A stretch of DNA of 64,000 nucleotides from Pseudoxanthomonas broegbernensis (GTDB lineage Bacteria; Pseudomonadota; Gammaproteobacteria; Xanthomonadales; Xanthomonadaceae), in contig NZ_JACHGU010000003.1 in the NCBI RefSeq assembly GCF_014202435.1, forward strand, positions 186,001 through 250,000, in the 5' to 3' direction. Every line of letters starts with the position of its first letter. Position 1 is the first letter of the stretch. The translations under genes were made by a program, and so were the position numbers. This document shows positions 1-64,000 of this stretch, one piece after another. The notes under the pieces were generated by a model that was given only the letters and a program-made list of their open reading frames with translations, ran no database searches and was not told the origin of the DNA.

Positions 1-1
1 C

Positions 2-691
2 GGCCCGCCGCGGGAAAGCGTGCGCCGGCAGGGCCTGGGCGCGATGCTGCAGGACGTGGAACTGCCGCGGGAACTGAGCCCGCGCGACCTGGTGCGGCTG
101 GCCTCCAGCTACTACGCCGATCCCTTGCCGGTCGAGGAGACCCTGCGCCGGGCCGGCATCGCCGACTTCGCCGCCCGGCCCTACGGCAAGCTCTCCGGCG
201 GGCAGAAACGCCTGGTCCAGTTCGCCGTGGCCATCTGCGGCCAGCCGCGGGTGCTGTTCCTGGACGAACCGACGGTCGGGCTGGACATACAGGCGCGCCA
301 GGCGCTGTGGGCCAGCATCCGCGGGCTGCTCGCGGCCGGGTGCTCGGTGGTGCTGACCACCCATTACCTGGAAGAGGCCGAGGCCCTGGCCGACCGGGTC
401 GCGGTGATTGCCAGGGGCCGGCTGGTCGCCTCCGGCAGCGTGGACGAGATGCGCGCACTAGTGGCCCGGCGCCGGATCAGCTGCGAGTCCCGGCTCACGG
501 CCGCGCAGGTCGGCGGCTGGCCGGGCGTGCTCGATGCCCGCTCCGAATCCGACCGCCTGCACCTGACCGCCAGCGATGCCGAGGCGGTGGTGCGTCGCCT
601 GCTGGCCGAAGACCCCACCCTTGCCGGACTGGAAGTACGCCAGGCCGGACTCAACGAAGCATTCGACGCACTCACCCGGGAGGCCGCATGA
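2..691 (+). CDS. ABC transporter ATP-binding protein (5' end outside window)
   Basis: This is the C-terminal part of an ABC ATPase of the CcmA/multidrug-export type. The reading frame is open from base 2, so the true start and the Walker A motif lie upstream of the window; the GTG at 20 is internal. Visible are the signature LSGGQ, Walker B VLFLDEP, the D-loop GLD and the switch histidine in LTTHYLEEAE. A C-terminal domain of about 80 residues follows. Its stop overlaps the next gene's ATG (ATGA), so it pairs with the ABC-2 permease downstream. The substrate cannot be told; antibiotic, peptide or lipid export are typical for this family. Confidence 0.93.
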   Translation, partial: GPPRESVRRQGLGAMLQDVELPRELSPRDLVRLASSYYADPLPVEETLRRAGIADFAARPYGKLSGGQKRLVQFAVAICGQPRVLFLDEPTVGLDIQARQALWASIRGLLAAGCSVVLTTHYLEEAEALADRVAVIARGRLVASGSVDEMRALVARRRISCESRLTAAQVGGWPGVLDARSESDRLHLTASDAEAVVRRLLAEDPTLAGLEVRQAGLNEAFDALTREAA

Positions 692-1485
692 ACGCCCATA
701 CCCTGGACCACCCCGCCGCCACGGCGGCGCCTTCGCCGCGACGGGTCGCCGTCGCCTACCTGGAGGAGATCCGCTGCGAGGCCTTGCGGCTGCTGCGCAA
801 CCCGGGCCTGGCCTTCCCGACCCTGGTCATGCCGGTGGCGCTGTACGCGCTGATCGCGCTGGTGGTCACCGGCGAGGCCACGGCCAGGGAGCCTGCCACC
901 GCGGTGTTCCTGTTCTCGGCGTTCTCGGTGATGGCGGTCAGCATGCCGGCGCTGTTCGGCATCGGCACCTCGCTGGCCATGGAGCGGGAGATGGGACTGC
1001 TGCGCCTGAAGCGTGCCCAGCCCGCGCCGGCCGGATCCTGGCTGGTGGCCAAGATCGCCTGCGGGCTGGCCTTCGGCGCGATCGCCTACGCTCCCGTTCT
1101 GGGAGCCGCGCTGGCCGCGGACCGGCTGCCGCTGGAACCGTGGCGCATCGCCGCGATGAGCGCGGCGCTGCTGGCCGGCGCCATCCCGTTCTGCGCGATG
1201 GGGCTGATGATCGGCACCCTGTTCCGCGGCGGCGCCGCGCCCGGCTATGCCAACCTCGCCTACCTGCCCGGCTGCTACCTGTCGGGAATGTTCTTCCCTT
1301 TGCCGCCGTCGATGTACTGGCAGGTGCCTTTGTGGCCGCAGTTCCACGTCGGCCAGCTGGCCATGCACGCCGGCGGCGTGGACAAGCTGCAGTTCGAGCC
1401 GGTGCTGACGGCGGCGGGCGGGATGGTCGGGTTCACGGTGCTGTTCAGCGCGGTGGCGATCTGGCGGCTGGCGCGCAAGGGCTGA
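688..1485 (+). CDS. ABC-2 type transporter permease
   Basis: A 265-residue integral membrane protein, the membrane partner of the preceding ATPase. The ATG at 688 overlaps the ATPase stop in ATGA, which decides this start over upstream in-frame codons. It has about six hydrophobic segments, including LVMPVALYALIALVV near residue 40, and the ABC-2 C-terminal pattern YLPGCYLSGMFFPLP. In several bacteria such ATPase/permease pairs sit beside a DesK/DesR-like two-component system; here the next gene is convergent mtnA, so no regulator is visible. Transported substrate unknown. Confidence 0.9.
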   Translation: MNAHTLDHPAATAAPSPRRVAVAYLEEIRCEALRLLRNPGLAFPTLVMPVALYALIALVVTGEATAREPATAVFLFSAFSVMAVSMPALFGIGTSLAMEREMGLLRLKRAQPAPAGSWLVAKIACGLAFGAIAYAPVLGAALAADRLPLEPWRIAAMSAALLAGAIPFCAMGLMIGTLFRGGAAPGYANLAYLPGCYLSGMFFPLPPSMYWQVPLWPQFHVGQLAMHAGGVDKLQFEPVLTAAGGMVGFTVLFSAVAIWRLARKG

Positions 1486-1575
1486 AGCCGCCCTCGTGTG
1501 GCTTGCCCATGCAGGAGCGGCCGGCCGGGCCGAAGCATTCCGGTGCGATGCCTGCCGACGGGAAGTAAAGGAGGA

Positions 1576-1598
1576 GATCCTGGCTGCAAGCCAGGATC
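1576..1598. terminator. Perfect 10-bp hairpin between convergent genes
   Basis: GATCCTGGCT (1576-1585) and AGCCAGGATC (1589-1598) form a perfect 10-bp stem with a GCA loop. It lies between the convergent permease and mtnA genes, where a bidirectional terminator is expected. There is no run of T on either side, so it could instead be a REP-like hairpin. A GC-rich stretch at 1510-1530 (AGGAGCGGCCGG) resembles xanthomonad REP sequences. Confidence 0.5.
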
Positions 1599-1657
1599 GG
1601 GGGACATGAGCGGCGGCAGGCATCGTGCCGGAACGCCGCAGCGTGGCATCCCCGGCG

Positions 1658-2725
1658 TCAGCCGCCGAACAGCGCCCGCATCTTCGCCGCGTCGGGGCGC
1701 TCGACCACGCCCTTCTCGGTCACGATCGCGTCGATCAGCGTGCCCGGGGTGACGTCGAACACCGGGTTCCAGGCGGCGATGCCCTCGGCCACGGTGCGCA
1801 CCCCGCCCACGCCGTGCAGCTCGCCCGGGTCGCGCTGCTCGATCTCGATGGCCGCGCCGTCCGCCGTGCCCATGTCCACGGTCGAGGACGGCGCCACCAC
1901 CATGAACCTCACCGCGTGGTGGCGCGCGGCGATGGCCAGTTGGTAGGTGCCGATCTTGTTGGCGGTGTCGCCGTTGGCGCAGATCCGGTCGGCGCCGACC
2001 ACCACCCACTGCACTGCGCCGGTCTTCATCAGGTGTGCGGCGGCCGAGTCGGCGATCAGGGTGGCGTCGATGCCGTCCTGCTGCAGCTCCCACACGGTCA
2101 GGCGCGCGCCCTGCAGCCACGGCCGCGTCTCGCCGGCGAACACCCGGGCGATGCGGCCCTGGGCCATGCCCGCGCGGATCACGCCCAGCGCGGTGCCGAA
2201 GCCCGCGGTGGCCAGCGAGCCGGTGTTGCAATGGGTCAGCACGCCGCTGCCCGGGGCCACGAGCGCGGCGCCCAGCGCGCCCATGTGCCGGTTGGCGGCC
2301 AGGTCCTCGTCGGCGATGGCCTGCGCTTCGCGCTCCAGAACCTGGCGCCAATCGGCGCCGGCGCCGGCCAGCGCGCGGCGCATCCGCGCCAGCGCCCAGG
2401 CCAGGTTGACCGCCGTCGGGCGCGCGGCGCCGAGCCGCTGCAGCGCCGGTTCCAGCTTCTGCAACGCCTGGTCGCCATCCTGCGCCTCGGCCGCGCGCCC
2501 GGCCAGGACCGTGCCCCAGGCGGCGGCGATGCCGATGGCGGGCGCGCCGCGCACGGTCAGGTCGGCGATGGCCTGCGCGACCGCGTCGCTGTCGCCGCAG
2601 GCCACGTGCTCGACCGCGAACGGCAGCTTGCGCTGGTCGAGCAGCTCCAGGGTGTCGCCGGTCCAGAGGATCGGGCGGATGTGGTCGTAGCGATCGAAGT
2701 CGAAGGCGATGTCCATGATGCGCAT
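1658..2725 (-). CDS. mtnA: S-methyl-5-thioribose-1-phosphate isomerase
   Basis: Isomerises methylthioribose-1-phosphate to methylthioribulose-1-phosphate, the aldose-ketose step of the methionine salvage pathway. The 355-residue length matches the family. Family motifs are present: [21 protein letters not shown] with the catalytic cysteine, and [20 protein letters not shown] with the catalytic aspartate and the eIF2B-alpha-like fold signature. It stands alone here; the next enzymes of the pathway, mtnB, mtnD and mtnC, are about 60 kb away at the right end of the window. An alternative start at MDIAF three codons in is possible. Confidence 0.96.
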
Positions 2726-2752
2726 TCTACCCGGCGTGCGAACGCCGCCCGG

Positions 2753-3466
2753 CTACTGCACGGCGAACTCGGCGCGGCAGCCGTCGTCGACCCAGACGCC
2801 GTGTTCGTCCCATCCCCAGTTGCGCCCTTCCTCGCAGGCCGTATCGGACAACTGCCGCACCAGGAACACCTCCTGGTCGATGGTGGTGCCGCAGGTGCGC
2901 TTGATCAAGCCCTTCGATTCGCAGGTGAGCAGCCGCGGGCCCGGCGGGAAGCCGGCATCCCGGTCGCCGACCTCGAACTCGCCTTTGCAGCCGCGCGCGA
3001 CCCAGATCTCGTTGCGGCCCACGCCCCAGCTCTCGCCGAACCGGCAGGGCGGCGAGGACAGTTGCCGCAGCAGCCGCACCGGCGCGCCACGCAGCGCCAC
3101 CGCGCAACTGCGGCTGCGGCCGCTGGGCGACTCGCAACGGATCACGTGGCGGCTGGCCGACGACGACGCGCCGCGCGCGCGGAACTCGGCGCGGCAGCCG
3201 CGGGTCACCCATACGCCCTGCCCATCCACGCCCCAGTCCGATTCGCGGATGCACGGGGTCTCGGACAACTGCCTCACCAGGTCGACGCCGCCGCCGGCTT
3301 CCATCGCGCAATAGGTGCGCCGAAGGTCTTCCGACTCGCAGCGCACCACTTCGCCGGCGGTCGCCGCCGCCGCTGGGACGGTGGCCTCGGCCACCAGCCA
3401 CAGGCTCGCACAGGCCAGTCCCATCACCGCCGCTCCCATCCTGCCCGCCACACGCACCGGCTGCAT
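2753..3466 (-). CDS. Secreted DUF3011 protein with three repeats
   Basis: A 237-residue predicted exported protein. The ATG at 3466 follows a GGGGGTAGGG purine stretch and gives a signal peptide (MQPVRVAGRMGAAVMGLACA...). The mature part consists of three repeats, each running RCES...C...RQLS..PC...WGV....WV..GC.AEF, which is the DUF3011 pattern. The regularly placed cysteines suggest disulfides in the periplasm or outside the cell. The function of DUF3011 is not established. The frame continues open upstream of 3466, but that stretch overlaps epmA and has no family resemblance. Confidence 0.85.
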   Translation of the reverse strand: MQPVRVAGRMGAAVMGLACASLWLVAEATVPAAAATAGEVVRCESEDLRRTYCAMEAGGGVDLVRQLSETPCIRESDWGVDGQGVWVTRGCRAEFRARGASSSASRHVIRCESPSGRSRSCAVALRGAPVRLLRQLSSPPCRFGESWGVGRNEIWVARGCKGEFEVGDRDAGFPPGPRLLTCESKGLIKRTCGTTIDQEVFLVRQLSDTACEEGRNWGWDEHGVWVDDGCRAEFAVQ

Positions 3467-3549
3467 GCACCCTACCCCCGCTACGGTCCACGTCGGGCCG
3501 ATTCTGGCCCGGCGCCGGACAGTGTGCGGTGAACGGCGTGAACTCGCGT

Positions 3550-4533
3550 TCAGGCGCGGGCGAAATCGAAGGCGAGCACGTCGCCGATCCGGTCGGTGCC
3601 GCACAGCGCCATTAGCAGTCGTTCCACCCCCAGGGCCACGCCGGCGCAATCGGGCATGCCGGCCTGCAGCGCAGCCAGCAGGCGCGCGTCCACCGGCGGC
3701 GGCACGCCGCCGCGCGCGGCGCGAACCTGCCGGTCGCGCTGGAAACGCGCGCCCTGCTCGGCGGCGTCGGTCAGTTCGTGGTAGCCGTTGGCCAGCTCGA
3801 AACGGCCCAGGTACAGCTCGAAGCGCTCGGCCACCGGCGGGTCGCCCGCCCTGATCCGCGCCAGCGCGCATTGGGTGGCCGGCCAGTCATGGACCACGGT
3901 GATGCGGTCGGCGGGAAAATGCGGCTGGATGCGATGGGTCATGAGCAGGTCCAGCCAGTCGTCGCGGCCCAGGCCCTGGCCATCGATGCCGATGCCGGCC
4001 AGCGGCGCGCGCAGCCGCGCCTCGTCGTCGGCGAACGGGTCCACGCCGGCGGCCTGCACGAACAGGTCGCGATAGCCCAGCGACACCACCTCGGCGCGGC
4101 GACCGACCAGCGCCAGCGATCGCTGGACCAGTTCGACCGTCTCCTCGGCCAGGCGCCGGTGGTCCCAGCCGACCCGGTACCACTCCAGCATCGTGAACTC
4201 GGGGTTGTGGCGGCCGCCGGCCTCGCCGTTGCGGAACACCCGGCCCAGTTCGTAGCAGTCGCCGATGCCGGCCGCCAGCAGGCGCTTGAGCGGGTACTCG
4301 GGCGAGGTGCGCAGCCAGCGCTCCGCCGCGCCGGCGTCGCGGTGGCCGTCGAAGCGGGCGGTGAAGCTGTCGATGTTCGGCTCGGTGTTGCCGGCCGCCG
4401 ACAGCACCGGCGTCTCCACCTCCAGCACGCCGCGCTCGGCGAAGAACGCACGGAACAGCGCATACGCCCGCGCGCGCAGGCGCAGCGCCTGGATGCCGGC
4501 ACTGGGTTGCCAGTCGCCTTGGTTCCGGTTCAC
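3550..4533 (-). CDS. epmA: EF-P--(R)-beta-lysine ligase EpmA (GenX/PoxA)
   Basis: A truncated class II lysyl-tRNA-synthetase paralogue that attaches beta-lysine to a lysine of elongation factor P. The protein of 327 residues lacks the anticodon-binding domain, as expected for EpmA. Seen are motif 2-like FRNGEAGGRHNPEFTMLEWY and motif 3-like GVALGVERLLMAL. The GTG at 4533 is chosen because GGGAGCG lies 6-7 bases upstream and the product then starts just before the conserved W-QPSA segment; an ATG at 4593 would add 20 unrelated residues. EpmB and EF-P are not in the window, but the EF-P paralogue EfpL is. Confidence 0.93.
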   Translation of the reverse strand: MNRNQGDWQPSAGIQALRLRARAYALFRAFFAERGVLEVETPVLSAAGNTEPNIDSFTARFDGHRDAGAAERWLRTSPEYPLKRLLAAGIGDCYELGRVFRNGEAGGRHNPEFTMLEWYRVGWDHRRLAEETVELVQRSLALVGRRAEVVSLGYRDLFVQAAGVDPFADDEARLRAPLAGIGIDGQGLGRDDWLDLLMTHRIQPHFPADRITVVHDWPATQCALARIRAGDPPVAERFELYLGRFELANGYHELTDAAEQGARFQRDRQVRAARGGVPPPVDARLLAALQAGMPDCAGVALGVERLLMALCGTDRIGDVLAFDFARA

Positions 4534-4758
4534 GAATCGCTCCCGCGCAGGTCCGCGGCGCGGCGGCGCGGGCAACGCCGGGGCTGCCGCCATCCGCCGC
4601 CCGGCACTGTCGCCGGTCCACGGGTCAGGCGCATGGAACCAGCGACCGCCCCCGGGCCGGCCATGCCACCGATGCGGGCCGCTCGCGGCGGGAGGCCACG
4701 GCGGCCGCGCGCGTACGCCAACGCATCGCCGCAGGACTGTCGTACGCGCTCCATCGCC

Positions 4759-7272
<2,514 letters not shown>

Positions 7273-7369
7273 TTACCCGCCGTGGCGTGCAGGCGCCGAC
7301 TTGCCGGCGACTGCACGGGGAAACCGCCTGCCTGCGATCCGTCGGCCATGGCGGCCGCCGGCACGCCGG

Positions 7370-8179
7370 CTACAGGTGCAGTAGCGGCCGGGTTGCGGAC
7401 GAGCCGTCCCAGTCCACGGTGAAGCCGGCGGCACGGAAGGCGTCCACGATCCTTCGCCCGACCCGTCGCATATCGGGTTCGCCGCCCTCGGGCGCACCCC
7501 AGAACGCCAGCGGCAAAACGCCATTGCGGCGAGCGCGAGCGCGGTCCTGCCGGGTGTACCAGCAGAAACCGTCGATGCCCGGGGCCAGGCCGCCACTCGC
7601 CGCGCCGGCCTGGGCGCAGTCGGCGAAACCGTCCTCCTGGGTGTTGCCGGCCTCGTGCAGCGCCACCATCCCGGCCCCGCGCAGCGCCTCGAACACCGCC
7701 TCGATCCTGGCCTTGGTCGCCTTCCACTTCCACGCGCCCCGTCGGCTCGAGGGCGGGGCGGCTGGCGGCGGTTCCACCACGATGCCGGTCGCCGCCGATA
7801 ACAGCGCCCGCACGTCCGGATCCATCGCGTTGACGACGATGCTGTTGCCGTGCCTGTCGCGAACCCGCGGATCGGCGCCGGCGTCGAGCAGGCAAAGCAC
7901 CGGCTCGGGCGACGACGAGAACTCCGCGGCCAGGTACAACGGCGTACGGCTGTCGGCACTGCGCGCCTCGGCCGGCGAGCCGGCATCGAGCAAGCGGCGC
8001 ATGACCGCCACCACCGTGGAAGGTTCCGCGCCGTTGGCGCCCATCGCCGCATGGTGCAGCGGGTTGAAGCCATTGCTGTCCACGGCGGCCGGATCGGCAC
8101 CGGCCACCAGGCAGGCGTCCACGGCGGCCACGTCCGCCCGGCGGGCCGCCTCCAGCAGACGCAGGCACCGCTCATCCAC
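7370..8179 (-). CDS. Ankyrin-repeat protein with a DUF6891-like C-terminus
   Basis: A 269-residue protein starting at a GTG preceded by GGGAGGGG seven bases upstream. Residues 1-140 carry about four ankyrin repeats (for example NGFNPLHHAAMGANG and DSRTPLYLAAEF). The last 115 residues contain KARIEAVFEALRGAGMVAL, a DGF segment and GFCWYTRQDRARA...LPLAFWG, which I recall as the DUF6891 pattern. It sits between zipA and ligA, a place usually without a gene or with only a short gap in relatives. No signal peptide is seen, so it is probably cytoplasmic and acts through protein contacts. Function unknown; the DUF6891 call is from memory. Confidence 0.8.
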   Translation of the reverse strand: MDERCLRLLEAARRADVAAVDACLVAGADPAAVDSNGFNPLHHAAMGANGAEPSTVVAVMRRLLDAGSPAEARSADSRTPLYLAAEFSSSPEPVLCLLDAGADPRVRDRHGNSIVVNAMDPDVRALLSAATGIVVEPPPAAPPSSRRGAWKWKATKARIEAVFEALRGAGMVALHEAGNTQEDGFADCAQAGAASGGLAPGIDGFCWYTRQDRARARRNGVLPLAFWGAPEGGEPDMRRVGRRIVDAFRAAGFTVDWDGSSATRPLLHL

Positions 8180-8248
8180 GATTGTTCCCCTCCCTGTGCC
8201 CTCCCATCCGGCTGTCCGGGCCGTTCGCCTTCCCGTCCGGCCCGCGCC

Positions 8249-8989
8249 TCACCAGCGCGGCGCCTTGGTCAGCGGCGGCGCGTCGTGCTGGCGGTCGTAG
8301 GCGCGCAGTTCGTCGCGGATGTGGGCGATGCGCTGGCGGCCCAAAGCGTTGCGGCTGTCGTCCAGGACCACGCCGTCGAGCAGTTCGGCCATGCGCTGCA
8401 CCGTGGGCAGCATCTTCTCCCAGGCGTCCAGCGCCGGGGCCGGCGCGGGCAGGGTGAGGAAGAAGGCGATGGCCGGCGTCTCCAGGTCGCGGATGGTGGC
8501 CATGTCGAAGCTGCCGGGCTTGATGATGCTGGCCATGCTGAACACCGGGCCGCGCTCGGGGTGGGCCTCCAGCAGCCGGTGGAACACGTTCATGTGGCCG
8601 AACACCATGCCGGTCTTCTCCGCGGCCACCACGATGTCCTCGCCGCGCAGGGTGTTGCCGGCGCGCGCGGCCACGTACAGCGAGACGATCTTGTCGAAGT
8701 CCTGGCTCTCGCGCCGGCCCAGGGTGTTGCCGGACGAAGCCGGGTCCGGCGCCAGGCCCAGGTCGGGCTGGCTGTCGCCGTCGGTGCGGCTGTCGGCGCC
8801 CGCAGGCGCCGCATCGGCGCCGCCCAGGGAAGGCTCGTGGCGCGCGGGGCCGTACTCGGACGTCATCGCCGGCGATTCCCGGCGGCGCCCCTGCTGCTCC
8901 TTGCGCGGCCGGCCGAACCAGAAGATCGCCGCGATCAGCAGCAGGCCGGCAGCCAGGATACCGATGCGCAGCCAGGCGATGTCGGACAT
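8249..8989 (-). CDS. zipA: Cell division protein ZipA
   Basis: Anchors FtsZ to the inner membrane at mid-cell. The 246-residue protein starts with a short periplasmic end and one membrane helix (LRIGILAAGLLLIAAIFWF). It continues through a charged, proline/glycine-rich linker, shorter than in E. coli. It ends in the FtsZ-binding domain, recognisable from IVSLYVAARAGNTLRGEDIV, GMVFGHMNVFHRL and FSMASIIKPGSFD. It lies downstream of smc and upstream of the ankyrin gene and ligA on the same strand, the usual smc-zipA-ligA order. Confidence 0.95.
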   Translation of the reverse strand: MSDIAWLRIGILAAGLLLIAAIFWFGRPRKEQQGRRRESPAMTSEYGPARHEPSLGGADAAPAGADSRTDGDSQPDLGLAPDPASSGNTLGRRESQDFDKIVSLYVAARAGNTLRGEDIVVAAEKTGMVFGHMNVFHRLLEAHPERGPVFSMASIIKPGSFDMATIRDLETPAIAFFLTLPAPAPALDAWEKMLPTVQRMAELLDGVVLDDSRNALGRQRIAHIRDELRAYDRQHDAPPLTKAPRW

Positions 8990-9173
8990 GAAGCGCGTCT
9001 CCGCGGAGTCGGATCAAGGCCCAAGGATGACATAGAGCCGGGAATGGAGAACAGGGAACGGCCGGGGGAGCGCCGGGCCTTCTCCGCTCCCCGGGCCGGT
9101 CGCCGGCCTGGACTCGGCTGCACGGATGTCGTGAAGATCCACGACACGGCCGCCGGAATCGGCGCGCGCGCTG

Positions 9174-12677
<3,504 letters not shown>

Positions 12678-13041
12678 GCGGCGATCGGTTCCCCGGGAGG
12701 TGGCGCGGCGCAGGGCGTCACCGGGTTGAAGTCGTGTATCCAGAAAGTACGCCAAGTGATTGAGTCACAATGACGTCGGCGCCACCGAAACGGTGCCGGA
12801 CCGGGCAGTATAGCGGCACCGGGGCCATGCTCGCGGGCCGCCGGCCCGGCTTTCCCCGAATCGGTGCGGTGCCGCGAACGGGGGCGCCCGCGACCGCCGC
12901 GGCCGTCATTCCGGCCCGGCTTGACCGGGATCAGGACGCCCCGCCCCGGCCTGCCTAGACTAGGCCGGTCTCCCCTTCGGAACGAATCCCGCCGGACATG
13001 GACCGCCACCTGCCGAGCACACGCCAAAGGAGCACGTTGCG
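12678..13041. other. 364-bp intergenic region between divergent smc and the UbiM-like gene
   Basis: No convincing gene. A symmetric GTGATTGAGTCAC (about 12756-12768) lies upstream of smc. A REP-like GCCGTCATTCCGG sits near 12902. A compact inverted repeat GCCTAG-A-CTAGGC lies at about 12952-12964; its TAGACT resembles a -10 element for the plus-strand gene. AAAGGAG about 10 bases before 13042 is the ribosome binding site of that gene. Confidence 0.5.
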
Positions 13042-14268
13042 ATGAACCACGACGTACTGATCGTCGGCGCCGGACCCACCGGCCTGTGCCTGGCCCGGGC
13101 GCTGGGCCGGCAGTCGCTGCGGGTGGCCCTGGTCGAGCGCCAACCGCAGGCCGCCCTGGCGCAGCCGGCCTTCGACGGTCGCGAGATCGCCCTGACCCAC
13201 GCCTCGATGCGCCTGCTGCGCGAACTCGACGTCTGGCGCCACCTGCCGGCCGAGGGGATCCACCCGCTGCGCAGCGCCAAGGTGATGGATCGCGACCTGG
13301 CCCGCGAGATGCGCGTCCTGCCGGGCGATGGCGACCGCCTGGGCAACCTGGTGCCCAACCACCTGATCCGGCGCGCGGCCTGGCAGGCGGTGCAGGAGAC
13401 GCCCGGGGTCACCCTCTATCCCGACGCCCGCATCCAGGCCCTGCACGCCGGCGCGGACTCGGCCTGGGTACAACTGCAGGACGGCCCGCGGCTGCAGGCG
13501 CGGCTGCTGGTGGCCGCCGACAGCCGCTTCTCCGAGACCCGGCGCGCGCTGGGCATCGACGCGGACCTGCACGACTTCGGCAAGAGCATGCTGGTGTGCC
13601 GCGTGCGCCACGAGCTGCCGCACGAGCATGCGGCCTGGGAATGGTTCGGCCTGGGCCAGACCCGGGCCCTGCTGCCGCTGGACGAGCACCTGGCCTCGGC
13701 GGTGATCACCCTGCCCGGCGAACAGGCGCGCGTGCTGGCCGGCCTGGACGAGAGCGCCTTCGCCACCGAGCTGGAACGCCGCTACGACGGCCGCCTGGGT
13801 CGCATGGAACTGGCCAGCACCCGCCACGTCTACCCGCTGGTGGCGACCTGGGCGCGGCGCTTCGTCGGGCCGCGCCTGGCCCTGGCCGGCGACGCGGCGG
13901 TGGGCATGCATCCGGTGACCGCGCATGGGTTCAACCTGGGCCTGGCCGGGGTCGAGCGCCTGTCGTGCACGCTGGCCGATGCGCTGCGCCAGGGGCGCGA
14001 CATCGCCGACCCATCCCTGCTGGCGGGCTACCAGCGCCGCCACCGGCTCGGCTGCCGGCCGCTGTTCCAGACCACCCGCGCCATCGTCGGCCTGTACACC
14101 GACGACCGCCTGCCCGCGCGCTGGCTGCGCGGCGCGGCGCTGCACGCGGGCGCCGCGCTGCCACCGTTCCGGCGCGCCATCGCCGCCACGCTCACCGACG
14201 CCGGGCCGGTGGACCCATCGCCGCTGCAGCGCGTGCGCGCGGGCCTGGCGCAGTTGCGCCTGGGCTGA
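13042..14268 (+). CDS. ubiM: FAD-dependent ubiquinone hydroxylase, UbiM-like
   Basis: A 408-residue flavoprotein hydroxylase of the UbiH/COQ6 family, expected to hydroxylate the ring of a ubiquinone precursor. The FAD-binding GxGxxG is VGAGPTG near the N-terminus. The second FAD motif is LALAGDAAVGMHPVTAHGFNLGLAG near residue 285. The segment DGREIALTHAS replaces the DTRAIAL form of UbiH/UbiF; I associate the DGREIALTH form with UbiM, a broad-acting C5 hydroxylase, so that name is an inference. No other ubi genes are adjacent. Confidence 0.8.
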   Translation: MNHDVLIVGAGPTGLCLARALGRQSLRVALVERQPQAALAQPAFDGREIALTHASMRLLRELDVWRHLPAEGIHPLRSAKVMDRDLAREMRVLPGDGDRLGNLVPNHLIRRAAWQAVQETPGVTLYPDARIQALHAGADSAWVQLQDGPRLQARLLVAADSRFSETRRALGIDADLHDFGKSMLVCRVRHELPHEHAAWEWFGLGQTRALLPLDEHLASAVITLPGEQARVLAGLDESAFATELERRYDGRLGRMELASTRHVYPLVATWARRFVGPRLALAGDAAVGMHPVTAHGFNLGLAGVERLSCTLADALRQGRDIADPSLLAGYQRRHRLGCRPLFQTTRAIVGLYTDDRLPARWLRGAALHAGAALPPFRRAIAATLTDAGPVDPSPLQRVRAGLAQLRLG

Positions 14269-14290
14269 GCCGGCCGGCCCGCGGCGCGGT

Positions 14291-14845
14291 TCAACCGCGC
14301 TGGCGGTCGATCCACGCCACGAAGCGGTCGATGAAGTCCTCGAGGAACTCGCGGGTGTCCTGCCGGGTCACCCGTCCTTCCGCGTCGACCAGCCCCTCCT
14401 TGAAGTGGATGTACACCTCCGGCTGCGGCAGCACCGCCATGTCCAGGTAGGCCAGGGTGTTGCGCAGGTGCTGCTGCGCCATGGCCGTGCCGATGGCGCC
14501 GACCGAAGCGCCGGCCACCGCCGCCGGCAGCCCGGCGAAGGCGCTGTCGCCGTATGGGCGCGAGGCCAGGTCGATCGCGTTCTTGAGCACGCCCGGCACC
14601 GAGCGGTTGTACTCGGGGGTGACGAACAGCACCGCGTCCGCACCCCGAACCCGCTGCTTCAGCGCGGTGCCCTCAGCCGGGTAGTCGCCGTCGAAATCCT
14701 GGTCGTAGAGCGGCAGGCGCCCCAGTTCGACGCAGTGGAATTCCAGCCGGTCCTCGCCCAGCCGCTCCAGCGCGCGCGCCAGTTGCCGGTTGAACGACGC
14801 CTTGCGCAGGCTGCCGACGAACACCGCGACCTTGTACTTGTCCAT
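14291..14845 (-). CDS. NADPH-dependent FMN reductase (ChrR/YieF-like)
   Basis: A 184-residue flavodoxin-fold oxidoreductase. The N-terminal FMN phosphate loop is VGSLRKASFNRQLA, followed by the family segment TPEYNRSVPGVLKNAIDLASRP. Members reduce FMN, quinones, azo dyes or chromate with NAD(P)H; which substrate matters here is unknown, though quinone protection is the common interpretation. It is convergent with the UbiM-like gene, 22 bases apart. ATG at 14845 gives the standard length. Confidence 0.92.
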   Translation of the reverse strand: MDKYKVAVFVGSLRKASFNRQLARALERLGEDRLEFHCVELGRLPLYDQDFDGDYPAEGTALKQRVRGADAVLFVTPEYNRSVPGVLKNAIDLASRPYGDSAFAGLPAAVAGASVGAIGTAMAQQHLRNTLAYLDMAVLPQPEVYIHFKEGLVDAEGRVTRQDTREFLEDFIDRFVAWIDRQRG

Positions 14846-14959
14846 GGCCGGTTTCTCGCATGGGGGGGGACAGGCCGCCGATGCTAGGCGGGCCGGCGCG
14901 GAAGCGGAGTGAAGGCGCGACGGCCGGTGAGGCGCCGGCCAGCGCCTCGCGCCTCGCGC

Positions 14960-16900
14960 CTAGGGGCGAGGCGCGTCGCGGCTGGCACGCCAGTGCGCGT
15001 GCCAGGCCTGGAACATCAACACCGTCCACAGGTGCGTATGCCATTTGCGCTCGCCACCCTGGAAGCGGCGCCAGACCTCGGCGATCGGCCGCGGGTCGAG
15101 CAGGCCCTCGCCGCGCAGGCGCTGGGCCTGCAGCAGGTCGCCGGCCCAGCCGGCCAAGTCGCCGCGCAGCCAGTCGCCCACCGGCGCGCCGAAGCCGCGC
15201 TTGCCGCGGTCGACCATCGCGTCGGGCAGGTAGCGGCGCAGCACTCGCTTGAGCAGGTACTTGCTGGTGCCGTCGCGCAGTTTCATGTCCAGCGGCAGCG
15301 ACCAGGCGAACTCGACCACGCGCCAGTCCAGCAGCGGCGCGCGCGCCTCCAGGCTCACCGCCATGCTGGCGCGGTCCACCTTGCACAGGAGATCGTCCGG
15401 CAGGTAGGCGAGGAAGTCGGCCAGCATCATCGCCTCGGCCTCGCGCCCCGGCAGCCCCAGTGGATCGGCCTGCCCGTAGACGCTGTCCGGCTCGCGCGCG
15501 CCGACGACGGCCGCGGCCGGGTCGCGCCAGCGCGAGATGCGGTTGCGGTAGACGTCGCCGATGCCGCGCGCGCCCATCTCCGCCAGCAACGCGGCCAGGC
15601 CGCCGGTGCGCGAGCCCTCGCCGCGCGCACCCGGCAGCCTGGCCAGCAGGCCGCGCACCGGCCGCGGGATGCGGTTGAGAATGGCCCAGTTGCGCAACGC
15701 CCGCTGGTAGCGGCCGTAGCCGAAGAACAACTCGTCGCCGCCGTCGCCGGAGAGGGCCACGGCCACGTCCCGCCGCGCCAGTTGGCAGACCAGCGCGGTA
15801 GGCACCTGCGAGGCGTCGGCGAAGGGCTCGTCGAACATCGCCGGCAGCCCCGGCACCAGCGCCGAGGCGTCCGCGCCGCTCAGGTACAGCTCGGTGTGGT
15901 CGGTACCCAGGTGCCGCGCCACTTCCAGCGCGAGCGGCGCCTCGTCGTGGCGCGAGCCGGCGAAGCCGATGGTGAAGCTGCGTACCGGCCGCTCGCTCTG
16001 CGCCTGCATCAGCGCGGCCACGGTGGACGAATCGGTGCCGCCGGACAGGAACACGCCGACCGGCACGTCGGCCACCCGGCGCAAGCCGACCGCGTCGTGC
16101 AGCAGGGCGTCCAGCCGCGACTCCGCCTCGTCCACCCCGCCGGCGAACGGCTCGGCCAGCACGGCGCGCATGCGCTCGCGCCCATCCCACCAGCGCCGCT
16201 GGTCGCGGTGCGGGTCGTGCGCCGCGGCGCCATCGGCCACCGCCGCCGCATCCAGCCGCAGCAGGCAGCCGGGCATCAGCTTGAAGGCCCCCTCGTGGAC
16301 GCAATGCGGCGCCGGGATGTAGCCCAGCCGCAGCAGCAGGGTCAGCGCGTCGCGGTCCACGCCGTTGTCGAAGTCCGGGTGCCGCCACAGCGCCTTGAGC
16401 TCGGAGCCGAACACCAGCGCCCCACCGGCCCAGCCGTAGTACAGGGTCTTCTTGCCGACGCGGTCGCGGGCCAGCCACAGGCAGCGCTCGCGCCGGTCCC
16501 ACAGGGCGATGGCGAACATGCCGTTGCAGCGCCGCAGGGCGTCTTCCACGCCCCATTCGGCGATCGCCGCCAGCAGCACCTCGGTATCCGAGCGGCCGCG
16601 GAAGCGGTGGCCCAGCGCGGCCAGCGCCGCGCGCAGGGCCACGAAGTTGTAGACCTCGCCGTTGCAGGCCAGCACGTAGCGGCCATCGGCCGAGGCCATC
16701 GGCTGGCGGCCCAGCGGCGACAGGTCGAGGATGCTCAGCCGCCGATGCGCCAGCGCGACGCCGGCCTGGCCGTCCACCCACACCCCGGCGTCGTCCGGGC
16801 CGCGATGGGGCAGCGCGGCGGCCATGTCCTGCGCCTGCGCGGCCAGCGCGTCGCCATGCAGCCGCGGCTGCGCCAGCAGCAATCCGGTCAATCCGCACAT
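14960..16900 (-). CDS. asnB: Asparagine synthase (glutamine-hydrolysing)
   Basis: A 646-residue class II amidotransferase. The N-terminal glutaminase domain starts with MCGLTGL, so Cys2 can act as nucleophile, and has HRGPDDAGVW and CNGEVYNF. The synthetase domain has the PP-loop SGGTDSS and the ALSGDGGDELFFGYGRY segment. Enzymes of this subtype make asparagine or amidate other carboxylates, for example in surface polysaccharides or secondary metabolites. It begins 3 bases after the stop of the E1 dehydrogenase gene and is the last gene of a four-gene minus-strand operon. That odd partnership makes a dedicated amidation role possible, but plain asparagine synthesis is simplest. Confidence 0.93.
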   Translation of the reverse strand: MCGLTGLLLAQPRLHGDALAAQAQDMAAALPHRGPDDAGVWVDGQAGVALAHRRLSILDLSPLGRQPMASADGRYVLACNGEVYNFVALRAALAALGHRFRGRSDTEVLLAAIAEWGVEDALRRCNGMFAIALWDRRERCLWLARDRVGKKTLYYGWAGGALVFGSELKALWRHPDFDNGVDRDALTLLLRLGYIPAPHCVHEGAFKLMPGCLLRLDAAAVADGAAAHDPHRDQRRWWDGRERMRAVLAEPFAGGVDEAESRLDALLHDAVGLRRVADVPVGVFLSGGTDSSTVAALMQAQSERPVRSFTIGFAGSRHDEAPLALEVARHLGTDHTELYLSGADASALVPGLPAMFDEPFADASQVPTALVCQLARRDVAVALSGDGGDELFFGYGRYQRALRNWAILNRIPRPVRGLLARLPGARGEGSRTGGLAALLAEMGARGIGDVYRNRISRWRDPAAAVVGAREPDSVYGQADPLGLPGREAEAMMLADFLAYLPDDLLCKVDRASMAVSLEARAPLLDWRVVEFAWSLPLDMKLRDGTSKYLLKRVLRRYLPDAMVDRGKRGFGAPVGDWLRGDLAGWAGDLLQAQRLRGEGLLDPRPIAEVWRRFQGGERKWHTHLWTVLMFQAWHAHWRASRDAPRP

Positions 16901-16903
16901 GGC

Positions 16904-19210
16904 TCAGCGCTCCAGCTTCGCCGCGGCGGCAACGATGTCGTCCTCACCCGGGATCACCAGGAAAGCGGCGCCGGCCAGCGGCGTGTAGGTGTCGGCACCG
17001 ACCACCCGGCCGAAGGGCCTGCCGCCGAACCCGCCCTCGATGATCGCGGTTACCACTCCTTCACCCACCCCGGCGCTGCGCCGCCCCTCGTCCACGATCA
17101 GGATACGCTTGGCATCACGCGCCTGCTCGACGATGAAGCCATCGTTGAGCGGCACCAGCCAGCGCAGGTCGACCACGCGCACCGTCCAGCCATGCGCGGC
17201 CTCGATCCGGCGCGCGGCGCGCAGGCTCATCGGCACGCCGTTGCCGTAGGTGAACACCACCAGGTCGCAGGCCCCGTTTCCCGCCCTGGGCGCGTACACC
17301 CTGCCCTCGCCCAGGGTCATGGCCCGGCCCTGCTCCGGATACGGGAACAGCCACTGGCCGTCGCCGGCCTCGTACAGGTCCTTGGCCATGTACAGGGCGA
17401 TGGGCTCCAGGAACACCGCCACCCGCCCATCCACCTTGGCCAGCGCGGCCAGGGTACGCAGCATGGCCGCCGCGTCGTCCCCGCGCGAGGGACAGCCGAC
17501 CACCAGCCCCGGGATGTCGCGCAGCGCGGCGATGGAATTGTCGTTGTGGAAATGGCCGCCGAAGCCGCGCTGGTAGCCCAGGCCGGCGATGCGCACCAGC
17601 ATCGGGTTGCGGTAGCGGCCGTCGCTGAAGAACTGCAGCGAGCACGCCTCGCCGCGGATCTGGTCGCAGGCGTTGTGGAAATAGGCCAGGTACTGGATCT
17701 CCGGCAGCGGCAGCAGCCCCATGTTGGCGTAGCCCTGGGCCAGGCCGAGGATCGTGGTCTCGTCCAGCAGGGTGTTGAACACGCGCGCACTCTTGAACGC
17801 CTTGTGCAGGCCGCGGGTGACGGTATACACGCCCCCCTTCTGCGCCACGTCCTCGCCGAACAGCAGCGCCTCGGGGTACTTGGCCATCAGCTCGTGCAGG
17901 GCGTGGTTGATCTGGATCGCCTGGTGGCGCGGCGCCTGCTTCTCCGGCAGCCGCTCCGCCCCGCCGAACGCGGCCACGCGCGCGGCGTGCGGCGCCGGCC
18001 GCATCGCCTCGGCCGCCACCGCCTCCGGCGTGTACGGCGCCAGCGGCGCGATCACCTGCGCCAGCGAGGCCAGCTTCGGCCGGCGGTCGGCCTCCTCGGC
18101 CGCGGCCAGGCAGCGCCTGCGCGTGGCTTCGTACAGTTCCAGCAGCTCGCCGGCCGTCATCCACCCCGACTCCAGCGCGATCGCCGCGCTGCGCAGCAGC
18201 GGGTCGGTGGCCTCCACCGCGCACAGCTCCTCGATGCTGCGCCACTCGATCTCGAAGTCGGTGCCGGCGTGGCCCATGATCCGGGTGGTGCGCAGGTGCA
18301 GGAAGGTCGGCCGCCGGGTGCGCCGACAATGCTCCACCGCCGCCCGCACCTGGGCGTAGCCGGCGGCCAGGTCCAGGCCGTCGGCGTGGAAGTAGTCCAG
18401 CCCGGGCATGGTGCCGAAGCGTTGCCCGATCCAGCCCTCGGGCGTCTTCACCGAGATGCCGATGCCGTTGTCTTCGCACACGAACAGCACCGGCGCGGGC
18501 AGCTTCTGGTAGGCGGTCCAGGCCGCGGCGTTGAACGCGGCCTGCGCGGTGGCGTGGTTGGCGCTGGCATCGCCGAAGGAGCAGATGGCGATGCTGTCGG
18601 CCGGCACCGGCAAAGCGTGGCCGATGCGCCGCGCCTGCTCGATGGCCACCGCCGTGCCCAACGCCTTGGGCAGGTGCGAGGCGATGGTCGAGGTCTGCGG
18701 CAGCACCCACAGCGGCTTGCTGCCCCAGACCTTGTGGCGGCCGCCGCTGGCCGGGTCCTGGGCGCTGGCGGCCAGGCTCAGCGCCGCGTCCATCACCGGG
18801 TCGCGCGGCGTGCCGTCGGCGTGCGGCAGCTTGCGGAAGCGCTCGGCCATGAAGGCGCCGCTGCGGTAGTGCAGGAACGCCGGATCGGTGTGGCGGGCCA
18901 GCCGCGCCACCATCGCGTTGCCCTCGTGGCCGCTGCTGCCGATGGTGTAGAAGACCTTGTCGCGCACCCGCAGCACGCGCGCCATCAGGTCCAGGTGGCG
19001 GCTGACCAGTTGCGACTCCAGCAACTCGCCGAAGCCGCGCGCGTCCAGCGCACTGCCCGGCGACACCGGCGCGTCGTCGCGCGGACGCGGCGCGGGCATG
19101 CCGCGCCAGGCGCGCACCGCCTCGGTGAAGTTGCGGTCGCAGATCTCGGCGCGGTTGATGCCCCTGCGCCAGGCCGGGATGGCGCCTTGCCCGGTATCCG
19201 GACCGCTCAT
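16904..19210 (-). CDS. Fused alpha/beta E1 component, thiamine-diphosphate 2-oxoacid dehydrogenase
   Basis: A 768-residue protein joining the alpha and beta subunits of a branched-chain-type E1 in one chain. The alpha half (to about residue 400) has HEGNAMVARLA, HYRSGAFMAERF and the ThDP motif GDASANHATAQAAFNAAAW. The beta half starts near QINHALHELMAKYPEALLFGED and ends with the transketolase C-terminal domain. Closest in style to 2-oxoisovalerate dehydrogenase E1. No E2 or E3 gene is nearby, so it must borrow a lipoyl partner from elsewhere or work alone. Its ATG overlaps the GST stop by 4 bp and asnB follows after 3 bp. Confidence 0.9.
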   Translation of the reverse strand: MSGPDTGQGAIPAWRRGINRAEICDRNFTEAVRAWRGMPAPRPRDDAPVSPGSALDARGFGELLESQLVSRHLDLMARVLRVRDKVFYTIGSSGHEGNAMVARLARHTDPAFLHYRSGAFMAERFRKLPHADGTPRDPVMDAALSLAASAQDPASGGRHKVWGSKPLWVLPQTSTIASHLPKALGTAVAIEQARRIGHALPVPADSIAICSFGDASANHATAQAAFNAAAWTAYQKLPAPVLFVCEDNGIGISVKTPEGWIGQRFGTMPGLDYFHADGLDLAAGYAQVRAAVEHCRRTRRPTFLHLRTTRIMGHAGTDFEIEWRSIEELCAVEATDPLLRSAAIALESGWMTAGELLELYEATRRRCLAAAEEADRRPKLASLAQVIAPLAPYTPEAVAAEAMRPAPHAARVAAFGGAERLPEKQAPRHQAIQINHALHELMAKYPEALLFGEDVAQKGGVYTVTRGLHKAFKSARVFNTLLDETTILGLAQGYANMGLLPLPEIQYLAYFHNACDQIRGEACSLQFFSDGRYRNPMLVRIAGLGYQRGFGGHFHNDNSIAALRDIPGLVVGCPSRGDDAAAMLRTLAALAKVDGRVAVFLEPIALYMAKDLYEAGDGQWLFPYPEQGRAMTLGEGRVYAPRAGNGACDLVVFTYGNGVPMSLRAARRIEAAHGWTVRVVDLRWLVPLNDGFIVEQARDAKRILIVDEGRRSAGVGEGVVTAIIEGGFGGRPFGRVVGADTYTPLAGAAFLVIPGEDDIVAAAAKLER

Positions 19211-19872
19211 GCGCCCGCGTCCGGGAGCGCGAGCCGCGCGGCCGTCTCGGCGTCGAGCGCCGGCATCGGCACGAAGCCGGGCGTGGCGCGCACCCGCGCC
19301 AGCCAGCGCTCCAGGCAGGGATAGGAGGCCAGGTCGAAGCCGCCGTCGGCGGCGCAGTGGGTATAGGCGAACAAGGCGACGTCGGCGATGCCGTAGTCGG
19401 GGCCGGTGAACCAGTCCGCCGCGGCCAGGTGCCGCTCCATCGACGCCAGCGCCTGGTGGCCGCGCTCGCGCAGGCGCGGCAGTTCGGCGCGGCGCGGCGA
19501 GTCCGGAGGCAGCCAGGCGCGGATGAAGCGGGCCACGGCGAGGTACGGCTCGTGGCTGTATTGCTCGAAGAACATCCAGCTCAGCGCCTGCGCGCGCAGC
19601 CAGGGGTCCTCGGGCAGGAAGCGCGGCCCGGAAGCGGTCGCCTGCCCGGCCAGCCAGTACAGGATGGCGTTGGACTCGGTCAGCACCCGGCCGTCGTCCA
19701 GCTCCAGCACCGGCACCTTGCCCTGCGGATAGCGGGCGAGGAATTCCGGCGTGCGGGTGGCGCCGGACGGCGCGTCGACCTCGATCCAGCGGTAGTTGGA
19801 ATCCATCTGCTCCAGCAGCAGGAGCAGCTTGTAGCAGTTGCCCGACTGGGACATGCCGCGGATGGTGATCAT
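19207..19872 (-). CDS. Glutathione S-transferase family protein
   Basis: A 221-residue soluble GST. The N-terminal thioredoxin-fold domain has SQSGNCYKLLLLLE, the cis-proline segment GKVPVLELDDGRVLTESNAI and TESNAILYWLA. An all-helical C-terminal domain follows, with DYGIADVALFAY as the N-capping box. The ATG at 19872 overlaps the stop of the GNAT gene (ATGA), and its own stop overlaps the E1 gene start, so all are probably translated in a coupled way. Substrate unknown. Confidence 0.93.
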   Translation of the reverse strand: MITIRGMSQSGNCYKLLLLLEQMDSNYRWIEVDAPSGATRTPEFLARYPQGKVPVLELDDGRVLTESNAILYWLAGQATASGPRFLPEDPWLRAQALSWMFFEQYSHEPYLAVARFIRAWLPPDSPRRAELPRLRERGHQALASMERHLAAADWFTGPDYGIADVALFAYTHCAADGGFDLASYPCLERWLARVRATPGFVPMPALDAETAARLALPDAGA

Positions 19873-20420
19873 CCCCGGTTCTCCTTCTGTGCGGACCATT
19901 GCGCGCGCGACTGGCCCCAGATTTCGACCGGCTTGTCGCGGTGCGGTTCCGGCAGGCGCCCCATGCGCAGGAAACCCGAGCCCAGCTTGGCCGCCACGGC
20001 CTTGGAATTGGCGTTGTCGGGGGCGATGGTGTGGATCACCTCGTCCCAGCCCAGCGTGGCGAACGCCCAGTCGATGCACGCGGCCGCCGCCTCCGGCGCA
20101 TAGCCCAGGCCCCAGCGTTCGCGCACGATGCTCCAGCCGACCTCGGTGCCCGGCCAGCCGTCCGGCTGCCACGGGCCGACCCGCCCGACCCATTGGCCGC
20201 TGTCCTTCTCGATCACCGAGAACATGGCGAAACCCTGCAGGTGCCAGGCCCCGCGCATGGTCGCCAGGCCGCGCCAGGCCAGCGCGCGCGGCAGTACGCC
20301 GCCGATGTGGCGGGTGGCCTCCTCGTCGGCGAGGAACGCCGCCCAGGCCTCGAAGTCGTCCTGCCGCGGCAGCCGCAGCCGCAGGCGCCGGGTTTCAAGC
20401 TGCAATCCGGACAGGTCCAT
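19869..20420 (-). CDS. GNAT family N-acetyltransferase (RimJ/RimL-like)
   Basis: A 183-residue acetyltransferase of the RimJ/RimL type. It begins with the typical LETRRLRLRLPRQDDFEAW, has EVGWSIVRERWGLGYAPEAAAACIDWAF with the acetyl-CoA-binding Q/R-x-x-G-x-G/A-like loop, and ends with the conserved HTIAPDNANSKAVAAKLG. The ATG at 20420 is chosen because AGAGGTGG lies about 7 bases upstream; a start at 20513 would add 31 residues without family resemblance. First gene of the GNAT-GST-E1-asnB operon. Target unknown. Confidence 0.9.
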   Translation of the reverse strand: MDLSGLQLETRRLRLRLPRQDDFEAWAAFLADEEATRHIGGVLPRALAWRGLATMRGAWHLQGFAMFSVIEKDSGQWVGRVGPWQPDGWPGTEVGWSIVRERWGLGYAPEAAAACIDWAFATLGWDEVIHTIAPDNANSKAVAAKLGSGFLRMGRLPEPHRDKPVEIWGQSRAQWSAQKENRG

Positions 20421-20531
20421 CGCTGCCACCTCTTCCCCCCGATCGAGTCGTTGCCGGAGGAGCGCAGCCGCGTCGCCTCCCCCGTCCGCCCCTGTGGACG
20501 CCCCTTCAATCATGCGCGCAAGGAGCCCGCG

Positions 20532-21695
20532 TCAGAACGCGCTGATCCCGGTCAGTTCGCGGCCGATCACCAACTGGTGCACGGTCTCGGTGCCCTCGTA
20601 GGTGATCACCGACTCCAGGTTCAGCGCATGGCGGATGGCGCCATGCTCGGTGGTGATGCCGGCGCCGCCGAGCAGGTCGCGGCACTCGCGGGCGATGTCG
20701 ATGGCCATGCGGCAGTTGTTCCACTTGGCCAGCGATACCTGCTGCGGGCGCATGCTGCCTGCATCCTTGAGCCGGCCCAGTTGCAGCGCCAGCAACTGCG
20801 CCAGGGTGATCCGGCGGGCCATGTCGGCCAGCTTGATCTGCGCGCTCTGGGTGGCCGCCAGCGGACGGCCGAACAGGATGCGCTCCTTGCTGTAGCCCAA
20901 TGCCTCGTCCAGGCAGGCGATGGCCGCGCCGACCGGCCCCCAGGAAATGCCGTAGCGGGCCTGGGTCAGGCAGCCCAGCGGGCCCTTCAGGCCGTGCGCA
21001 TCCGGCAGGCGGTTGGCCTCGGGCACGCGCACGCTGTCGAAGAACAGCGCCGAGGTCACCGAGGCGCGCAGGCTCATCTTGTGCTTGATCTCCTGGGCGC
21101 TGAAGCCGGGCATGCCCTTCTCCAGCACGAAGCCGCGGATGCCCTCGTCGGTCTGCGCCCAGACGATGGCGATGTCGGCCAGGCCGCCGTTGGTGATCCA
21201 CATCTTGGAGCCGTCGATCACCCAGTCGCCGCCGTCGCGCCTGGCGTGGGTCTTCATGTTGGCCGGGTCCGAGCCACCGTGCGGCTCGGTCAGGCCGAAG
21301 CAGCCGATCACCCGGCCGGCGGCCATCTCCGGCAGCCAGCGGCGGCGCTGCTCCTGGCTGCCATAGGCGAAGATCGGGTACATGCACAGCGAGGACTGCA
21401 CGCTGACGAAGCTGCGCAGGCCGCTGTCGCCGCGTTCGAGTTCCTGGCAGATCAGGCCGTAGCTGACCGCGTTGAGCCCGGCGCAGCCGTATTCCTCGGG
21501 CAGCGAGGAGCCGAGCAGGCCCAGCGCGGCGATCTCCGGTACCAGCTCGGCCGGGAAGCGGCCCTGGTCGAAGCAGTCGCCGATGATCGGCAGCACCCGC
21601 TCGTCGGTGAAGCGCGCCACGGCCTCCTGGACCGCACGCTCCTCCTCGCTGAGCAGGGAACGCACATCGAACAGGTCGTGGGCAGGCAGGGCCAT
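20532..21695 (-). CDS. gcdH: Glutaryl-CoA dehydrogenase
   Basis: Oxidatively decarboxylates glutaryl-CoA to crotonyl-CoA in lysine and tryptophan breakdown. The 387-residue length and the motifs GLRSFVSVQSSLCMYPI and GCFGLTEPHGGSDP fit the GCDH subgroup, and the catalytic glutamate is in ITYEGTETVHQLVIGRELTG. ATG at 21695 has GGAACC upstream; the longer open frame to 21824 carries no family signal. It is separated from the GNAT operon by 111 bp and marks the left edge of the accessory island. Confidence 0.94.
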   Translation of the reverse strand: MALPAHDLFDVRSLLSEEERAVQEAVARFTDERVLPIIGDCFDQGRFPAELVPEIAALGLLGSSLPEEYGCAGLNAVSYGLICQELERGDSGLRSFVSVQSSLCMYPIFAYGSQEQRRRWLPEMAAGRVIGCFGLTEPHGGSDPANMKTHARRDGGDWVIDGSKMWITNGGLADIAIVWAQTDEGIRGFVLEKGMPGFSAQEIKHKMSLRASVTSALFFDSVRVPEANRLPDAHGLKGPLGCLTQARYGISWGPVGAAIACLDEALGYSKERILFGRPLAATQSAQIKLADMARRITLAQLLALQLGRLKDAGSMRPQQVSLAKWNNCRMAIDIARECRDLLGGAGITTEHGAIRHALNLESVITYEGTETVHQLVIGRELTGISAF

Positions 21696-21931
21696 GGCGG
21701 TACGGTTCCGGGCGGGAATGGTTGCGATTGTATCCGTCACCCGACAGGAAATGTCAGCGCGAAGATAACCGCAAGCAACCAGATAGGCTTCATTGCCCGC
21801 ACCCGCAGCCAGGACTGCCGCCACTCACCATTTCTCCAAAAGCTCGTTGTGCACCTGTGTAGCCTTCCTCCTGATTGGTCGTCATTCGTAAGGAGAACAT
21901 CTGGCAGGCTTAAGGCCGAAGGAGGTCCTCA

Positions 21932-21994
21932 ATGCGCAACGAGTCTCAGGTCGTGGCGATCCTGAAGGAGGTCACATCGGCTTTGCCACCATGA
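21932..21994 (+). pseudogene. Truncated IS3-family transposase orfA remnant
   Basis: A 20-codon frame with a strong ribosome binding site (AAGGAGGT, 21949 region preceded by AAGGAGGTCC at 21928) encodes MRNESQVVAILKEV and then runs out at a TGA. The segment ESQVVAILKEV closely resembles the N-terminus of IS3-type OrfA proteins (typically ...TESQIVAILKEVEAG). The rest of the transposase is missing: the similarity ends where the 3' end of the DUF2269 gene begins on the other strand (21972). The IS ends are not identified. It probably marks an old recombination junction. Confidence 0.45.
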
Positions 21995-22439
21995 GGTAGA
22001 ACACCGCCAGCATCGCGACGAAGGCCGGGTAGCCCAGTGCTTCCCAGCAGCGCGCATAGCGCCAATACCTGGCGGGCAGTTCGCCGGAGCCGGCCCGTGC
22101 CGTGGAGGCCATCGCCGCCATGCGCAGTTGCAGCCAGACCACGGGCAGCCACAGCGCGCCGGTAACCACGTAGAGTCCGATGGACAGCGCCAGCCACGGT
22201 GTGGTGAGCGGCCAACCTGCCAGGTGCGCCAGGTATAGGCCACTGGCGGGCTGCACCAGGACTGCCGGGGTGGTGAACCACCAGTCGGCGCGGACCACGA
22301 GCCGCGACACGACCGCCTGCGCCTCGAGGCTCCCACTGCGGTTGGCGAAGAACATGTAGAACGCGGTACCGAAGCCGGTACCGACCAGGACGACGCTGGA
22401 CAGGACGTGGATCCACTTCACTACGAAATAGATCGTCAT
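21972..22439 (-). CDS. DUF2269 integral membrane protein
   Basis: A 155-residue protein with four hydrophobic helices (WIHVLSSVVLVGTGFGTAFY, the PAVLVQPASGLYLAHLAGW region, WLALSIGLYVVTGALWLPV and a C-terminal AFVAMLAVFYLMV). The histidine in the first helix and the overall layout fit the DUF2269 family, whose function is not known. The ATG at 22439 overlaps the stop of the DoxX-like gene by 4 bp. Last gene of a three-gene cassette carried in the tRNA-Cys island; its last codons abut the IS remnant. Confidence 0.85.
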   Translation of the reverse strand: MTIYFVVKWIHVLSSVVLVGTGFGTAFYMFFANRSGSLEAQAVVSRLVVRADWWFTTPAVLVQPASGLYLAHLAGWPLTTPWLALSIGLYVVTGALWLPVVWLQLRMAAMASTARAGSGELPARYWRYARCWEALGYPAFVAMLAVFYLMVAKPM

Positions 22440-22801
22440 TTTGCTCCTCTGATCAGGATCCATAGTGCCGCGGCAATGGGGACATTCTTCGTCAGCGGCC
22501 CTAGCGGATGCAGCCACAGCGAAGGGTCGAGCACGCTGGCCACCATGGTCATCGCCAACATGAGCAGCAACGCGGTCAGATAGACGCGCCGCGACGGCCA
22601 CACCGCCATCGCGATACCGATCAGGAAGTCGGCGCCTGCACCCAAGACGATCAGGGCCGTGGCGACACGATGGTCGGTGATGCCTGCCCTCGCCAGGAGC
22701 TCCATGCTCTGGCCGTTGAGCTCCCACAGGCTGACCACTGCCGTCGCCAGCCACACGAATACCACGCCCATGCGCAGCAGCTTTACGTCTCCGGTGCTCA
22801 T
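22436..22801 (-). CDS. DoxX-like small membrane protein
   Basis: A 121-residue protein with four predicted membrane helices, for example MGVVFVWLATAVVSLWELNG and FLIGIAMAVWP. The first helix plus the HRVATALIVLGAGADFLIGI stretch recall the DoxX-like (DoxX_3) family, often found beside DUF2269 and NAD(P)-binding proteins. It overlaps both neighbours by 4 bp, so the three proteins are likely made together and may form a membrane complex. Activity unknown. Confidence 0.75.
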   Translation of the reverse strand: MSTGDVKLLRMGVVFVWLATAVVSLWELNGQSMELLARAGITDHRVATALIVLGAGADFLIGIAMAVWPSRRVYLTALLLMLAMTMVASVLDPSLWLHPLGPLTKNVPIAAALWILIRGAK

Positions 22802-23955
22802 CGCAAGGCCGCCGTTGCGCTTGCGGAGAGGGCCCGCTGTGAGACTTCAAGGATTTCGTCGACGACGTCGGTCGCCATCCCCCATCTGGCGAACTCGGGT
22901 TCGAACTCGTCCAGCGAGAGCAGGCCCGCGGCCGTGAAGGCACCTGTGGCCACGGTCTTGCCGGCGGCAAGCTTTCTCGCCAGCAGGATTGTGGCCATGC
23001 AGGGGATTTCGGGGCCATCGTCGTTGTCGGCGGCGATATGCCAGGCGCGCCGTACGGGGCACCCGGCATGGTCGAGCCCTTCGACGTGCACGACCATTCC
23101 GCCCAGCGGTGTACCCAGCGTGTCAAACACGCCACTGATGCGGTCCAGTAGCCCGGCTAGGCGCTCCGGCCGCTTCAGCAGGCCCATGCCGCGCAGCGCC
23201 GCCAGCACGGCGAAGGCGCACTGCGTTGCGGCAACCTCGAGCGCCGCGCGGAACATCACCCGGTCGCGCACGCCGTATCGCGCCGGGAACAGTTCAAGGT
23301 CGGGGATGTCGCACAACGCGCCGATGCGCGGGCGCAAGCGCTTGAACTCAACGCGCTCGGGTGTGGCCCATCCAGGTGATTGCGTCCACTGCCCTCCTCG
23401 CCAGACGCAGATCGGCTTGCCGCAGTAGCTCAGCACCGCCGCCAGCGTCGCCTTGCCCCGCGGCGCAGTCTGCGCAGGTGCGATGCAGATATCGATCGCA
23501 TGCAGGGCCCGCCAACCAGCGGACAGGTGATCGACGACGGCCGAGGACAGCGCTGGCACCGTACTCGCACCGCTGATGGCCACTCTTCCAGCCTGCTGGA
23601 ATGCGTCCTGCAATGCTGATGGAAAATCGCAAACGAAGCGACGGCCGTCAGCCAGGTCAATGTAATGCGTCCCGGCGCGTGCGGCCGCGCGTGCCACCGC
23701 ATACGACTGCTCCTGGAACGGGCCGGCCGTGTGAATCACCAGGTCGACGCCCAGTGCAGCCAGGGTTCGGCTGAAGTCGGGAGCATTGCAGTCGATCGGG
23801 ACGGCGCTGGCCGGCCCGTCCAGGGTGTCTGCGAATCGCTGGGCCCGCCCGGCATTGCGTCCCGCTACGAGCAGGTCGATGTTCGCATCGCCCGCAAGCG
23901 CACGACAGATGCGGGCACCGAAATTTCCGTAGCCGCCCAGTACCAGCGTCTTCAT
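22798..23955 (-). CDS. Saccharopine-dehydrogenase-like NAD(P)-binding protein
   Basis: A 385-residue protein opening with a Rossmann motif (LVLGGYGNFGARICRAL) and the family segments DLLVAGRN, DLVIHTAGPFQEQSYAVARAA and HYIDLADGRRFVCDF. This is the saccharopine dehydrogenase NADP-binding domain type, not a classical SDR, since no YxxxK pair is evident. First gene of the cassette with DoxX-like and DUF2269 genes. Upstream at 24023-24037 lies a palindrome that may be its operator. The DNA here is visibly less GC-rich than the core genes around it. Substrate unknown. Confidence 0.85.
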   Translation of the reverse strand: MKTLVLGGYGNFGARICRALAGDANIDLLVAGRNAGRAQRFADTLDGPASAVPIDCNAPDFSRTLAALGVDLVIHTAGPFQEQSYAVARAAARAGTHYIDLADGRRFVCDFPSALQDAFQQAGRVAISGASTVPALSSAVVDHLSAGWRALHAIDICIAPAQTAPRGKATLAAVLSYCGKPICVWRGGQWTQSPGWATPERVEFKRLRPRIGALCDIPDLELFPARYGVRDRVMFRAALEVAATQCAFAVLAALRGMGLLKRPERLAGLLDRISGVFDTLGTPLGGMVVHVEGLDHAGCPVRRAWHIAADNDDGPEIPCMATILLARKLAAGKTVATGAFTAAGLLSLDEFEPEFARWGMATDVVDEILEVSQRALSASATAALR

Positions 23956-24022
23956 CCGTTCCCGGTGCTCCTTGGCCGCAGCGGGCAGTATCGTCGAATA
24001 GGCGCGCTTCGCGCATCGCCTC

Positions 24023-24037
24023 TGATCGATGCGATCA
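24023..24037. promoter_or_regulatory. Palindromic operator candidate upstream of island cassette
   Basis: TGATCG-ATG-CGATCA is a perfect 6-bp inverted repeat with a 3-bp spacer. It lies in the 107-bp gap between the integrase remnant and the saccharopine-dehydrogenase-like gene, 68 bp upstream of that gene's start. Such a site would suit a TetR-, LysR- or ArsR-type regulator, but no regulator gene is present in the island. Confidence 0.4.
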
Positions 24038-24062
24038 AATCGCGGCCCACGCCGTGCGGTCC

Positions 24063-25371
24063 CTACACGTTGATGGGTGGCGAATGCATCGACGAGGCGC
24101 CTTCGGTGCCCGACCGGACAGCGGCCAAGCCATCGCCTTCCAGGCGAACGGAGGCTTGCCCACTGTTCTCACGCAGATCGTCGAGGCGGTCCGCCCACGC
24201 CTGCATCATGTTCCGCCGTTCCTCCAGATACTTGGCCAGGTTGTACGTTCCGCGAGTCTCGTTGGGGTCCTTTTGGGAAAGTTGCCGTTCGATGACGTCC
24301 GGGTTCCAACCCAGCTCATTGAGTCGCGTCGATGCCGTATGGCGGAAGCCATGGCCCGTCATCTGCTCCTTGGTGTAGCCAAGACGCCGCAATGCCCCGT
24401 TGATCGAGTTTTCCGACATGGGACGATGCCTGTCCCTGATACCGGGGAAGACGAGCTTTCCGCGACCGGTCAAACGATGCAAGTCGCGCAAGATCGCCAA
24501 TGCCTGCTTCGATAGCGGCACGAAATGCACCGGCGTGTGCGGGTTTTCCTTCGCAGCCCGGCGCAGCTTCCGTCGGACTGCAGGTATCCGCCAAACGCCA
24601 GTCTCCAGGTTGACCTCATCCCAGGCGATGCCACGCAGTTCACCCGGCCGGCAGAAGACCAACGGCGCCAGCCGCAACGCACTGAGCACGACCACCGTGC
24701 CTTGGTATCCGTCGATCGCGCGCAACAAGGCCCCCACGTCCTCGGGCTCGGTCAGCGCGGCGTAGTGGCGCCCAATAGCCTTGGGAAGGGCGTAGACCAG
24801 GGGACCCGCGGGGTCGTACTTGGCCGCTCCGGTCGCAATGGCGTAGGAATATCCGACTGACAACCTGTCGAACGCGGCCTGCGGTGTTGAGGGTGCCTCG
24901 TTTGACCAGGCGCTGGAGGACGGCGAGAACCACCGGTGCTTCGATCTCGGCGATCGGCATCGGCCCCAGCCAGGGGAAGATATGGTGTTCAAGCCAACAC
25001 ATGACCTTGTCCAGTTGGTCGGGCATCCATTCCGACTTCATCTTCTCCAGCCACGCCCGGCCGACGGCCTCGAACGTATTGGCTTGCGAGATGTTGCGCG
25101 TGAGCCGGTCCGCCTTGCGCTTGAGGGTGGGATCCACGCCGCTGCGCAGGAGGCGACGCTGCTCGTCGCGCAGTTCCCGGGCTTGAGCGAGGCTGGTGCC
25201 TGGATAGTCGCTTCCAGCGAGATCATCCGTTCGGACTTGCCGAAGCAATAGCGGAACCGCCAGAAGCTTTTTCCCGGCGGGGGTGACCTCGATACACAGG
25301 CCGTCCTGATCGGCGACGCGATAGAGCTTGTCGCGCGGGCGTAGCGCCCTAAGTCCTTTGTCGGTAAGCAT
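24063..25371 (-). pseudogene. P4-type tyrosine integrase, inactivated by frameshifts
   Basis: A phage-P4-like integrase of the kind that inserts islands into tRNA genes. The N-terminal arm-binding domain starts at MLTDKGLRALRPRDK (ATG 25371). The catalytic part has CRPGELR, the HGFRHTASTRL box and the tyrosine in RGTYNLAKYLEERR, so all catalytic residues are present. However, the frame is broken at three places. An extra base near 25263 and a missing base near 25214 shift about 16 codons that in the other frame read WRFRYCFGKSERMISL. A third shift near 24845 lies between VVSRIF and YAIATGAAKYDP. The gene is 190 bp from tRNA-Cys. Probably a decayed integrase; sequencing indels are the alternative. 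Confidence 0.85.
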
Positions 25372-25382
25372 TTTTCGACCCC

Positions 25383-25445
25383 ACACGAGTAGAAATCCGC
25401 GCGGGAGACGAGTAGAACGCCGTTCTACCCAGAATCTACTCGTGT
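25383..25445. repeat. Nested direct and inverted GTAGA repeats between integrase and tRNA-Cys
   Basis: ACACGAGTAGA (25383-25393) and TCTACTCGTGT (25435-25445) form a perfect 11-bp inverted repeat around a second one, GTAGAACG-C-CGTTCTAC (25412-25428). ACGAGTAGA also recurs directly at 25408-25416. The four GTAGA/TCTAC cores therefore form a symmetric array ending 12 bp upstream of the integrase ATG. Likely integrase arm-type sites or the operator of the integrase promoter. Confidence 0.6.
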
Positions 25446-25485
25446 TCGCCGCGGGCTAGCATGGATTTTGCTGGCACGCCGTGGG

Positions 25486-25520
25486 ACGAAAAAACCCCTT
25501 AACTGCTTGTTTCCAAGGGG
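25486..25520 (-). terminator. Rho-independent terminator after tRNA-Cys
   Basis: Read on the minus strand, CCCCTT (25520-25515) and AAGGGG (25500-25495) form a stem with a 14-base loop, followed by TTTTTT. It lies 38 bp downstream of the tRNA-Cys 3' end and is correctly oriented to end its transcript. Confidence 0.8.
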
Positions 25521-25557
25521 GTTTCGGGACTAGGTGAGACGACATGGAATCGTCAGA

Positions 25558-25631
25558 TGGAGGCCTGGGTCGGAATTGAACCGGCGTACGCGGATTTGCA
25601 GTCCGCTGCATAACCACTCTGCCACCAGGCC
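25558..25631 (-). tRNA. tRNA-Cys (anticodon GCA)
   Basis: A 74-nt cloverleaf on the minus strand. The acceptor stem pairs GGCCTGG with CCAGGCC, followed by discriminator T and an encoded CCA. The anticodon loop is CTGCAAA with anticodon GCA, flanked by the GCGGA/TCCGC stem, and the T arm contains GGTTCAATTCC. It is the probable attachment site of the island on its 3' side, next to the integrase remnant. I did not find a second copy of its 3' end elsewhere in the window. Confidence 0.97.
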
Positions 25632-26137
25632 GGTGGACGCATGCCGGGAGTGCGCGATGCACGCGTTCATCCGGCAAAAATAAAACCCCGTCGCCGGGGC
25701 CTTTCCTCGCTCCCCGTCGATGCCATGCGCCATGGCCGGGGCCTGTGGGCCGGAACGGGGAACGGCCCCGTTGCGGCTCACCGAGACCCACGCTTCCCGC
25801 AGGGTGGTGCGAAGTCTCGATCCGTCCGCATTATGGCCCACCGCCGCGCTTTCTGACAACACCCGTTTCGCTGCGCTTTCAATGATTTGCCCCCCGCGGC
25901 AGGCGCGGCCACGCCTCGCTGCGGCAACGGCGTGCCAGGAGCGCGGCCCTGCACGAACGCATCGCCGCTCGCACCCGGCTCCAGCCCGCGCGCAAACCGG
26001 ATGGAGACGGTGCATGCCGCGTTCGGGCGTCCCCAAGCGTCCCCGCGAGCGAATTCACGGCGTGCTGAACCGCCTGCGGACATGCTGGGCGCACGCCACC
26101 AAGGCGCCCCTCTTCCGTCACGCTCCGGAGCATCGCC
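25632..26137. other. 506-bp region without a recognisable gene
   Basis: Upstream of tRNA-Cys on the minus strand is a terminator-like hairpin (25686-25699) followed by T-rich DNA. The remaining 400 bp hold only short open frames without ribosome binding sites or family resemblance; one of them would run through the tRNA on the same strand and is discarded. No promoter or further tRNA could be supported. Confidence 0.5.
25676..25699 (-). terminator. Terminator-like hairpin upstream of tRNA-Cys
   Basis: On the minus strand CCCCG-GCGA-CGGGG (25699-25686) is followed by TTTTATTTTT. It would end transcription arriving from the right before the tRNA-Cys gene. The gene it serves is not evident in the next 400 bp, so it may be left over from a lost or unrecognised transcript. 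Confidence 0.6.
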
Positions 26138-26551
26138 ATGAACCGCCTTCCCCTCCTGCTGGCCGCCGCCGTCCTGGTCATGCCGCTCGTCGCCTGCGAC
26201 CGCCCTGCGCGCCAGCAGGCCCAGGACGAGGCCGCGCGCGCGGCCGACCATGCCGCCGCCGCCGCCGACCGCGCCGCGGCGGCCACCGAAACCGCCGCCG
26301 CTTCCGCGGTGGAGGCCGCGCGCGAAGCCGGCGACACCGCCCAGGCACGCGCCCAGGCCGCCGCCGACCAGAGCGAACAGGCGCTGGACCGGGCCGGCGA
26401 AGCGACCCGCGATACCGCCGAACGCGCCGCCGCGGCCACCCGCGATGCCGCGGCCCGCGCCGCCGACGCCACCGCCGACGCGGCCGAGAAAACCGCCGAG
26501 CGCGCGAGGGAGATGGCGGACAAGGCCGAACGCAACGCCGACACTCCCTGA
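26138..26551 (+). CDS. Alanine-rich coiled-coil lipoprotein
   Basis: A 137-residue predicted lipoprotein. A hydrophobic signal ends in the lipobox LVAC with Cys20 as the lipidated residue; aspartate follows it, which in E. coli favours inner-membrane retention. The rest is almost entirely Ala, Asp, Glu, Arg and Thr in heptad-like runs ([19 protein letters not shown]), predicted as one long helix or coiled coil. It recalls Lpp-like or stress-related envelope lipoproteins, but no family can be named. It lies upstream of mccB with a 160-bp gap. Confidence 0.75.
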
Positions 26552-26711
26552 TCCCGCGCGGCCTTCCCGGCGGCGCGTCCAAGCGCGTCCGTCCGTTCCG
26601 CCCTGGCCCGCCGACGGCGCACGAAGCGCGCGCGTCGTCGTGCTGCGCCGCCAGAATGCCCCGGCGTGCAACTGCCGTATGCTCTGCCGGCAGATGCACG
26701 CCGGGAACCCC

Positions 26712-28319
26712 ATGCCTGCCCTTCGCAGCCAGCTCGACACCCGTTCGCCCGAATTCGCCCGCCACGCCGAGCATCAACGCCGGCTCGCCGACGAGCTTCA
26801 CCGCCGCCTGCGGCAGGCTTCCCGCGGCGGCGGCGACAAGGCCCGGCAGCGCCATGGCGAACGCGGCAAGCTGCTGGCGCGCGAGCGCATCGACGCCCTG
26901 CTCGACCCCGGCTCGCCGTTCCTGGAAATCGCACCGCTGGCGGCCGAGGACATGTACGACGGCGCCGCGCCGGGCGCGGGCATCGTCTGCGGCATCGGCA
27001 CGGTGTGCGGGCTGGAGGTGGTGGTCGTGGCCAACGACGCCACGGTCAAGGGCGGCACCTACTTCCCGATGACGGTGAAGAAGCACCTGCGCGCGCAGGA
27101 GATCGCGCGCGAGAACCGGCTGCCCTGCATCTACCTGGTCGACTCCGGCGGTGCCTTCCTGCCGCTGCAGGACGAGGTGTTCCCCGACAAGGAGCACTTC
27201 GGCCGCATCTTCTACAACCAGGCGCGGCTGAGCGCGGAGAACATCCCGCAGGTCGCGGTGGTGATGGGCAGTTGCACCGCCGGCGGTGCCTATGTACCGG
27301 CGATGTGCGACGAAAGCGTGATCGTGCGCGGCCAGGGAACGATCTTCCTCGGCGGCCCGCCGCTGGTGAAGGCGGCCACCGGCGAGGTGGTCGACGCCGA
27401 GGCGCTGGGCGGGGCCGACGTGCATACCGCCGTGTCCGGCGTGGCCGACCACTACGCCGAGGACGACGCGCACGCGCTGCGGATCGCGCGCGGCATCGTC
27501 GGCCACTTCAACCGCAGGAAGACCATCGCGCTGGCCACGCGCGAACCGCGCGAACCGCTGTACCCGGCGCAGGAACTGTACGGCATCGTCCCGGCCGACA
27601 CCCGGCGCCCGTTCGACGTGCGCGAGGTGATCGCGCGGCTGGTGGACGGCAGCCAGCTCGACGAGTTCAAGGCGCGCTACGGCAAGACCCTGGTCGCCGG
27701 CTTCGCCCACCTGCACGGCTATCCGGTGGGCATCGTGGCCAACAACGGCATCCTGTTCTCCGAGAGCGCGCTCAAGGGCGCGCACTTCATCGAGCTGTGC
27801 AACCAGCGCGGCATCCCGCTGGTGTTCCTGCAGAACATCACCGGCTTCATGGTCGGCCGCAAGTACGAGAACGCGGGCATCGCCAAGGACGGAGCCAAGA
27901 TGGTCACCGCGGTGGCGTGCTCGTCGGTACCCAAGTTCACCGTGGTCATCGGCGGCAGCTTCGGCGCCGGCAACTACGCCATGTGCGGCCGCGCCTACGG
28001 CGCCCGCTTCCTGTGGATGTGGCCCAACGCGCGGATCAGCGTGATGGGCGGCGAGCAGGCCGCCAGCGTGCTGGCCACGGTGCGCCGCGATGCCATCGAG
28101 GCCGGTGGCGGCAACTGGAGCGTGGAAGAGGAAGAGGCGTTCAAGGCGCCGGTGCGCGAACAGTACGAGCACCAGGGCAGCCCCTGGTACGCCACCGCGC
28201 GCCTTTGGGACGACGGCATCATCGACCCGGTCGATACCCGCCGCGTACTGGCCCTGGCGCTGTCGGCCTCGCTCAACGCGCCGGTCGAGCCGGCCAAGTT
28301 CGGCGTGTTCCGGATGTAG
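26712..28319 (+). CDS. mccB: Methylcrotonyl-CoA carboxylase, carboxyltransferase (beta) subunit
   Basis: The 535-residue beta subunit (LiuB) transfers CO2 from carboxybiotin to 3-methylcrotonyl-CoA in leucine breakdown. Typical features are the N-terminal [21 protein letters not shown], the CoA-binding [13 protein letters not shown], and in the second half [20 protein letters not shown] and [16 protein letters not shown]. Its partner mccA, with liuC and mvaB, is 4.9 kb downstream, separated by a GH8 gene and the feo operon. No liuA (isovaleryl-CoA dehydrogenase) is immediately upstream. ATG 26712 is chosen because family similarity begins at [12 protein letters not shown]. Confidence 0.96.
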
Positions 28320-28480
28320 GACGGCCGGGCCGGGGAACCCGGCCTCGCCGCTCGCCTGGCGCTCGTCCGCCTCCTGGACGGAGCCCGCGCCGCATGCGTG
28401 CATGCCGTCCGATGGCTTGCGGCGCCGGATGTTACCGCTATCTGCTATGGTCCCGGCGAATCGAAAAACCGGACCTGCCG

Positions 28481-29806
28481 ATGCCCTCGCCCGCCCTGCG
28501 CTTCTGCGCCGCCCTGCTCTTCGTGCTGGCCCTGCCGGCCTGCGCCCGCGGCGCCGATGCCCCGCTCGACGCCGCCGCGGGCGCCGCGCCCGCCACGGAG
28601 GCGGCCGGTGCGGTCGCCACCGGGCGCTATCCGGACCTGTTCACCGAAACCGGCTACGACAGCGATGCGGTCCAGGCCAAGGTCCAGGCCGCGTTCACGC
28701 AGTTGTTCCACGGCGATCCGCGCGAGCAGGCCGTCTACTACGAGACCGGCCGCAACGCACGCGGCCCGCTGGCCTACATCCACGACGTCAACAGCGGCGA
28801 CGTGCGCTCGGAGGGCATGTCCTACGGGATGATGATCGCCGTGCAACTGGACCGGAAGCACGAGTTCGACGCGATCTGGAACTGGGCCACGACCCACATG
28901 TACCAGGACGACCCGGCGCACCCGGCGTACGGCTACTTCGCCTGGTCGGTCTCCACCGACGGCGTGCCCAACGACGAGATGCCCGCCCCGGACGGCGAGG
29001 AATACTTCATCACCGCGCTGTACTTCGCCTCGGCGCGCTGGGGCGAGGGCGAGGGCATCCACGCCTACCGCGCCCAGGCCGACCGGCTGCTGGCCGACAT
29101 CCTGCACCGCGGCCAGATCAGCGGCGCAACCGTGACCAACCCCAAGGCCACGGCCACCAACCTGTTCGACCGGCAGGCAAAGATGGTCCGCTTCACCCCG
29201 GACCTGCCCAACGCCCGGCACACCGACGCCTCCTACCACCTGCCGGCGTTCTACGAGGTCTGGGCGCGGGTCGGGCCGCAGGCCGACCGTGCGTTCTGGC
29301 ACGAGGCCGCGCAGGTCAGCCGCGACTACTTCGCCAAGGCCGCGCACCCGCGCACCGCGCTGACGCCCGACTACGGCAACTTCGACGGCACGCCCTGGGC
29401 AGCCCCGTGGCGTCCGGAGGCGGTGGATTTCCGCTACGACGCCTGGCGCACGGCGATGAACTGGTCGATGGACTGGTCCTGGTGGCGCGCCGACCCGCGC
29501 CAGGTGGAGCTGAGCAACCGCCTGCAGGCGTTCTTCCGCTCCCAGGGCATGGACCGCTACCAGAGCCTGTACACCCTGAAGGGCAAGCCGCTGGGCGGCG
29601 GCCAGACCACCGGCCTGGTGGCCATGAACGCGGTGTCCTCGCTGGCCGCCGACGACCCGCGCCGGCTGGAGTTCGTGCGCGCGCTGTGGGAGCGGCCGGT
29701 GCCGGAAGGACACCACCGCTACTACGACGGCATGCTCTACCTGATGGCCCTGCTCCATTGCAGCGGCCAGTACCGGGCGTGGATTCCGGAGCCGCAGGCC
29801 CCCTGA
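28481..29806 (+). CDS. GH8 reducing-end xylose-releasing exo-oligoxylanase (lipoprotein)
   Basis: A 441-residue glycoside hydrolase family 8 enzyme. The N-terminus is a lipoprotein signal with lipobox LPAC (Cys21), placing it on the periplasmic face of a membrane. HDVNSGDVRSEGMSYGMM contains the likely general acid Glu111 in the family's SEGMSYG motif, followed by the aromatic-rich GH8 barrel (WNWATTHMYQDD, RYDAWRTAMNWSMDWSWW). The overall pattern matches Rex enzymes that remove xylose from the reducing end of xylo-oligosaccharides. It sits alone between mccB and the feo operon; no other xylan genes are adjacent. Confidence 0.88.
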   Translation: MPSPALRFCAALLFVLALPACARGADAPLDAAAGAAPATEAAGAVATGRYPDLFTETGYDSDAVQAKVQAAFTQLFHGDPREQAVYYETGRNARGPLAYIHDVNSGDVRSEGMSYGMMIAVQLDRKHEFDAIWNWATTHMYQDDPAHPAYGYFAWSVSTDGVPNDEMPAPDGEEYFITALYFASARWGEGEGIHAYRAQADRLLADILHRGQISGATVTNPKATATNLFDRQAKMVRFTPDLPNARHTDASYHLPAFYEVWARVGPQADRAFWHEAAQVSRDYFAKAAHPRTALTPDYGNFDGTPWAAPWRPEAVDFRYDAWRTAMNWSMDWSWWRADPRQVELSNRLQAFFRSQGMDRYQSLYTLKGKPLGGGQTTGLVAMNAVSSLAADDPRRLEFVRALWERPVPEGHHRYYDGMLYLMALLHCSGQYRAWIPEPQAP

Positions 29807-29822
29807 CCGCGGCCGGGCGGCG

Positions 29823-30080
29823 CTAGCGCTTCGGCTCCGGCCCGCAGCCGTCGCACCCCCCGCAGGCGGAGGCGCCCGGGCCCGTGCCGGCCGGCGCGAT
29901 GCGCCGCGCCAGCGCGCGCATCCAGGCCGGCCGGCCCTCGCGCACCAGCGGCGCGGCCAGCGCGATCCGTCCCCGTCGCAGGGGGCCTGGGAGCTGCTTC
30001 TTGGCGAAGATCCACAGCGCCAGCACCACCACCGCGCCGACCAGCGCGTATTGCAGCGGCAACGGCAGGTCCAGGTTCAT
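29823..30080 (-). CDS. Small membrane protein with Cys-rich tail, downstream of feoB (DUF6587-like)
   Basis: An 85-residue protein with one membrane helix (YALVGAVVVLALWIF), a basic cytoplasmic segment and a C-terminal cluster CGGCDGC. It follows feoB after 13 bp, the position taken by FeoC-like accessory proteins in other bacteria. I recall a DUF6587 family in this place in xanthomonads. The cysteine cluster could bind Fe(II) or a cluster during ferrous iron uptake, which is inference from position and composition. Confidence 0.75.
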   Translation of the reverse strand: MNLDLPLPLQYALVGAVVVLALWIFAKKQLPGPLRRGRIALAAPLVREGRPAWMRALARRIAPAGTGPGASACGGCDGCGPEPKR

Positions 30081-30093
30081 CCGCGCATCTCCG

Positions 30094-31989
30094 CTAGCCC
30101 CCGCCCAGGCGCACGGCGACCTGGTAGGTCAGCAGCGAGGCCAGCCAGGCCAGCACGAACAGGTAGCCGGCCGCGATCGACATCGTCTTCCACGAGCCGG
30201 TCTCGCGCTTGATCGCCGCCCAGGTGGCGATGCATTGCGGCGCGTAGATGAACCACACCAGCAGCGACAGCCCGGTGGCCAGCGACCAGCCGTCGGAGAT
30301 CAGCGGGGTCAGCGCCTGCGCGGCGGCCTCGTCGTTGGCGGCCGACAGCGCGTACACCGTGGCCAGCGAGGACACCGCCACCTCGCGCGCGGCCAGGCCC
30401 GGGATCAGCGCGATGCAGATCTGCCAGTTGAAGCCCAGCGGGGCGAACACCGCCGCCATGGCGTGGCCGATGCGGCCGGCCAGGCTGTAGTCGATGGCCG
30501 GCAGGGTTGCGTCGGCCGGCGCGGCGGGGAACGAGAGCAGCACCCACAGCAGCACGGTCAGGGCGAAGATGATCCCGCCCACGCGCTTGAGGAAGATCAT
30601 GCCGCGCTCCCACAGGCCGATCAGCAGGTCGCGCGGGTGCGGCACGCGGTAGGACGGCAGCTCCAGCATCAGCGGGTGCTCGCCCTTGTCGCGGCGCCAC
30701 TTCTTCATCACCCAAGACACCGCCAGCGCGCTGAGGATGCCGGCCATGTACAGGCCGAACAGCACCAGTCCCTGCAGGTTGAAGCCGCCCCAGACCTCGC
30801 GCGCGGGGATGAACGCGCCGATCAGCAGCGCGTACACCGGCAGCCGCGCCGAGCAGGTCATCAGCGGCGCGACCAGGATCGTGGCCAGGCGGTCGCGCGG
30901 GTCCTGGATACTGCGCGTGGCCATGATCCCGGGGATGGCGCAGGCGAAGCTGGACAGCAGCGGGATGAACGAGCGCCCGGACAGGCCGGCGCGGGCCATC
31001 ATCCGGTCCAGCAGGAACGCCGCGCGCGGCAGGTAGCCCGATTCCTCCAGCGCCAGGATGAAGGCGAACAGGATGAGGATCTGCGGCAGGAACACGATCA
31101 CCCCGCCCAGGCCGGCGATGATGCCGTCCACCAGCAGGCTGGCCAGCGGGCCTTCGCCCATGCGCGCGCCCACCCATTCGCCCAGCGCGCCGGTGGCCGC
31201 CTCGATGGCGTCCATCACCGGCGTGGCCCAGGCGTACACCGCCTGGAAGATCAGGAACATCACCGCCGCCAGGGTCAGCAGGCCGAACAGCGGGTGCAGC
31301 AGCCAGCGGTCCAGCGCATCGTCGATCCTGGCGGTGCGCGCGGGCATGCGCACCGTGGCGGCGATCAGGCGGCGGGTTTCCTCGTGCAGCGCCTGCCCGA
31401 TGCCGGAATCGGAGTCGGAGTCGGAGTCGGCTGGATCGGGCAGCCGCAGCGACGGCGGCCGCAGGTGCCCGGCCAGTTGGTCGATGCGCTCGACCAGTTC
31501 CTGCGCGCCGCGGTGGCGCACGGCCACCGTCTCCACCACCGGCACGCCCAACTCGCGTTCCAGCGCGGCGCGGTCGATGCCGATGCCGCGCCGCCGCGCC
31601 GCGTCGCTCATGTTCAGGGCCACGACCATCGGACGGCCCATCTGCCGCACCTCCAGCACGAAGCGCAGGTGCAGGCGCAGGTTGGTCGCGTCGACCACGC
31701 ATACCAGCAGGTCCGGCGCCGGCTCGCCCGGATAGAAGCCGCGGCACAGGTCGCGGGTGATCGCCTCGTCCAGGCTGGCGGGGTTGAGGCTGTAGGCGCC
31801 GGGCAGGTCGAGCACCGCGTAACTGCGCCCGGAAGCGGACTGCAGCCTGCCTTCCTTGCGCTCGACGGTCACCCCGGCGTAGTTGGCCACCTTCTGCCGG
31901 CTGCCGGTGAGCTGGTTGAACAGCGCGGTCTTGCCGCAATTCGGGTTGCCCAGCAGGGCCAGGCGCAGCGGCTCGGCCTGCGCGCTCAC
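30094..31989 (-). CDS. feoB: Ferrous iron transporter FeoB
   Basis: The inner-membrane Fe(II) permease, 631 residues. The N-terminal GTPase domain has G1 GNPNCGKT, G2/G3 NYAGVTVERKEG and DLPGAYSL, and G4 ALNMSD. It is followed by a short linker with the acidic repeat DSDSDSDSG and then the Gate-core-Gate membrane region (CAIPGIMATRSI and PGLAAREVAVSSLA with its Cys/Gly motifs). The GTG at 31989 overlaps the feoA stop (GTGA), giving MSAQAEPLRLALLGN; the frame is open further upstream but overlaps feoA entirely. Confidence 0.96.
   Translation of the reverse strand: MSAQAEPLRLALLGNPNCGKTALFNQLTGSRQKVANYAGVTVERKEGRLQSASGRSYAVLDLPGAYSLNPASLDEAITRDLCRGFYPGEPAPDLLVCVVDATNLRLHLRFVLEVRQMGRPMVVALNMSDAARRRGIGIDRAALERELGVPVVETVAVRHRGAQELVERIDQLAGHLRPPSLRLPDPADSDSDSDSGIGQALHEETRRLIAATVRMPARTARIDDALDRWLLHPLFGLLTLAAVMFLIFQAVYAWATPVMDAIEAATGALGEWVGARMGEGPLASLLVDGIIAGLGGVIVFLPQILILFAFILALEESGYLPRAAFLLDRMMARAGLSGRSFIPLLSSFACAIPGIMATRSIQDPRDRLATILVAPLMTCSARLPVYALLIGAFIPAREVWGGFNLQGLVLFGLYMAGILSALAVSWVMKKWRRDKGEHPLMLELPSYRVPHPRDLLIGLWERGMIFLKRVGGIIFALTVLLWVLLSFPAAPADATLPAIDYSLAGRIGHAMAAVFAPLGFNWQICIALIPGLAAREVAVSSLATVYALSAANDEAAAQALTPLISDGWSLATGLSLLVWFIYAPQCIATWAAIKRETGSWKTMSIAAGYLFVLAWLASLLTYQVAVRLGGG
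31407..31430. repeat. Hexanucleotide tandem repeat inside feoB
   Basis: TCGGAG repeats three times plus a partial copy (31409-31430), encoding the Asp-Ser run in the linker between the G domain and the membrane part of FeoB. Because the unit is 6 bp, copy-number change would alter linker length without a frameshift. Confidence 0.8.
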
Positions 31990-32240
31990 GCCACCGTCTC
32001 CCGCGCCGGCGGCGCCACCTGGACGCGCGCGGCCTCGCTGCGGCGCAGGGCGAAGCGGGTATAGCCCACCTGGACCAGCAGCGGCTCGGCGCCGAATGGC
32101 CCGCGGGCGACGATTTCCACCTGCTCGCCGGCGACGAAGCCCAGCTCGCGCAGGCGACGGGCGACGGGATCGTTGGGCTGGCGGTCTTCCACGGACTCTA
32201 CGGTGACGGAACGGCGAAGCGGCATGTCGGACAGCAGCAC
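31986..32240 (-). CDS. feoA: Ferrous iron transport protein FeoA
   Basis: An 84-residue SH3-like cytoplasmic protein that supports FeoB. It has the family's VARRLRELGFVAGEQVEIVARGPFGAEPLLVQVGYTRFALRR layout, whose pieces are the RLRELGF turn and the ALRR(S)EA end. The GTG at 32240 has GGAAGA about 6 bases upstream; an ATG at 32225 lacks one. Its stop overlaps the feoB start. A Fur-box-like palindrome and a promoter lie directly upstream (32256-32280). Confidence 0.93.
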   Translation of the reverse strand: MLLSDMPLRRSVTVESVEDRQPNDPVARRLRELGFVAGEQVEIVARGPFGAEPLLVQVGYTRFALRRSEAARVQVAPPARETVA

Positions 32241-32255
32241 GGAGTCTTCCGCTTA

Positions 32256-32280
32256 TCAAGAACTGTTCTCAATTGTATCA
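32256..32280 (-). promoter_or_regulatory. Fur-box-like palindrome over the feoAB promoter
   Basis: On the minus strand TGATACAAT (32280-32272) is an extended -10 element. Overlapping it is TTGAGAACAGTTCTTGA (32272-32256), an imperfect palindrome similar to Fur boxes of the TGAGAATNATTCTCA type. Transcription would start about 25 bp before the feoA GTG, so Fur bound here would block it when iron is sufficient. The family logic is well known; the site itself is inferred by eye. Confidence 0.6.
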
Positions 32281-32399
32281 TCGCCGCCACCGCACTGCCC
32301 GCCGCCGGGCGCCCCTTACCCGTCGTACCGCCGCGCTGCGTCATGGCCGCGGCGGTGGGGGCGGCTATCATCCCGGGCAGCAATCCCCCGGGAGCGATG

Positions 32400-33191
32400 A
32401 TGGCGCAACCACTGCTGATCGAGCACGCAGGCCCGGTGCTGCGCCTGCGCCTGAATCGCCCGCAGTTGCACAACGCCTTCGACGCCGGACTGATCGCCGC
32501 ATTGACCGCCGCACTGCACGCCGCCGGCGTCGACGACGCGGTGCGAGCGGTGGTGCTGGCCGGCGAAGGGCCTTCGTTCTCGGCCGGCGCGGACCTGCAA
32601 TGGATGCGCGGCATGGCCGCCGCCAGCCAGGACGCCAACCGCGCCGATGCACTGGAGCTGGCGCGGCTGATGCGCACCCTGGACGAACTGCCCAAGCCGA
32701 CCATTGCCCGCGTCCAGGGGCCGGCCTTCGGTGGCGGCGTGGGCCTGGTGGCCTGCTGCGACATCGCCATCGGCGCGCCGCAGGCCCGCTTCGGCCTGAC
32801 CGAGGTGCGCCTGGGCCTGCTGCCGGCGGTGATCTCGCCGTACGTGGTCGCGGCCATCGGGCCGCGCCAGGCGCGGCGCTGGTTCGCCACCGGCGAGGCG
32901 TTCGACGCCGACACCGCCCTGCGCCTGGGCCTGCTGCACCAGGTCGTGGCCGCCGAGGACCTGGACCAGGCGGTCGCCGCCCAGCTCGCCCTGCTCGACC
33001 GCGCCGCGCCGCGCGCCGCCGCCGCCGCCAAGGCCCTGGTGCGCGACGCCGCCCCCGGGGCCGACGCCACCGCGCAGGACCGCGCCAACGCCGACCTGAT
33101 CGCGCGCTTGCGCGTTTCCGCGGAAGGCCAGGAAGGGCTGGCGGCGTTCCTGGAAAAGCGTCCGCCGGCCTGGGCCGGTCCCCGGGAGTAG
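32400..33191 (+). CDS. liuC: Enoyl-CoA hydratase, probable methylglutaconyl-CoA hydratase
   Basis: A 263-residue crotonase-fold enzyme, probably hydrating 3-methylglutaconyl-CoA to HMG-CoA in leucine breakdown. Oxyanion-hole segments are AGEGPSFSAGADLQWM and QGPAFGGGVGLVACCDIAI, and the acidic residue lies in GLTEVRLGLLP. The start is taken at the second of two adjacent ATGs, since GGAG ends 5 bases before it. It is followed after 4 bp by mccA and then mvaB, which sets the pathway role. Confidence 0.9.
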   Translation: MAQPLLIEHAGPVLRLRLNRPQLHNAFDAGLIAALTAALHAAGVDDAVRAVVLAGEGPSFSAGADLQWMRGMAAASQDANRADALELARLMRTLDELPKPTIARVQGPAFGGGVGLVACCDIAIGAPQARFGLTEVRLGLLPAVISPYVVAAIGPRQARRWFATGEAFDADTALRLGLLHQVVAAEDLDQAVAAQLALLDRAAPRAAAAAKALVRDAAPGADATAQDRANADLIARLRVSAEGQEGLAAFLEKRPPAWAGPRE

Positions 33192-33195
33192 GCCG

Positions 33196-35241
33196 ATGGC
33201 GACGCTCGAACGTGCCGGTCCCGCCGCCGCCGGCCCCGCGGCGGGCATGTTCGGCAAGGTCCTCATCGCCAACCGCGGCGAGATCGCCTGCCGCGTCATC
33301 CGCACCTGCCGCCGCCTGGGCATCGCCACGGTGGCGGTGTACTCGCAGGCCGACGCCGGCGCGCTACACGTGCGCCTGGCCGACGAGGCCCACTGCATCG
33401 GCGGCCCCGCCCCGGCCGACAGCTACCTGCGCGGCGAGGCGGTGATCCAGGCCGCGTTGCGCAGCGGCGCGCAGGCGATCCACCCGGGCTACGGCTTCCT
33501 GTCGGAGAACGCGGACTTCGCCGAGGCGGTGCACGCGGCCGGGCTGGCGTTCATCGGCCCGCGCGCCGAATCGATGCGGCGCATGGGCAGCAAGGCCGGC
33601 GCCAAGCAGTTGATGGCGCAGGCGGGCGTGCCGGTGGTGCCCGGCTACAACGGCGAGGACCAGTCGCCGGACACCCTCGCGCGCGAGGCCGCGCGCACCG
33701 GCTTCCCGCTGATGGTCAAGGCCGCCCACGGCGGCGGCGGCAAGGGCATGCGCGTGGTCCACCGCGCGGAGGACTTCGCCGCGGCGCTGGAGAGCTGCCA
33801 GCGCGAGGCGCGCAACGCCTTCGGCCGCGACCGCGTGCTGCTGGAACGCTACGTGGCCTCGCCCCGGCACATCGAGGTGCAGGTGTTCGGCGACCGCCAC
33901 GGCAACCTGATCCACCTCAACGAGCGCGAATGCTCGGCCCAGCGCCGCTACCAGAAGGTGCTGGAGGAATCGCCCTCGCCCTTCCTCACCCCGGAACTGC
34001 GCCGGGCCATGGGCGAGGCGGCGGTGGCCGCCGCGCGCACGATCGACTACGTCAACGCCGGCACGGTCGAGTTCATCGTCGATCCGGACGGCGGCTTCTA
34101 TTTCATGGAGATCAACACCCGGCTGCAGGTCGAACACCCGGTCACCGAGATGGTCGCCGGCCTGGACCTGGTCGAGTGGCAGTTGCGCGTGGCCGCCGGC
34201 GAGCCGCTGCCGCTGGCCCAGGAACAGGTACCGCGGCACGGCCACGCGATCGAGGTGCGCCTCTACGCAGAGGACGCCGATGCCGGCTTCCTGCCCGCAT
34301 CGGGCACCCTGCGCGCGCTGGAGCTGCCGCCGCCGTCACCGCAGGTGCGCATCGACGCGGGCGTGGAGGCCGGCGACACCGTCACCGTGTTCTACGACCC
34401 GATGATCGCCAAGCTCGTCGTCCACGATGCCGACCGGCCGCGCGCGCTGGCACGGCTGCGCCAGGCGCTGGCGCAGTGCCACGTCGCCGGGCCGAAGACC
34501 AACCTGGCCTTCCTCGAAGCGCTGGCGCGGCATCCGGCCGTGGTCGAGGGCCGGATCGACACCGGCTACCTGGACCGGCACCTGGACGAATTCCTCGACG
34601 CCGCCGCGCCGGTGCCCGCGCCCCTGCTCGCCGCCGCGGGCGCCGCCTGGCTGCTGCGGCTGCAGGCCGGCGAAGCCGCCGCCGCCGGCGACCCGCACTC
34701 GCCCTGGGCGGTGGCCGACGGCTGGCGCCTGCATGGCCGCGCCGTCCGCCGGCTGCGCCTGCAGGCCGGCGACGCCGTCCATGCGCTGGCCGCCAGCGGC
34801 CACGGCGGCGACTGGAAGGCGACGGTCGACGGCGGCGATGTACAAGCCATCGACGACGCCAGGCTTTCGGGCACGGCGCTGGACCTGCGCATCGACGGAC
34901 AGGCTCGCCGGCTGGCCGCGCGCTTCGACGGCGATACCCTGGAACTGCACGACGGCACGCGCCGCCTGCCGGTACGCTTGCTGCCGCCCGAGCAGGCCGG
35001 CGGCGGCGCCGACCCGGCCGGCGACGGCCGCGTGCTGGCGCCGATGCCGGGCAAGGTGGCCATGCTCCTGGCCGCCGCCGGCCAGGCGGTGCAGGCCGGC
35101 CAGCCGCTGCTGGTGATGGAGGCGATGAAGATGGAATTGACGATCAAGTCCCCGCGCGACGGCGTGGTATCGGACCTGCGCGCGGCCGCCGGCGACTTCG
35201 TCGAGGCCGATACCGTGCTCGCCATCGTGGCGGAAGCCTGA
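33196..35241 (+). CDS. mccA: Methylcrotonyl-CoA carboxylase, biotin-containing (alpha) subunit
   Basis: The 681-residue alpha subunit (LiuD) with biotin carboxylase and biotin carrier parts. Seen are the N-terminal KVLIANRGEIACRVIRT, the ATP-grasp glycine loop KAAHGGGGKGMRVV, EINTRLQVEHPVTEM, and the C-terminal biotinylation motif VMEAMKMEL with Lys near 645. It starts 4 bp after liuC; a start at MFGKVLIAN, 17 codons in, is possible and closer to the family norm, but no ribosome binding site precedes it. Functions with MccB, encoded at 26712. Confidence 0.95.
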   Translation: MATLERAGPAAAGPAAGMFGKVLIANRGEIACRVIRTCRRLGIATVAVYSQADAGALHVRLADEAHCIGGPAPADSYLRGEAVIQAALRSGAQAIHPGYGFLSENADFAEAVHAAGLAFIGPRAESMRRMGSKAGAKQLMAQAGVPVVPGYNGEDQSPDTLAREAARTGFPLMVKAAHGGGGKGMRVVHRAEDFAAALESCQREARNAFGRDRVLLERYVASPRHIEVQVFGDRHGNLIHLNERECSAQRRYQKVLEESPSPFLTPELRRAMGEAAVAAARTIDYVNAGTVEFIVDPDGGFYFMEINTRLQVEHPVTEMVAGLDLVEWQLRVAAGEPLPLAQEQVPRHGHAIEVRLYAEDADAGFLPASGTLRALELPPPSPQVRIDAGVEAGDTVTVFYDPMIAKLVVHDADRPRALARLRQALAQCHVAGPKTNLAFLEALARHPAVVEGRIDTGYLDRHLDEFLDAAAPVPAPLLAAAGAAWLLRLQAGEAAAAGDPHSPWAVADGWRLHGRAVRRLRLQAGDAVHALAASGHGGDWKATVDGGDVQAIDDARLSGTALDLRIDGQARRLAARFDGDTLELHDGTRRLPVRLLPPEQAGGGADPAGDGRVLAPMPGKVAMLLAAAGQAVQAGQPLLVMEAMKMELTIKSPRDGVVSDLRAAAGDFVEADTVLAIVAEA

Positions 35242-35244
35242 GCG

Positions 35245-36138
35245 ATGGCCGACTTCGTCCGCATCGTCGAGGTCGCCCCGCGCGACGGACTGCAGAACGA
35301 GGCCCGGCACGTGGCCACCGCCGACAAGATTGCGCTGGTGGACCGCCTGTCGGCCACCGGCCTGCGCAGCATTGAGGCCACCAGCTTCGTCAGCCCCAGG
35401 TGGGTGCCGCAACTGGCCGACGCGGCCGAGGTGATGGCCGGCATCGTACGTCGCCCGGGCGTGTCCTACCCGGTGCTGGTGCCCAACGAGCAGGGCTACG
35501 CGCGCGCGCGCGCCGCCGGCGCCGAGGAGGTGGCGGTGTTCACCGCCGCTTCCGAAGCGTTCGCCCGCAAGAACATCAACGCCTCCATCGATACGTCGAT
35601 CGACCGCTTCGCCCCGGTGCTGGCGCGGGCCGCGCGCGACGGCGTGCGCGTGCGCGGCTACGTCTCCACCGTGCTGGGCTGCCCCTACCAGGGCGAGGTG
35701 CCGCTGACCGAGGTGGTCCGCGTGGCCCGGCGCCTGCACGCCATGGGCTGCTACGAGATCTCGCTGGGCGATACCATCGGCGTGGGCACCCCGCGCAAGG
35801 CGCGGGCGATGCTGCGGGCAGTGGCCGCCGAGGTGCCGATGGCGGCGCTGGCGGTGCATTTCCACGATACCTACGGGCAGGCGCTGGCCAACGTGGCCGC
35901 CTGCGTCGAGGCCGGGGTGCGGGTGGCCGACTCGGCCGTAGCCGGCACCGGCGGCTGCCCCTACGCGCGCGGCGCCAGCGGCAACGCCGCCAGCGAGGAC
36001 CTGGTGTACATGCTGCACGGCATGGGCATCGACACCGGCATCGACCTGGAGGCACTGGCCGAGACCGGCCGCTGGCTCGCCGCGCGCCTGGGCCGGCCCA
36101 CCGGCAGCAAGGCCGGCCAGGCGCTGGCCCACGCCTGA
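35245..36138 (+). CDS. mvaB: Hydroxymethylglutaryl-CoA lyase
   Basis: Splits HMG-CoA into acetoacetate and acetyl-CoA, the last step of leucine breakdown (LiuE). The 297-residue TIM barrel begins VEVAPRDGLQNEA with the metal-binding Asp and has the active-site signature VAGTGGCPYARGASGN with the catalytic cysteine; the usual VAGLGGCPYA has Leu where this has Thr. HFHDTYGQALANV carries metal-ligand histidines. ATG is 3 bp after the mccA stop, so liuC-mccA-mvaB form one operon. Confidence 0.95.
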   Translation: MADFVRIVEVAPRDGLQNEARHVATADKIALVDRLSATGLRSIEATSFVSPRWVPQLADAAEVMAGIVRRPGVSYPVLVPNEQGYARARAAGAEEVAVFTAASEAFARKNINASIDTSIDRFAPVLARAARDGVRVRGYVSTVLGCPYQGEVPLTEVVRVARRLHAMGCYEISLGDTIGVGTPRKARAMLRAVAAEVPMAALAVHFHDTYGQALANVAACVEAGVRVADSAVAGTGGCPYARGASGNAASEDLVYMLHGMGIDTGIDLEALAETGRWLAARLGRPTGSKAGQALAHA

Positions 36139-36301
36139 AGGCGGTCGACGGCCGCTACCTCATCGGCAAGCGACCATCGGGCGATGGCGCGGCGCTCCGG
36201 CCGCACGGAATCCGCCGCGCGTCCATCCAGCCCGCGGCGACCGGGCCAGCATGCACGGCGCCACCGCCTGCCCGCTCGCCGCCGATGCACGCCCGCAAGC
36301 T

Positions 36302-37501
36302 TCAGGCCACCGCCGGCAATGCGGCGATCTCGGCCGCGAGCAGCTCGCCCAGCACCTTGATCCCGGCGTCGATCTTCTCGCCGGGCACGGTGACGAAGGA
36401 CAGGCGCAAGGTGTTGGCGCGCGGCTCGATGGCGTAGAACGGCGCCCCCGGCACGAAGGCCACGTTGCGCTCCACCGCCTTGGCCAGCAGCACGCCGCTG
36501 TCCAGGCCCTCGGGCAACTCGACCCAGATGAACATGCCGCCCTCGGGGCGGTTCCAGCGCGCCTGCGGCGGGAACTCGCGCTCCAGCGCGGCCAGCATGC
36601 GCTCGCACTGCTGCGCGTAGAGGCTGCGGATGGAGGGGATGTGCGCGTCGAGGAAGCCGTCCCGCAGCGCCTCGTGGACGATGCGCTGCGAGAACGAGGG
36701 CGTGTGCAGGTCCGCGGCCTGCTTGGCCTGGACCATCTTGGCGTGCACCTGCTCCGGCGCGACCACGTAGCCCAGGCGCAGGCCCGGCGCCAGCACCTTG
36801 GAGAACGAGCCCATGTAGATCACCCCGTCGGGGTTCATCGACAGCAGGCTGGGCAGGGCCTCGCCGCCGTAGGACAGCTCGCCGTAGGGATCGTCCTCCA
36901 CCAGCGGCACGCCCGCCTCGGCAGCCAGCGCCACCAGCGCCTCGCGTCGCGCCAGCGGCATCCGCCGGCCGGTGGGGTTCTGGAAGTTGGGCAGGCAGTA
37001 GAGGAAGCGCGCGCCGGACAGCCGCGCGGCGTCCAGCGCATCGGTGACGATGCCCTGGGCGTCGGCGGGCAGCGCGCCGAACCGCGGCGAGAACAGCGAG
37101 AACGCCTGCAGCGCGCCCAGGTAGCTGGGCGTCTCCACCAGCACCTTGCTGCCCTCGTCGATCAGCACCTTGCCCAGCAGGTCCAGGCCCTGCTGCGAGC
37201 CGGTGGTGATCAGCACCCGCGAAGCGGGAATGGCGGCGCCGGGGCGGCTCAGGCGCGCGGCAACCCATTCGCGCAGCGGCGCGAAGCCTTCCGTGGGGCC
37301 GTACTGCAGCGCCGCGTGCGGTGCCTCGCGCAGCACCTTCTCGGTGGCCTCACGCATGCGCTCGACCGGGAAGGTGGCCGGTGACGGCAGGCCGCCGGCG
37401 AAGGAAACGACTTCGGGGCGCTCGGTGATCTTGAGGATCTCGCGGATGGCCGAGCTGGTCAGCGCCCGGGCGCGCCCGGACAGGACGAATTGGGTAGACA
37501 T
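36302..37501 (-). CDS. PLP-dependent aminotransferase (2-aminoadipate/aromatic type)
   Basis: A 399-residue fold type I aminotransferase of the LysN/ARO8-like group. It has FAGGLPSPATFP, QYGPTEGFAPLREW, ITTGSQQGLDLLGKVLIDEG, NFQNPTGRRMP, DDPYGELSYGG and the PLP lysine in GSFSKVLAPGLRLGY. The start is at MSTQFVLSGRA (37501), where family similarity begins. Such enzymes transfer amino groups from 2-aminoadipate, aromatic or branched-chain amino acids; which of these applies is open. It is convergent with the mvaB operon. Confidence 0.9.
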   Translation of the reverse strand: MSTQFVLSGRARALTSSAIREILKITERPEVVSFAGGLPSPATFPVERMREATEKVLREAPHAALQYGPTEGFAPLREWVAARLSRPGAAIPASRVLITTGSQQGLDLLGKVLIDEGSKVLVETPSYLGALQAFSLFSPRFGALPADAQGIVTDALDAARLSGARFLYCLPNFQNPTGRRMPLARREALVALAAEAGVPLVEDDPYGELSYGGEALPSLLSMNPDGVIYMGSFSKVLAPGLRLGYVVAPEQVHAKMVQAKQAADLHTPSFSQRIVHEALRDGFLDAHIPSIRSLYAQQCERMLAALEREFPPQARWNRPEGGMFIWVELPEGLDSGVLLAKAVERNVAFVPGAPFYAIEPRANTLRLSFVTVPGEKIDAGIKVLGELLAAEIAALPAVA

Positions 37502-37643
37502 GGCCGCATTGTACCGGGCCGTCCCCACCCGGACGCGGCCCCGGGCGGCGGCGAGGCCACCAAATTTTCACGCCGTTTCAACGTCGCCTTACCGGGTGGC
37601 GGAAACAATCGGTTCCCGTACCGCACGGAAAAAGGAGGTCGCC

Positions 37644-37826
37644 ATGTCCTTCCGCCAGTTCCCCGCCACCGGCGACGACGGCAACGCCTACATCATCATC
37701 GAGTTCCACGAGGAGCGCGACGGGAAGGCCTCGCTGCGCTACGAACTGGCCGATGGGCAGCGCCTGCAGCGCGATGCCAAGCGCTTCTCCAACGCCGACG
37801 GCACCCTGGTGCTGACCGCCGATTGA
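37644..37826 (+). CDS. Conserved-looking 60-residue hypothetical protein
   Basis: A short gene with an unusually good ribosome binding site, AAAGGAGGTC four bases before the ATG. The product MSFRQFPATGDDGNAYIIII-like start alternates hydrophobic and polar residues and suggests a small beta-sheet protein (NAYIIIEFHEERDG, ASLRYELADGQRLQRD). No signal, membrane helix or cysteine is present. I do not recognise a family. It lies between divergent-facing aminotransferase and convergent tyrA. Confidence 0.7.
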   Translation: MSFRQFPATGDDGNAYIIIEFHEERDGKASLRYELADGQRLQRDAKRFSNADGTLVLTAD

Positions 37827-37861
37827 TCGAGAGCGGCCGGGGCGGCCGCCGGCGGTTCCAT

Positions 37862-38995
37862 TCAGGGGCTTTCGAGCACCCGTCCCAGGCCGTCGCGGTC
37901 GATCTCCGCCGCCGCCGCGCGCAGCGTGTCCACGTCGGCGCCGTCCTCGAAGCCGATGCGGAAATGCACCTCGCCGGCCGGCGTGCGCGAGGAGTGGATC
38001 GAGGACAGGCTGATGCCGTGCCGCTCGAATACGTGCAGCAGGGTGCGCAGCGAGCCGGCCCGGTCCGCGGGCAGGTGCACGCTCAGGGAGCGGGTTTCGG
38101 TCAGGTCGGCCAGCAGGTAGCCGACCCGCTCGAAGGTGTAGCTGCCGTCGGCCATCGCCGCCTCGCCCCACACCTGGCGGTTGCCGTCCAGGTACTGCGC
38201 GCGGAACTCGGCCCGGGCCGCCTCGTCGCCGCGTTCGACCAGGCCCTGCAGGCCTGCGATCTGCGCCGCCAGCCGGGCCAGCATCTCGCCGGTGTGTGGG
38301 TTGCAGAACTGGATGTCCGCGTAGATCTCCGGGTTCAGCGAGAGGATGCGCGCGGTCACCGCTGCGTCCATCTCGAAGCCGATCGAGCGGTACGGCATCA
38401 GCGCCGCCGGGCCGCCCAGCTCGCCGGCGAAGCTGCGCAGCACCCCCGCCTGGCCCAGGTGGGTGGCGTGCACCATGGCCTGGACCAGCGCCATCACCCG
38501 GTCGTGGTGCGCGGGCGCGGCGCGCACGTACTCGCCCTGCAGCGCGTCCAGCAGTTCCTGCAGCCACGGCCGCCAGGCGGCCAGGCGCGCCTCGCAGACC
38601 ACCACCACGCGCCCCTTCAGGGTGGGCGTCTTCAGCGGCGCGGTCATCGGGTGCAGGCCCACCACCTCGGCCTGCGAGGCCAGCATCGCCTCCACCGGCA
38701 TCTGCTTGAGCGAGGTGATGTCCAGCCACAGCCGGCCGCGTTCGCGCCCGGCCGAGCGGGCGACGTAGTCGGCGATCAGCCCCGGGGTGTGCCGGATCGG
38801 CGTGGCGAACACCAGTACCTGGGCCTGGTCGAGCAGGCGCTCGGGCGGGTCGCTGCCGGGGTCGGCCGGGTCATGGCCCAGCACCCGCAGGCCCATGCGC
38901 TGCTCGAAGAAGCGGCGCAGCCAGCGGCCGTAGGCGCCGTCGCTGCCCACGATGCCCACCACCGGTGTCTGCGCGGCCTCCCGCACGGTGCTCAA
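37862..38995 (-). CDS. tyrA: Prephenate dehydrogenase with ACT domain
   Basis: Converts prephenate to 4-hydroxyphenylpyruvate in tyrosine synthesis. The NAD-binding N-terminus is VVGIVGSDGAYGRWLRRFF. The middle has GLHPMTAPLKTPTLKGRVVVV and HATHLGQAGVLRSFA. The C-terminal 80 residues form an ACT domain (LSVHLPADRAGSLRTLLHVF, ISLSSIHSSRT) for feedback control. The start is uncertain: the TTG at 38995 overlaps the pdxY stop as TTGA, in the style of this genome, while the GTG at 38986 would be 3 codons shorter. Confidence 0.92.
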   Translation of the reverse strand: MSTVREAAQTPVVGIVGSDGAYGRWLRRFFEQRMGLRVLGHDPADPGSDPPERLLDQAQVLVFATPIRHTPGLIADYVARSAGRERGRLWLDITSLKQMPVEAMLASQAEVVGLHPMTAPLKTPTLKGRVVVVCEARLAAWRPWLQELLDALQGEYVRAAPAHHDRVMALVQAMVHATHLGQAGVLRSFAGELGGPAALMPYRSIGFEMDAAVTARILSLNPEIYADIQFCNPHTGEMLARLAAQIAGLQGLVERGDEAARAEFRAQYLDGNRQVWGEAAMADGSYTFERVGYLLADLTETRSLSVHLPADRAGSLRTLLHVFERHGISLSSIHSSRTPAGEVHFRIGFEDGADVDTLRAAAAEIDRDGLGRVLESP

Positions 38996-39900
38996 AACGG
39001 CACCGCCGGAAAGCGCGCCGGGCCATCGGCCAGCGCCGCGGCGGGAGCGGCCAGTACGTCCAGTTCCTCCCAGCCATGGGCCAGGGTAGATTCCAGCGCG
39101 GCGTGGACCCCCGCCAGCGCACGCTCGGCCGCGCGCGGCGGCGCCTCGCCGCGCAGCAGGAATGCCGCCAGCAGGGCGGCCAGCACGTCGCCGGTGCCGG
39201 CCACGTCCACGTCCAGGCACGGCGAGCGCAAGCGCCAGGCGGCATCGCGGCCGACCAGCAGGGTGAGCAGGTCGCCGCCCTCGCCCGCCACGCTGTGCGC
39301 CAGCACCCATTCCGGGCCCCGCGCCAGCAAGGCGCGCGCGGCCTCCAGCGCGTCGGCCTGCCCCAGCGCCGGCCGCCCGCTCAGGTTTTCCAGCTCGAAG
39401 GCGTTGGGCGTGACCATCCAGGCCAGCGGCAGCAGCCGCTGCGCGAACACCGCCTCCAGCCCCGGTTCCACGTAGGCCCCGGTATGGGTATCGCCGATGA
39501 CCGGGTCGAGCAGGTAGCGCGGCGCGGCGCCGGCGGCATGGCGGTCCTCCAGCCAGGCGGCGAAGGCCTCGCCGTTGGCGACGCTGCCGAAGTATCCGGA
39601 TACCAGCATCGGCGCGCGCGCACTCACGCCGCGCTCGTCCAGCCCGCGCAGCAGGTCGGCCAGCCATTCGGCCGGCAGCACCCGGCCGCGCAGGGTGGGA
39701 TAGAAGGGCGTGTTGCTGAGCAGCGTGGTCGGCACCTCGGCCACGCGCACACCGAGCATGCGCAGCACCGGCACGGCGGCGCTGTTGCCGGCATGGCCAT
39801 AGGCCAGTTGCGACTGCACCGAGACCAGGTCCACCGGCATAGGCCCCGAGGGGCGCTTGCCGCGCTCGTGGACCAGGTGGGTTTCCAGGCTGTCGCTCAT
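38992..39900 (-). CDS. pdxY: Pyridoxal kinase PdxY
   Basis: Phosphorylates pyridoxal for PLP salvage. The 302-residue ribokinase-fold protein has VQSQLAYGHAGNSAAVPVLRMLG, a segment typical of PdxK/PdxY, then LLDPVIGDTHTG and the anion-hole motif DVAGTGDVLAALLAAFL. It starts with about 20 extra residues before the conserved DLVSVQSQLAYG. Its stop overlaps the following tyrA start, so the two are probably co-translated. Confidence 0.93.
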   Translation of the reverse strand: MSDSLETHLVHERGKRPSGPMPVDLVSVQSQLAYGHAGNSAAVPVLRMLGVRVAEVPTTLLSNTPFYPTLRGRVLPAEWLADLLRGLDERGVSARAPMLVSGYFGSVANGEAFAAWLEDRHAAGAAPRYLLDPVIGDTHTGAYVEPGLEAVFAQRLLPLAWMVTPNAFELENLSGRPALGQADALEAARALLARGPEWVLAHSVAGEGGDLLTLLVGRDAAWRLRSPCLDVDVAGTGDVLAALLAAFLLRGEAPPRAAERALAGVHAALESTLAHGWEELDVLAAPAAALADGPARFPAVPF

Positions 39901-40217
39901 TCAGTCGTCGGAGGAACGGGGCGAAGCATGCTAACGCGTCGGTCCGGCCGCGGTGCGCAGCGTTTCAACTGCAACCGACATTGGCCCGTCCTTGCGGCGC
40001 AGCTTCGGCAGGCATGCGCGCGCGCCGAACCGCACGGCCAGGACGGCCACGCACCGGCACCGTCCAGGCGCGTTCCGGCGGACTCCCTTTGCAGTGCGCC
40101 GGCCGCCGGCCGCACCGCGAAGCGCAGGGCGGGCGATACGGCCGATGGAAGGCTTCCGGCCGCCACGTGCGGCGGCTACACTCCGGCGATGAGGCAAAGA
40201 CTCCGGGGAAACGCACC
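39901..40217. other. 317-bp intergenic region between pdxY and the PilH-like gene
   Basis: No gene could be supported. TTCCGG and TACACT separated by 17 bp (about 40157-40185) form a weak promoter candidate for the response regulator gene. A GC-rich symmetric CCGCC...GGCGG lies inside the spacer. Short open frames here lack ribosome binding sites. Confidence 0.4.
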
Positions 40218-40610
40218 ATGGCACGCATCCTGATCGTCGACGATTCTCCGTCGCAGTTGCTGGGCATCCAGCGCATCGTCGAGAAGCTTGGCCATGAGAC
40301 CCTGACCGCCGAGGACGGCGCCGCCGGCGTGGAAGTGGCCAAGGCCGAACTGCCCGACCTGATCCTGATGGACGTGGTGATGCCCAACCTCAACGGGTTC
40401 CAGGCCACGCGCACGCTCAGCCGCGAAAACTCCACCCGCGGCATCCCGGTGGTGCTGGTCACCACCAAGGACCAGGACACCGACCGCATGTGGGGCATGC
40501 GCCAGGGCGCGCGCGCCTACCTGACCAAGCCGTTCTCCGAGACCGACCTGTCCGACGTCATCGGCCGGCTGCTCGGCGGCGACGAGGACCCGCCCCCTTC
40601 GGCGGCCTGA
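40218..40610 (+). CDS. PilH-like single-domain response regulator
   Basis: A 130-residue receiver domain without an output domain. The acidic pair is IVDDSPSQ, the phosphorylation site Asp52 in LILMDVVMPNLNGFQATR, the conserved Thr/Ser in VLVTTKDQDTDRMWG and the Lys in YLTKPFSETD. The segment TTKDQDTDRMWGMRQGARAYLTKP closely matches PilH of type IV pilus (Chp) chemosensory systems. It is not next to other pil genes here, so the role in twitching motility is inferred from similarity. Confidence 0.88.
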   Translation: MARILIVDDSPSQLLGIQRIVEKLGHETLTAEDGAAGVEVAKAELPDLILMDVVMPNLNGFQATRTLSRENSTRGIPVVLVTTKDQDTDRMWGMRQGARAYLTKPFSETDLSDVIGRLLGGDEDPPPSAA

Positions 40611-40619
40611 GCCGGCGCC

Positions 40620-41504
40620 TCATTCGCCGAAGGCGCGGGCCAGGTCGAGGTAGGCCTTGCGCTGGGCCTCGGTGGCCGGGGCCGGCGCCTGCACCTCCAG
40701 CTCGACGATCTGGTCGCCCGCCGCCTGCTCGCCCGACGCGCCGGCCGGCAGGCCGCGCCCGCGCAGCCGCAGCTTGCGCCCCGAATCGGACTCGGCCGGG
40801 ATCTTCAGTTCCACCGCACCGCCCAGGGTGGGCACGCTGAGCGTGGTGCCCAGCGCCGCCTGCCACGGCTGCACCGGCAGGGCATAGAGGATGTTGCGCC
40901 CGTCCACCTCGAACTGGGGATGGGCCAGGTATTCGATCTCCAACAGCAGGTTGCCGCCGCCGTTGCCCTGCCCGGCCAGGCGGATCGACTGCCCGGCGCG
41001 GATGCCCCGCGGCACCCGCACCTCAAGCTGCCGCCCGTTGAGGGTGATGCGCACGCTGTCGCCGCGGTACACCGCCTCCAGCGGCACCGCCAGCCTGGCC
41101 CGGGTGTCGCCACGCGGCTGCGGCCCGCGCCCGCCGGCGCCGCGCTGGCGGGCGAAGATGCTCTCGAAGAAGTCGCTGAAACCGCCCCCGCCGCCGCGGC
41201 CGCCCGCATCGCCGAACACTTCCTCGAAGTCGAATCCCGCGCCGTCGAACCCGTCCGGCGGCGGGTGGAACTCCTGCCCCGGCCGGTAGCCGCGCGCACG
41301 CAACTGGTCGTAGGCCGAGCGCTTGGCCGGGTCGCGCAGCGCCTCGTAGGCTTCGCCCACCGCCTTGAACTTCTCCTCGGCGCCGGGCTCCTTGCTCACG
41401 TCCGGGTGGTACTTGCGCGCCAGGCGGCGGTAGGCCGACTTGATCTCGGCCTCGCCGGCGCTGGGTTCCACGCCCAGGATCGCGTAGTAGTCCTTGAATT
41501 CCAT
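40620..41504 (-). CDS. cbpA: DnaJ-class co-chaperone (CbpA type)
   Basis: A 294-residue J-domain protein without zinc finger. The J domain has the HPD motif in LARKYHPDVSKEPGAEEKF, followed by a Gly/Phe-rich linker (residues 80-130) and two DnaJ C-terminal beta domains (VRITLNGRQLEVRVPRGIRAG; LGTTLSVPTLGGAVELKIP). It stimulates DnaK and may bind DNA like CbpA. The start at MEFKDYYAILGV is where the family begins. It lies downstream of hsp20 on the same strand, behind a hairpin at 41564-41591. Confidence 0.9.
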   Translation of the reverse strand: MEFKDYYAILGVEPSAGEAEIKSAYRRLARKYHPDVSKEPGAEEKFKAVGEAYEALRDPAKRSAYDQLRARGYRPGQEFHPPPDGFDGAGFDFEEVFGDAGGRGGGGGFSDFFESIFARQRGAGGRGPQPRGDTRARLAVPLEAVYRGDSVRITLNGRQLEVRVPRGIRAGQSIRLAGQGNGGGNLLLEIEYLAHPQFEVDGRNILYALPVQPWQAALGTTLSVPTLGGAVELKIPAESDSGRKLRLRGRGLPAGASGEQAAGDQIVELEVQAPAPATEAQRKAYLDLARAFGE

Positions 41505-41563
41505 CCGTTCACCATTGCTCAGGCGCGGCCGCGCGGCACGAAGCGCACGGCCCCATGAAGAAG

Positions 41564-41591
41564 AGGCCCGTGACGCGGACGCCACGGGCCT
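41564..41591 (-). terminator. Hairpin between hsp20 and dnaJ-type gene
   Basis: AGGCCCGTG (41564-41572) and CACGGGCCT (41583-41591) form a perfect 9-bp stem with a 10-base loop. On the minus strand it is followed by CTTCTTC. It probably ends or attenuates the hsp20 transcript before the cbpA-like gene. Confidence 0.6.
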
Positions 41592-41683
41592 GGATTCTAA
41601 AGGCTACGCCCTCCGCCGCCTCACAACGGCGGCGGAGGACGGTACCGGCCGGCCGATGTCCCCGGCACGGCCCGCGCCGCGCG

Positions 41684-42133
41684 CTACTGCACCTGGATGC
41701 GGCGCGGCGTGGCCTGCGGGCGCTTGGGGATGTCGATCCGCAGCACCCCGTGGAGGCCGCTGGCGGTGACCCCGTCCGGGTCGGCGCTGTCGGGCAGGGC
41801 GAAGCGGCGGTAGAAGCTGCCCCAGGCGCGCTCGCGGCGCGAATAGCCTGCGTCCTCCCGTTCCTGCTCGCCGGCGCGCTCGCCCTTCAGGCTGAGGATG
41901 CCCTTGTCCATCTGCACCTCGATCTCCTTGGGGTCCACGCCAGGGATGTCGGCGAGGATGACGAAGCGATCGGCCTCCTCGCGGATGTCCACGCGCGGCG
42001 CCCACTGGCTGGTCACCACGTCGGACTGGTCGCCGGCGGCCTCGCCGAAGAAGCGGTCGAATACCTGCTTGAACTCGTCCTGCAGGTGGCGGCCCGGGAA
42101 GTTGCTGTGCGTGTTGTAGCGGACAATGGTCAT
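41684..42133 (-). CDS. Small heat shock protein (Hsp20/alpha-crystallin)
   Basis: A 149-residue holdase chaperone. The alpha-crystallin domain runs from WAPRVDIREEADRFVILADIPGVDPKEIEVQ to the conserved GVLRIDIPK, and the C-terminal RRIQVQ supplies the I-x-V oligomerisation motif. ATG 42133 has AGGAG eight bases upstream. A sigma-32-type promoter at 42183-42210 lies about 45 bp upstream, so heat induction is expected. Divergent from the peroxiredoxin gene. Confidence 0.95.
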   Translation of the reverse strand: MTIVRYNTHSNFPGRHLQDEFKQVFDRFFGEAAGDQSDVVTSQWAPRVDIREEADRFVILADIPGVDPKEIEVQMDKGILSLKGERAGEQEREDAGYSRRERAWGSFYRRFALPDSADPDGVTASGLHGVLRIDIPKRPQATPRRIQVQ

Positions 42134-42182
42134 GTCGGTCTCCTGGCTCGGATTGGCCGCGTTGCGCCGCGGCGATGAACGC

Positions 42183-42210
42183 AAGATGGGCGTGGGCGCG
42201 CGCGTTTCAA
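42183..42210 (-). promoter_or_regulatory. Sigma-32 (heat shock) promoter of hsp20
   Basis: On the minus strand TTGAAA (42210-42205), a 14-bp spacer and CCCATCTT (42190-42183) match the RpoH consensus TTGAAA-N11-16-CCCCATNT closely. The start point would lie near 42175, leaving about 40 bp of leader before the hsp20 ATG. Confidence 0.75.
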
Positions 42211-42297
42211 CAGCCGCCACGCCCGCGCAACACGACTGCGGCTAGACTGCGTTCAGCCTCCGGTCCGCGACCGGCCTTCCCCCCGAGGAACCCCGCA

Positions 42298-42777
42298 ATG
42301 ACCATCCAGATCGGCGACCGTATTCCCGAAGTCGTGCTCAAGTGCATCCGCGAGGGCGTGGAGAGCGTGGACACCCGCACCCTGTTCGACGGCCGCAAGG
42401 CGGTGCTGTTCGCGGTGCCCGGCGCCTTTACCCCCACCTGCTCGGAAAAGCACCTGCCCGGCTTCATCGCCCACTTCGAGGACTTCCGCAGCCGCGGCGT
42501 CGACGTGGTCTGCATGGCGGTCAACGACCCGTTCGTGATGCAGGCCTGGGGCAAGACCCTGAACGCGCCGGACGGCCTGCAACTGGTGTCCGACGGCAAC
42601 GCCGACCTGACCCGCGCCCTGGGCCTGGAGATGGACGCCAGCGGCTACGGCATGGGCCTGCGCGCGCGCCGTTTCGCGCTGTACATCGAGGATGGCGTGG
42701 TCCGGCAGTTGTTCGTCGAGGCGCCGGGCGAGTTCAAGGTGTCCTCGGCCGAGAACGTGCTGCAGCACCTGCCCTGA
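42298..42777 (+). CDS. Peroxiredoxin (Prx5/glutaredoxin-type)
   Basis: A 159-residue thiol peroxidase of the Prx5 group. The peroxidatic cysteine is Cys48 in PGAFTPTCSEKHLPGF, followed by VCMAVNDPFVMQAWGK. It reduces hydrogen peroxide and organic peroxides with thiols from glutaredoxin or thioredoxin. No fused glutaredoxin domain is present. Ends 28 bp from convergent pbpC. A GGCTAGACT segment about 50 bp upstream resembles a -10 region shared with other genes in the window. Confidence 0.93.
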   Translation: MTIQIGDRIPEVVLKCIREGVESVDTRTLFDGRKAVLFAVPGAFTPTCSEKHLPGFIAHFEDFRSRGVDVVCMAVNDPFVMQAWGKTLNAPDGLQLVSDGNADLTRALGLEMDASGYGMGLRARRFALYIEDGVVRQLFVEAPGEFKVSSAENVLQHLP

Positions 42778-42804
42778 GCAGCGCGGCGGGCGCGACGGCG
42801 GCGC

Positions 42805-45309
42805 TCAGCGCGCGGCCGGCGCCGGCCGGTCCCGGGCCGGCTCGCCGGTCCCCTCCATCGCGGCGACCGGTACGTGCCCGGGTACGTACCCGATGGAGGC
42901 CGGCCCGGGCCGCGGCCCGATGTGCGCCACGCCGAAGCGCACCTGCGCCCATGCCCCGCTCTCGGCCAGCGCGGTGAGCACGTGGGTGCCGCGGCCCGCC
43001 GCCGCATAGTCGTACTCGAAGCCGCGCGCCCCTTCGGTCTGCGCGATCCAACGCCCGTCCAGTAGCCATTGCACCCGCACGGAGGTGCCCAGGGCGCGCA
43101 CGCGCAGGCGCAGGCCGCGCGGGCTGCCTGGCGGCGGCGCCAGGGTGGCACGGTCGGCGATGCCCTCGATCCGCAGCGACTCCATCGCCTCGCGCCCGTC
43201 GGCCACGCAGTCCGGCGCGAGCGGCGGCAGGGTCGCGGCGCGGCGCACGCCGGCCGGCAGCCAGGGCGACAGCAGCGCCGGCCAGCGTGCGATCTCCGCT
43301 TCGCGCGCCTGGTGCGGCCGCGCGCAGTCGGCGGACAGGCGCAGGCCGCTGGCGGCGTCCACCCGGAAGCGCTCGCGGCCGGCGTTCCACAGGCGCGCAT
43401 CGCGCTCGGGAAAGGTGGGCGGCGTGGTGCCGTCCAGCCGCCACGCATCGAGGCGCCGCTGGCACAGCGCCGCCGGCGTCTGCGCGGCGGCCAGCCCCAG
43501 CGGCCAGCAGATCTCGGCACGGTCCACCGACGCCGGGCGCGGCACCGGGTCGGCGTCGCCCGGCGCGCGCGGCAGGCTGTCCACCACCTCAAACAGCAGC
43601 GGCAGCGCGGTGATCGCGCCGTACTGCCCCGGCAGCGGCGTGCCGTCCGGGCGTCCGACCCAGACCCCGACCGTGTGCCGCCGCGTGCCGCCCACCGCCC
43701 AGGCATCGCGGAAGCCGTAGCTGGTGCCGGTCTTCCACGCCACCGGCGGCCGCGTGCCGGTGGCGAATGCGGCGGCATGGCCCGGCCTCGGGTTGGCCTG
43801 CAGGATCTCGCGCACGATCCAGGCCGCGCCCGGCGACAGCAGGCGGCGCTCGACCAGCGGCTGTTCCGGGGTGTGGCGCACCTGCGCGGCCACGCCCTGG
43901 CGCTGGAAGGCGGCGAAGGCACCGACCAGTTCCTCCAGGCGCACGCCGGTGCCGCCCAGGATCAGCGGCAAGCCGGGCCGCGCCCCGCGCGGGAAGCGCA
44001 GCGGCACGCCCGCATGGTTCAGCCGGGCGGCGAAGCGTGCCGGGCCCACCCGGTCGAGCAGGTCCACCGCCGGCACGTTCAGCGACAGCCGCAGCGCCGT
44101 GGCCGCGCCGACCGGGCCATTGAACGCCTCGCCGAAATTGCCCGGCCGGTATCCGCCGAAGTCCTGCGGCGCGTCCACCAGCAGGCTTTCGGAATGGATC
44201 AGGCCATCGTCCAGGGCCATGCCGTACAGGAACGGCTTGAGCGTGGAACCGGGCGAGCGCCAGGCCCGGACCATGTCCACGTGGCCCAGCCGCTCGCGGT
44301 CGCCGAAGGCCACCGAGCCGACGTAGGCGCGCGCCTCCATGGTCGCGTTGTCCACCACCAGCAACGCGGCCGACGTGCGCGGCGGCAGCGCGGCGAAGTA
44401 GGCGGTCACCCGCTCCTCCAGCGCCCGCTGCAGGTCGGCATCGAGCGTGGTGACGATGCGCGACGCCCGCGGTCGTTGCTGGCGCAGGCGCTGGGCCAGC
44501 AGCGCGGCGTGCACGGGCACCTGCAGCGAGCGCGCGACCACCGGCTCGATCCGCGCGTCCTCCACGTCCAGTGCCGACCACGCGCCCAGCGCCCGCATCC
44601 GCGCCAGCACCTTGTCGCGCGCCGCGCGCGCCGCTTCCGGGTGGCGGTCCGGCCGCAGCCGGCTGGGCGCCTGCGGCAACACCGCCAGCAACGCGGCCTC
44701 GGCGTGCGACAGGCGCGCGGCCGGCTTGCCCAGGTAGGCCCAACTGGCGGCCTCCACGCCCTCGATGGTGCCGCCGAACGGCGCCCGCTCCAGGTACACC
44801 TGCAGGATCTGGTCCTTGGACAGGCGCGCTTCCAGTTGCAGCGCGCGCGCCATCTGCCTCAGCTTGCCGGCGAGGCTGCGGGTGTCGTGCCCGTCGAGGA
44901 TGCGCGCCACCTGCATGCTCAGGGTCGAGCCGCCGGAGACGATGCCGCCGCTGCGCAGCCATTGCCAGGCCGCGCGCAGCAGTGCGGCCGGATTTACCCC
45001 GGGATGGCGGTGAAACCAGCGGTCCTCGTAGTTGAGCAGCGCCTCCAGGTACAGCGGCGAGACCGATTCCGGCGTGGCCGGATAGCGCCAGACGCCCTGA
45101 GCATCGGCGAAGGCCCGCAACGGCGTGCCGTCGCGGGCGGTGACCACCGTGGCGATGCCGGCGTCGCTGCCGGGCAACGGCGGCGGGAAGGCCAGGTCCA
45201 GGGCCAGCGCCGCGACGAGCACGGCCACGGTCCCCCAGCGCAGCCACAGCAGCAGCCGGCGCGGGGAGAAACGTCGAATCGGTCGTGGTCCTGCTGGCTC
45301 CGAACGCAT
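42805..45309 (-). CDS. pbpC: Penicillin-binding protein 1C
   Basis: An 834-residue bifunctional murein synthase. After a cytoplasmic basic start and one membrane helix (TVAVLVAALALDLAF), the GT51 transglycosylase domain has EDRWFHRHPGVNPAALLRA and GGSTLSMQVARI. The transpeptidase domain has SPGSTLKPF (active Ser in the STLK box), SLN and KTGTSYGF. The C-terminal BiPBP_C-like domain is typical of PBP1C. An alpha-2-macroglobulin gene (yfhM), often beside pbpC, is not adjacent. The start at MRSEPAGPRP is chosen because the frame further upstream is unlike the family. Confidence 0.94.
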   Translation of the reverse strand: MRSEPAGPRPIRRFSPRRLLLWLRWGTVAVLVAALALDLAFPPPLPGSDAGIATVVTARDGTPLRAFADAQGVWRYPATPESVSPLYLEALLNYEDRWFHRHPGVNPAALLRAAWQWLRSGGIVSGGSTLSMQVARILDGHDTRSLAGKLRQMARALQLEARLSKDQILQVYLERAPFGGTIEGVEAASWAYLGKPAARLSHAEAALLAVLPQAPSRLRPDRHPEAARAARDKVLARMRALGAWSALDVEDARIEPVVARSLQVPVHAALLAQRLRQQRPRASRIVTTLDADLQRALEERVTAYFAALPPRTSAALLVVDNATMEARAYVGSVAFGDRERLGHVDMVRAWRSPGSTLKPFLYGMALDDGLIHSESLLVDAPQDFGGYRPGNFGEAFNGPVGAATALRLSLNVPAVDLLDRVGPARFAARLNHAGVPLRFPRGARPGLPLILGGTGVRLEELVGAFAAFQRQGVAAQVRHTPEQPLVERRLLSPGAAWIVREILQANPRPGHAAAFATGTRPPVAWKTGTSYGFRDAWAVGGTRRHTVGVWVGRPDGTPLPGQYGAITALPLLFEVVDSLPRAPGDADPVPRPASVDRAEICWPLGLAAAQTPAALCQRRLDAWRLDGTTPPTFPERDARLWNAGRERFRVDAASGLRLSADCARPHQAREAEIARWPALLSPWLPAGVRRAATLPPLAPDCVADGREAMESLRIEGIADRATLAPPPGSPRGLRLRVRALGTSVRVQWLLDGRWIAQTEGARGFEYDYAAAGRGTHVLTALAESGAWAQVRFGVAHIGPRPGPASIGYVPGHVPVAAMEGTGEPARDRPAPAAR

Positions 45310-45670
45310 GCGCCGACAACGTGCCGCGGCCTGGCGCCGCCCGCCCATTGGACGCGATCCATGCCCGGCAGAGGAAGCCCTGGCGAAAGCACCGGAAAAT
45401 CCGGGCGCGATCTCCTGGATGCCCGGTGACGGTCCGGTCCAGCAGGGCGATGCCTTCAAAGCTGGCTTCGGGCGAGCCGCACCGTCACGGAAAACGCCAG
45501 CTTCGGAAGGGCCCGCCGTCCCGAGGGGGCAGCGCCATCCCCCGACCGCCGCGGCTCCCGCCGAGGCCCACGACAAACGGCGCTCTTGCCATTGCCGTTG
45601 GACGTTACCGTCGAGCCTCCCGCCGCCTCACTGCGAAGTCGCGCCGGAGAGATGCCTCGCGGCGCTCAGC
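45310..45670. other. 361-bp intergenic region upstream of pbpC
   Basis: No gene is supported. It contains GCTTCGGAAGGG-type repeat sequence at 45500-45522, which recurs in inverse orientation at 52122-52144, and a GGGGG...CCCCC hairpin (about 45524-45545) right after it. The region separates the acyl-CoA dehydrogenase from pbpC on the same strand. Confidence 0.45.
45500..45522. repeat. Copy 1 of a dispersed intergenic repeat
   Basis: The 23-base segment starting GCTTCGGAAGGG matches the reverse complement of 52122-52144 at 21 of 23 positions by direct comparison. Both lie in non-coding gaps and next to GC-rich hairpins. Confidence 0.55.
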
Positions 45671-46819
<1,149 letters not shown>

Positions 46820-46886
46820 GGGGAACCCCTCCGTTCCGGTCGATGGTCCCGATTGTAACCGCCCCACCATTCGCATGCGTATGTGG

Positions 46887-46933
46887 TTGACCCGCCCTGC
46901 CCGCGGCGAGACAATCATCTCTATATCGCGATA
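46887..46933 (+). promoter_or_regulatory. Promoter and operator of the ArsR-methyltransferase/metH operon
   Basis: TTGACC (46887-46892) and GACAAT (46910-46915), 17 bp apart, form a good sigma-70 promoter. Directly behind it, over the expected start point, is the perfect palindrome TATCGCGATA (46924-46933); a second palindrome AGATATCT (46937-46944) abuts the ATG and overlaps the ribosome binding site AGGAAG. This is the place for an autoregulatory ArsR operator, by inference. Confidence 0.6.
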
Positions 46934-46944
46934 GGAAGATATCT

Positions 46945-47874
46945 ATGGACCTGGAAGACTGGTCGGTCCGGTTGAAGGTCTTCGCCGACGCCACCCGCGT
47001 GCGCTTGCTGGCGCTGCTGGAGCTGGAGGAACTGACCGTGGCCGAGCTGTCCTCGGTCACCCGCCTGGCCCAGCCGCGCGTGTCCACCCACCTGGCCAAG
47101 CTGAAGGAGGCCGGGCTGGTGCGCGACCGCCGCGCCGGCGTGTCGGCCTACTACCGCTTCGACGAGGACGCGCTGGACCCGGCCCAGCGCATCCTCTGGC
47201 AGACCCTGAGCACCGGCAGCGACGATCCGCTGCTGCGCCAGGACGCCGAGCGCCTGCCGGGCGTGCTGGCCGCGCGCGCCGCCGGCCAGAACTGGGCCGA
47301 CAGCGTGGCCGGGGACATGGAGCGCCACTATTCCCCCGGCCGCACCTGGGAGGCGCTGGCGCGCAGCGCGCTGCCGCTGCTGGAGACCGGCGACGTGCTC
47401 GACATCGCCTCCGGCGACGGCGTGCTGGCCGAGCTGCTGGCCCCGCACTCGCATCGCTACGTCTGCATCGACACCAGCGCGCGCGTGGTCGCCGCCGCCG
47501 CCGAGCGCCTGCGCCGGCTGCGCAACGTGGAAGTGCGCGAGGGCGACATGCACGCCCTGCCTTTCGAGGACGGCAGCTTCGACCTGGTGGTGCTGATGCA
47601 CGCCCTGACCTACTCGACGCTGCCGGCGCAGGCCGTGGCCGAGGCCGCGCGCGTGCTGCGCCGTGGCGGCCGCCTGCTGCTGACCAGCCTGGCCCGGCAC
47701 GAGCATCGCGCGGTGGTGGAGACCTACGGCCACGTCAACCTCGGCTTCGCCGCCAAGGAGCTGCGCCGCTTCGTGGAGAAGGCCGGGCTGGAGACCGCCA
47801 GCCTGGAGAGCGTCACCCGCGAGCGCCGCCCGCCGCACTTCGAGGTGCTTTCTTTGATCGGGAACAAGCCATGA
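46945..47874 (+). CDS. ArsR-family regulator fused to a SAM-dependent methyltransferase domain
   Basis: A 309-residue two-domain protein. Residues 1-90 form a winged helix of the ArsR type ([47 protein letters not shown]). From about residue 110 comes a class I methyltransferase fold with motif [37 protein letters not shown] and [12 protein letters not shown]. No cysteine metal site of arsenic sensors is seen. The stop overlaps the metH-N ATG (ATGA). Known ArsR regulators such as SahR sense S-adenosylhomocysteine and control the SAM cycle; this protein may use its methyltransferase fold as the SAM/SAH sensor, by inference. Confidence 0.92.
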
Positions 47875-49046
47875 CCGCAAGTGCGAACCCCGCGCAGGAA
47901 CCTGCGCCCCCCGGCGCCGGATTCGCGCGCACGCTGCCCTGGCTGCACCCGCGGCGCGTGGCCTTGCTGGAGGCGTCCCTGCGCGAGCGCATCCTCATCA
48001 TCGACGGGGCCATGGGCACGATGATCCAGCAGCACGCCCTGGAAGAGGCCGACTACCGCGGCGAACGCTTCGCCGCCGGCTACGATTCCGCGCACCGATC
48101 CGCTGCGCAGGACCCGGCCCACGCGCACGGCCCGGGCTGCGACCACGCGCCGCAGGGCCACGATCTCAAGGGCAACAACGACCTGCTGCTGCTGACCCGG
48201 CCCGAGCTGATCGCCGGCATCCACCGCGCCTACCTGGAGGCCGGCGCCGACCTGGTGGAGACCAACACCTTCAACGCCACCTCCGCCAGCCAGGCCGACT
48301 ACCACCTCGAACACCTGGTGTACGAGTTGAACAAGGCCGGCGCCCACGTCGCGCGCCAGGTGTGCGACGAGATCGAGGCCGCCACCCCGCAGCAGCCCCG
48401 CTTCGTGATCGGCGTGCTCGGCCCGACCAGCCGCACCGCGTCGATCAGCCCCGACGTCAACGACCCGGGCTTCCGCAACACCAGCTTCGACGAGCTGCGC
48501 ACCACGTACGCACAGGCGGTGGAAGGCCTGATCGACGGCGGCGCCGACGCCCTCATGGTCGAGACCATCTTCGACACCCTCAACGCCAAGGCCGCCCTCT
48601 ACGCCATCGAGGAAGTGTTCGACGCGCGCGGCGGGCGGCTGCCGGTGATGATCTCCGGCACCATCACCGACGCTTCCGGCCGCACCCTGTCCGGGCAGAC
48701 CGCCGAGGCCTTCCACACCTCGCTGGCCCACGCGCGGCCGCTGTCGATCGGCCTGAACTGCGCGCTCGGCGCGCAGGAGCTGCGCCCGCACGTGGAGGCG
48801 CTTGCCGGGACATCGCCGTACTACGTCAGCGCCCATCCCAACGCAGGCCTGCCCAACGCCTTCGGCGGCTACGACCAGACCCCCGAGGAGATGGCCGGGA
48901 TGCTGGAGGAATTCGCCCGCTCCGGCCTGCTCAACCTGGTCGGCGGCTGCTGCGGCACCACGCCGGACCACATCCGCGCCATCGCCGAGGCCGTGCGTGG
49001 ATTGCCGCCACGGGTACCGCCGGCGGCACTGGAGCAGGCGGCATGA
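47871..49046 (+). CDS. metH: Methionine synthase, homocysteine-binding half
   Basis: A 391-residue protein equal to the N-terminal Hcy-binding barrel of cobalamin-dependent methionine synthase. It begins the conserved part with [13 protein letters not shown] and has the zinc cysteines in GLNCALG and [14 protein letters not shown]. The remaining domains are encoded by the next gene, 93 bp downstream in the same frame, behind a single TGA. I recall split MetH in xanthomonads, so this is likely functional. It carries an insertion rich in His and Gly ([14 protein letters not shown]) absent from E. coli MetH. Coupled by ATGA to the regulator gene. Confidence 0.94.
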
Positions 49047-49084
49047 GCGCTCCCGCCACCCTCCCATTCCCCGTGGCCGTCGTT

Positions 49085-49118
49085 CCCGCCTGCGCGGGTC
49101 CGGCGGCCTTCCGGCCGC
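49085..49118. repeat. Two hairpins between the metH halves (REP-like)
   Basis: CCCGC-CTGC-GCGGG (49085-49098) and GCGGCC-TTCC-GGCCGC (49103-49118) are perfect stems in the 93-bp gap between the two metH genes. The preceding CCGTCGTTCCCGC resembles REP-like elements at 12902 and 51907. No T-run follows, so they are unlikely to be efficient terminators. Confidence 0.55.
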
Positions 49119-49139
49119 GCAACCGCTGATACGAAGACC

Positions 49140-51830
<2,691 letters not shown>

Positions 51831-51905
51831 GCCGGACTGCCTGGCCGGGCGCTTGTCCGGTCGGGCACGCAGGGGGCTGTACACCGCCGCGACGGGGGGG
51901 CGATA

Positions 51906-51940
51906 CCGTCATCCCCGCGAAGCCAGGGATCCAGCGACTT
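51906..51940. repeat. REP-like intergenic element
   Basis: CCGTCATCCCCGCGAAG followed by AGGGATCCAGCGACTTC is a degenerate copy of the CGTCATTCCCGCG...GGGAATCCAG form that I associate with xanthomonad intergenic repeats. Imperfect stem CCCCGCG/CAGGGAT. Similar starts occur at 12902 and 49076. Confidence 0.5.
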
Positions 51941-52121
51941 CATTCGCCAACACCCGTCCGGGGTCGCCGGCCCGTCGGCTTCAGTGTCGACGGGGTGCCG
52001 TTTGCCTTTCACCCACCGAAGCCCGCGATCCCCATGCCGCGAAGGCCGTCGTGTCCTGGGCATGTGCCGCGGCCCCGAGTAAAGGCAGGATGCCGTCCCG
52101 AGGGGTGCGCCCCATGCCCAG

Positions 52122-52144
52122 GGCACGGCGGCCCCTTCCGAAGC
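52122..52144. repeat. Copy 2 of a dispersed intergenic repeat
   Basis: Reverse complement of this 23-base segment matches 45500-45522 at 21 of 23 positions. It is part of a larger GC-rich structured block starting near 52092. Confidence 0.55.
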
Positions 52145-52285
52145 CCGCACTCCCGCCGCAACCTCGAAACAGCCGGCGCCCTTGCCGCAACCGAAAGTAG
52201 CCAGCCGCCTTTCGCGGCCCCTAGAGTTCGCCCCCCCATGGCTGCCCCGTACAATGGCGCCATTCCCTTTTCCCGGAGCCTGCGC

Positions 52286-53056
52286 ATGCAGCCCGACACC
52301 GTCCGCGCCGTCGTCACCGGCGGCGTCTCCGGCCTCGGCCTGGCCGTGGCCCGCAAGCTCGTCGCCGACGGCGGCAGGGTCGCCCTGCTCGACGTCGACG
52401 ACGGCAAGGGCGCCGCCGCCGTCGCCGCAATGGGCGATGCCCATGCCCGCTACTTCCGCACCGACGTCGCCGGCGAGGACGCGGTGGCCGCCACCCTGCA
52501 GGCGGCCCGCGAATTCCTCGGCGGCCTCAACGCCGCGGTCAACTGCGCCGGCATCCTCGGCGCCGGCCGGGTGCTGGGCAAGGACGGGCCGATGCCGCTG
52601 GACGGCTTCGCCCGCACGGTGACGGTCAACCTGGTCGGCAGCTTCAACGTGGCCAAGGCCGCCGCCGCGCTGATGCAGCACAACGACGCCGGCGAGGACG
52701 GCGAGCGCGGGGTGATCGTCAACACCGCCTCGGTCGCCGCCTACGAGGGACAGATCGGCCAGGCCGCCTACTCGGCCTCCAAGGGCGGCGTGGTCGGCAT
52801 GACCCTGCCGATGGCGCGCGAGCTGGCACGCTTCGGCATCCGGGTGATGACGGTGGCCCCCGGCGTGTTCTGGACGCCGATGGTCGACGGCATGCCCGAG
52901 GCCGTGCAGCAGTCGCTGGCCGCGACTATCCCCTTCCCGGCGCGCCTGGGCCGGCCGGAGGAATTCGCCGAAACCGTGGCCTTCATCCTGCGCAACCGCT
53001 ACCTCAACGGCGAGACCATCCGCCTGGACGGCGCCGCTCGGCTGGCACCGAAGTGA
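52286..53056 (+). CDS. SDR oxidoreductase, 3-hydroxyacyl-CoA dehydrogenase type II-like
   Basis: A 256-residue short-chain dehydrogenase. The cofactor loop is VVTGGVSGLGLAVARKL with DVDD after strand 2 indicating NAD preference. NCAGILGAGRVLGKDGPMPLD and the catalytic YSASKGGVVGMTLPMARELA follow. The NCAGI...R..GK(DG) insertion and overall pattern match HSD17B10-like enzymes that oxidise 3-hydroxy-2-methylbutyryl-CoA or other 3-hydroxyacyl-CoAs. GGAGCC lies 7 bases before the ATG. Confidence 0.88.
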   Translation: MQPDTVRAVVTGGVSGLGLAVARKLVADGGRVALLDVDDGKGAAAVAAMGDAHARYFRTDVAGEDAVAATLQAAREFLGGLNAAVNCAGILGAGRVLGKDGPMPLDGFARTVTVNLVGSFNVAKAAAALMQHNDAGEDGERGVIVNTASVAAYEGQIGQAAYSASKGGVVGMTLPMARELARFGIRVMTVAPGVFWTPMVDGMPEAVQQSLAATIPFPARLGRPEEFAETVAFILRNRYLNGETIRLDGAARLAPK

Positions 53057-53188
53057 AACCGGCGATGCCCCTCCCCACCGGCGCCGCCGCCCGCCCGCGG
53101 CCCAAGCCACCGCCCGGCCCGGCCGGCTCGCGCACCCGCATCGCACGCATCGTTTCCTGACATCCACAGACTCCCACCGGTCGATCCA

Positions 53189-53755
53189 ATGAAAGCCAGC
53201 GAAATCAAGAAGGGCAACGTCGTCGAGTACAACAACGGCGTCTACCAGGTCCGCGACATCGAGCGCAGTTCCCCGCAGGGCCGCGGCGGCAACGTCCGCT
53301 TCCGCTTCATCATGTATTCGGTGCCCGGCGGCGCCAAGCTGGACGCCAGCTTCGACGCCGACGACAACCTCACCGAGGTCGAGCTGCTGCGCCGCCAGGC
53401 CACGTTCTCCTACAAGGACGGCGAGGCCTTCGTGTTCATGGACGACGAGGACTACACCCCGTACACGCTGGACCCGGACGCCATCGGCGAGGCTGCCGGC
53501 TACATCACCGACGGCCTGGCCGGCATCTACGTGCAGGTGATCGACGACCAGCCGGTGGCCATCCAGTTGCCGCAGCACGTGACCCTGGAAGTGGTGGAGA
53601 CGCCGCCGGAACTGAAGGGCGGCACCGCGACCAAGCGGCCCAAGCCGGCCACGCTCAGCACCGGCATCGAGATCATGGTTCCCGAGTACATCGCCAACGG
53701 CGAGCGGATCCTGGTCAACACCACCACCGGCGAGTTCGGCGGCCGCGCGGATTGA
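53189..53755 (+). CDS. efpL: Elongation factor P-like protein EfpL (YeiP)
   Basis: A 188-residue paralogue of EF-P that binds the ribosome to relieve pausing at polyproline stretches. It has three beta-barrel domains. The tip loop reads [14 protein letters not shown], with Arg near residue 32 where EF-P has a modified lysine, as in YeiP. The C-terminal domain has [28 protein letters not shown]. Because of the Arg it should not be a substrate of EpmA, whose gene is at 3550. ATG 53189 is preceded by a weak purine stretch. Confidence 0.94.
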
Positions 53756-53815
53756 ACGCGGCCCGGGCGGTGCCGTCGGGCCGCCTCGCCGGCTGGAATC
53801 GGCTCCTGCAAACGG

Positions 53816-55633
53816 CTATTGCGTCCCGGGCGCCAGCACGCGCAGGCGTTCGCCCAGCAGTTCCAGGTTGGCCTCGGTGCCGGCCAGCGATTCGCGCCGC
53901 GTGGGCGACAGCAGGCCCCGCAGGCGCGACTCCAGCGCCCGTGCACCGGCCCGGCGCCGCATGGCGTCCGAATGCGCGCGCGCCTGCAGTGCCATGCGCT
54001 CGTCCGCCTGCGGCAAGCCATAGCCCTCGATGCCTTCCAGCCACGACGCCGGCCGGCTGAACGCCCCTCCCAGGCTCAGGTACTCGCGCAGCCGTGCGGC
54101 GAGATCCCCGCCGGCCACCGCCGCGTGCGGAACGCGGCCACCCAGCCAGTGGCGTTTCAACTCATCGCGCGCGTGCGCCTGCTCGCGGCGCAGCGCGGCC
54201 GATTCCAGCACCAGCAGCGCCGCCGCCTCGCGCAGGCCCGCCCGGTGCAGCGCGGGCCTGCGCCGTGGCGGCGGCAGCGCCAGCCAGGCAGAGGCGTCCG
54301 CCGGTTCCAGTTCCAGCGCCTGGCGCGCGACCGCGTACATCGCCTCGTAGTGGGCGCCGGCCGGCTCGAAGTAGAACCCTTGGCGCACCCTCTCGGCGGC
54401 ATCGGCCGGTATGGCCGCCCGGTCGACGATGCCGTGGGCGCGGAGCCGCCGCAGCAAGCCGTTCGGGGTGAGGCTGGCCAGCGGCAGCGCCGCCAGCCGC
54501 GGCAGCGCGTCGTGCAGCAGGCGCCAGGTCTCCACCGCGCAATTGTTGGCGACGAAGAAATAGCGGCCGTCGTAGTTCCAGTGCAGTTGCGCGGCGCGCC
54601 CGGCCACCGCCTCGATCTCGCCGCGCGACAGCGCCAGTGGCACCGAGCGCAGGCCGCGCAGTTCCACCTTCGTGTACTCGTCCACCACCTGCCCCAGCGG
54701 CAGCGCGAACAATCGCGAGGGATACGCGCCGGTCAGCCCGCGCCAGTTGGATATCTGCAGGTCGTCGACGAAAGCGCGGAACGAGAGCACCAGGTGGTGC
54801 TGCAGGTCCAGCCGGCAGTCCGGGCCGCGCGGGCGGCCGGGCGCGCACACCACCAACCGCAGCATGCCATGGCCCCAGCGGCTCATCGGCCGCTCGTTGC
54901 CCTCGGCCAGCAGGTAGTCCACGGCGAAGAGGCGCTCCGGGTCGAGCAGCCGCACCGGGTCGGGCGCATCCACCGCGTCCTGTACGAACGCCAGACCCGG
55001 GGCGCAGGCCGGCGCGGTCCGTGCCGGCTGGCCGAAATGCGCGTCGAACAGGTCGTTGAGCGCCGGGCGCCGGCAGGCGTAGTCCGGGTCCAGCAGGTAG
55101 TGCTCCAGGTTGACCGCCACGTACTCGCGCGGCGAGCGCAACTCGTAGGGATCCGGGCTGCGATCGCGCAAGTCGTTGCGCGCGCGCCGGCCGGGCCGCA
55201 GCGGCGCTACCGGCCAGCCGGCCAGGTCGAGCAGGCGCGGATCGCGCGACAGGCCGCCGGCCGGCGTGCGGTCGTACAGGTGCGCCAGTTCGTGGATCGC
55301 CGCGGCCAGCGCGGCGCGCGCGGCGGGATCGGCACCGCCGGCATCCGCCGTACGCGCCATCCAGCCATCGAGCAGGCGCCGGTCCAGTTGCAGGCGCCAG
55401 CGGCGGGCGCGGCCGTGCACGCCATCGGGCAGGTCGTCGCGCCATTCCATCGCGATCGGCCGCGCCAGCGCCGCCGCCCAGGCCGGCGGCAGGCGCCGCG
55501 CCGCCTCGCCCAGCAACTGGCGCGTGGCAGCGCTTTCCTCGCGCGGCAGCGTGGCCGGCAGCGCGAACACCGGCCCGGCGGATGCCTTCGCCCAGGCCAG
55601 CAGCAGCACGGCCAGCGCCGCGCCGCGGATCAT
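53816..55633 (-). CDS. DUF4105 protein with HELAH motif, exported
   Basis: A 605-residue protein with a signal peptide (MIRGAALAVLLLAWAKASAG). Near residue 114 it has AAIHELAHLYD, an HExxH zinc-protease-like motif. The central DUF4105 domain has SRWGHGMLRLVV and FFVANNCAVETWRLL; the His and Cys are the conserved pair of this family and suggest a papain/NlpC-like active site, which is inference. The C-terminal 200 residues are helical and Arg/Ala-rich. Its ATG overlaps the stop of the DUF2388 gene by 4 bp. Function not established; a periplasmic hydrolase is plausible. Confidence 0.85.
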   Translation of the reverse strand: MIRGAALAVLLLAWAKASAGPVFALPATLPREESAATRQLLGEAARRLPPAWAAALARPIAMEWRDDLPDGVHGRARRWRLQLDRRLLDGWMARTADAGGADPAARAALAAAIHELAHLYDRTPAGGLSRDPRLLDLAGWPVAPLRPGRRARNDLRDRSPDPYELRSPREYVAVNLEHYLLDPDYACRRPALNDLFDAHFGQPARTAPACAPGLAFVQDAVDAPDPVRLLDPERLFAVDYLLAEGNERPMSRWGHGMLRLVVCAPGRPRGPDCRLDLQHHLVLSFRAFVDDLQISNWRGLTGAYPSRLFALPLGQVVDEYTKVELRGLRSVPLALSRGEIEAVAGRAAQLHWNYDGRYFFVANNCAVETWRLLHDALPRLAALPLASLTPNGLLRRLRAHGIVDRAAIPADAAERVRQGFYFEPAGAHYEAMYAVARQALELEPADASAWLALPPPRRRPALHRAGLREAAALLVLESAALRREQAHARDELKRHWLGGRVPHAAVAGGDLAARLREYLSLGGAFSRPASWLEGIEGYGLPQADERMALQARAHSDAMRRRAGARALESRLRGLLSPTRRESLAGTEANLELLGERLRVLAPGTQ

Positions 55634-55974
55634 CCCCCGGCGACGGCGGTGCCGGCGAGGGCCGTGCCTGCCAGGATCCGCCGCGCCAGTTCCAGGTCGC
55701 TGGCGCGGCGCGCCTGCGGATCGCGCTCGCGCAGGGTCCGCAACGCCGCTTCCAGGTGGGCGCTGCGCACGCGGCCATCGCTGGCGACGAAGCCGGCCGC
55801 GTCCTCGCGCGCCTGCATCACCAGCTTGTCGTCGCCGGACGTGCTGCCGGACGACGCCGAGCTGCCGGCGGAGGAAGCACCGGCCGAGGTGCCGGCGAAA
55901 CTGGAGGCCTGGGCGGCCGGCGCGACGGCCAGGAGCAGGCCGGCCAGGAGCAGCGTGCGGTTCATCGGAGCCAT
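55630..55974 (-). CDS. DUF2388 exported protein
   Basis: A 114-residue protein with a signal peptide ending near AQASS, a Ser/Gly/Ala-rich stretch and the DUF2388 core DDKLVMQAREDAAGFVASDG, RSAHLEAALRTLR and ASDLELARRIL. In pseudomonads DUF2388 genes are found beside DUF4105 genes, as here, where the two overlap by 4 bp. The role is unknown. Starts at 55965, 55974 and 55986 are all possible; 55974 is chosen since GGAA lies 6 bases upstream. Confidence 0.85.
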   Translation of the reverse strand: MAPMNRTLLLAGLLLAVAPAAQASSFAGTSAGASSAGSSASSGSTSGDDKLVMQAREDAAGFVASDGRVRSAHLEAALRTLRERDPQARRASDLELARRILAGTALAGTAVAGG

Positions 55975-56220
55975 CCGGGATTCCATCGATGTCGGGGGAT
56001 GCGCGAAGCCTAACCGCGGCGGCGGAAGGATGCATGCCCCTCCATGAAGCACGCGCCAGGGGCCAGTTTCATGGGCAACATTCATCATGGCGCCATTGCG
56101 CCGGATCGTCGCACACGGTGTTCCGCGAGCCGTGCGAAAACGCGATGCCGCAGTGCGGCAAACGGGCAGCGCATCTGGCATAGTTATTGGCTCCCGCCCA
56201 CCTACCGGAAGCCGACGCGA

Positions 56221-57462
56221 ATGTCGCCCAAGAAGACCTCTTTCCCGAAACAGGACATCCGCGTACTGCTGCTGGAGGGCGTCAGCCAGACCGCGGTGGA
56301 GACCTTCCGCGCCGCCGGCTACACCCAGATCGAATACCACGAGAAGTCGCTGCCGGAGGACGAGCTGCGCAAGCGCATCGCCGAGGCGCACATCATCGGC
56401 ATCCGCTCGCGCAGCCACCTCACCGCCGAGGTGCTGGCCGAGGCCAAGCGCCTGATCGCCATCGGCTGCTTCTGCATCGGCACCAACCAGGTGGACCTGG
56501 AGGCGGCCGAGCTGGCCGGCGTCCCGGTGTTCAACGCGCCCTACTCCAACACCCGCAGCGTGGCCGAGCTGGTGGTGGCGCAGGCGGTGCTGCTGATGCG
56601 CGGCATCCCGCAGAAGAACGCGCAGTGCCATCGCGGCGGCTGGTCCAAGTCGGCCACCGGCAGCCACGAGGTGCGCGGCAAGACCCTGGGCATCATCGGC
56701 TACGGCCACATCGGCACCCAGGTCGGCGTGCTGGCCGAGGCGATGGGCATGAACGTGGTCTTCCACGACATCGAGGCCAAGCTCTCGCTGGGCAACGCGC
56801 GCCTGGCGCAGAGCCTGGACGACCTGCTGGCGCGCTCGGACGTGGTCACCCTGCACGTGCCGGAAACCCCGTCCACCAAGAACATGTTCGGCGCCGCGCA
56901 GATCGCGGCGATGAAGCGCGGCGCGCACCTGATCAACGCCTCGCGCGGCACCGTGGTCGACATCGACGCCCTGGCCGCGGCGCTGGAATCGGGCCACGTG
57001 GCCGGCGCGGCGGTGGACGTGTTCCCGGCCGAGCCCAAGGGCAACGCCGAGGCCTTCGTCTCGCCGCTGATCCCGTTCGACAACGTGATCCTGACCCCGC
57101 ACATCGGCGGCAGCACACTGGAGGCGCAGGAGAACATCGGCGTGGAGGTGGCGGCCAAGCTGGTGCGCTACAGCGACAACGGCAGCACCCTGTCGGCGGT
57201 CAACTTCCCCGAGGTCACCCTGCCCGAGCACGAGGACAGCCTGCGCCTGCTGCACATCCACCGCAACGTGCCGGGCGTGCTGTCCAAGGTCAACGAGATC
57301 TTCAGCCGCCACGCGGTCAACATCGACGGCCAGTTCCTGCGCACCAACCCCAAGGTGGGCTACGTGGTGATCGACGTCGGCGCCGACGAGGCGCAGGTGG
57401 CGGCGCTGAAGGAAGAACTGTCGGCGATCCCAGGCACGCTGCGGACCCGCGTGCTGTATTGA
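56221..57462 (+). CDS. serA: D-3-phosphoglycerate dehydrogenase
   Basis: First enzyme of serine synthesis, oxidising 3-phosphoglycerate. The 413-residue protein is of the E. coli type: substrate domain, NAD-binding domain with GIIGYGHIGTQVGVLAEAMG, catalytic Arg in NASRGTVVDIDAL, Glu and His in the HIGGSTLEAQENIG region, and a C-terminal ACT domain (HRNVPGVLSKVNEIFSRH) through which serine inhibits. ATG 56221 gives the standard length. The 246-bp gap upstream has no gene; GCATAGTTAT near 56180 may be a -10 region. Confidence 0.97.
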   Translation: MSPKKTSFPKQDIRVLLLEGVSQTAVETFRAAGYTQIEYHEKSLPEDELRKRIAEAHIIGIRSRSHLTAEVLAEAKRLIAIGCFCIGTNQVDLEAAELAGVPVFNAPYSNTRSVAELVVAQAVLLMRGIPQKNAQCHRGGWSKSATGSHEVRGKTLGIIGYGHIGTQVGVLAEAMGMNVVFHDIEAKLSLGNARLAQSLDDLLARSDVVTLHVPETPSTKNMFGAAQIAAMKRGAHLINASRGTVVDIDALAAALESGHVAGAAVDVFPAEPKGNAEAFVSPLIPFDNVILTPHIGGSTLEAQENIGVEVAAKLVRYSDNGSTLSAVNFPEVTLPEHEDSLRLLHIHRNVPGVLSKVNEIFSRHAVNIDGQFLRTNPKVGYVVIDVGADEAQVAALKEELSAIPGTLRTRVLY

Positions 57463-57500
57463 TCCCGTGGCGCGGCGGCAGGCCGCCGACTGAAAGCCGG

Positions 57501-57620
57501 CTCCCGCGCAAGCGGTCGTGCCGCGACCTTAGTAGGAGCCGGGTACGGCCGGCGACCACCGCGCATGCGAGCCGACCGTTCCCCACTCCCGGACCATGCC
57601 GCCGGCTGACGCCGGCTCTG
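57501..57620. repeat. REP-like inverted repeats downstream of serA
   Basis: GCCGGCTCCCGCG and AGTAGGAGCCGG...GGCCGGCGACC (57500-57556), then GCCGGC-TGAC-GCCGGC (57601-57616), form several small stems. GTAGGAGCCGG is a familiar form of REP sequences in xanthomonads and pseudomonads. They lie between convergent serA and the Nudix gene and may serve as terminators. Confidence 0.45.
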
Positions 57621-57634
57621 CGAGGGGAAGGCCG

Positions 57635-58189
57635 CTACGGTTCGCGGGGCCGTGACAGCCATTTGCCGGCCATGCGCCGCAGCGAGGCGTCCGCGGCCGG
57701 GTCGGCGGCGATCTCCGCGACCGGCCGCCATGCCAGCGCATGGGATTCCTCGCCGACCACGAAGCGTTCGTCGGCCCCGGCGCGGACCACGTAGCGGACG
57801 TCGTAGTGCCAGTGCCCCGGCAGCCCGTCCCGCTCGGGAATCCAGTGCCGGTCCAGGTCGAAGATGGCGGCCGCCTCCAGGCGCAGGCCGGCCACGCCCG
57901 TCTCCTCCTCCGCCTCGCGCAGGGCGACCCGGGCCAGGTCGGCATCGCCGTCCGCGTGCCCGCCGGGCTGCAGCCAGCGGCCGAGCTTGCGGTGGTGGGT
58001 CAGCAGGGTGCGGTCGCCACCGGCGCCGACCACCCACGCCGAGCCGGTGAAGTGCCCCGCCAGGCGCTCCCGCACGAATGGGTTGCCGGCATCCTCGAGC
58101 AGGTCCACGAAGGCCGCCGTGGTCCCCGCCTCCGGCGGCCAGCGCCCGGCGTAGGCCGCCAACTGCCGGCGTAGCGGCGCGTAACGCAT
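57635..58189 (-). CDS. Nudix hydrolase
   Basis: A 184-residue Nudix protein. The Nudix box is GGHADGDADLARVALREAEEETGV: the REAEEETGV half is canonical, but the glutamate six residues after the first Gly is Ala, a variation I recall in this GGHADGD subgroup. The substrate, probably a nucleoside diphosphate derivative, is unknown. ATG 58189 is preceded by GGAGG four bases upstream, which decides it over an ATG at 58207. Confidence 0.9.
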   Translation of the reverse strand: MRYAPLRRQLAAYAGRWPPEAGTTAAFVDLLEDAGNPFVRERLAGHFTGSAWVVGAGGDRTLLTHHRKLGRWLQPGGHADGDADLARVALREAEEETGVAGLRLEAAAIFDLDRHWIPERDGLPGHWHYDVRYVVRAGADERFVVGEESHALAWRPVAEIAADPAADASLRRMAGKWLSRPREP

Positions 58190-58361
58190 CGATCCTCCAC
58201 GTTTCATGCTGCATTGCCATATAACCGCAGGCCATCTACCTGCCGGCTGGAAACAGCTTGTGATCGCTCCGGCCGTTTGGCAAGGTACGACGCTTGTGCG
58301 GTCCCGGCGGGGCCGTCCCAACCAGACCGGCGCATCGGACGGCCAGACACGGGGAACACGC

Positions 58362-59852
58362 ATGTCCAAGGGTCTTTTCATCATCAAACCGGTCGAGCCG
58401 GCCCCGCACGTCGATTTCGGCGAGCCGGTCGAGGGATCGATCCACGGCGAGGCCACGCTCAAGCGGACCCTGACCGCGCGCCACCTGGTCCTGCTCGGCG
58501 TCGGCGCGGTGATCGGTGCCGGCATTTTCGTCCTCACCGGGCAGGCGGCGGCCAACCATGCCGGCCCGGCGATCATGCTCAGCTTCGTGCTGGCCGGCTT
58601 CGCCTGCGCGATGGCGGGCCTGTGCTACGCCGAGTTCGCCTCGATGATGCCGGTCTCCGGCAGCGCCTACTCGTATTCGTACGCGACCCTCGGCGAGGCG
58701 GTGGCGTGGTTCATCGGCTGGTGCCTGGTGCTGGAGTACCTGTTCGCGTCCTCCACCGTCGCCGTCGGCTGGTCCGGCTACCTCGTCAGCTTCCTGACCT
58801 CCACGCTCGGCCTGCCGTTCCCGGCGGAGCTCGCGTCGGCGCCCATCACCTGGGACAACGGCCAGTTCGTCGCCACCGCGGGCATCATCAACCTGCCCGC
58901 GGTGCTGATCGTCGCCGCCGTCAGCGGCCTGTGCTACGTCGGCATCACCCAGTCGGCCTACGTCAACGCGATCATCGTGACGATCAAGGTCGTGGTCATC
59001 GCCGCCTTCCTCGGCTTCGGCATCCAGTACGTGGACCCGGCCAACTGGACCCCCTTCATCCCGGAGAACACCGGCCCGGGCAGGTTCGGCCTGGAGGGCG
59101 TCTACCGCGCCGCGACCATCGTGTTCTTCGCCTACATCGGCTTCGACGCGGTTTCGACCGCCGCCGGCGAGGCCAAGAACCCGCAGCGCGACATGCCCAT
59201 CGGCATCCTCGGCTCGCTGGTGGTCTGCACCATCATCTACATCGCGGTCTGCGCGGTCCTCACCGGCATGACCCACTATTCGCTGCTCGACACCGCCAAG
59301 CCGGTCGCCACCGCCCTGGAAGAGGTGCTCAAGGCCGATCCCAGCGCCAACGTGGGCTGGCTGAAGACGGCAGTCGAGATCGGCGCCATCGCCGGCCTTT
59401 CCTCGGTGATCCTGGTGATGCTGATGGCGCAGCCGCGCATCTTCTACTCGATGTCGCGCGACGGCCTGCTGCCCAGGCTGTTCGGCAGGATCCACCCGAA
59501 GTTCCAGACGCCCTACGTCGGCACCATCTTCGTCGGTGTGGTGGCCTGCCTGCTGGCCGGGTTCATGCCGCTGAGCGTGCTCGGCGAACTGGTGTCGATG
59601 GGCACGTTGCTGGCGTTCGCCACCGTCTGCGTCGGCGTGTTCGTGCTGCGCTTCACCCGCTCCGACCTGCCGCGCCCGTTCCGCGTGCCGATGTTCTGGC
59701 TGATCTGCCCGCTGGGGCTGCTCGCCTGCCTGTTCCTGTTCCTGCAGTCGTTCATGGAACACTGGCTGATCTTCGTGCTGTGGACGCTGCTGGGCCAGGT
59801 GATCTACTTCGGCTACGGCTACCGGCACAGCAAGCTGCGCAACGGCGGGTGA
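58362..59852 (+). CDS. APC-family amino acid permease (cationic amino acid transporter type)
   Basis: A 496-residue membrane protein with about 12 helices. The first helix has the APC signature GVGAVIGAGIFVLTG, followed by FVLAGFACAMAGLCYAEFASM; the later FFAYIGFDAVSTAAGEAKNPQRDMP is characteristic of the YfnA/CAT group. It imports or exchanges amino acids, substrate not determined. The ATG at 58362 follows GGGGAACACGC. A second APC transporter follows after 70 bp. Confidence 0.92.
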   Translation: MSKGLFIIKPVEPAPHVDFGEPVEGSIHGEATLKRTLTARHLVLLGVGAVIGAGIFVLTGQAAANHAGPAIMLSFVLAGFACAMAGLCYAEFASMMPVSGSAYSYSYATLGEAVAWFIGWCLVLEYLFASSTVAVGWSGYLVSFLTSTLGLPFPAELASAPITWDNGQFVATAGIINLPAVLIVAAVSGLCYVGITQSAYVNAIIVTIKVVVIAAFLGFGIQYVDPANWTPFIPENTGPGRFGLEGVYRAATIVFFAYIGFDAVSTAAGEAKNPQRDMPIGILGSLVVCTIIYIAVCAVLTGMTHYSLLDTAKPVATALEEVLKADPSANVGWLKTAVEIGAIAGLSSVILVMLMAQPRIFYSMSRDGLLPRLFGRIHPKFQTPYVGTIFVGVVACLLAGFMPLSVLGELVSMGTLLAFATVCVGVFVLRFTRSDLPRPFRVPMFWLICPLGLLACLFLFLQSFMEHWLIFVLWTLLGQVIYFGYGYRHSKLRNGG

Positions 59853-59922
59853 GCCCGCGTTCCTCGCGGCGCGGCCGGCCCAGCGCCGGCCGCGCCGCTT
59901 CCACCCTCCGGGAACCGCGCAG

Positions 59923-61236
59923 ATGAGCGCAATCGCCCCCCGCAAGATCGGCCCGGTGCTGGCCACCTTCGTGGTCGCCAACAACATGATCGGCTCGGGC
60001 TTCTTCCTGCTGCCGTCCACGCTGGCCAGGTCCGGCGGGGTGACCGCGCTGAGCTGGCTGCTGTGCACGCTGCTGGCGATGCTGCTGGGCGGCGCCTTCG
60101 CCCGCCTGGCCAGGCACCATCCCGACCTGCAGTCGCCCGACGACTACGTGCGCCCCTCGCTGGGCCGGGACGTGAGCTTCCTGGCCACGACCATGTACTG
60201 GCTGTCCTCGTGGATCGGCAACAACGCCATCGCGGTGGCCGCGTTCGGCTACCTGGTGGTGGTGCTGCAGGCGTGGCTGCCGGTCGGCGACGGCCCCGGC
60301 GTGCGCCTGGGCGGGCAGATCGCGCTGATCTGGCTGATGTTCGCGCTCAACCTGCTCGGCCCGCGGCCGATCGCCCGCTTCCAGTCGATGTGCGTGGTCC
60401 TGGGCCTGCTGCCGGTGGCGGCGATCCTGACCGCCGGCTGGGCCCATTTCGACGCGGCGGTGTACCGCGATGCGTGGAACGTGTCCGGGCGCTCGGACCT
60501 GTCGGTGGTGATGGGCTCGCTGGCGCCGATCTTCTGGGCCTTCATCGGCCTGGAGACGGGCGCGATGGTGGCCGGCGTGGTCGACGACCCGGACCGCAAC
60601 GTGCCGCGCGCGACCCTGGGCGGCATCGCCATCGCCGGCGTGGTCTACCTGGTCTCCTCGGTGCTGATGATGGGCATCGTGCCGGTGGCCGAGTTGGCCG
60701 AGTCCGGCGCGCCGTTCGCCCTGGTGGCCGGGCGCATGTTCGGGCCGTGGGCGGTGCTGCTGATCGCCGCGGCCGCGGCGCTGAAGGCCACTGGCACGCT
60801 CGGCGGCTGGATGCTGGTGACCGGGGAATCCGGCGCGCGCGCGGCGCAGCGCGGCTTCCTGCCCGCGCTGTTCGGCCGGCTGCGGCATAACGGCTCGGCC
60901 GGCATCGGGCTGTTCGTGGTCGCCCTGTCGATGACCGCGCTGGCCGTGGTCACCCTCTCGCCGACCGTGGCCGACCAGTTCGAGATCCTGATCGAGATGG
61001 TGGTGATCCTGGTGGTGATGGCGTACGTGGCCGCGGGCCTGAGCCTGCTGCTGGGCACGCCGCAGCGCCCGTCCACCCAGCGCGAGCGGATGCTGGGCAT
61101 GGGCGCGCTGGTGGCCTGCGGCCTGCTGGTGTATTCCACGCCCGGCAAGACCCTGGTCGGCGGGCTGGTGATCGCGCTGCTGGCGCTGGCGGCCTACCGG
61201 GGATTCACGCGGCGGCCGCCACCGGCCGCACGCTAA
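59923..61236 (+). CDS. APC-family transporter, AdiC-like (arginine/agmatine antiporter group)
   Basis: A 437-residue membrane protein of 12 helices. The unwound first helix is [15 protein letters not shown], and helix 6 is [27 protein letters not shown], the pattern of basic amino acid/polyamine antiporters such as AdiC, CadB and YjdE. No decarboxylase gene is adjacent, so an acid-resistance role is not supported here. It is followed by mtnB one base after its stop. Confidence 0.88.
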
Positions 61237-61237
61237 A

Positions 61238-61897
61238 ATGCGCGACATGACCACCCAGCAGAAGCTTCCCTACGACCCGGCCGCGCTGCGCAAGCGCGCC
61301 GAATCGATCATCGCCAACGTGCGCGAGCTGTCGCAGTTGGGCTGGACACCGGCCACCAGCAGCAACTTCTCGCTGCGGCTGGACGATGCCCACGCCGCGA
61401 TCACGGTTTCCGGCCGCGACAAGGGGCGACTGGTCGAGGACGACATCATGGTCGTGGACCTCGACGGCCGCGCCGTGGGCCGGCCGCTGCGCCCCTCGGC
61501 CGAGACCCTGCTGCACACCCAGTTGTACCGGCGCTTCCCGGACATCGGCTGCGTGCTGCACACCCACTCGCGGGTGCAGACGGTGGCCTCGCGCCTGTAC
61601 GCCGGGCAGGGCCGCGTCCGCCTGGAGGGCTACGAGTTGCTCAAGGCGTTCGAGGGCAACGCCACCCACGAGACCGCGCTCGACGTGCCGGTGCTGGCCA
61701 ACACCCAGGACATGAACGTGCTGGCCGCGCAGGTCGATGCCCTGCTCGACCGCCAGCCGCTGTGGGGCTACCTGATCGACGGCCATGGGCTGTACGCCTG
61801 GGGCCGGAGCATGGCCGAGGCCCGCCGCCACCTGGAGGCGTTCGAGTTCCTGCTCGGCTGCGAGCTGGACCTGCGCAGGCTCGGAACGCCGGGCTGA
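61238..61897 (+). CDS. mtnB: Methylthioribulose-1-phosphate dehydratase
   Basis: Dehydrates methylthioribulose-1-phosphate in methionine salvage. The 219-residue class II aldolase-like protein has [12 protein letters not shown] near the N-terminus, zinc-ligand histidines 108 and 110 in LHTHSRVQT, and a third in DGHGLYAWG. The start could be at 61238 or at MTTQQK (61247); neither has a clear ribosome binding site, which suggests coupling to the transporter gene ending at 61236. Confidence 0.95.
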
Positions 61898-62000
61898 CCC
61901 AGCGTTCCGCCGGCGCTGCCGGCCGGCGCGCCGGCAACTGGTAATCTTGGAAGTCCACGCGGCGTCCACGCGCCATCGCACACTGCAGGTGACACCCCCC

Positions 62001-62555
62001 ATGAGCCGACTGCGCATCTTCGACGAAAACGACCCGGGCCGGCCCCTGTTCGCCAGCCGCGACGGGCAGGCCATCGCCGCCGAGCTGGAAAAGATCGGCG
62101 TGACCTTCGAGCGCTGGCGGGCCAGCCGCGACATCGCGCCCGGCGCCAGCCCCGAGGAGGTCATGGACGCCTACCGCGCCGACATCGACCGCCTGGTCGC
62201 CGAGCGCGGGTTCAAGACCGTGGACGTGGTCAGCATCGCCCCGGACAACCCCAGCCGCGCCGAGATGCGCAAGAAGTTCCTGGACGAGCACTTCCACAAG
62301 GAGGACGAGGTGCGTTTCTTCGTCGCCGGCTCGGGCCTGTTCACCCTGCACGTGGACGGCAAGGTCTACGAGATCGAATGCGTCAAGGACGACCTGATCG
62401 CCGTGCCCGACGGCACCCGGCACTGGTTCGACATGGGCGAGGAGCCCAGCTTCGTGGCGATCCGCTTCTTCACCGAGCCGGACGGCTGGGTCGGGCACTT
62501 CACCGGTACCGACATCGCGCATAAATTCCCGCGCTACGTGCCGGAAACCGCCTGA
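62001..62555 (+). CDS. mtnD: Acireductone dioxygenase
   Basis: Oxidises the acireductone intermediate to the 2-keto acid precursor of methionine (Fe form) or to an off-pathway set with CO (Ni form). The 184-residue cupin has metal ligands His97, His99 and Glu103 in [13 protein letters not shown] and His141 in [12 protein letters not shown] 62001 gives the family length. Second of the mtnB-mtnD-mtnC cluster, 103 bp after mtnB. Confidence 0.96.
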
Positions 62556-62577
62556 CCGGCTCCTTCGCCGCATCCCT

Positions 62578-62605
62578 GCCCCTCCCCATGGAGGGGCGCT
62601 TCTTT
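62578..62605 (+). terminator. Terminator-like hairpin between mtnD and mtnC
   Basis: GCCCCTCC-CCAT-GGAGGGGC (62578-62597) is a perfect 8-bp stem followed by GCTTCTTTTCC. It lies only 15 bp before the mtnC start region (ATG 62620), so it would reduce or regulate mtnC transcription from upstream, or the T-run is fortuitous. Confidence 0.65.
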
Positions 62606-62619
62606 TCCAGGCCCCCGCC

Positions 62620-63330
62620 ATGACCCGCGCCATCCTCACCGACATCGAAGGCACCACCAGCGGCATCTCCTTCGTCCGCGACGTGCTGTTCCCCTACGCA
62701 CGCCGCGCCCTGCCCGGCTTCGTGCGCCACCACGGCCACGACCCCGACGTGCGCCGCTGGCTGGACGAGGTGGCGGTGGAGGCCGGCGGCCTGTGCCAGG
62801 ACGAGATGATCGTGGAGACCCTGCAGGGCTGGATCGACCAGGACCGCAAGCACACCGCGCTCAAGGCGCTGCAGGGCATGGTCTGGGAGGCCGGCTACCG
62901 CAATGCCGACTTCACCGCGCCGATCTATCCGGACGCCGCGCAGACCCTGCAGCGCTGGCACGCCCTGGGCCTGCCGTTGTACGTGTATTCCTCCGGTTCG
63001 GTGCCGGCGCAGAAGCTGTTCTTCGGCCACAGCGACGCCGGCGACCTGACCGGGCTGTTCTCCGGCTGGTACGACACCCAGGTCGGCGGCAAGCGCGAGG
63101 CCGACAGCTACACCCGTATCGCCCAGGCCATCGGCGAGACGCCGCACGCCATCCTGTTCCTGTCCGACGTGACCGAGGAACTGGACGCGGCGCGCGCGGC
63201 CGGGCTGCAGACCGTGCTGGTCGACCGCCGCGAGGACTACCCGCAACCGCGCCAGGGCGAAGCCGCGCACGGCCATACCCGCGTGGCCAGCTTCCTCGAC
63301 ATCGAGCTGCCGCTGCCGCCACGCAATTGA
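62620..63330 (+). CDS. mtnC: Acireductone synthase (enolase-phosphatase E1)
   Basis: A 236-residue HAD enzyme that enolises and dephosphorylates 2,3-diketo-5-methylthiopentyl-1-phosphate. The HAD nucleophile region is [14 protein letters not shown] with Asp8 and Glu10, motif II is [17 protein letters not shown], and the C-terminal motif is [22 protein letters not shown]. Last gene of the salvage cluster. The aminotransferase that completes the pathway is not adjacent; the PLP enzyme at 36302 is one of several candidates. Confidence 0.96.
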
Positions 63331-63633
63331 GAATGTTTCCCGTTCGAACACGGGTTTCCCGGGCTGGCTAGACTGCGCGCCACGTAGCCCGCGCGTCCGC
63401 GCGCCAGCCACGCAATCCGCGCCAGCCCGCCTGCGCCAGCCAGCCACGGATCCGAACGAAAAACGCCCCGCATGGGGCGTTTTGCTTTGGTGGCTTCGGG
63501 GGGGCGGGTCCCAGGGAATCTGGCCGACCGCTTGCCGGCGCTCCGTCGCCACCGGCGACTTGTCCGTGCCGGTACCGCAAAGCGGACTGCGTTATCCTGG
63601 CCAGAATCGGGATACCGCTGGGGGAGCGGGCAC
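63331..63633. other. 303-bp intergenic region before the last gene
   Basis: It contains a GGCTAGACTGCGC segment near 63365 like the one before the peroxiredoxin gene, a strong terminator at 63460-63483 and, further right, GGGGGAG ahead of the start at 63634. No gene is supported. Confidence 0.5.
63460..63483. terminator. Strong bidirectional terminator
   Basis: AAAACGCCCC-GCAT-GGGGCGTTTT is a perfect 10-bp stem with a 4-base loop, with A-run and T-run on the two sides, so it works in both directions. It ends the mtn cluster and insulates the next gene. Confidence 0.9.
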
Positions 63634-64000
63634 ATGGCAACCGGCGACGACTGGTCACGCAGCGAAGTGGAAGCCTGCGTAGCGGATTACCTGCGCATGC
63701 TGACCCTGGAGCTCAACGGCCAGCGCTACAGCAAGACCGAGCACGCCAACATCCTGCTGCAGAGGCTGGATGGCCGCAGCCGCCCATCCATCGAGTTCAA
63801 GCACTGCAACATCAGCGCGGTGATGCTGGCACTGGGTTATCCCGGCATCAAAGGCTACAAGCCGCGCCATAATTATCAGGCCCTGCTGCTGGACGTGGTG
63901 GAAGCGCAAGTGCAAGCCAGCGCTACCGTGCAAGAAGCCGCCCAGGCCGCCGTACTACGCCCGGCCGCCGAAATCGCCCTCGCCGACACCGCCGGCATCT
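63634..64000 (+). CDS. N-terminal part of a probable DUF3883-type protein (runs off the window)
   Basis: At least 122 codons, cut by the window end. The ATG has GGGAG about 8 bases upstream. The product begins MATGDDWSRSEVEACVADYL and continues with LELNGQRYSKTEHANIL, SIEFKHCNISAVMLALGYPG and YKPRHNYQALLLDVVEAQV. This WS.EEV..CVADY...L..EL.G..Y.K..H...L module is one I recall at the N-terminus of DUF3883 and related proteins, often near restriction or defence genes. The DNA is less GC-rich than the mtn genes next to it, suggesting acquired DNA. The C-terminal domain is not visible, so the call is tentative. Confidence 0.7.
   Translation, partial: MATGDDWSRSEVEACVADYLRMLTLELNGQRYSKTEHANILLQRLDGRSRPSIEFKHCNISAVMLALGYPGIKGYKPRHNYQALLLDVVEAQVQASATVQEAAQAAVLRPAAEIALADTAGI

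Follow-up and report, generated by a model that had tools for sequence, protein, structure and literature searches.

The window, that is, the whole stretch of 64,000 nucleotides that was analysed, carries a gene for an ArsR-type regulator, samR, followed on the same strand by metH1 and metH2 (Table 1). Pfam and NCBIfam show one methionine synthase divided over the latter two genes, with the head encoded by metH1 and the remainder by metH2. An ArsR HTH joined to a methyltransferase-type domain had been read from the sequence alone, and Pfam agreed by assigning PF01022 (ArsR HTH) and PF08241 (SAM-type methyltransferase) to the samR product. The genome encodes a single full-length copy of this protein; two further matches are partial and lie over the methyltransferase domain. 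All 149 family genomes gave some SamR match and 147 gave a strong one, the two with only weak matches (G114 and G142) being assemblies that are 85% and 71% complete.

We compared 81 loci, made up of the window and the best 80 relatives listed, which are hence closer relatives. The metH1 gene was found downstream of samR in 79 of them, the other two being a truncated locus and one that could not be resolved. The proposed translational coupling of samR to metH through an ATGA overlap is present in the window and is conserved only in part, since, of the 79 loci with a placeable metH1 start, 36 have ATGA and 6 have GTGA (L063, which is short, and L094, in which metH1 was not found, are left out of this count). 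In L094 (X. vasicola NCPPB 2417) the samR frame is open to 705 aa and metH1 is missing from its usual place, reflecting a frame change or an assembly error. The samR-metH arrangement also occurs on contig JAHREJ010000038.1 (L095), labelled Bacillus subtilis SK7B5, with a SamR 85% identical to that of the window; this assembly is mislabelled or contaminated. On the opposite strand of the window, a divergent gene judged from its translation to be acyl-CoA dehydrogenase-like occupies 45671-46819. Its open reading frame as listed reaches 46918, inside the samR promoter, and the GTG at 46819 is the more likely start.

Table 1. Features of the samR-metH1-metH2 locus, in positions of the window.
Feature	Position	Strand	Basis and remarks
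-35 element TTGACC, samR-metH1-metH2 promoter	46887..46892	+	consensus scan; TTGAC in 80/81 loci
-10 element GACAAT	46910..46915	+	consensus scan, predicted
24-bp operator ATCTCTATATCGCGATAGGAAGAT, ATC-N5-ATC-N2-GAT-N5-GAT	46917..46940	+	exact in 81/81 loci
Palindrome TATCGCGATA of the sequence-only reading	46924..46933	+	inner operator part; 63/81 loci
Likely ribosome binding site AGGAAG	46933..46938	+	within operator; inferred from position
Palindrome AGATATCT of the sequence-only reading	46937..46944	+	only AGAT inside the operator's outer right part; 1/81 loci
samR	46945..47874	+	309 aa; ArsR HTH aa 15-60 and class I methyltransferase-type domain aa 152-245
ATGA overlap, samR stop / metH1 start	47871..47874	+	sequence; ATGA or GTGA in 42/79 loci
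metH1, homocysteine-binding head of methionine synthase	47871..49046	+	PF02574, E 1.2e-95; NCBIfam metH model positions 2-325
metH2, pterin, B12 and activation domains of methionine synthase	49140..51830	+	PF00809, PF02607, PF02310, PF02965; NCBIfam metH model positions 323-1182

The promoter TTGACC-17-GACAAT claimed in the sequence-only reading was borne out. No other sigma-70-like site was found in 46300-48300 (shuffled sequences gave a mean of 0.2), and where TTGAC is conserved upstream of samR the distance from the end of the hexamer to the operator is 23-25 nt in 79 loci and 28 nt in the remaining one. The operator is an imperfect palindrome that starts just 3' of the -10 box and takes in the likely ribosome binding site, and it may alternatively be read as two ATC-N10-GAT sites with an offset of 8 bp. 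In place of this element, the sequence-only reading had described two separate palindromes. Both of their sequences are present and TATCGCGATA lies inside the conserved unit, as does the core ATCGCGAT, which is kept in 77 of the 81 loci; AGATATCT, by contrast, was absent from every locus other than the window and is not a conserved element. The exact 24-bp unit was recovered within 400 bp upstream of samR in every one of the 81 loci, where the reversed pattern had 3-6 mismatches at best. We rejected the two-palindrome reading because of these counts. As far as the aligned loci tell, the conserved unit is a single 24-bp predicted operator containing fragments of both palindromes, so that the suggested comparison with relatives upheld the operator as a whole and spoke against a separate AGATATCT element.

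The operator ends 4 bp 5' of the samR start codon in 63 of the 81 loci and lies 107-196 bp upstream of samR in five Lysobacter loci. A further 29 samR loci with fetched flanks, in part from the same species as the 81, all carried it exactly. Upstream of samR in four more distant family members (G003, G009, G018 and G055) it was found with one mismatch, compared to five in each reversed control. Among distant SamR-like genes from other families, one had the exact operator (G204) and one had it with a single mismatch (G278), and no operator was found upstream of the SamR-like genes of G336 and G191 (5 and 6 mismatches). Five other-family loci that were left out of the counts (L174, L179, L180, L184 and L188) had no ATC-N10-GAT site. 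Operator counts among kin genomes are not independent events, yet the flanks diverge strongly while the triplets stay constant.

The pattern was then evaluated at the scale of whole genomes. Sixty family genomes yielded 85 exact matches, with at least one in 58 of the 60, and the reversed control yielded none; four of the 60 have the one-mismatch form at samR in place of an exact site. Of 25 spacing variants searched, 5/2/5 stood out with 107 matches in 1.05 Mb of loci against 0 or 1 for each other spacing, although 27 of these 107 loci had been retrieved with the pattern itself. Among the 85 exact matches, 75 were listed, 48 beside samR and 27 elsewhere. These 27 comprise metX-metB-hom (6), ahcY (3), metK (3), metE (3), the intergenic region between cysG-like and LysR-type genes (3), a second hom (1), PIN-domain (VapC-like) genes (4) and other or in-gene places (4); hence 19 of the 27 listed adjoin met, SAM-cycle or sulfur genes. 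Target representatives tested with Pfam were the metX (alpha/beta hydrolase), metB (PF01053) and hom (PF00742) of the window's own genome and, in relatives, the siroheme synthase (PF00590, PF10414) and LysR of L288, the LysR of L289, MetE of L285 (PF01717), the homoserine dehydrogenase of L296 and the PIN domains of L282 and L292. The remaining names come from tblastn with own proteins or from reading of translations, and 'cysB' beyond LysR type is our own reading. Partial genes and loci at contig ends were excluded from the locus counts (L266, L270-L274 and the second row of G024), as were L187, which lies at a contig end, and the metK fragment of L202.

The PIN-domain genes stand beside sites fitting the 24-bp pattern at L282 3332, L283 3111, L284 1067 and L292 2979. 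Three of the four sites hold their own GCATCATGATGC-type palindrome, and they probably belong to another protein, as an antitoxin's own operator. Since these loci and the four other or in-gene places also match, a pattern match alone is not proof of SamR control. Looser searches were less useful: an earlier 36-bp weight matrix tied to the samR promoter scored metF and no other met gene, a 20-bp matrix gave weak scores only at metK and ahcY, where inspection by eye gave the four-triplet pattern, and a scan of the own genome with ATATC-N10-GATAT at 2 mismatches was too noisy (104 matches compared to 36 in the control).

Besides samR-metH, the exact operator occurs in the window's own genome at metX-metB-hom (L275 658-681). 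A tighter half-operator pattern with up to three mismatches found only two matches in this genome, metF (no mismatches) and samR, with none in the control. The own metF departs from the full 24-bp pattern at three positions. Across 15 metF loci we counted one mismatch in 5, two in 1, three in 6 (own included) and four in 3, compared to 4-6 in the reversed control, and it is often the outer operator part distal to the gene that is lost. The own metK has a one-mismatch operator between a -10-like element and the start codon; 13 metK loci had one mismatch in ten, two in two and four in one (reversed control 3-6). In 15 of 15 loci taken as Xanthomonas, an operator with one mismatch lies over the -35 of metX. 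The sequence-only reading had proposed a feedback loop on metH, and a SAM- or SAH-sensing metH autoregulator is still the best supported form of it, but the scope looks wider, with an exact site at metX-metB-hom and variants at metF and metK in the own genome and a metE site in three relatives.

Two further targets emerged among the relatives. Within 400 bp upstream of ahcY, 12 of 31 loci carried the operator with at most one mismatch; all others had at least 4 mismatches, as did the reversed control in all 31. The 12 loci represent 5 of 23 genera, namely the window's genus, with 8 of its 9 loci, and four others with one locus each, and a further genus (G046) has the exact operator at ahcY. 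At most of these sites the final GAT extends into the -10 box (GATATAAT or similar). The ninth locus of the window's genus is its own, in which the operator is absent from the ahcY promoter; here (contig C1, L185 2990-3116) the SAH riboswitch before ahcY is retained and the operator lost. In L286 and L290 metK and ahcY are neighbours, and co-transcription of ahcY behind metK is possible there. Three genera (L288 3156-3179, L289 3272-3295 and L297 2779-2802) also have exact operators in the space that separates a cysG-type (siroheme synthase) gene from a divergent gene of LysR type (cysB-like), a possible tie of SAM metabolism to sulfate assimilation.

At three targets the operator is joined to a riboswitch, each for a different ligand. 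Upstream of metX-metB-hom it lies over the -35 (GATTGACA) and is followed by a SAM-I riboswitch (RF00162) in all 8 loci scanned, one in the own genome, four in relatives and three in Xanthomonas (L279 was left out). The own riboswitch, at C13:33713-33830 (L275 714-831), is directly 3' of the operator and precedes metX-metB-hom. A SAH riboswitch (RF01057) follows the operator at ahcY in 12 of 12 loci, nine above the gathering score of 37 and the rest at 34.0-36.5 bits. All three metE loci scanned, from three genera (L285 3461-3484, L287 3177-3200 and L298 2907-2930), have the operator inside the match to the cobalamin riboswitch (RF00174). Since riboswitches are present at these met genes and the samR element sits 3' of the predicted start point and 5' of the start codon, its symmetric DNA might be considered an RNA leader element, a riboswitch or a hairpin over the ribosome binding site, and not a protein operator. 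We set aside a riboswitch at samR because Rfam gave no match at gathering level in 45500-52000. The 24-bp element is also found at the metX -35 and just 5' of the ahcY -10, where it would not be transcribed, and this makes the RNA-leader reading very improbable.

The placement of the element instead fits a protein operator at which repression is the probable mode of action, as judged from its overlap with promoter or initiation elements at the targets: between the -10 and the start codon at samR, in the same interval at metK, touching the -10 at ahcY and over the -35 at metX. We propose that a dimer of the samR product would bind the 24-bp operator via its HTH domains and, when bound, block initiation at its own operon as well as, in this genome, at metX-metB-hom, metF and metK. 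The methyltransferase-type domain would act as the sensor of an S-adenosyl compound rather than as a dedicated enzyme, and SAH, or a low SAM:SAH ratio, would release the protein. That SamR is a repressor with an S-adenosyl ligand is in our judgement very likely. The operator, as one 24-bp element with no reversed matches in 60 genomes, is sharp enough for the design of binding and reporter tests.

The protein itself was analyzed across the 81 loci. One 17-residue stretch and one 10-residue stretch are invariant, and D153, G157, G159, D176 and D201, the acidic and glycine residues of the SAM site by alignment, are invariant in 16 SamR and SahR-like proteins. An AlphaFold2 model (mean pLDDT 86, pTM 0.65) places a winged helix ahead of a class I methyltransferase fold, and its best PDB matches by Foldseek are SAM/SAH-binding methyltransferases, for example Rv2258c-SAH (5f8e). 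Full-length matches to SAM- or SAH-bound methyltransferases have a low TM of 0.4-0.5 and single domains match better, and the model therefore does not settle the relative placement of the two domains. The only invariant cysteine is C174, which is the single cysteine of the window's SamR; none of the 81 proteins has a cysteine before residue 174, and none has more than 3 in the first 309 residues.

The cysteine content bears on two other readings of the protein. ArsR/SmtB metalloregulators have metal-binding cysteines in the HTH domain, though some members make no use of cysteine. The best NCBIfam match of SamR is HTH_metalloreg, a generic metalloregulator subfamily, which might suggest a metal-sensing regulator that adjoins metH by chance. 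We set this reading aside on the lack of any HTH-region cysteine in the 81 proteins and give it almost no credence, as the operator is also common to methionine genes across the family. Alternatively, SamR might be a regulator and an enzyme at once. Its domain would then methylate a substrate in the reported manner of ArsRM, which likewise fuses ArsR to a methyltransferase and comes from the same type of operon (PMC10190100). The retained acidic and glycine residues of the SAM site would suit such an enzyme; against it, SamR has no cysteine before residue 174 where the ArsRM account places C134 in its arsenite site, and we saw no sign of an acceptor site and no support for the enzyme action on the metH substrates that the sequence-only reading had offered as an option. 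A bifunctional SamR is accordingly quite improbable, and an arsenite methyltransferase was set aside on the cysteine content of the 81 proteins.

Sensing of an S-adenosyl compound being the preferred reading, we considered which compound it might be. Within this reading our opinion leans slightly to SAH, which we hold to have an even chance, with SAM a plausible but less expected effector and a ratio or another compound unlikely. The argument for SAH is the operator at ahcY, which recurs in several genera and weakens the published argument for SAM; it rests on relatives, because the own ahcY promoter has lost the operator. Against SAH, a regulon of hom-metX-metB, metE and cysG resembles control by the end product, SAM. 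Leyn et al. (PMC4239095) favour SAM as the effector on the grounds that, in their account, the regulon holds no SAM-cycle gene but metK. SamR would then be a SAM-dependent co-repressor and a functional analogue of MetJ, binding at high SAM and turning methionine synthesis off, a possibility that we regard as real but somewhat doubtful. The supply of methionine is indeed what metX-metB-hom, metK, metE and cysG have in common. Apart from the ahcY sites, this reading has to contend with the X. campestris met promoter, for which Zhang et al. (2018; PMC6230763) describe similar activity with and without methionine from constructs that reach 109 or 52 bp back from the start point. If the longer construct holds the full operator, as would be expected from the Xanthomonas loci, these methionine-insensitive reporters show no repression by methionine through SamR and count for SAH and against a simple SAM co-repressor; they are plasmid-borne and from another genus, and X. 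campestris is perhaps not among our 15 Xanthomonas loci. The met operon, moreover, already has a SAM-I riboswitch, although the same redundancy applies to SAH at ahcY. We dropped the idea that the 5'UTR effect of Zhang et al. is SamR action: the leader is a SAM-I riboswitch (PMC7270179) and the 5'UTR reporters were under the lac promoter (PMC6230763).

Taken together, we tentatively propose, at somewhat less than an even chance, that SamR is a SAH-relieved repressor forming a DNA-level layer above metabolite riboswitches, with target membership (ahcY, metE and cysG) won and lost between genera. If this is true, transcription would track SAH or the methylation state while each RNA senses its own ligand. 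The pairing of operator and riboswitch on one transcript at three targets would make these bacteria a good case for the division of DNA-level and RNA-level sensing in one pathway.

Among known systems, MetJ, the SAM co-repressor of E. coli and its relatives, controls a comparable set of genes and represses by promoter overlap, as we infer for SamR. The two belong to different protein families. Their operators also differ, that of MetJ consisting of tandem AGACGTCT boxes (PMC4239095).

SahR, an ArsR-type regulator reported to respond to SAH, occurs in Desulfovibrio, in alpha-proteobacteria and in some gamma-proteobacteria (Novichkov et al., cited in PMC4239095). It acts on metH, metF, ahcY and metK with a palindrome of the ATC-10-GAT type, targets that SamR would share, in the case of ahcY in some relatives. 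We found SahR-like proteins beside metF and metH1-metH2 in other gamma families. The identity between SamR and SahR is given as about 30% by Leyn et al. (PMC4239095), and the window's protein was 33% and 35% identical to the two SahR-like proteins aligned. Motif I is ASGDG in SamR, where four SahR-like proteins from other gamma families have GTGTG or GCGQG; these four also lack the 17-residue stretch, and upstream of their genes the 24-bp pattern was not found, with 3 mismatches at best. ArsRM of Brevundimonas sp. M20 (PMC10190100), for which arsenite methylation and binding to its own promoter are reported, resembles SamR as a fusion heading a met operon, being the first gene of metRFHH, and differs in the cysteine noted above, C134, a comparison based on the lack of any SamR cysteine before residue 174.

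The closest precedent is SamR itself, which Leyn et al. (2014; PMC4239095) predicted for Xanthomonadales from 4 genomes as an ArsR HTH-methyltransferase protein distantly related to SahR, with the effector left unresolved; it is also listed in PMC5343134. The autoregulator proposed in the sequence-only reading was thus already in print as a prediction. In the literature searched, we found no binding, expression or ligand experiment on any SamR and no later answer to the effector question posed in 2014. The protein described here has the same two domains, the same place before metH1-metH2 and, upstream, the 24-bp palindrome with ATC-N10-GAT that Leyn et al. assign to SamR, and the published met regulon likewise includes metF, metK, metB, metX2, hom and metE. 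We conclude with high confidence that the samR product is SamR and acts through this operator. The published absence of SAM-cycle genes other than metK is not what we observed, given the operator at ahcY in the family and in G046. Compared to the account of Leyn et al. as drawn on here (PMC4239095), what is new is the operator at ahcY with its SAH riboswitch, at metX-metB-hom with SAM-I, at metE with the cobalamin riboswitch and at the cysG/LysR-type promoter, in some relatives, together with the resolution of the operator into four ATC/GAT triplets.
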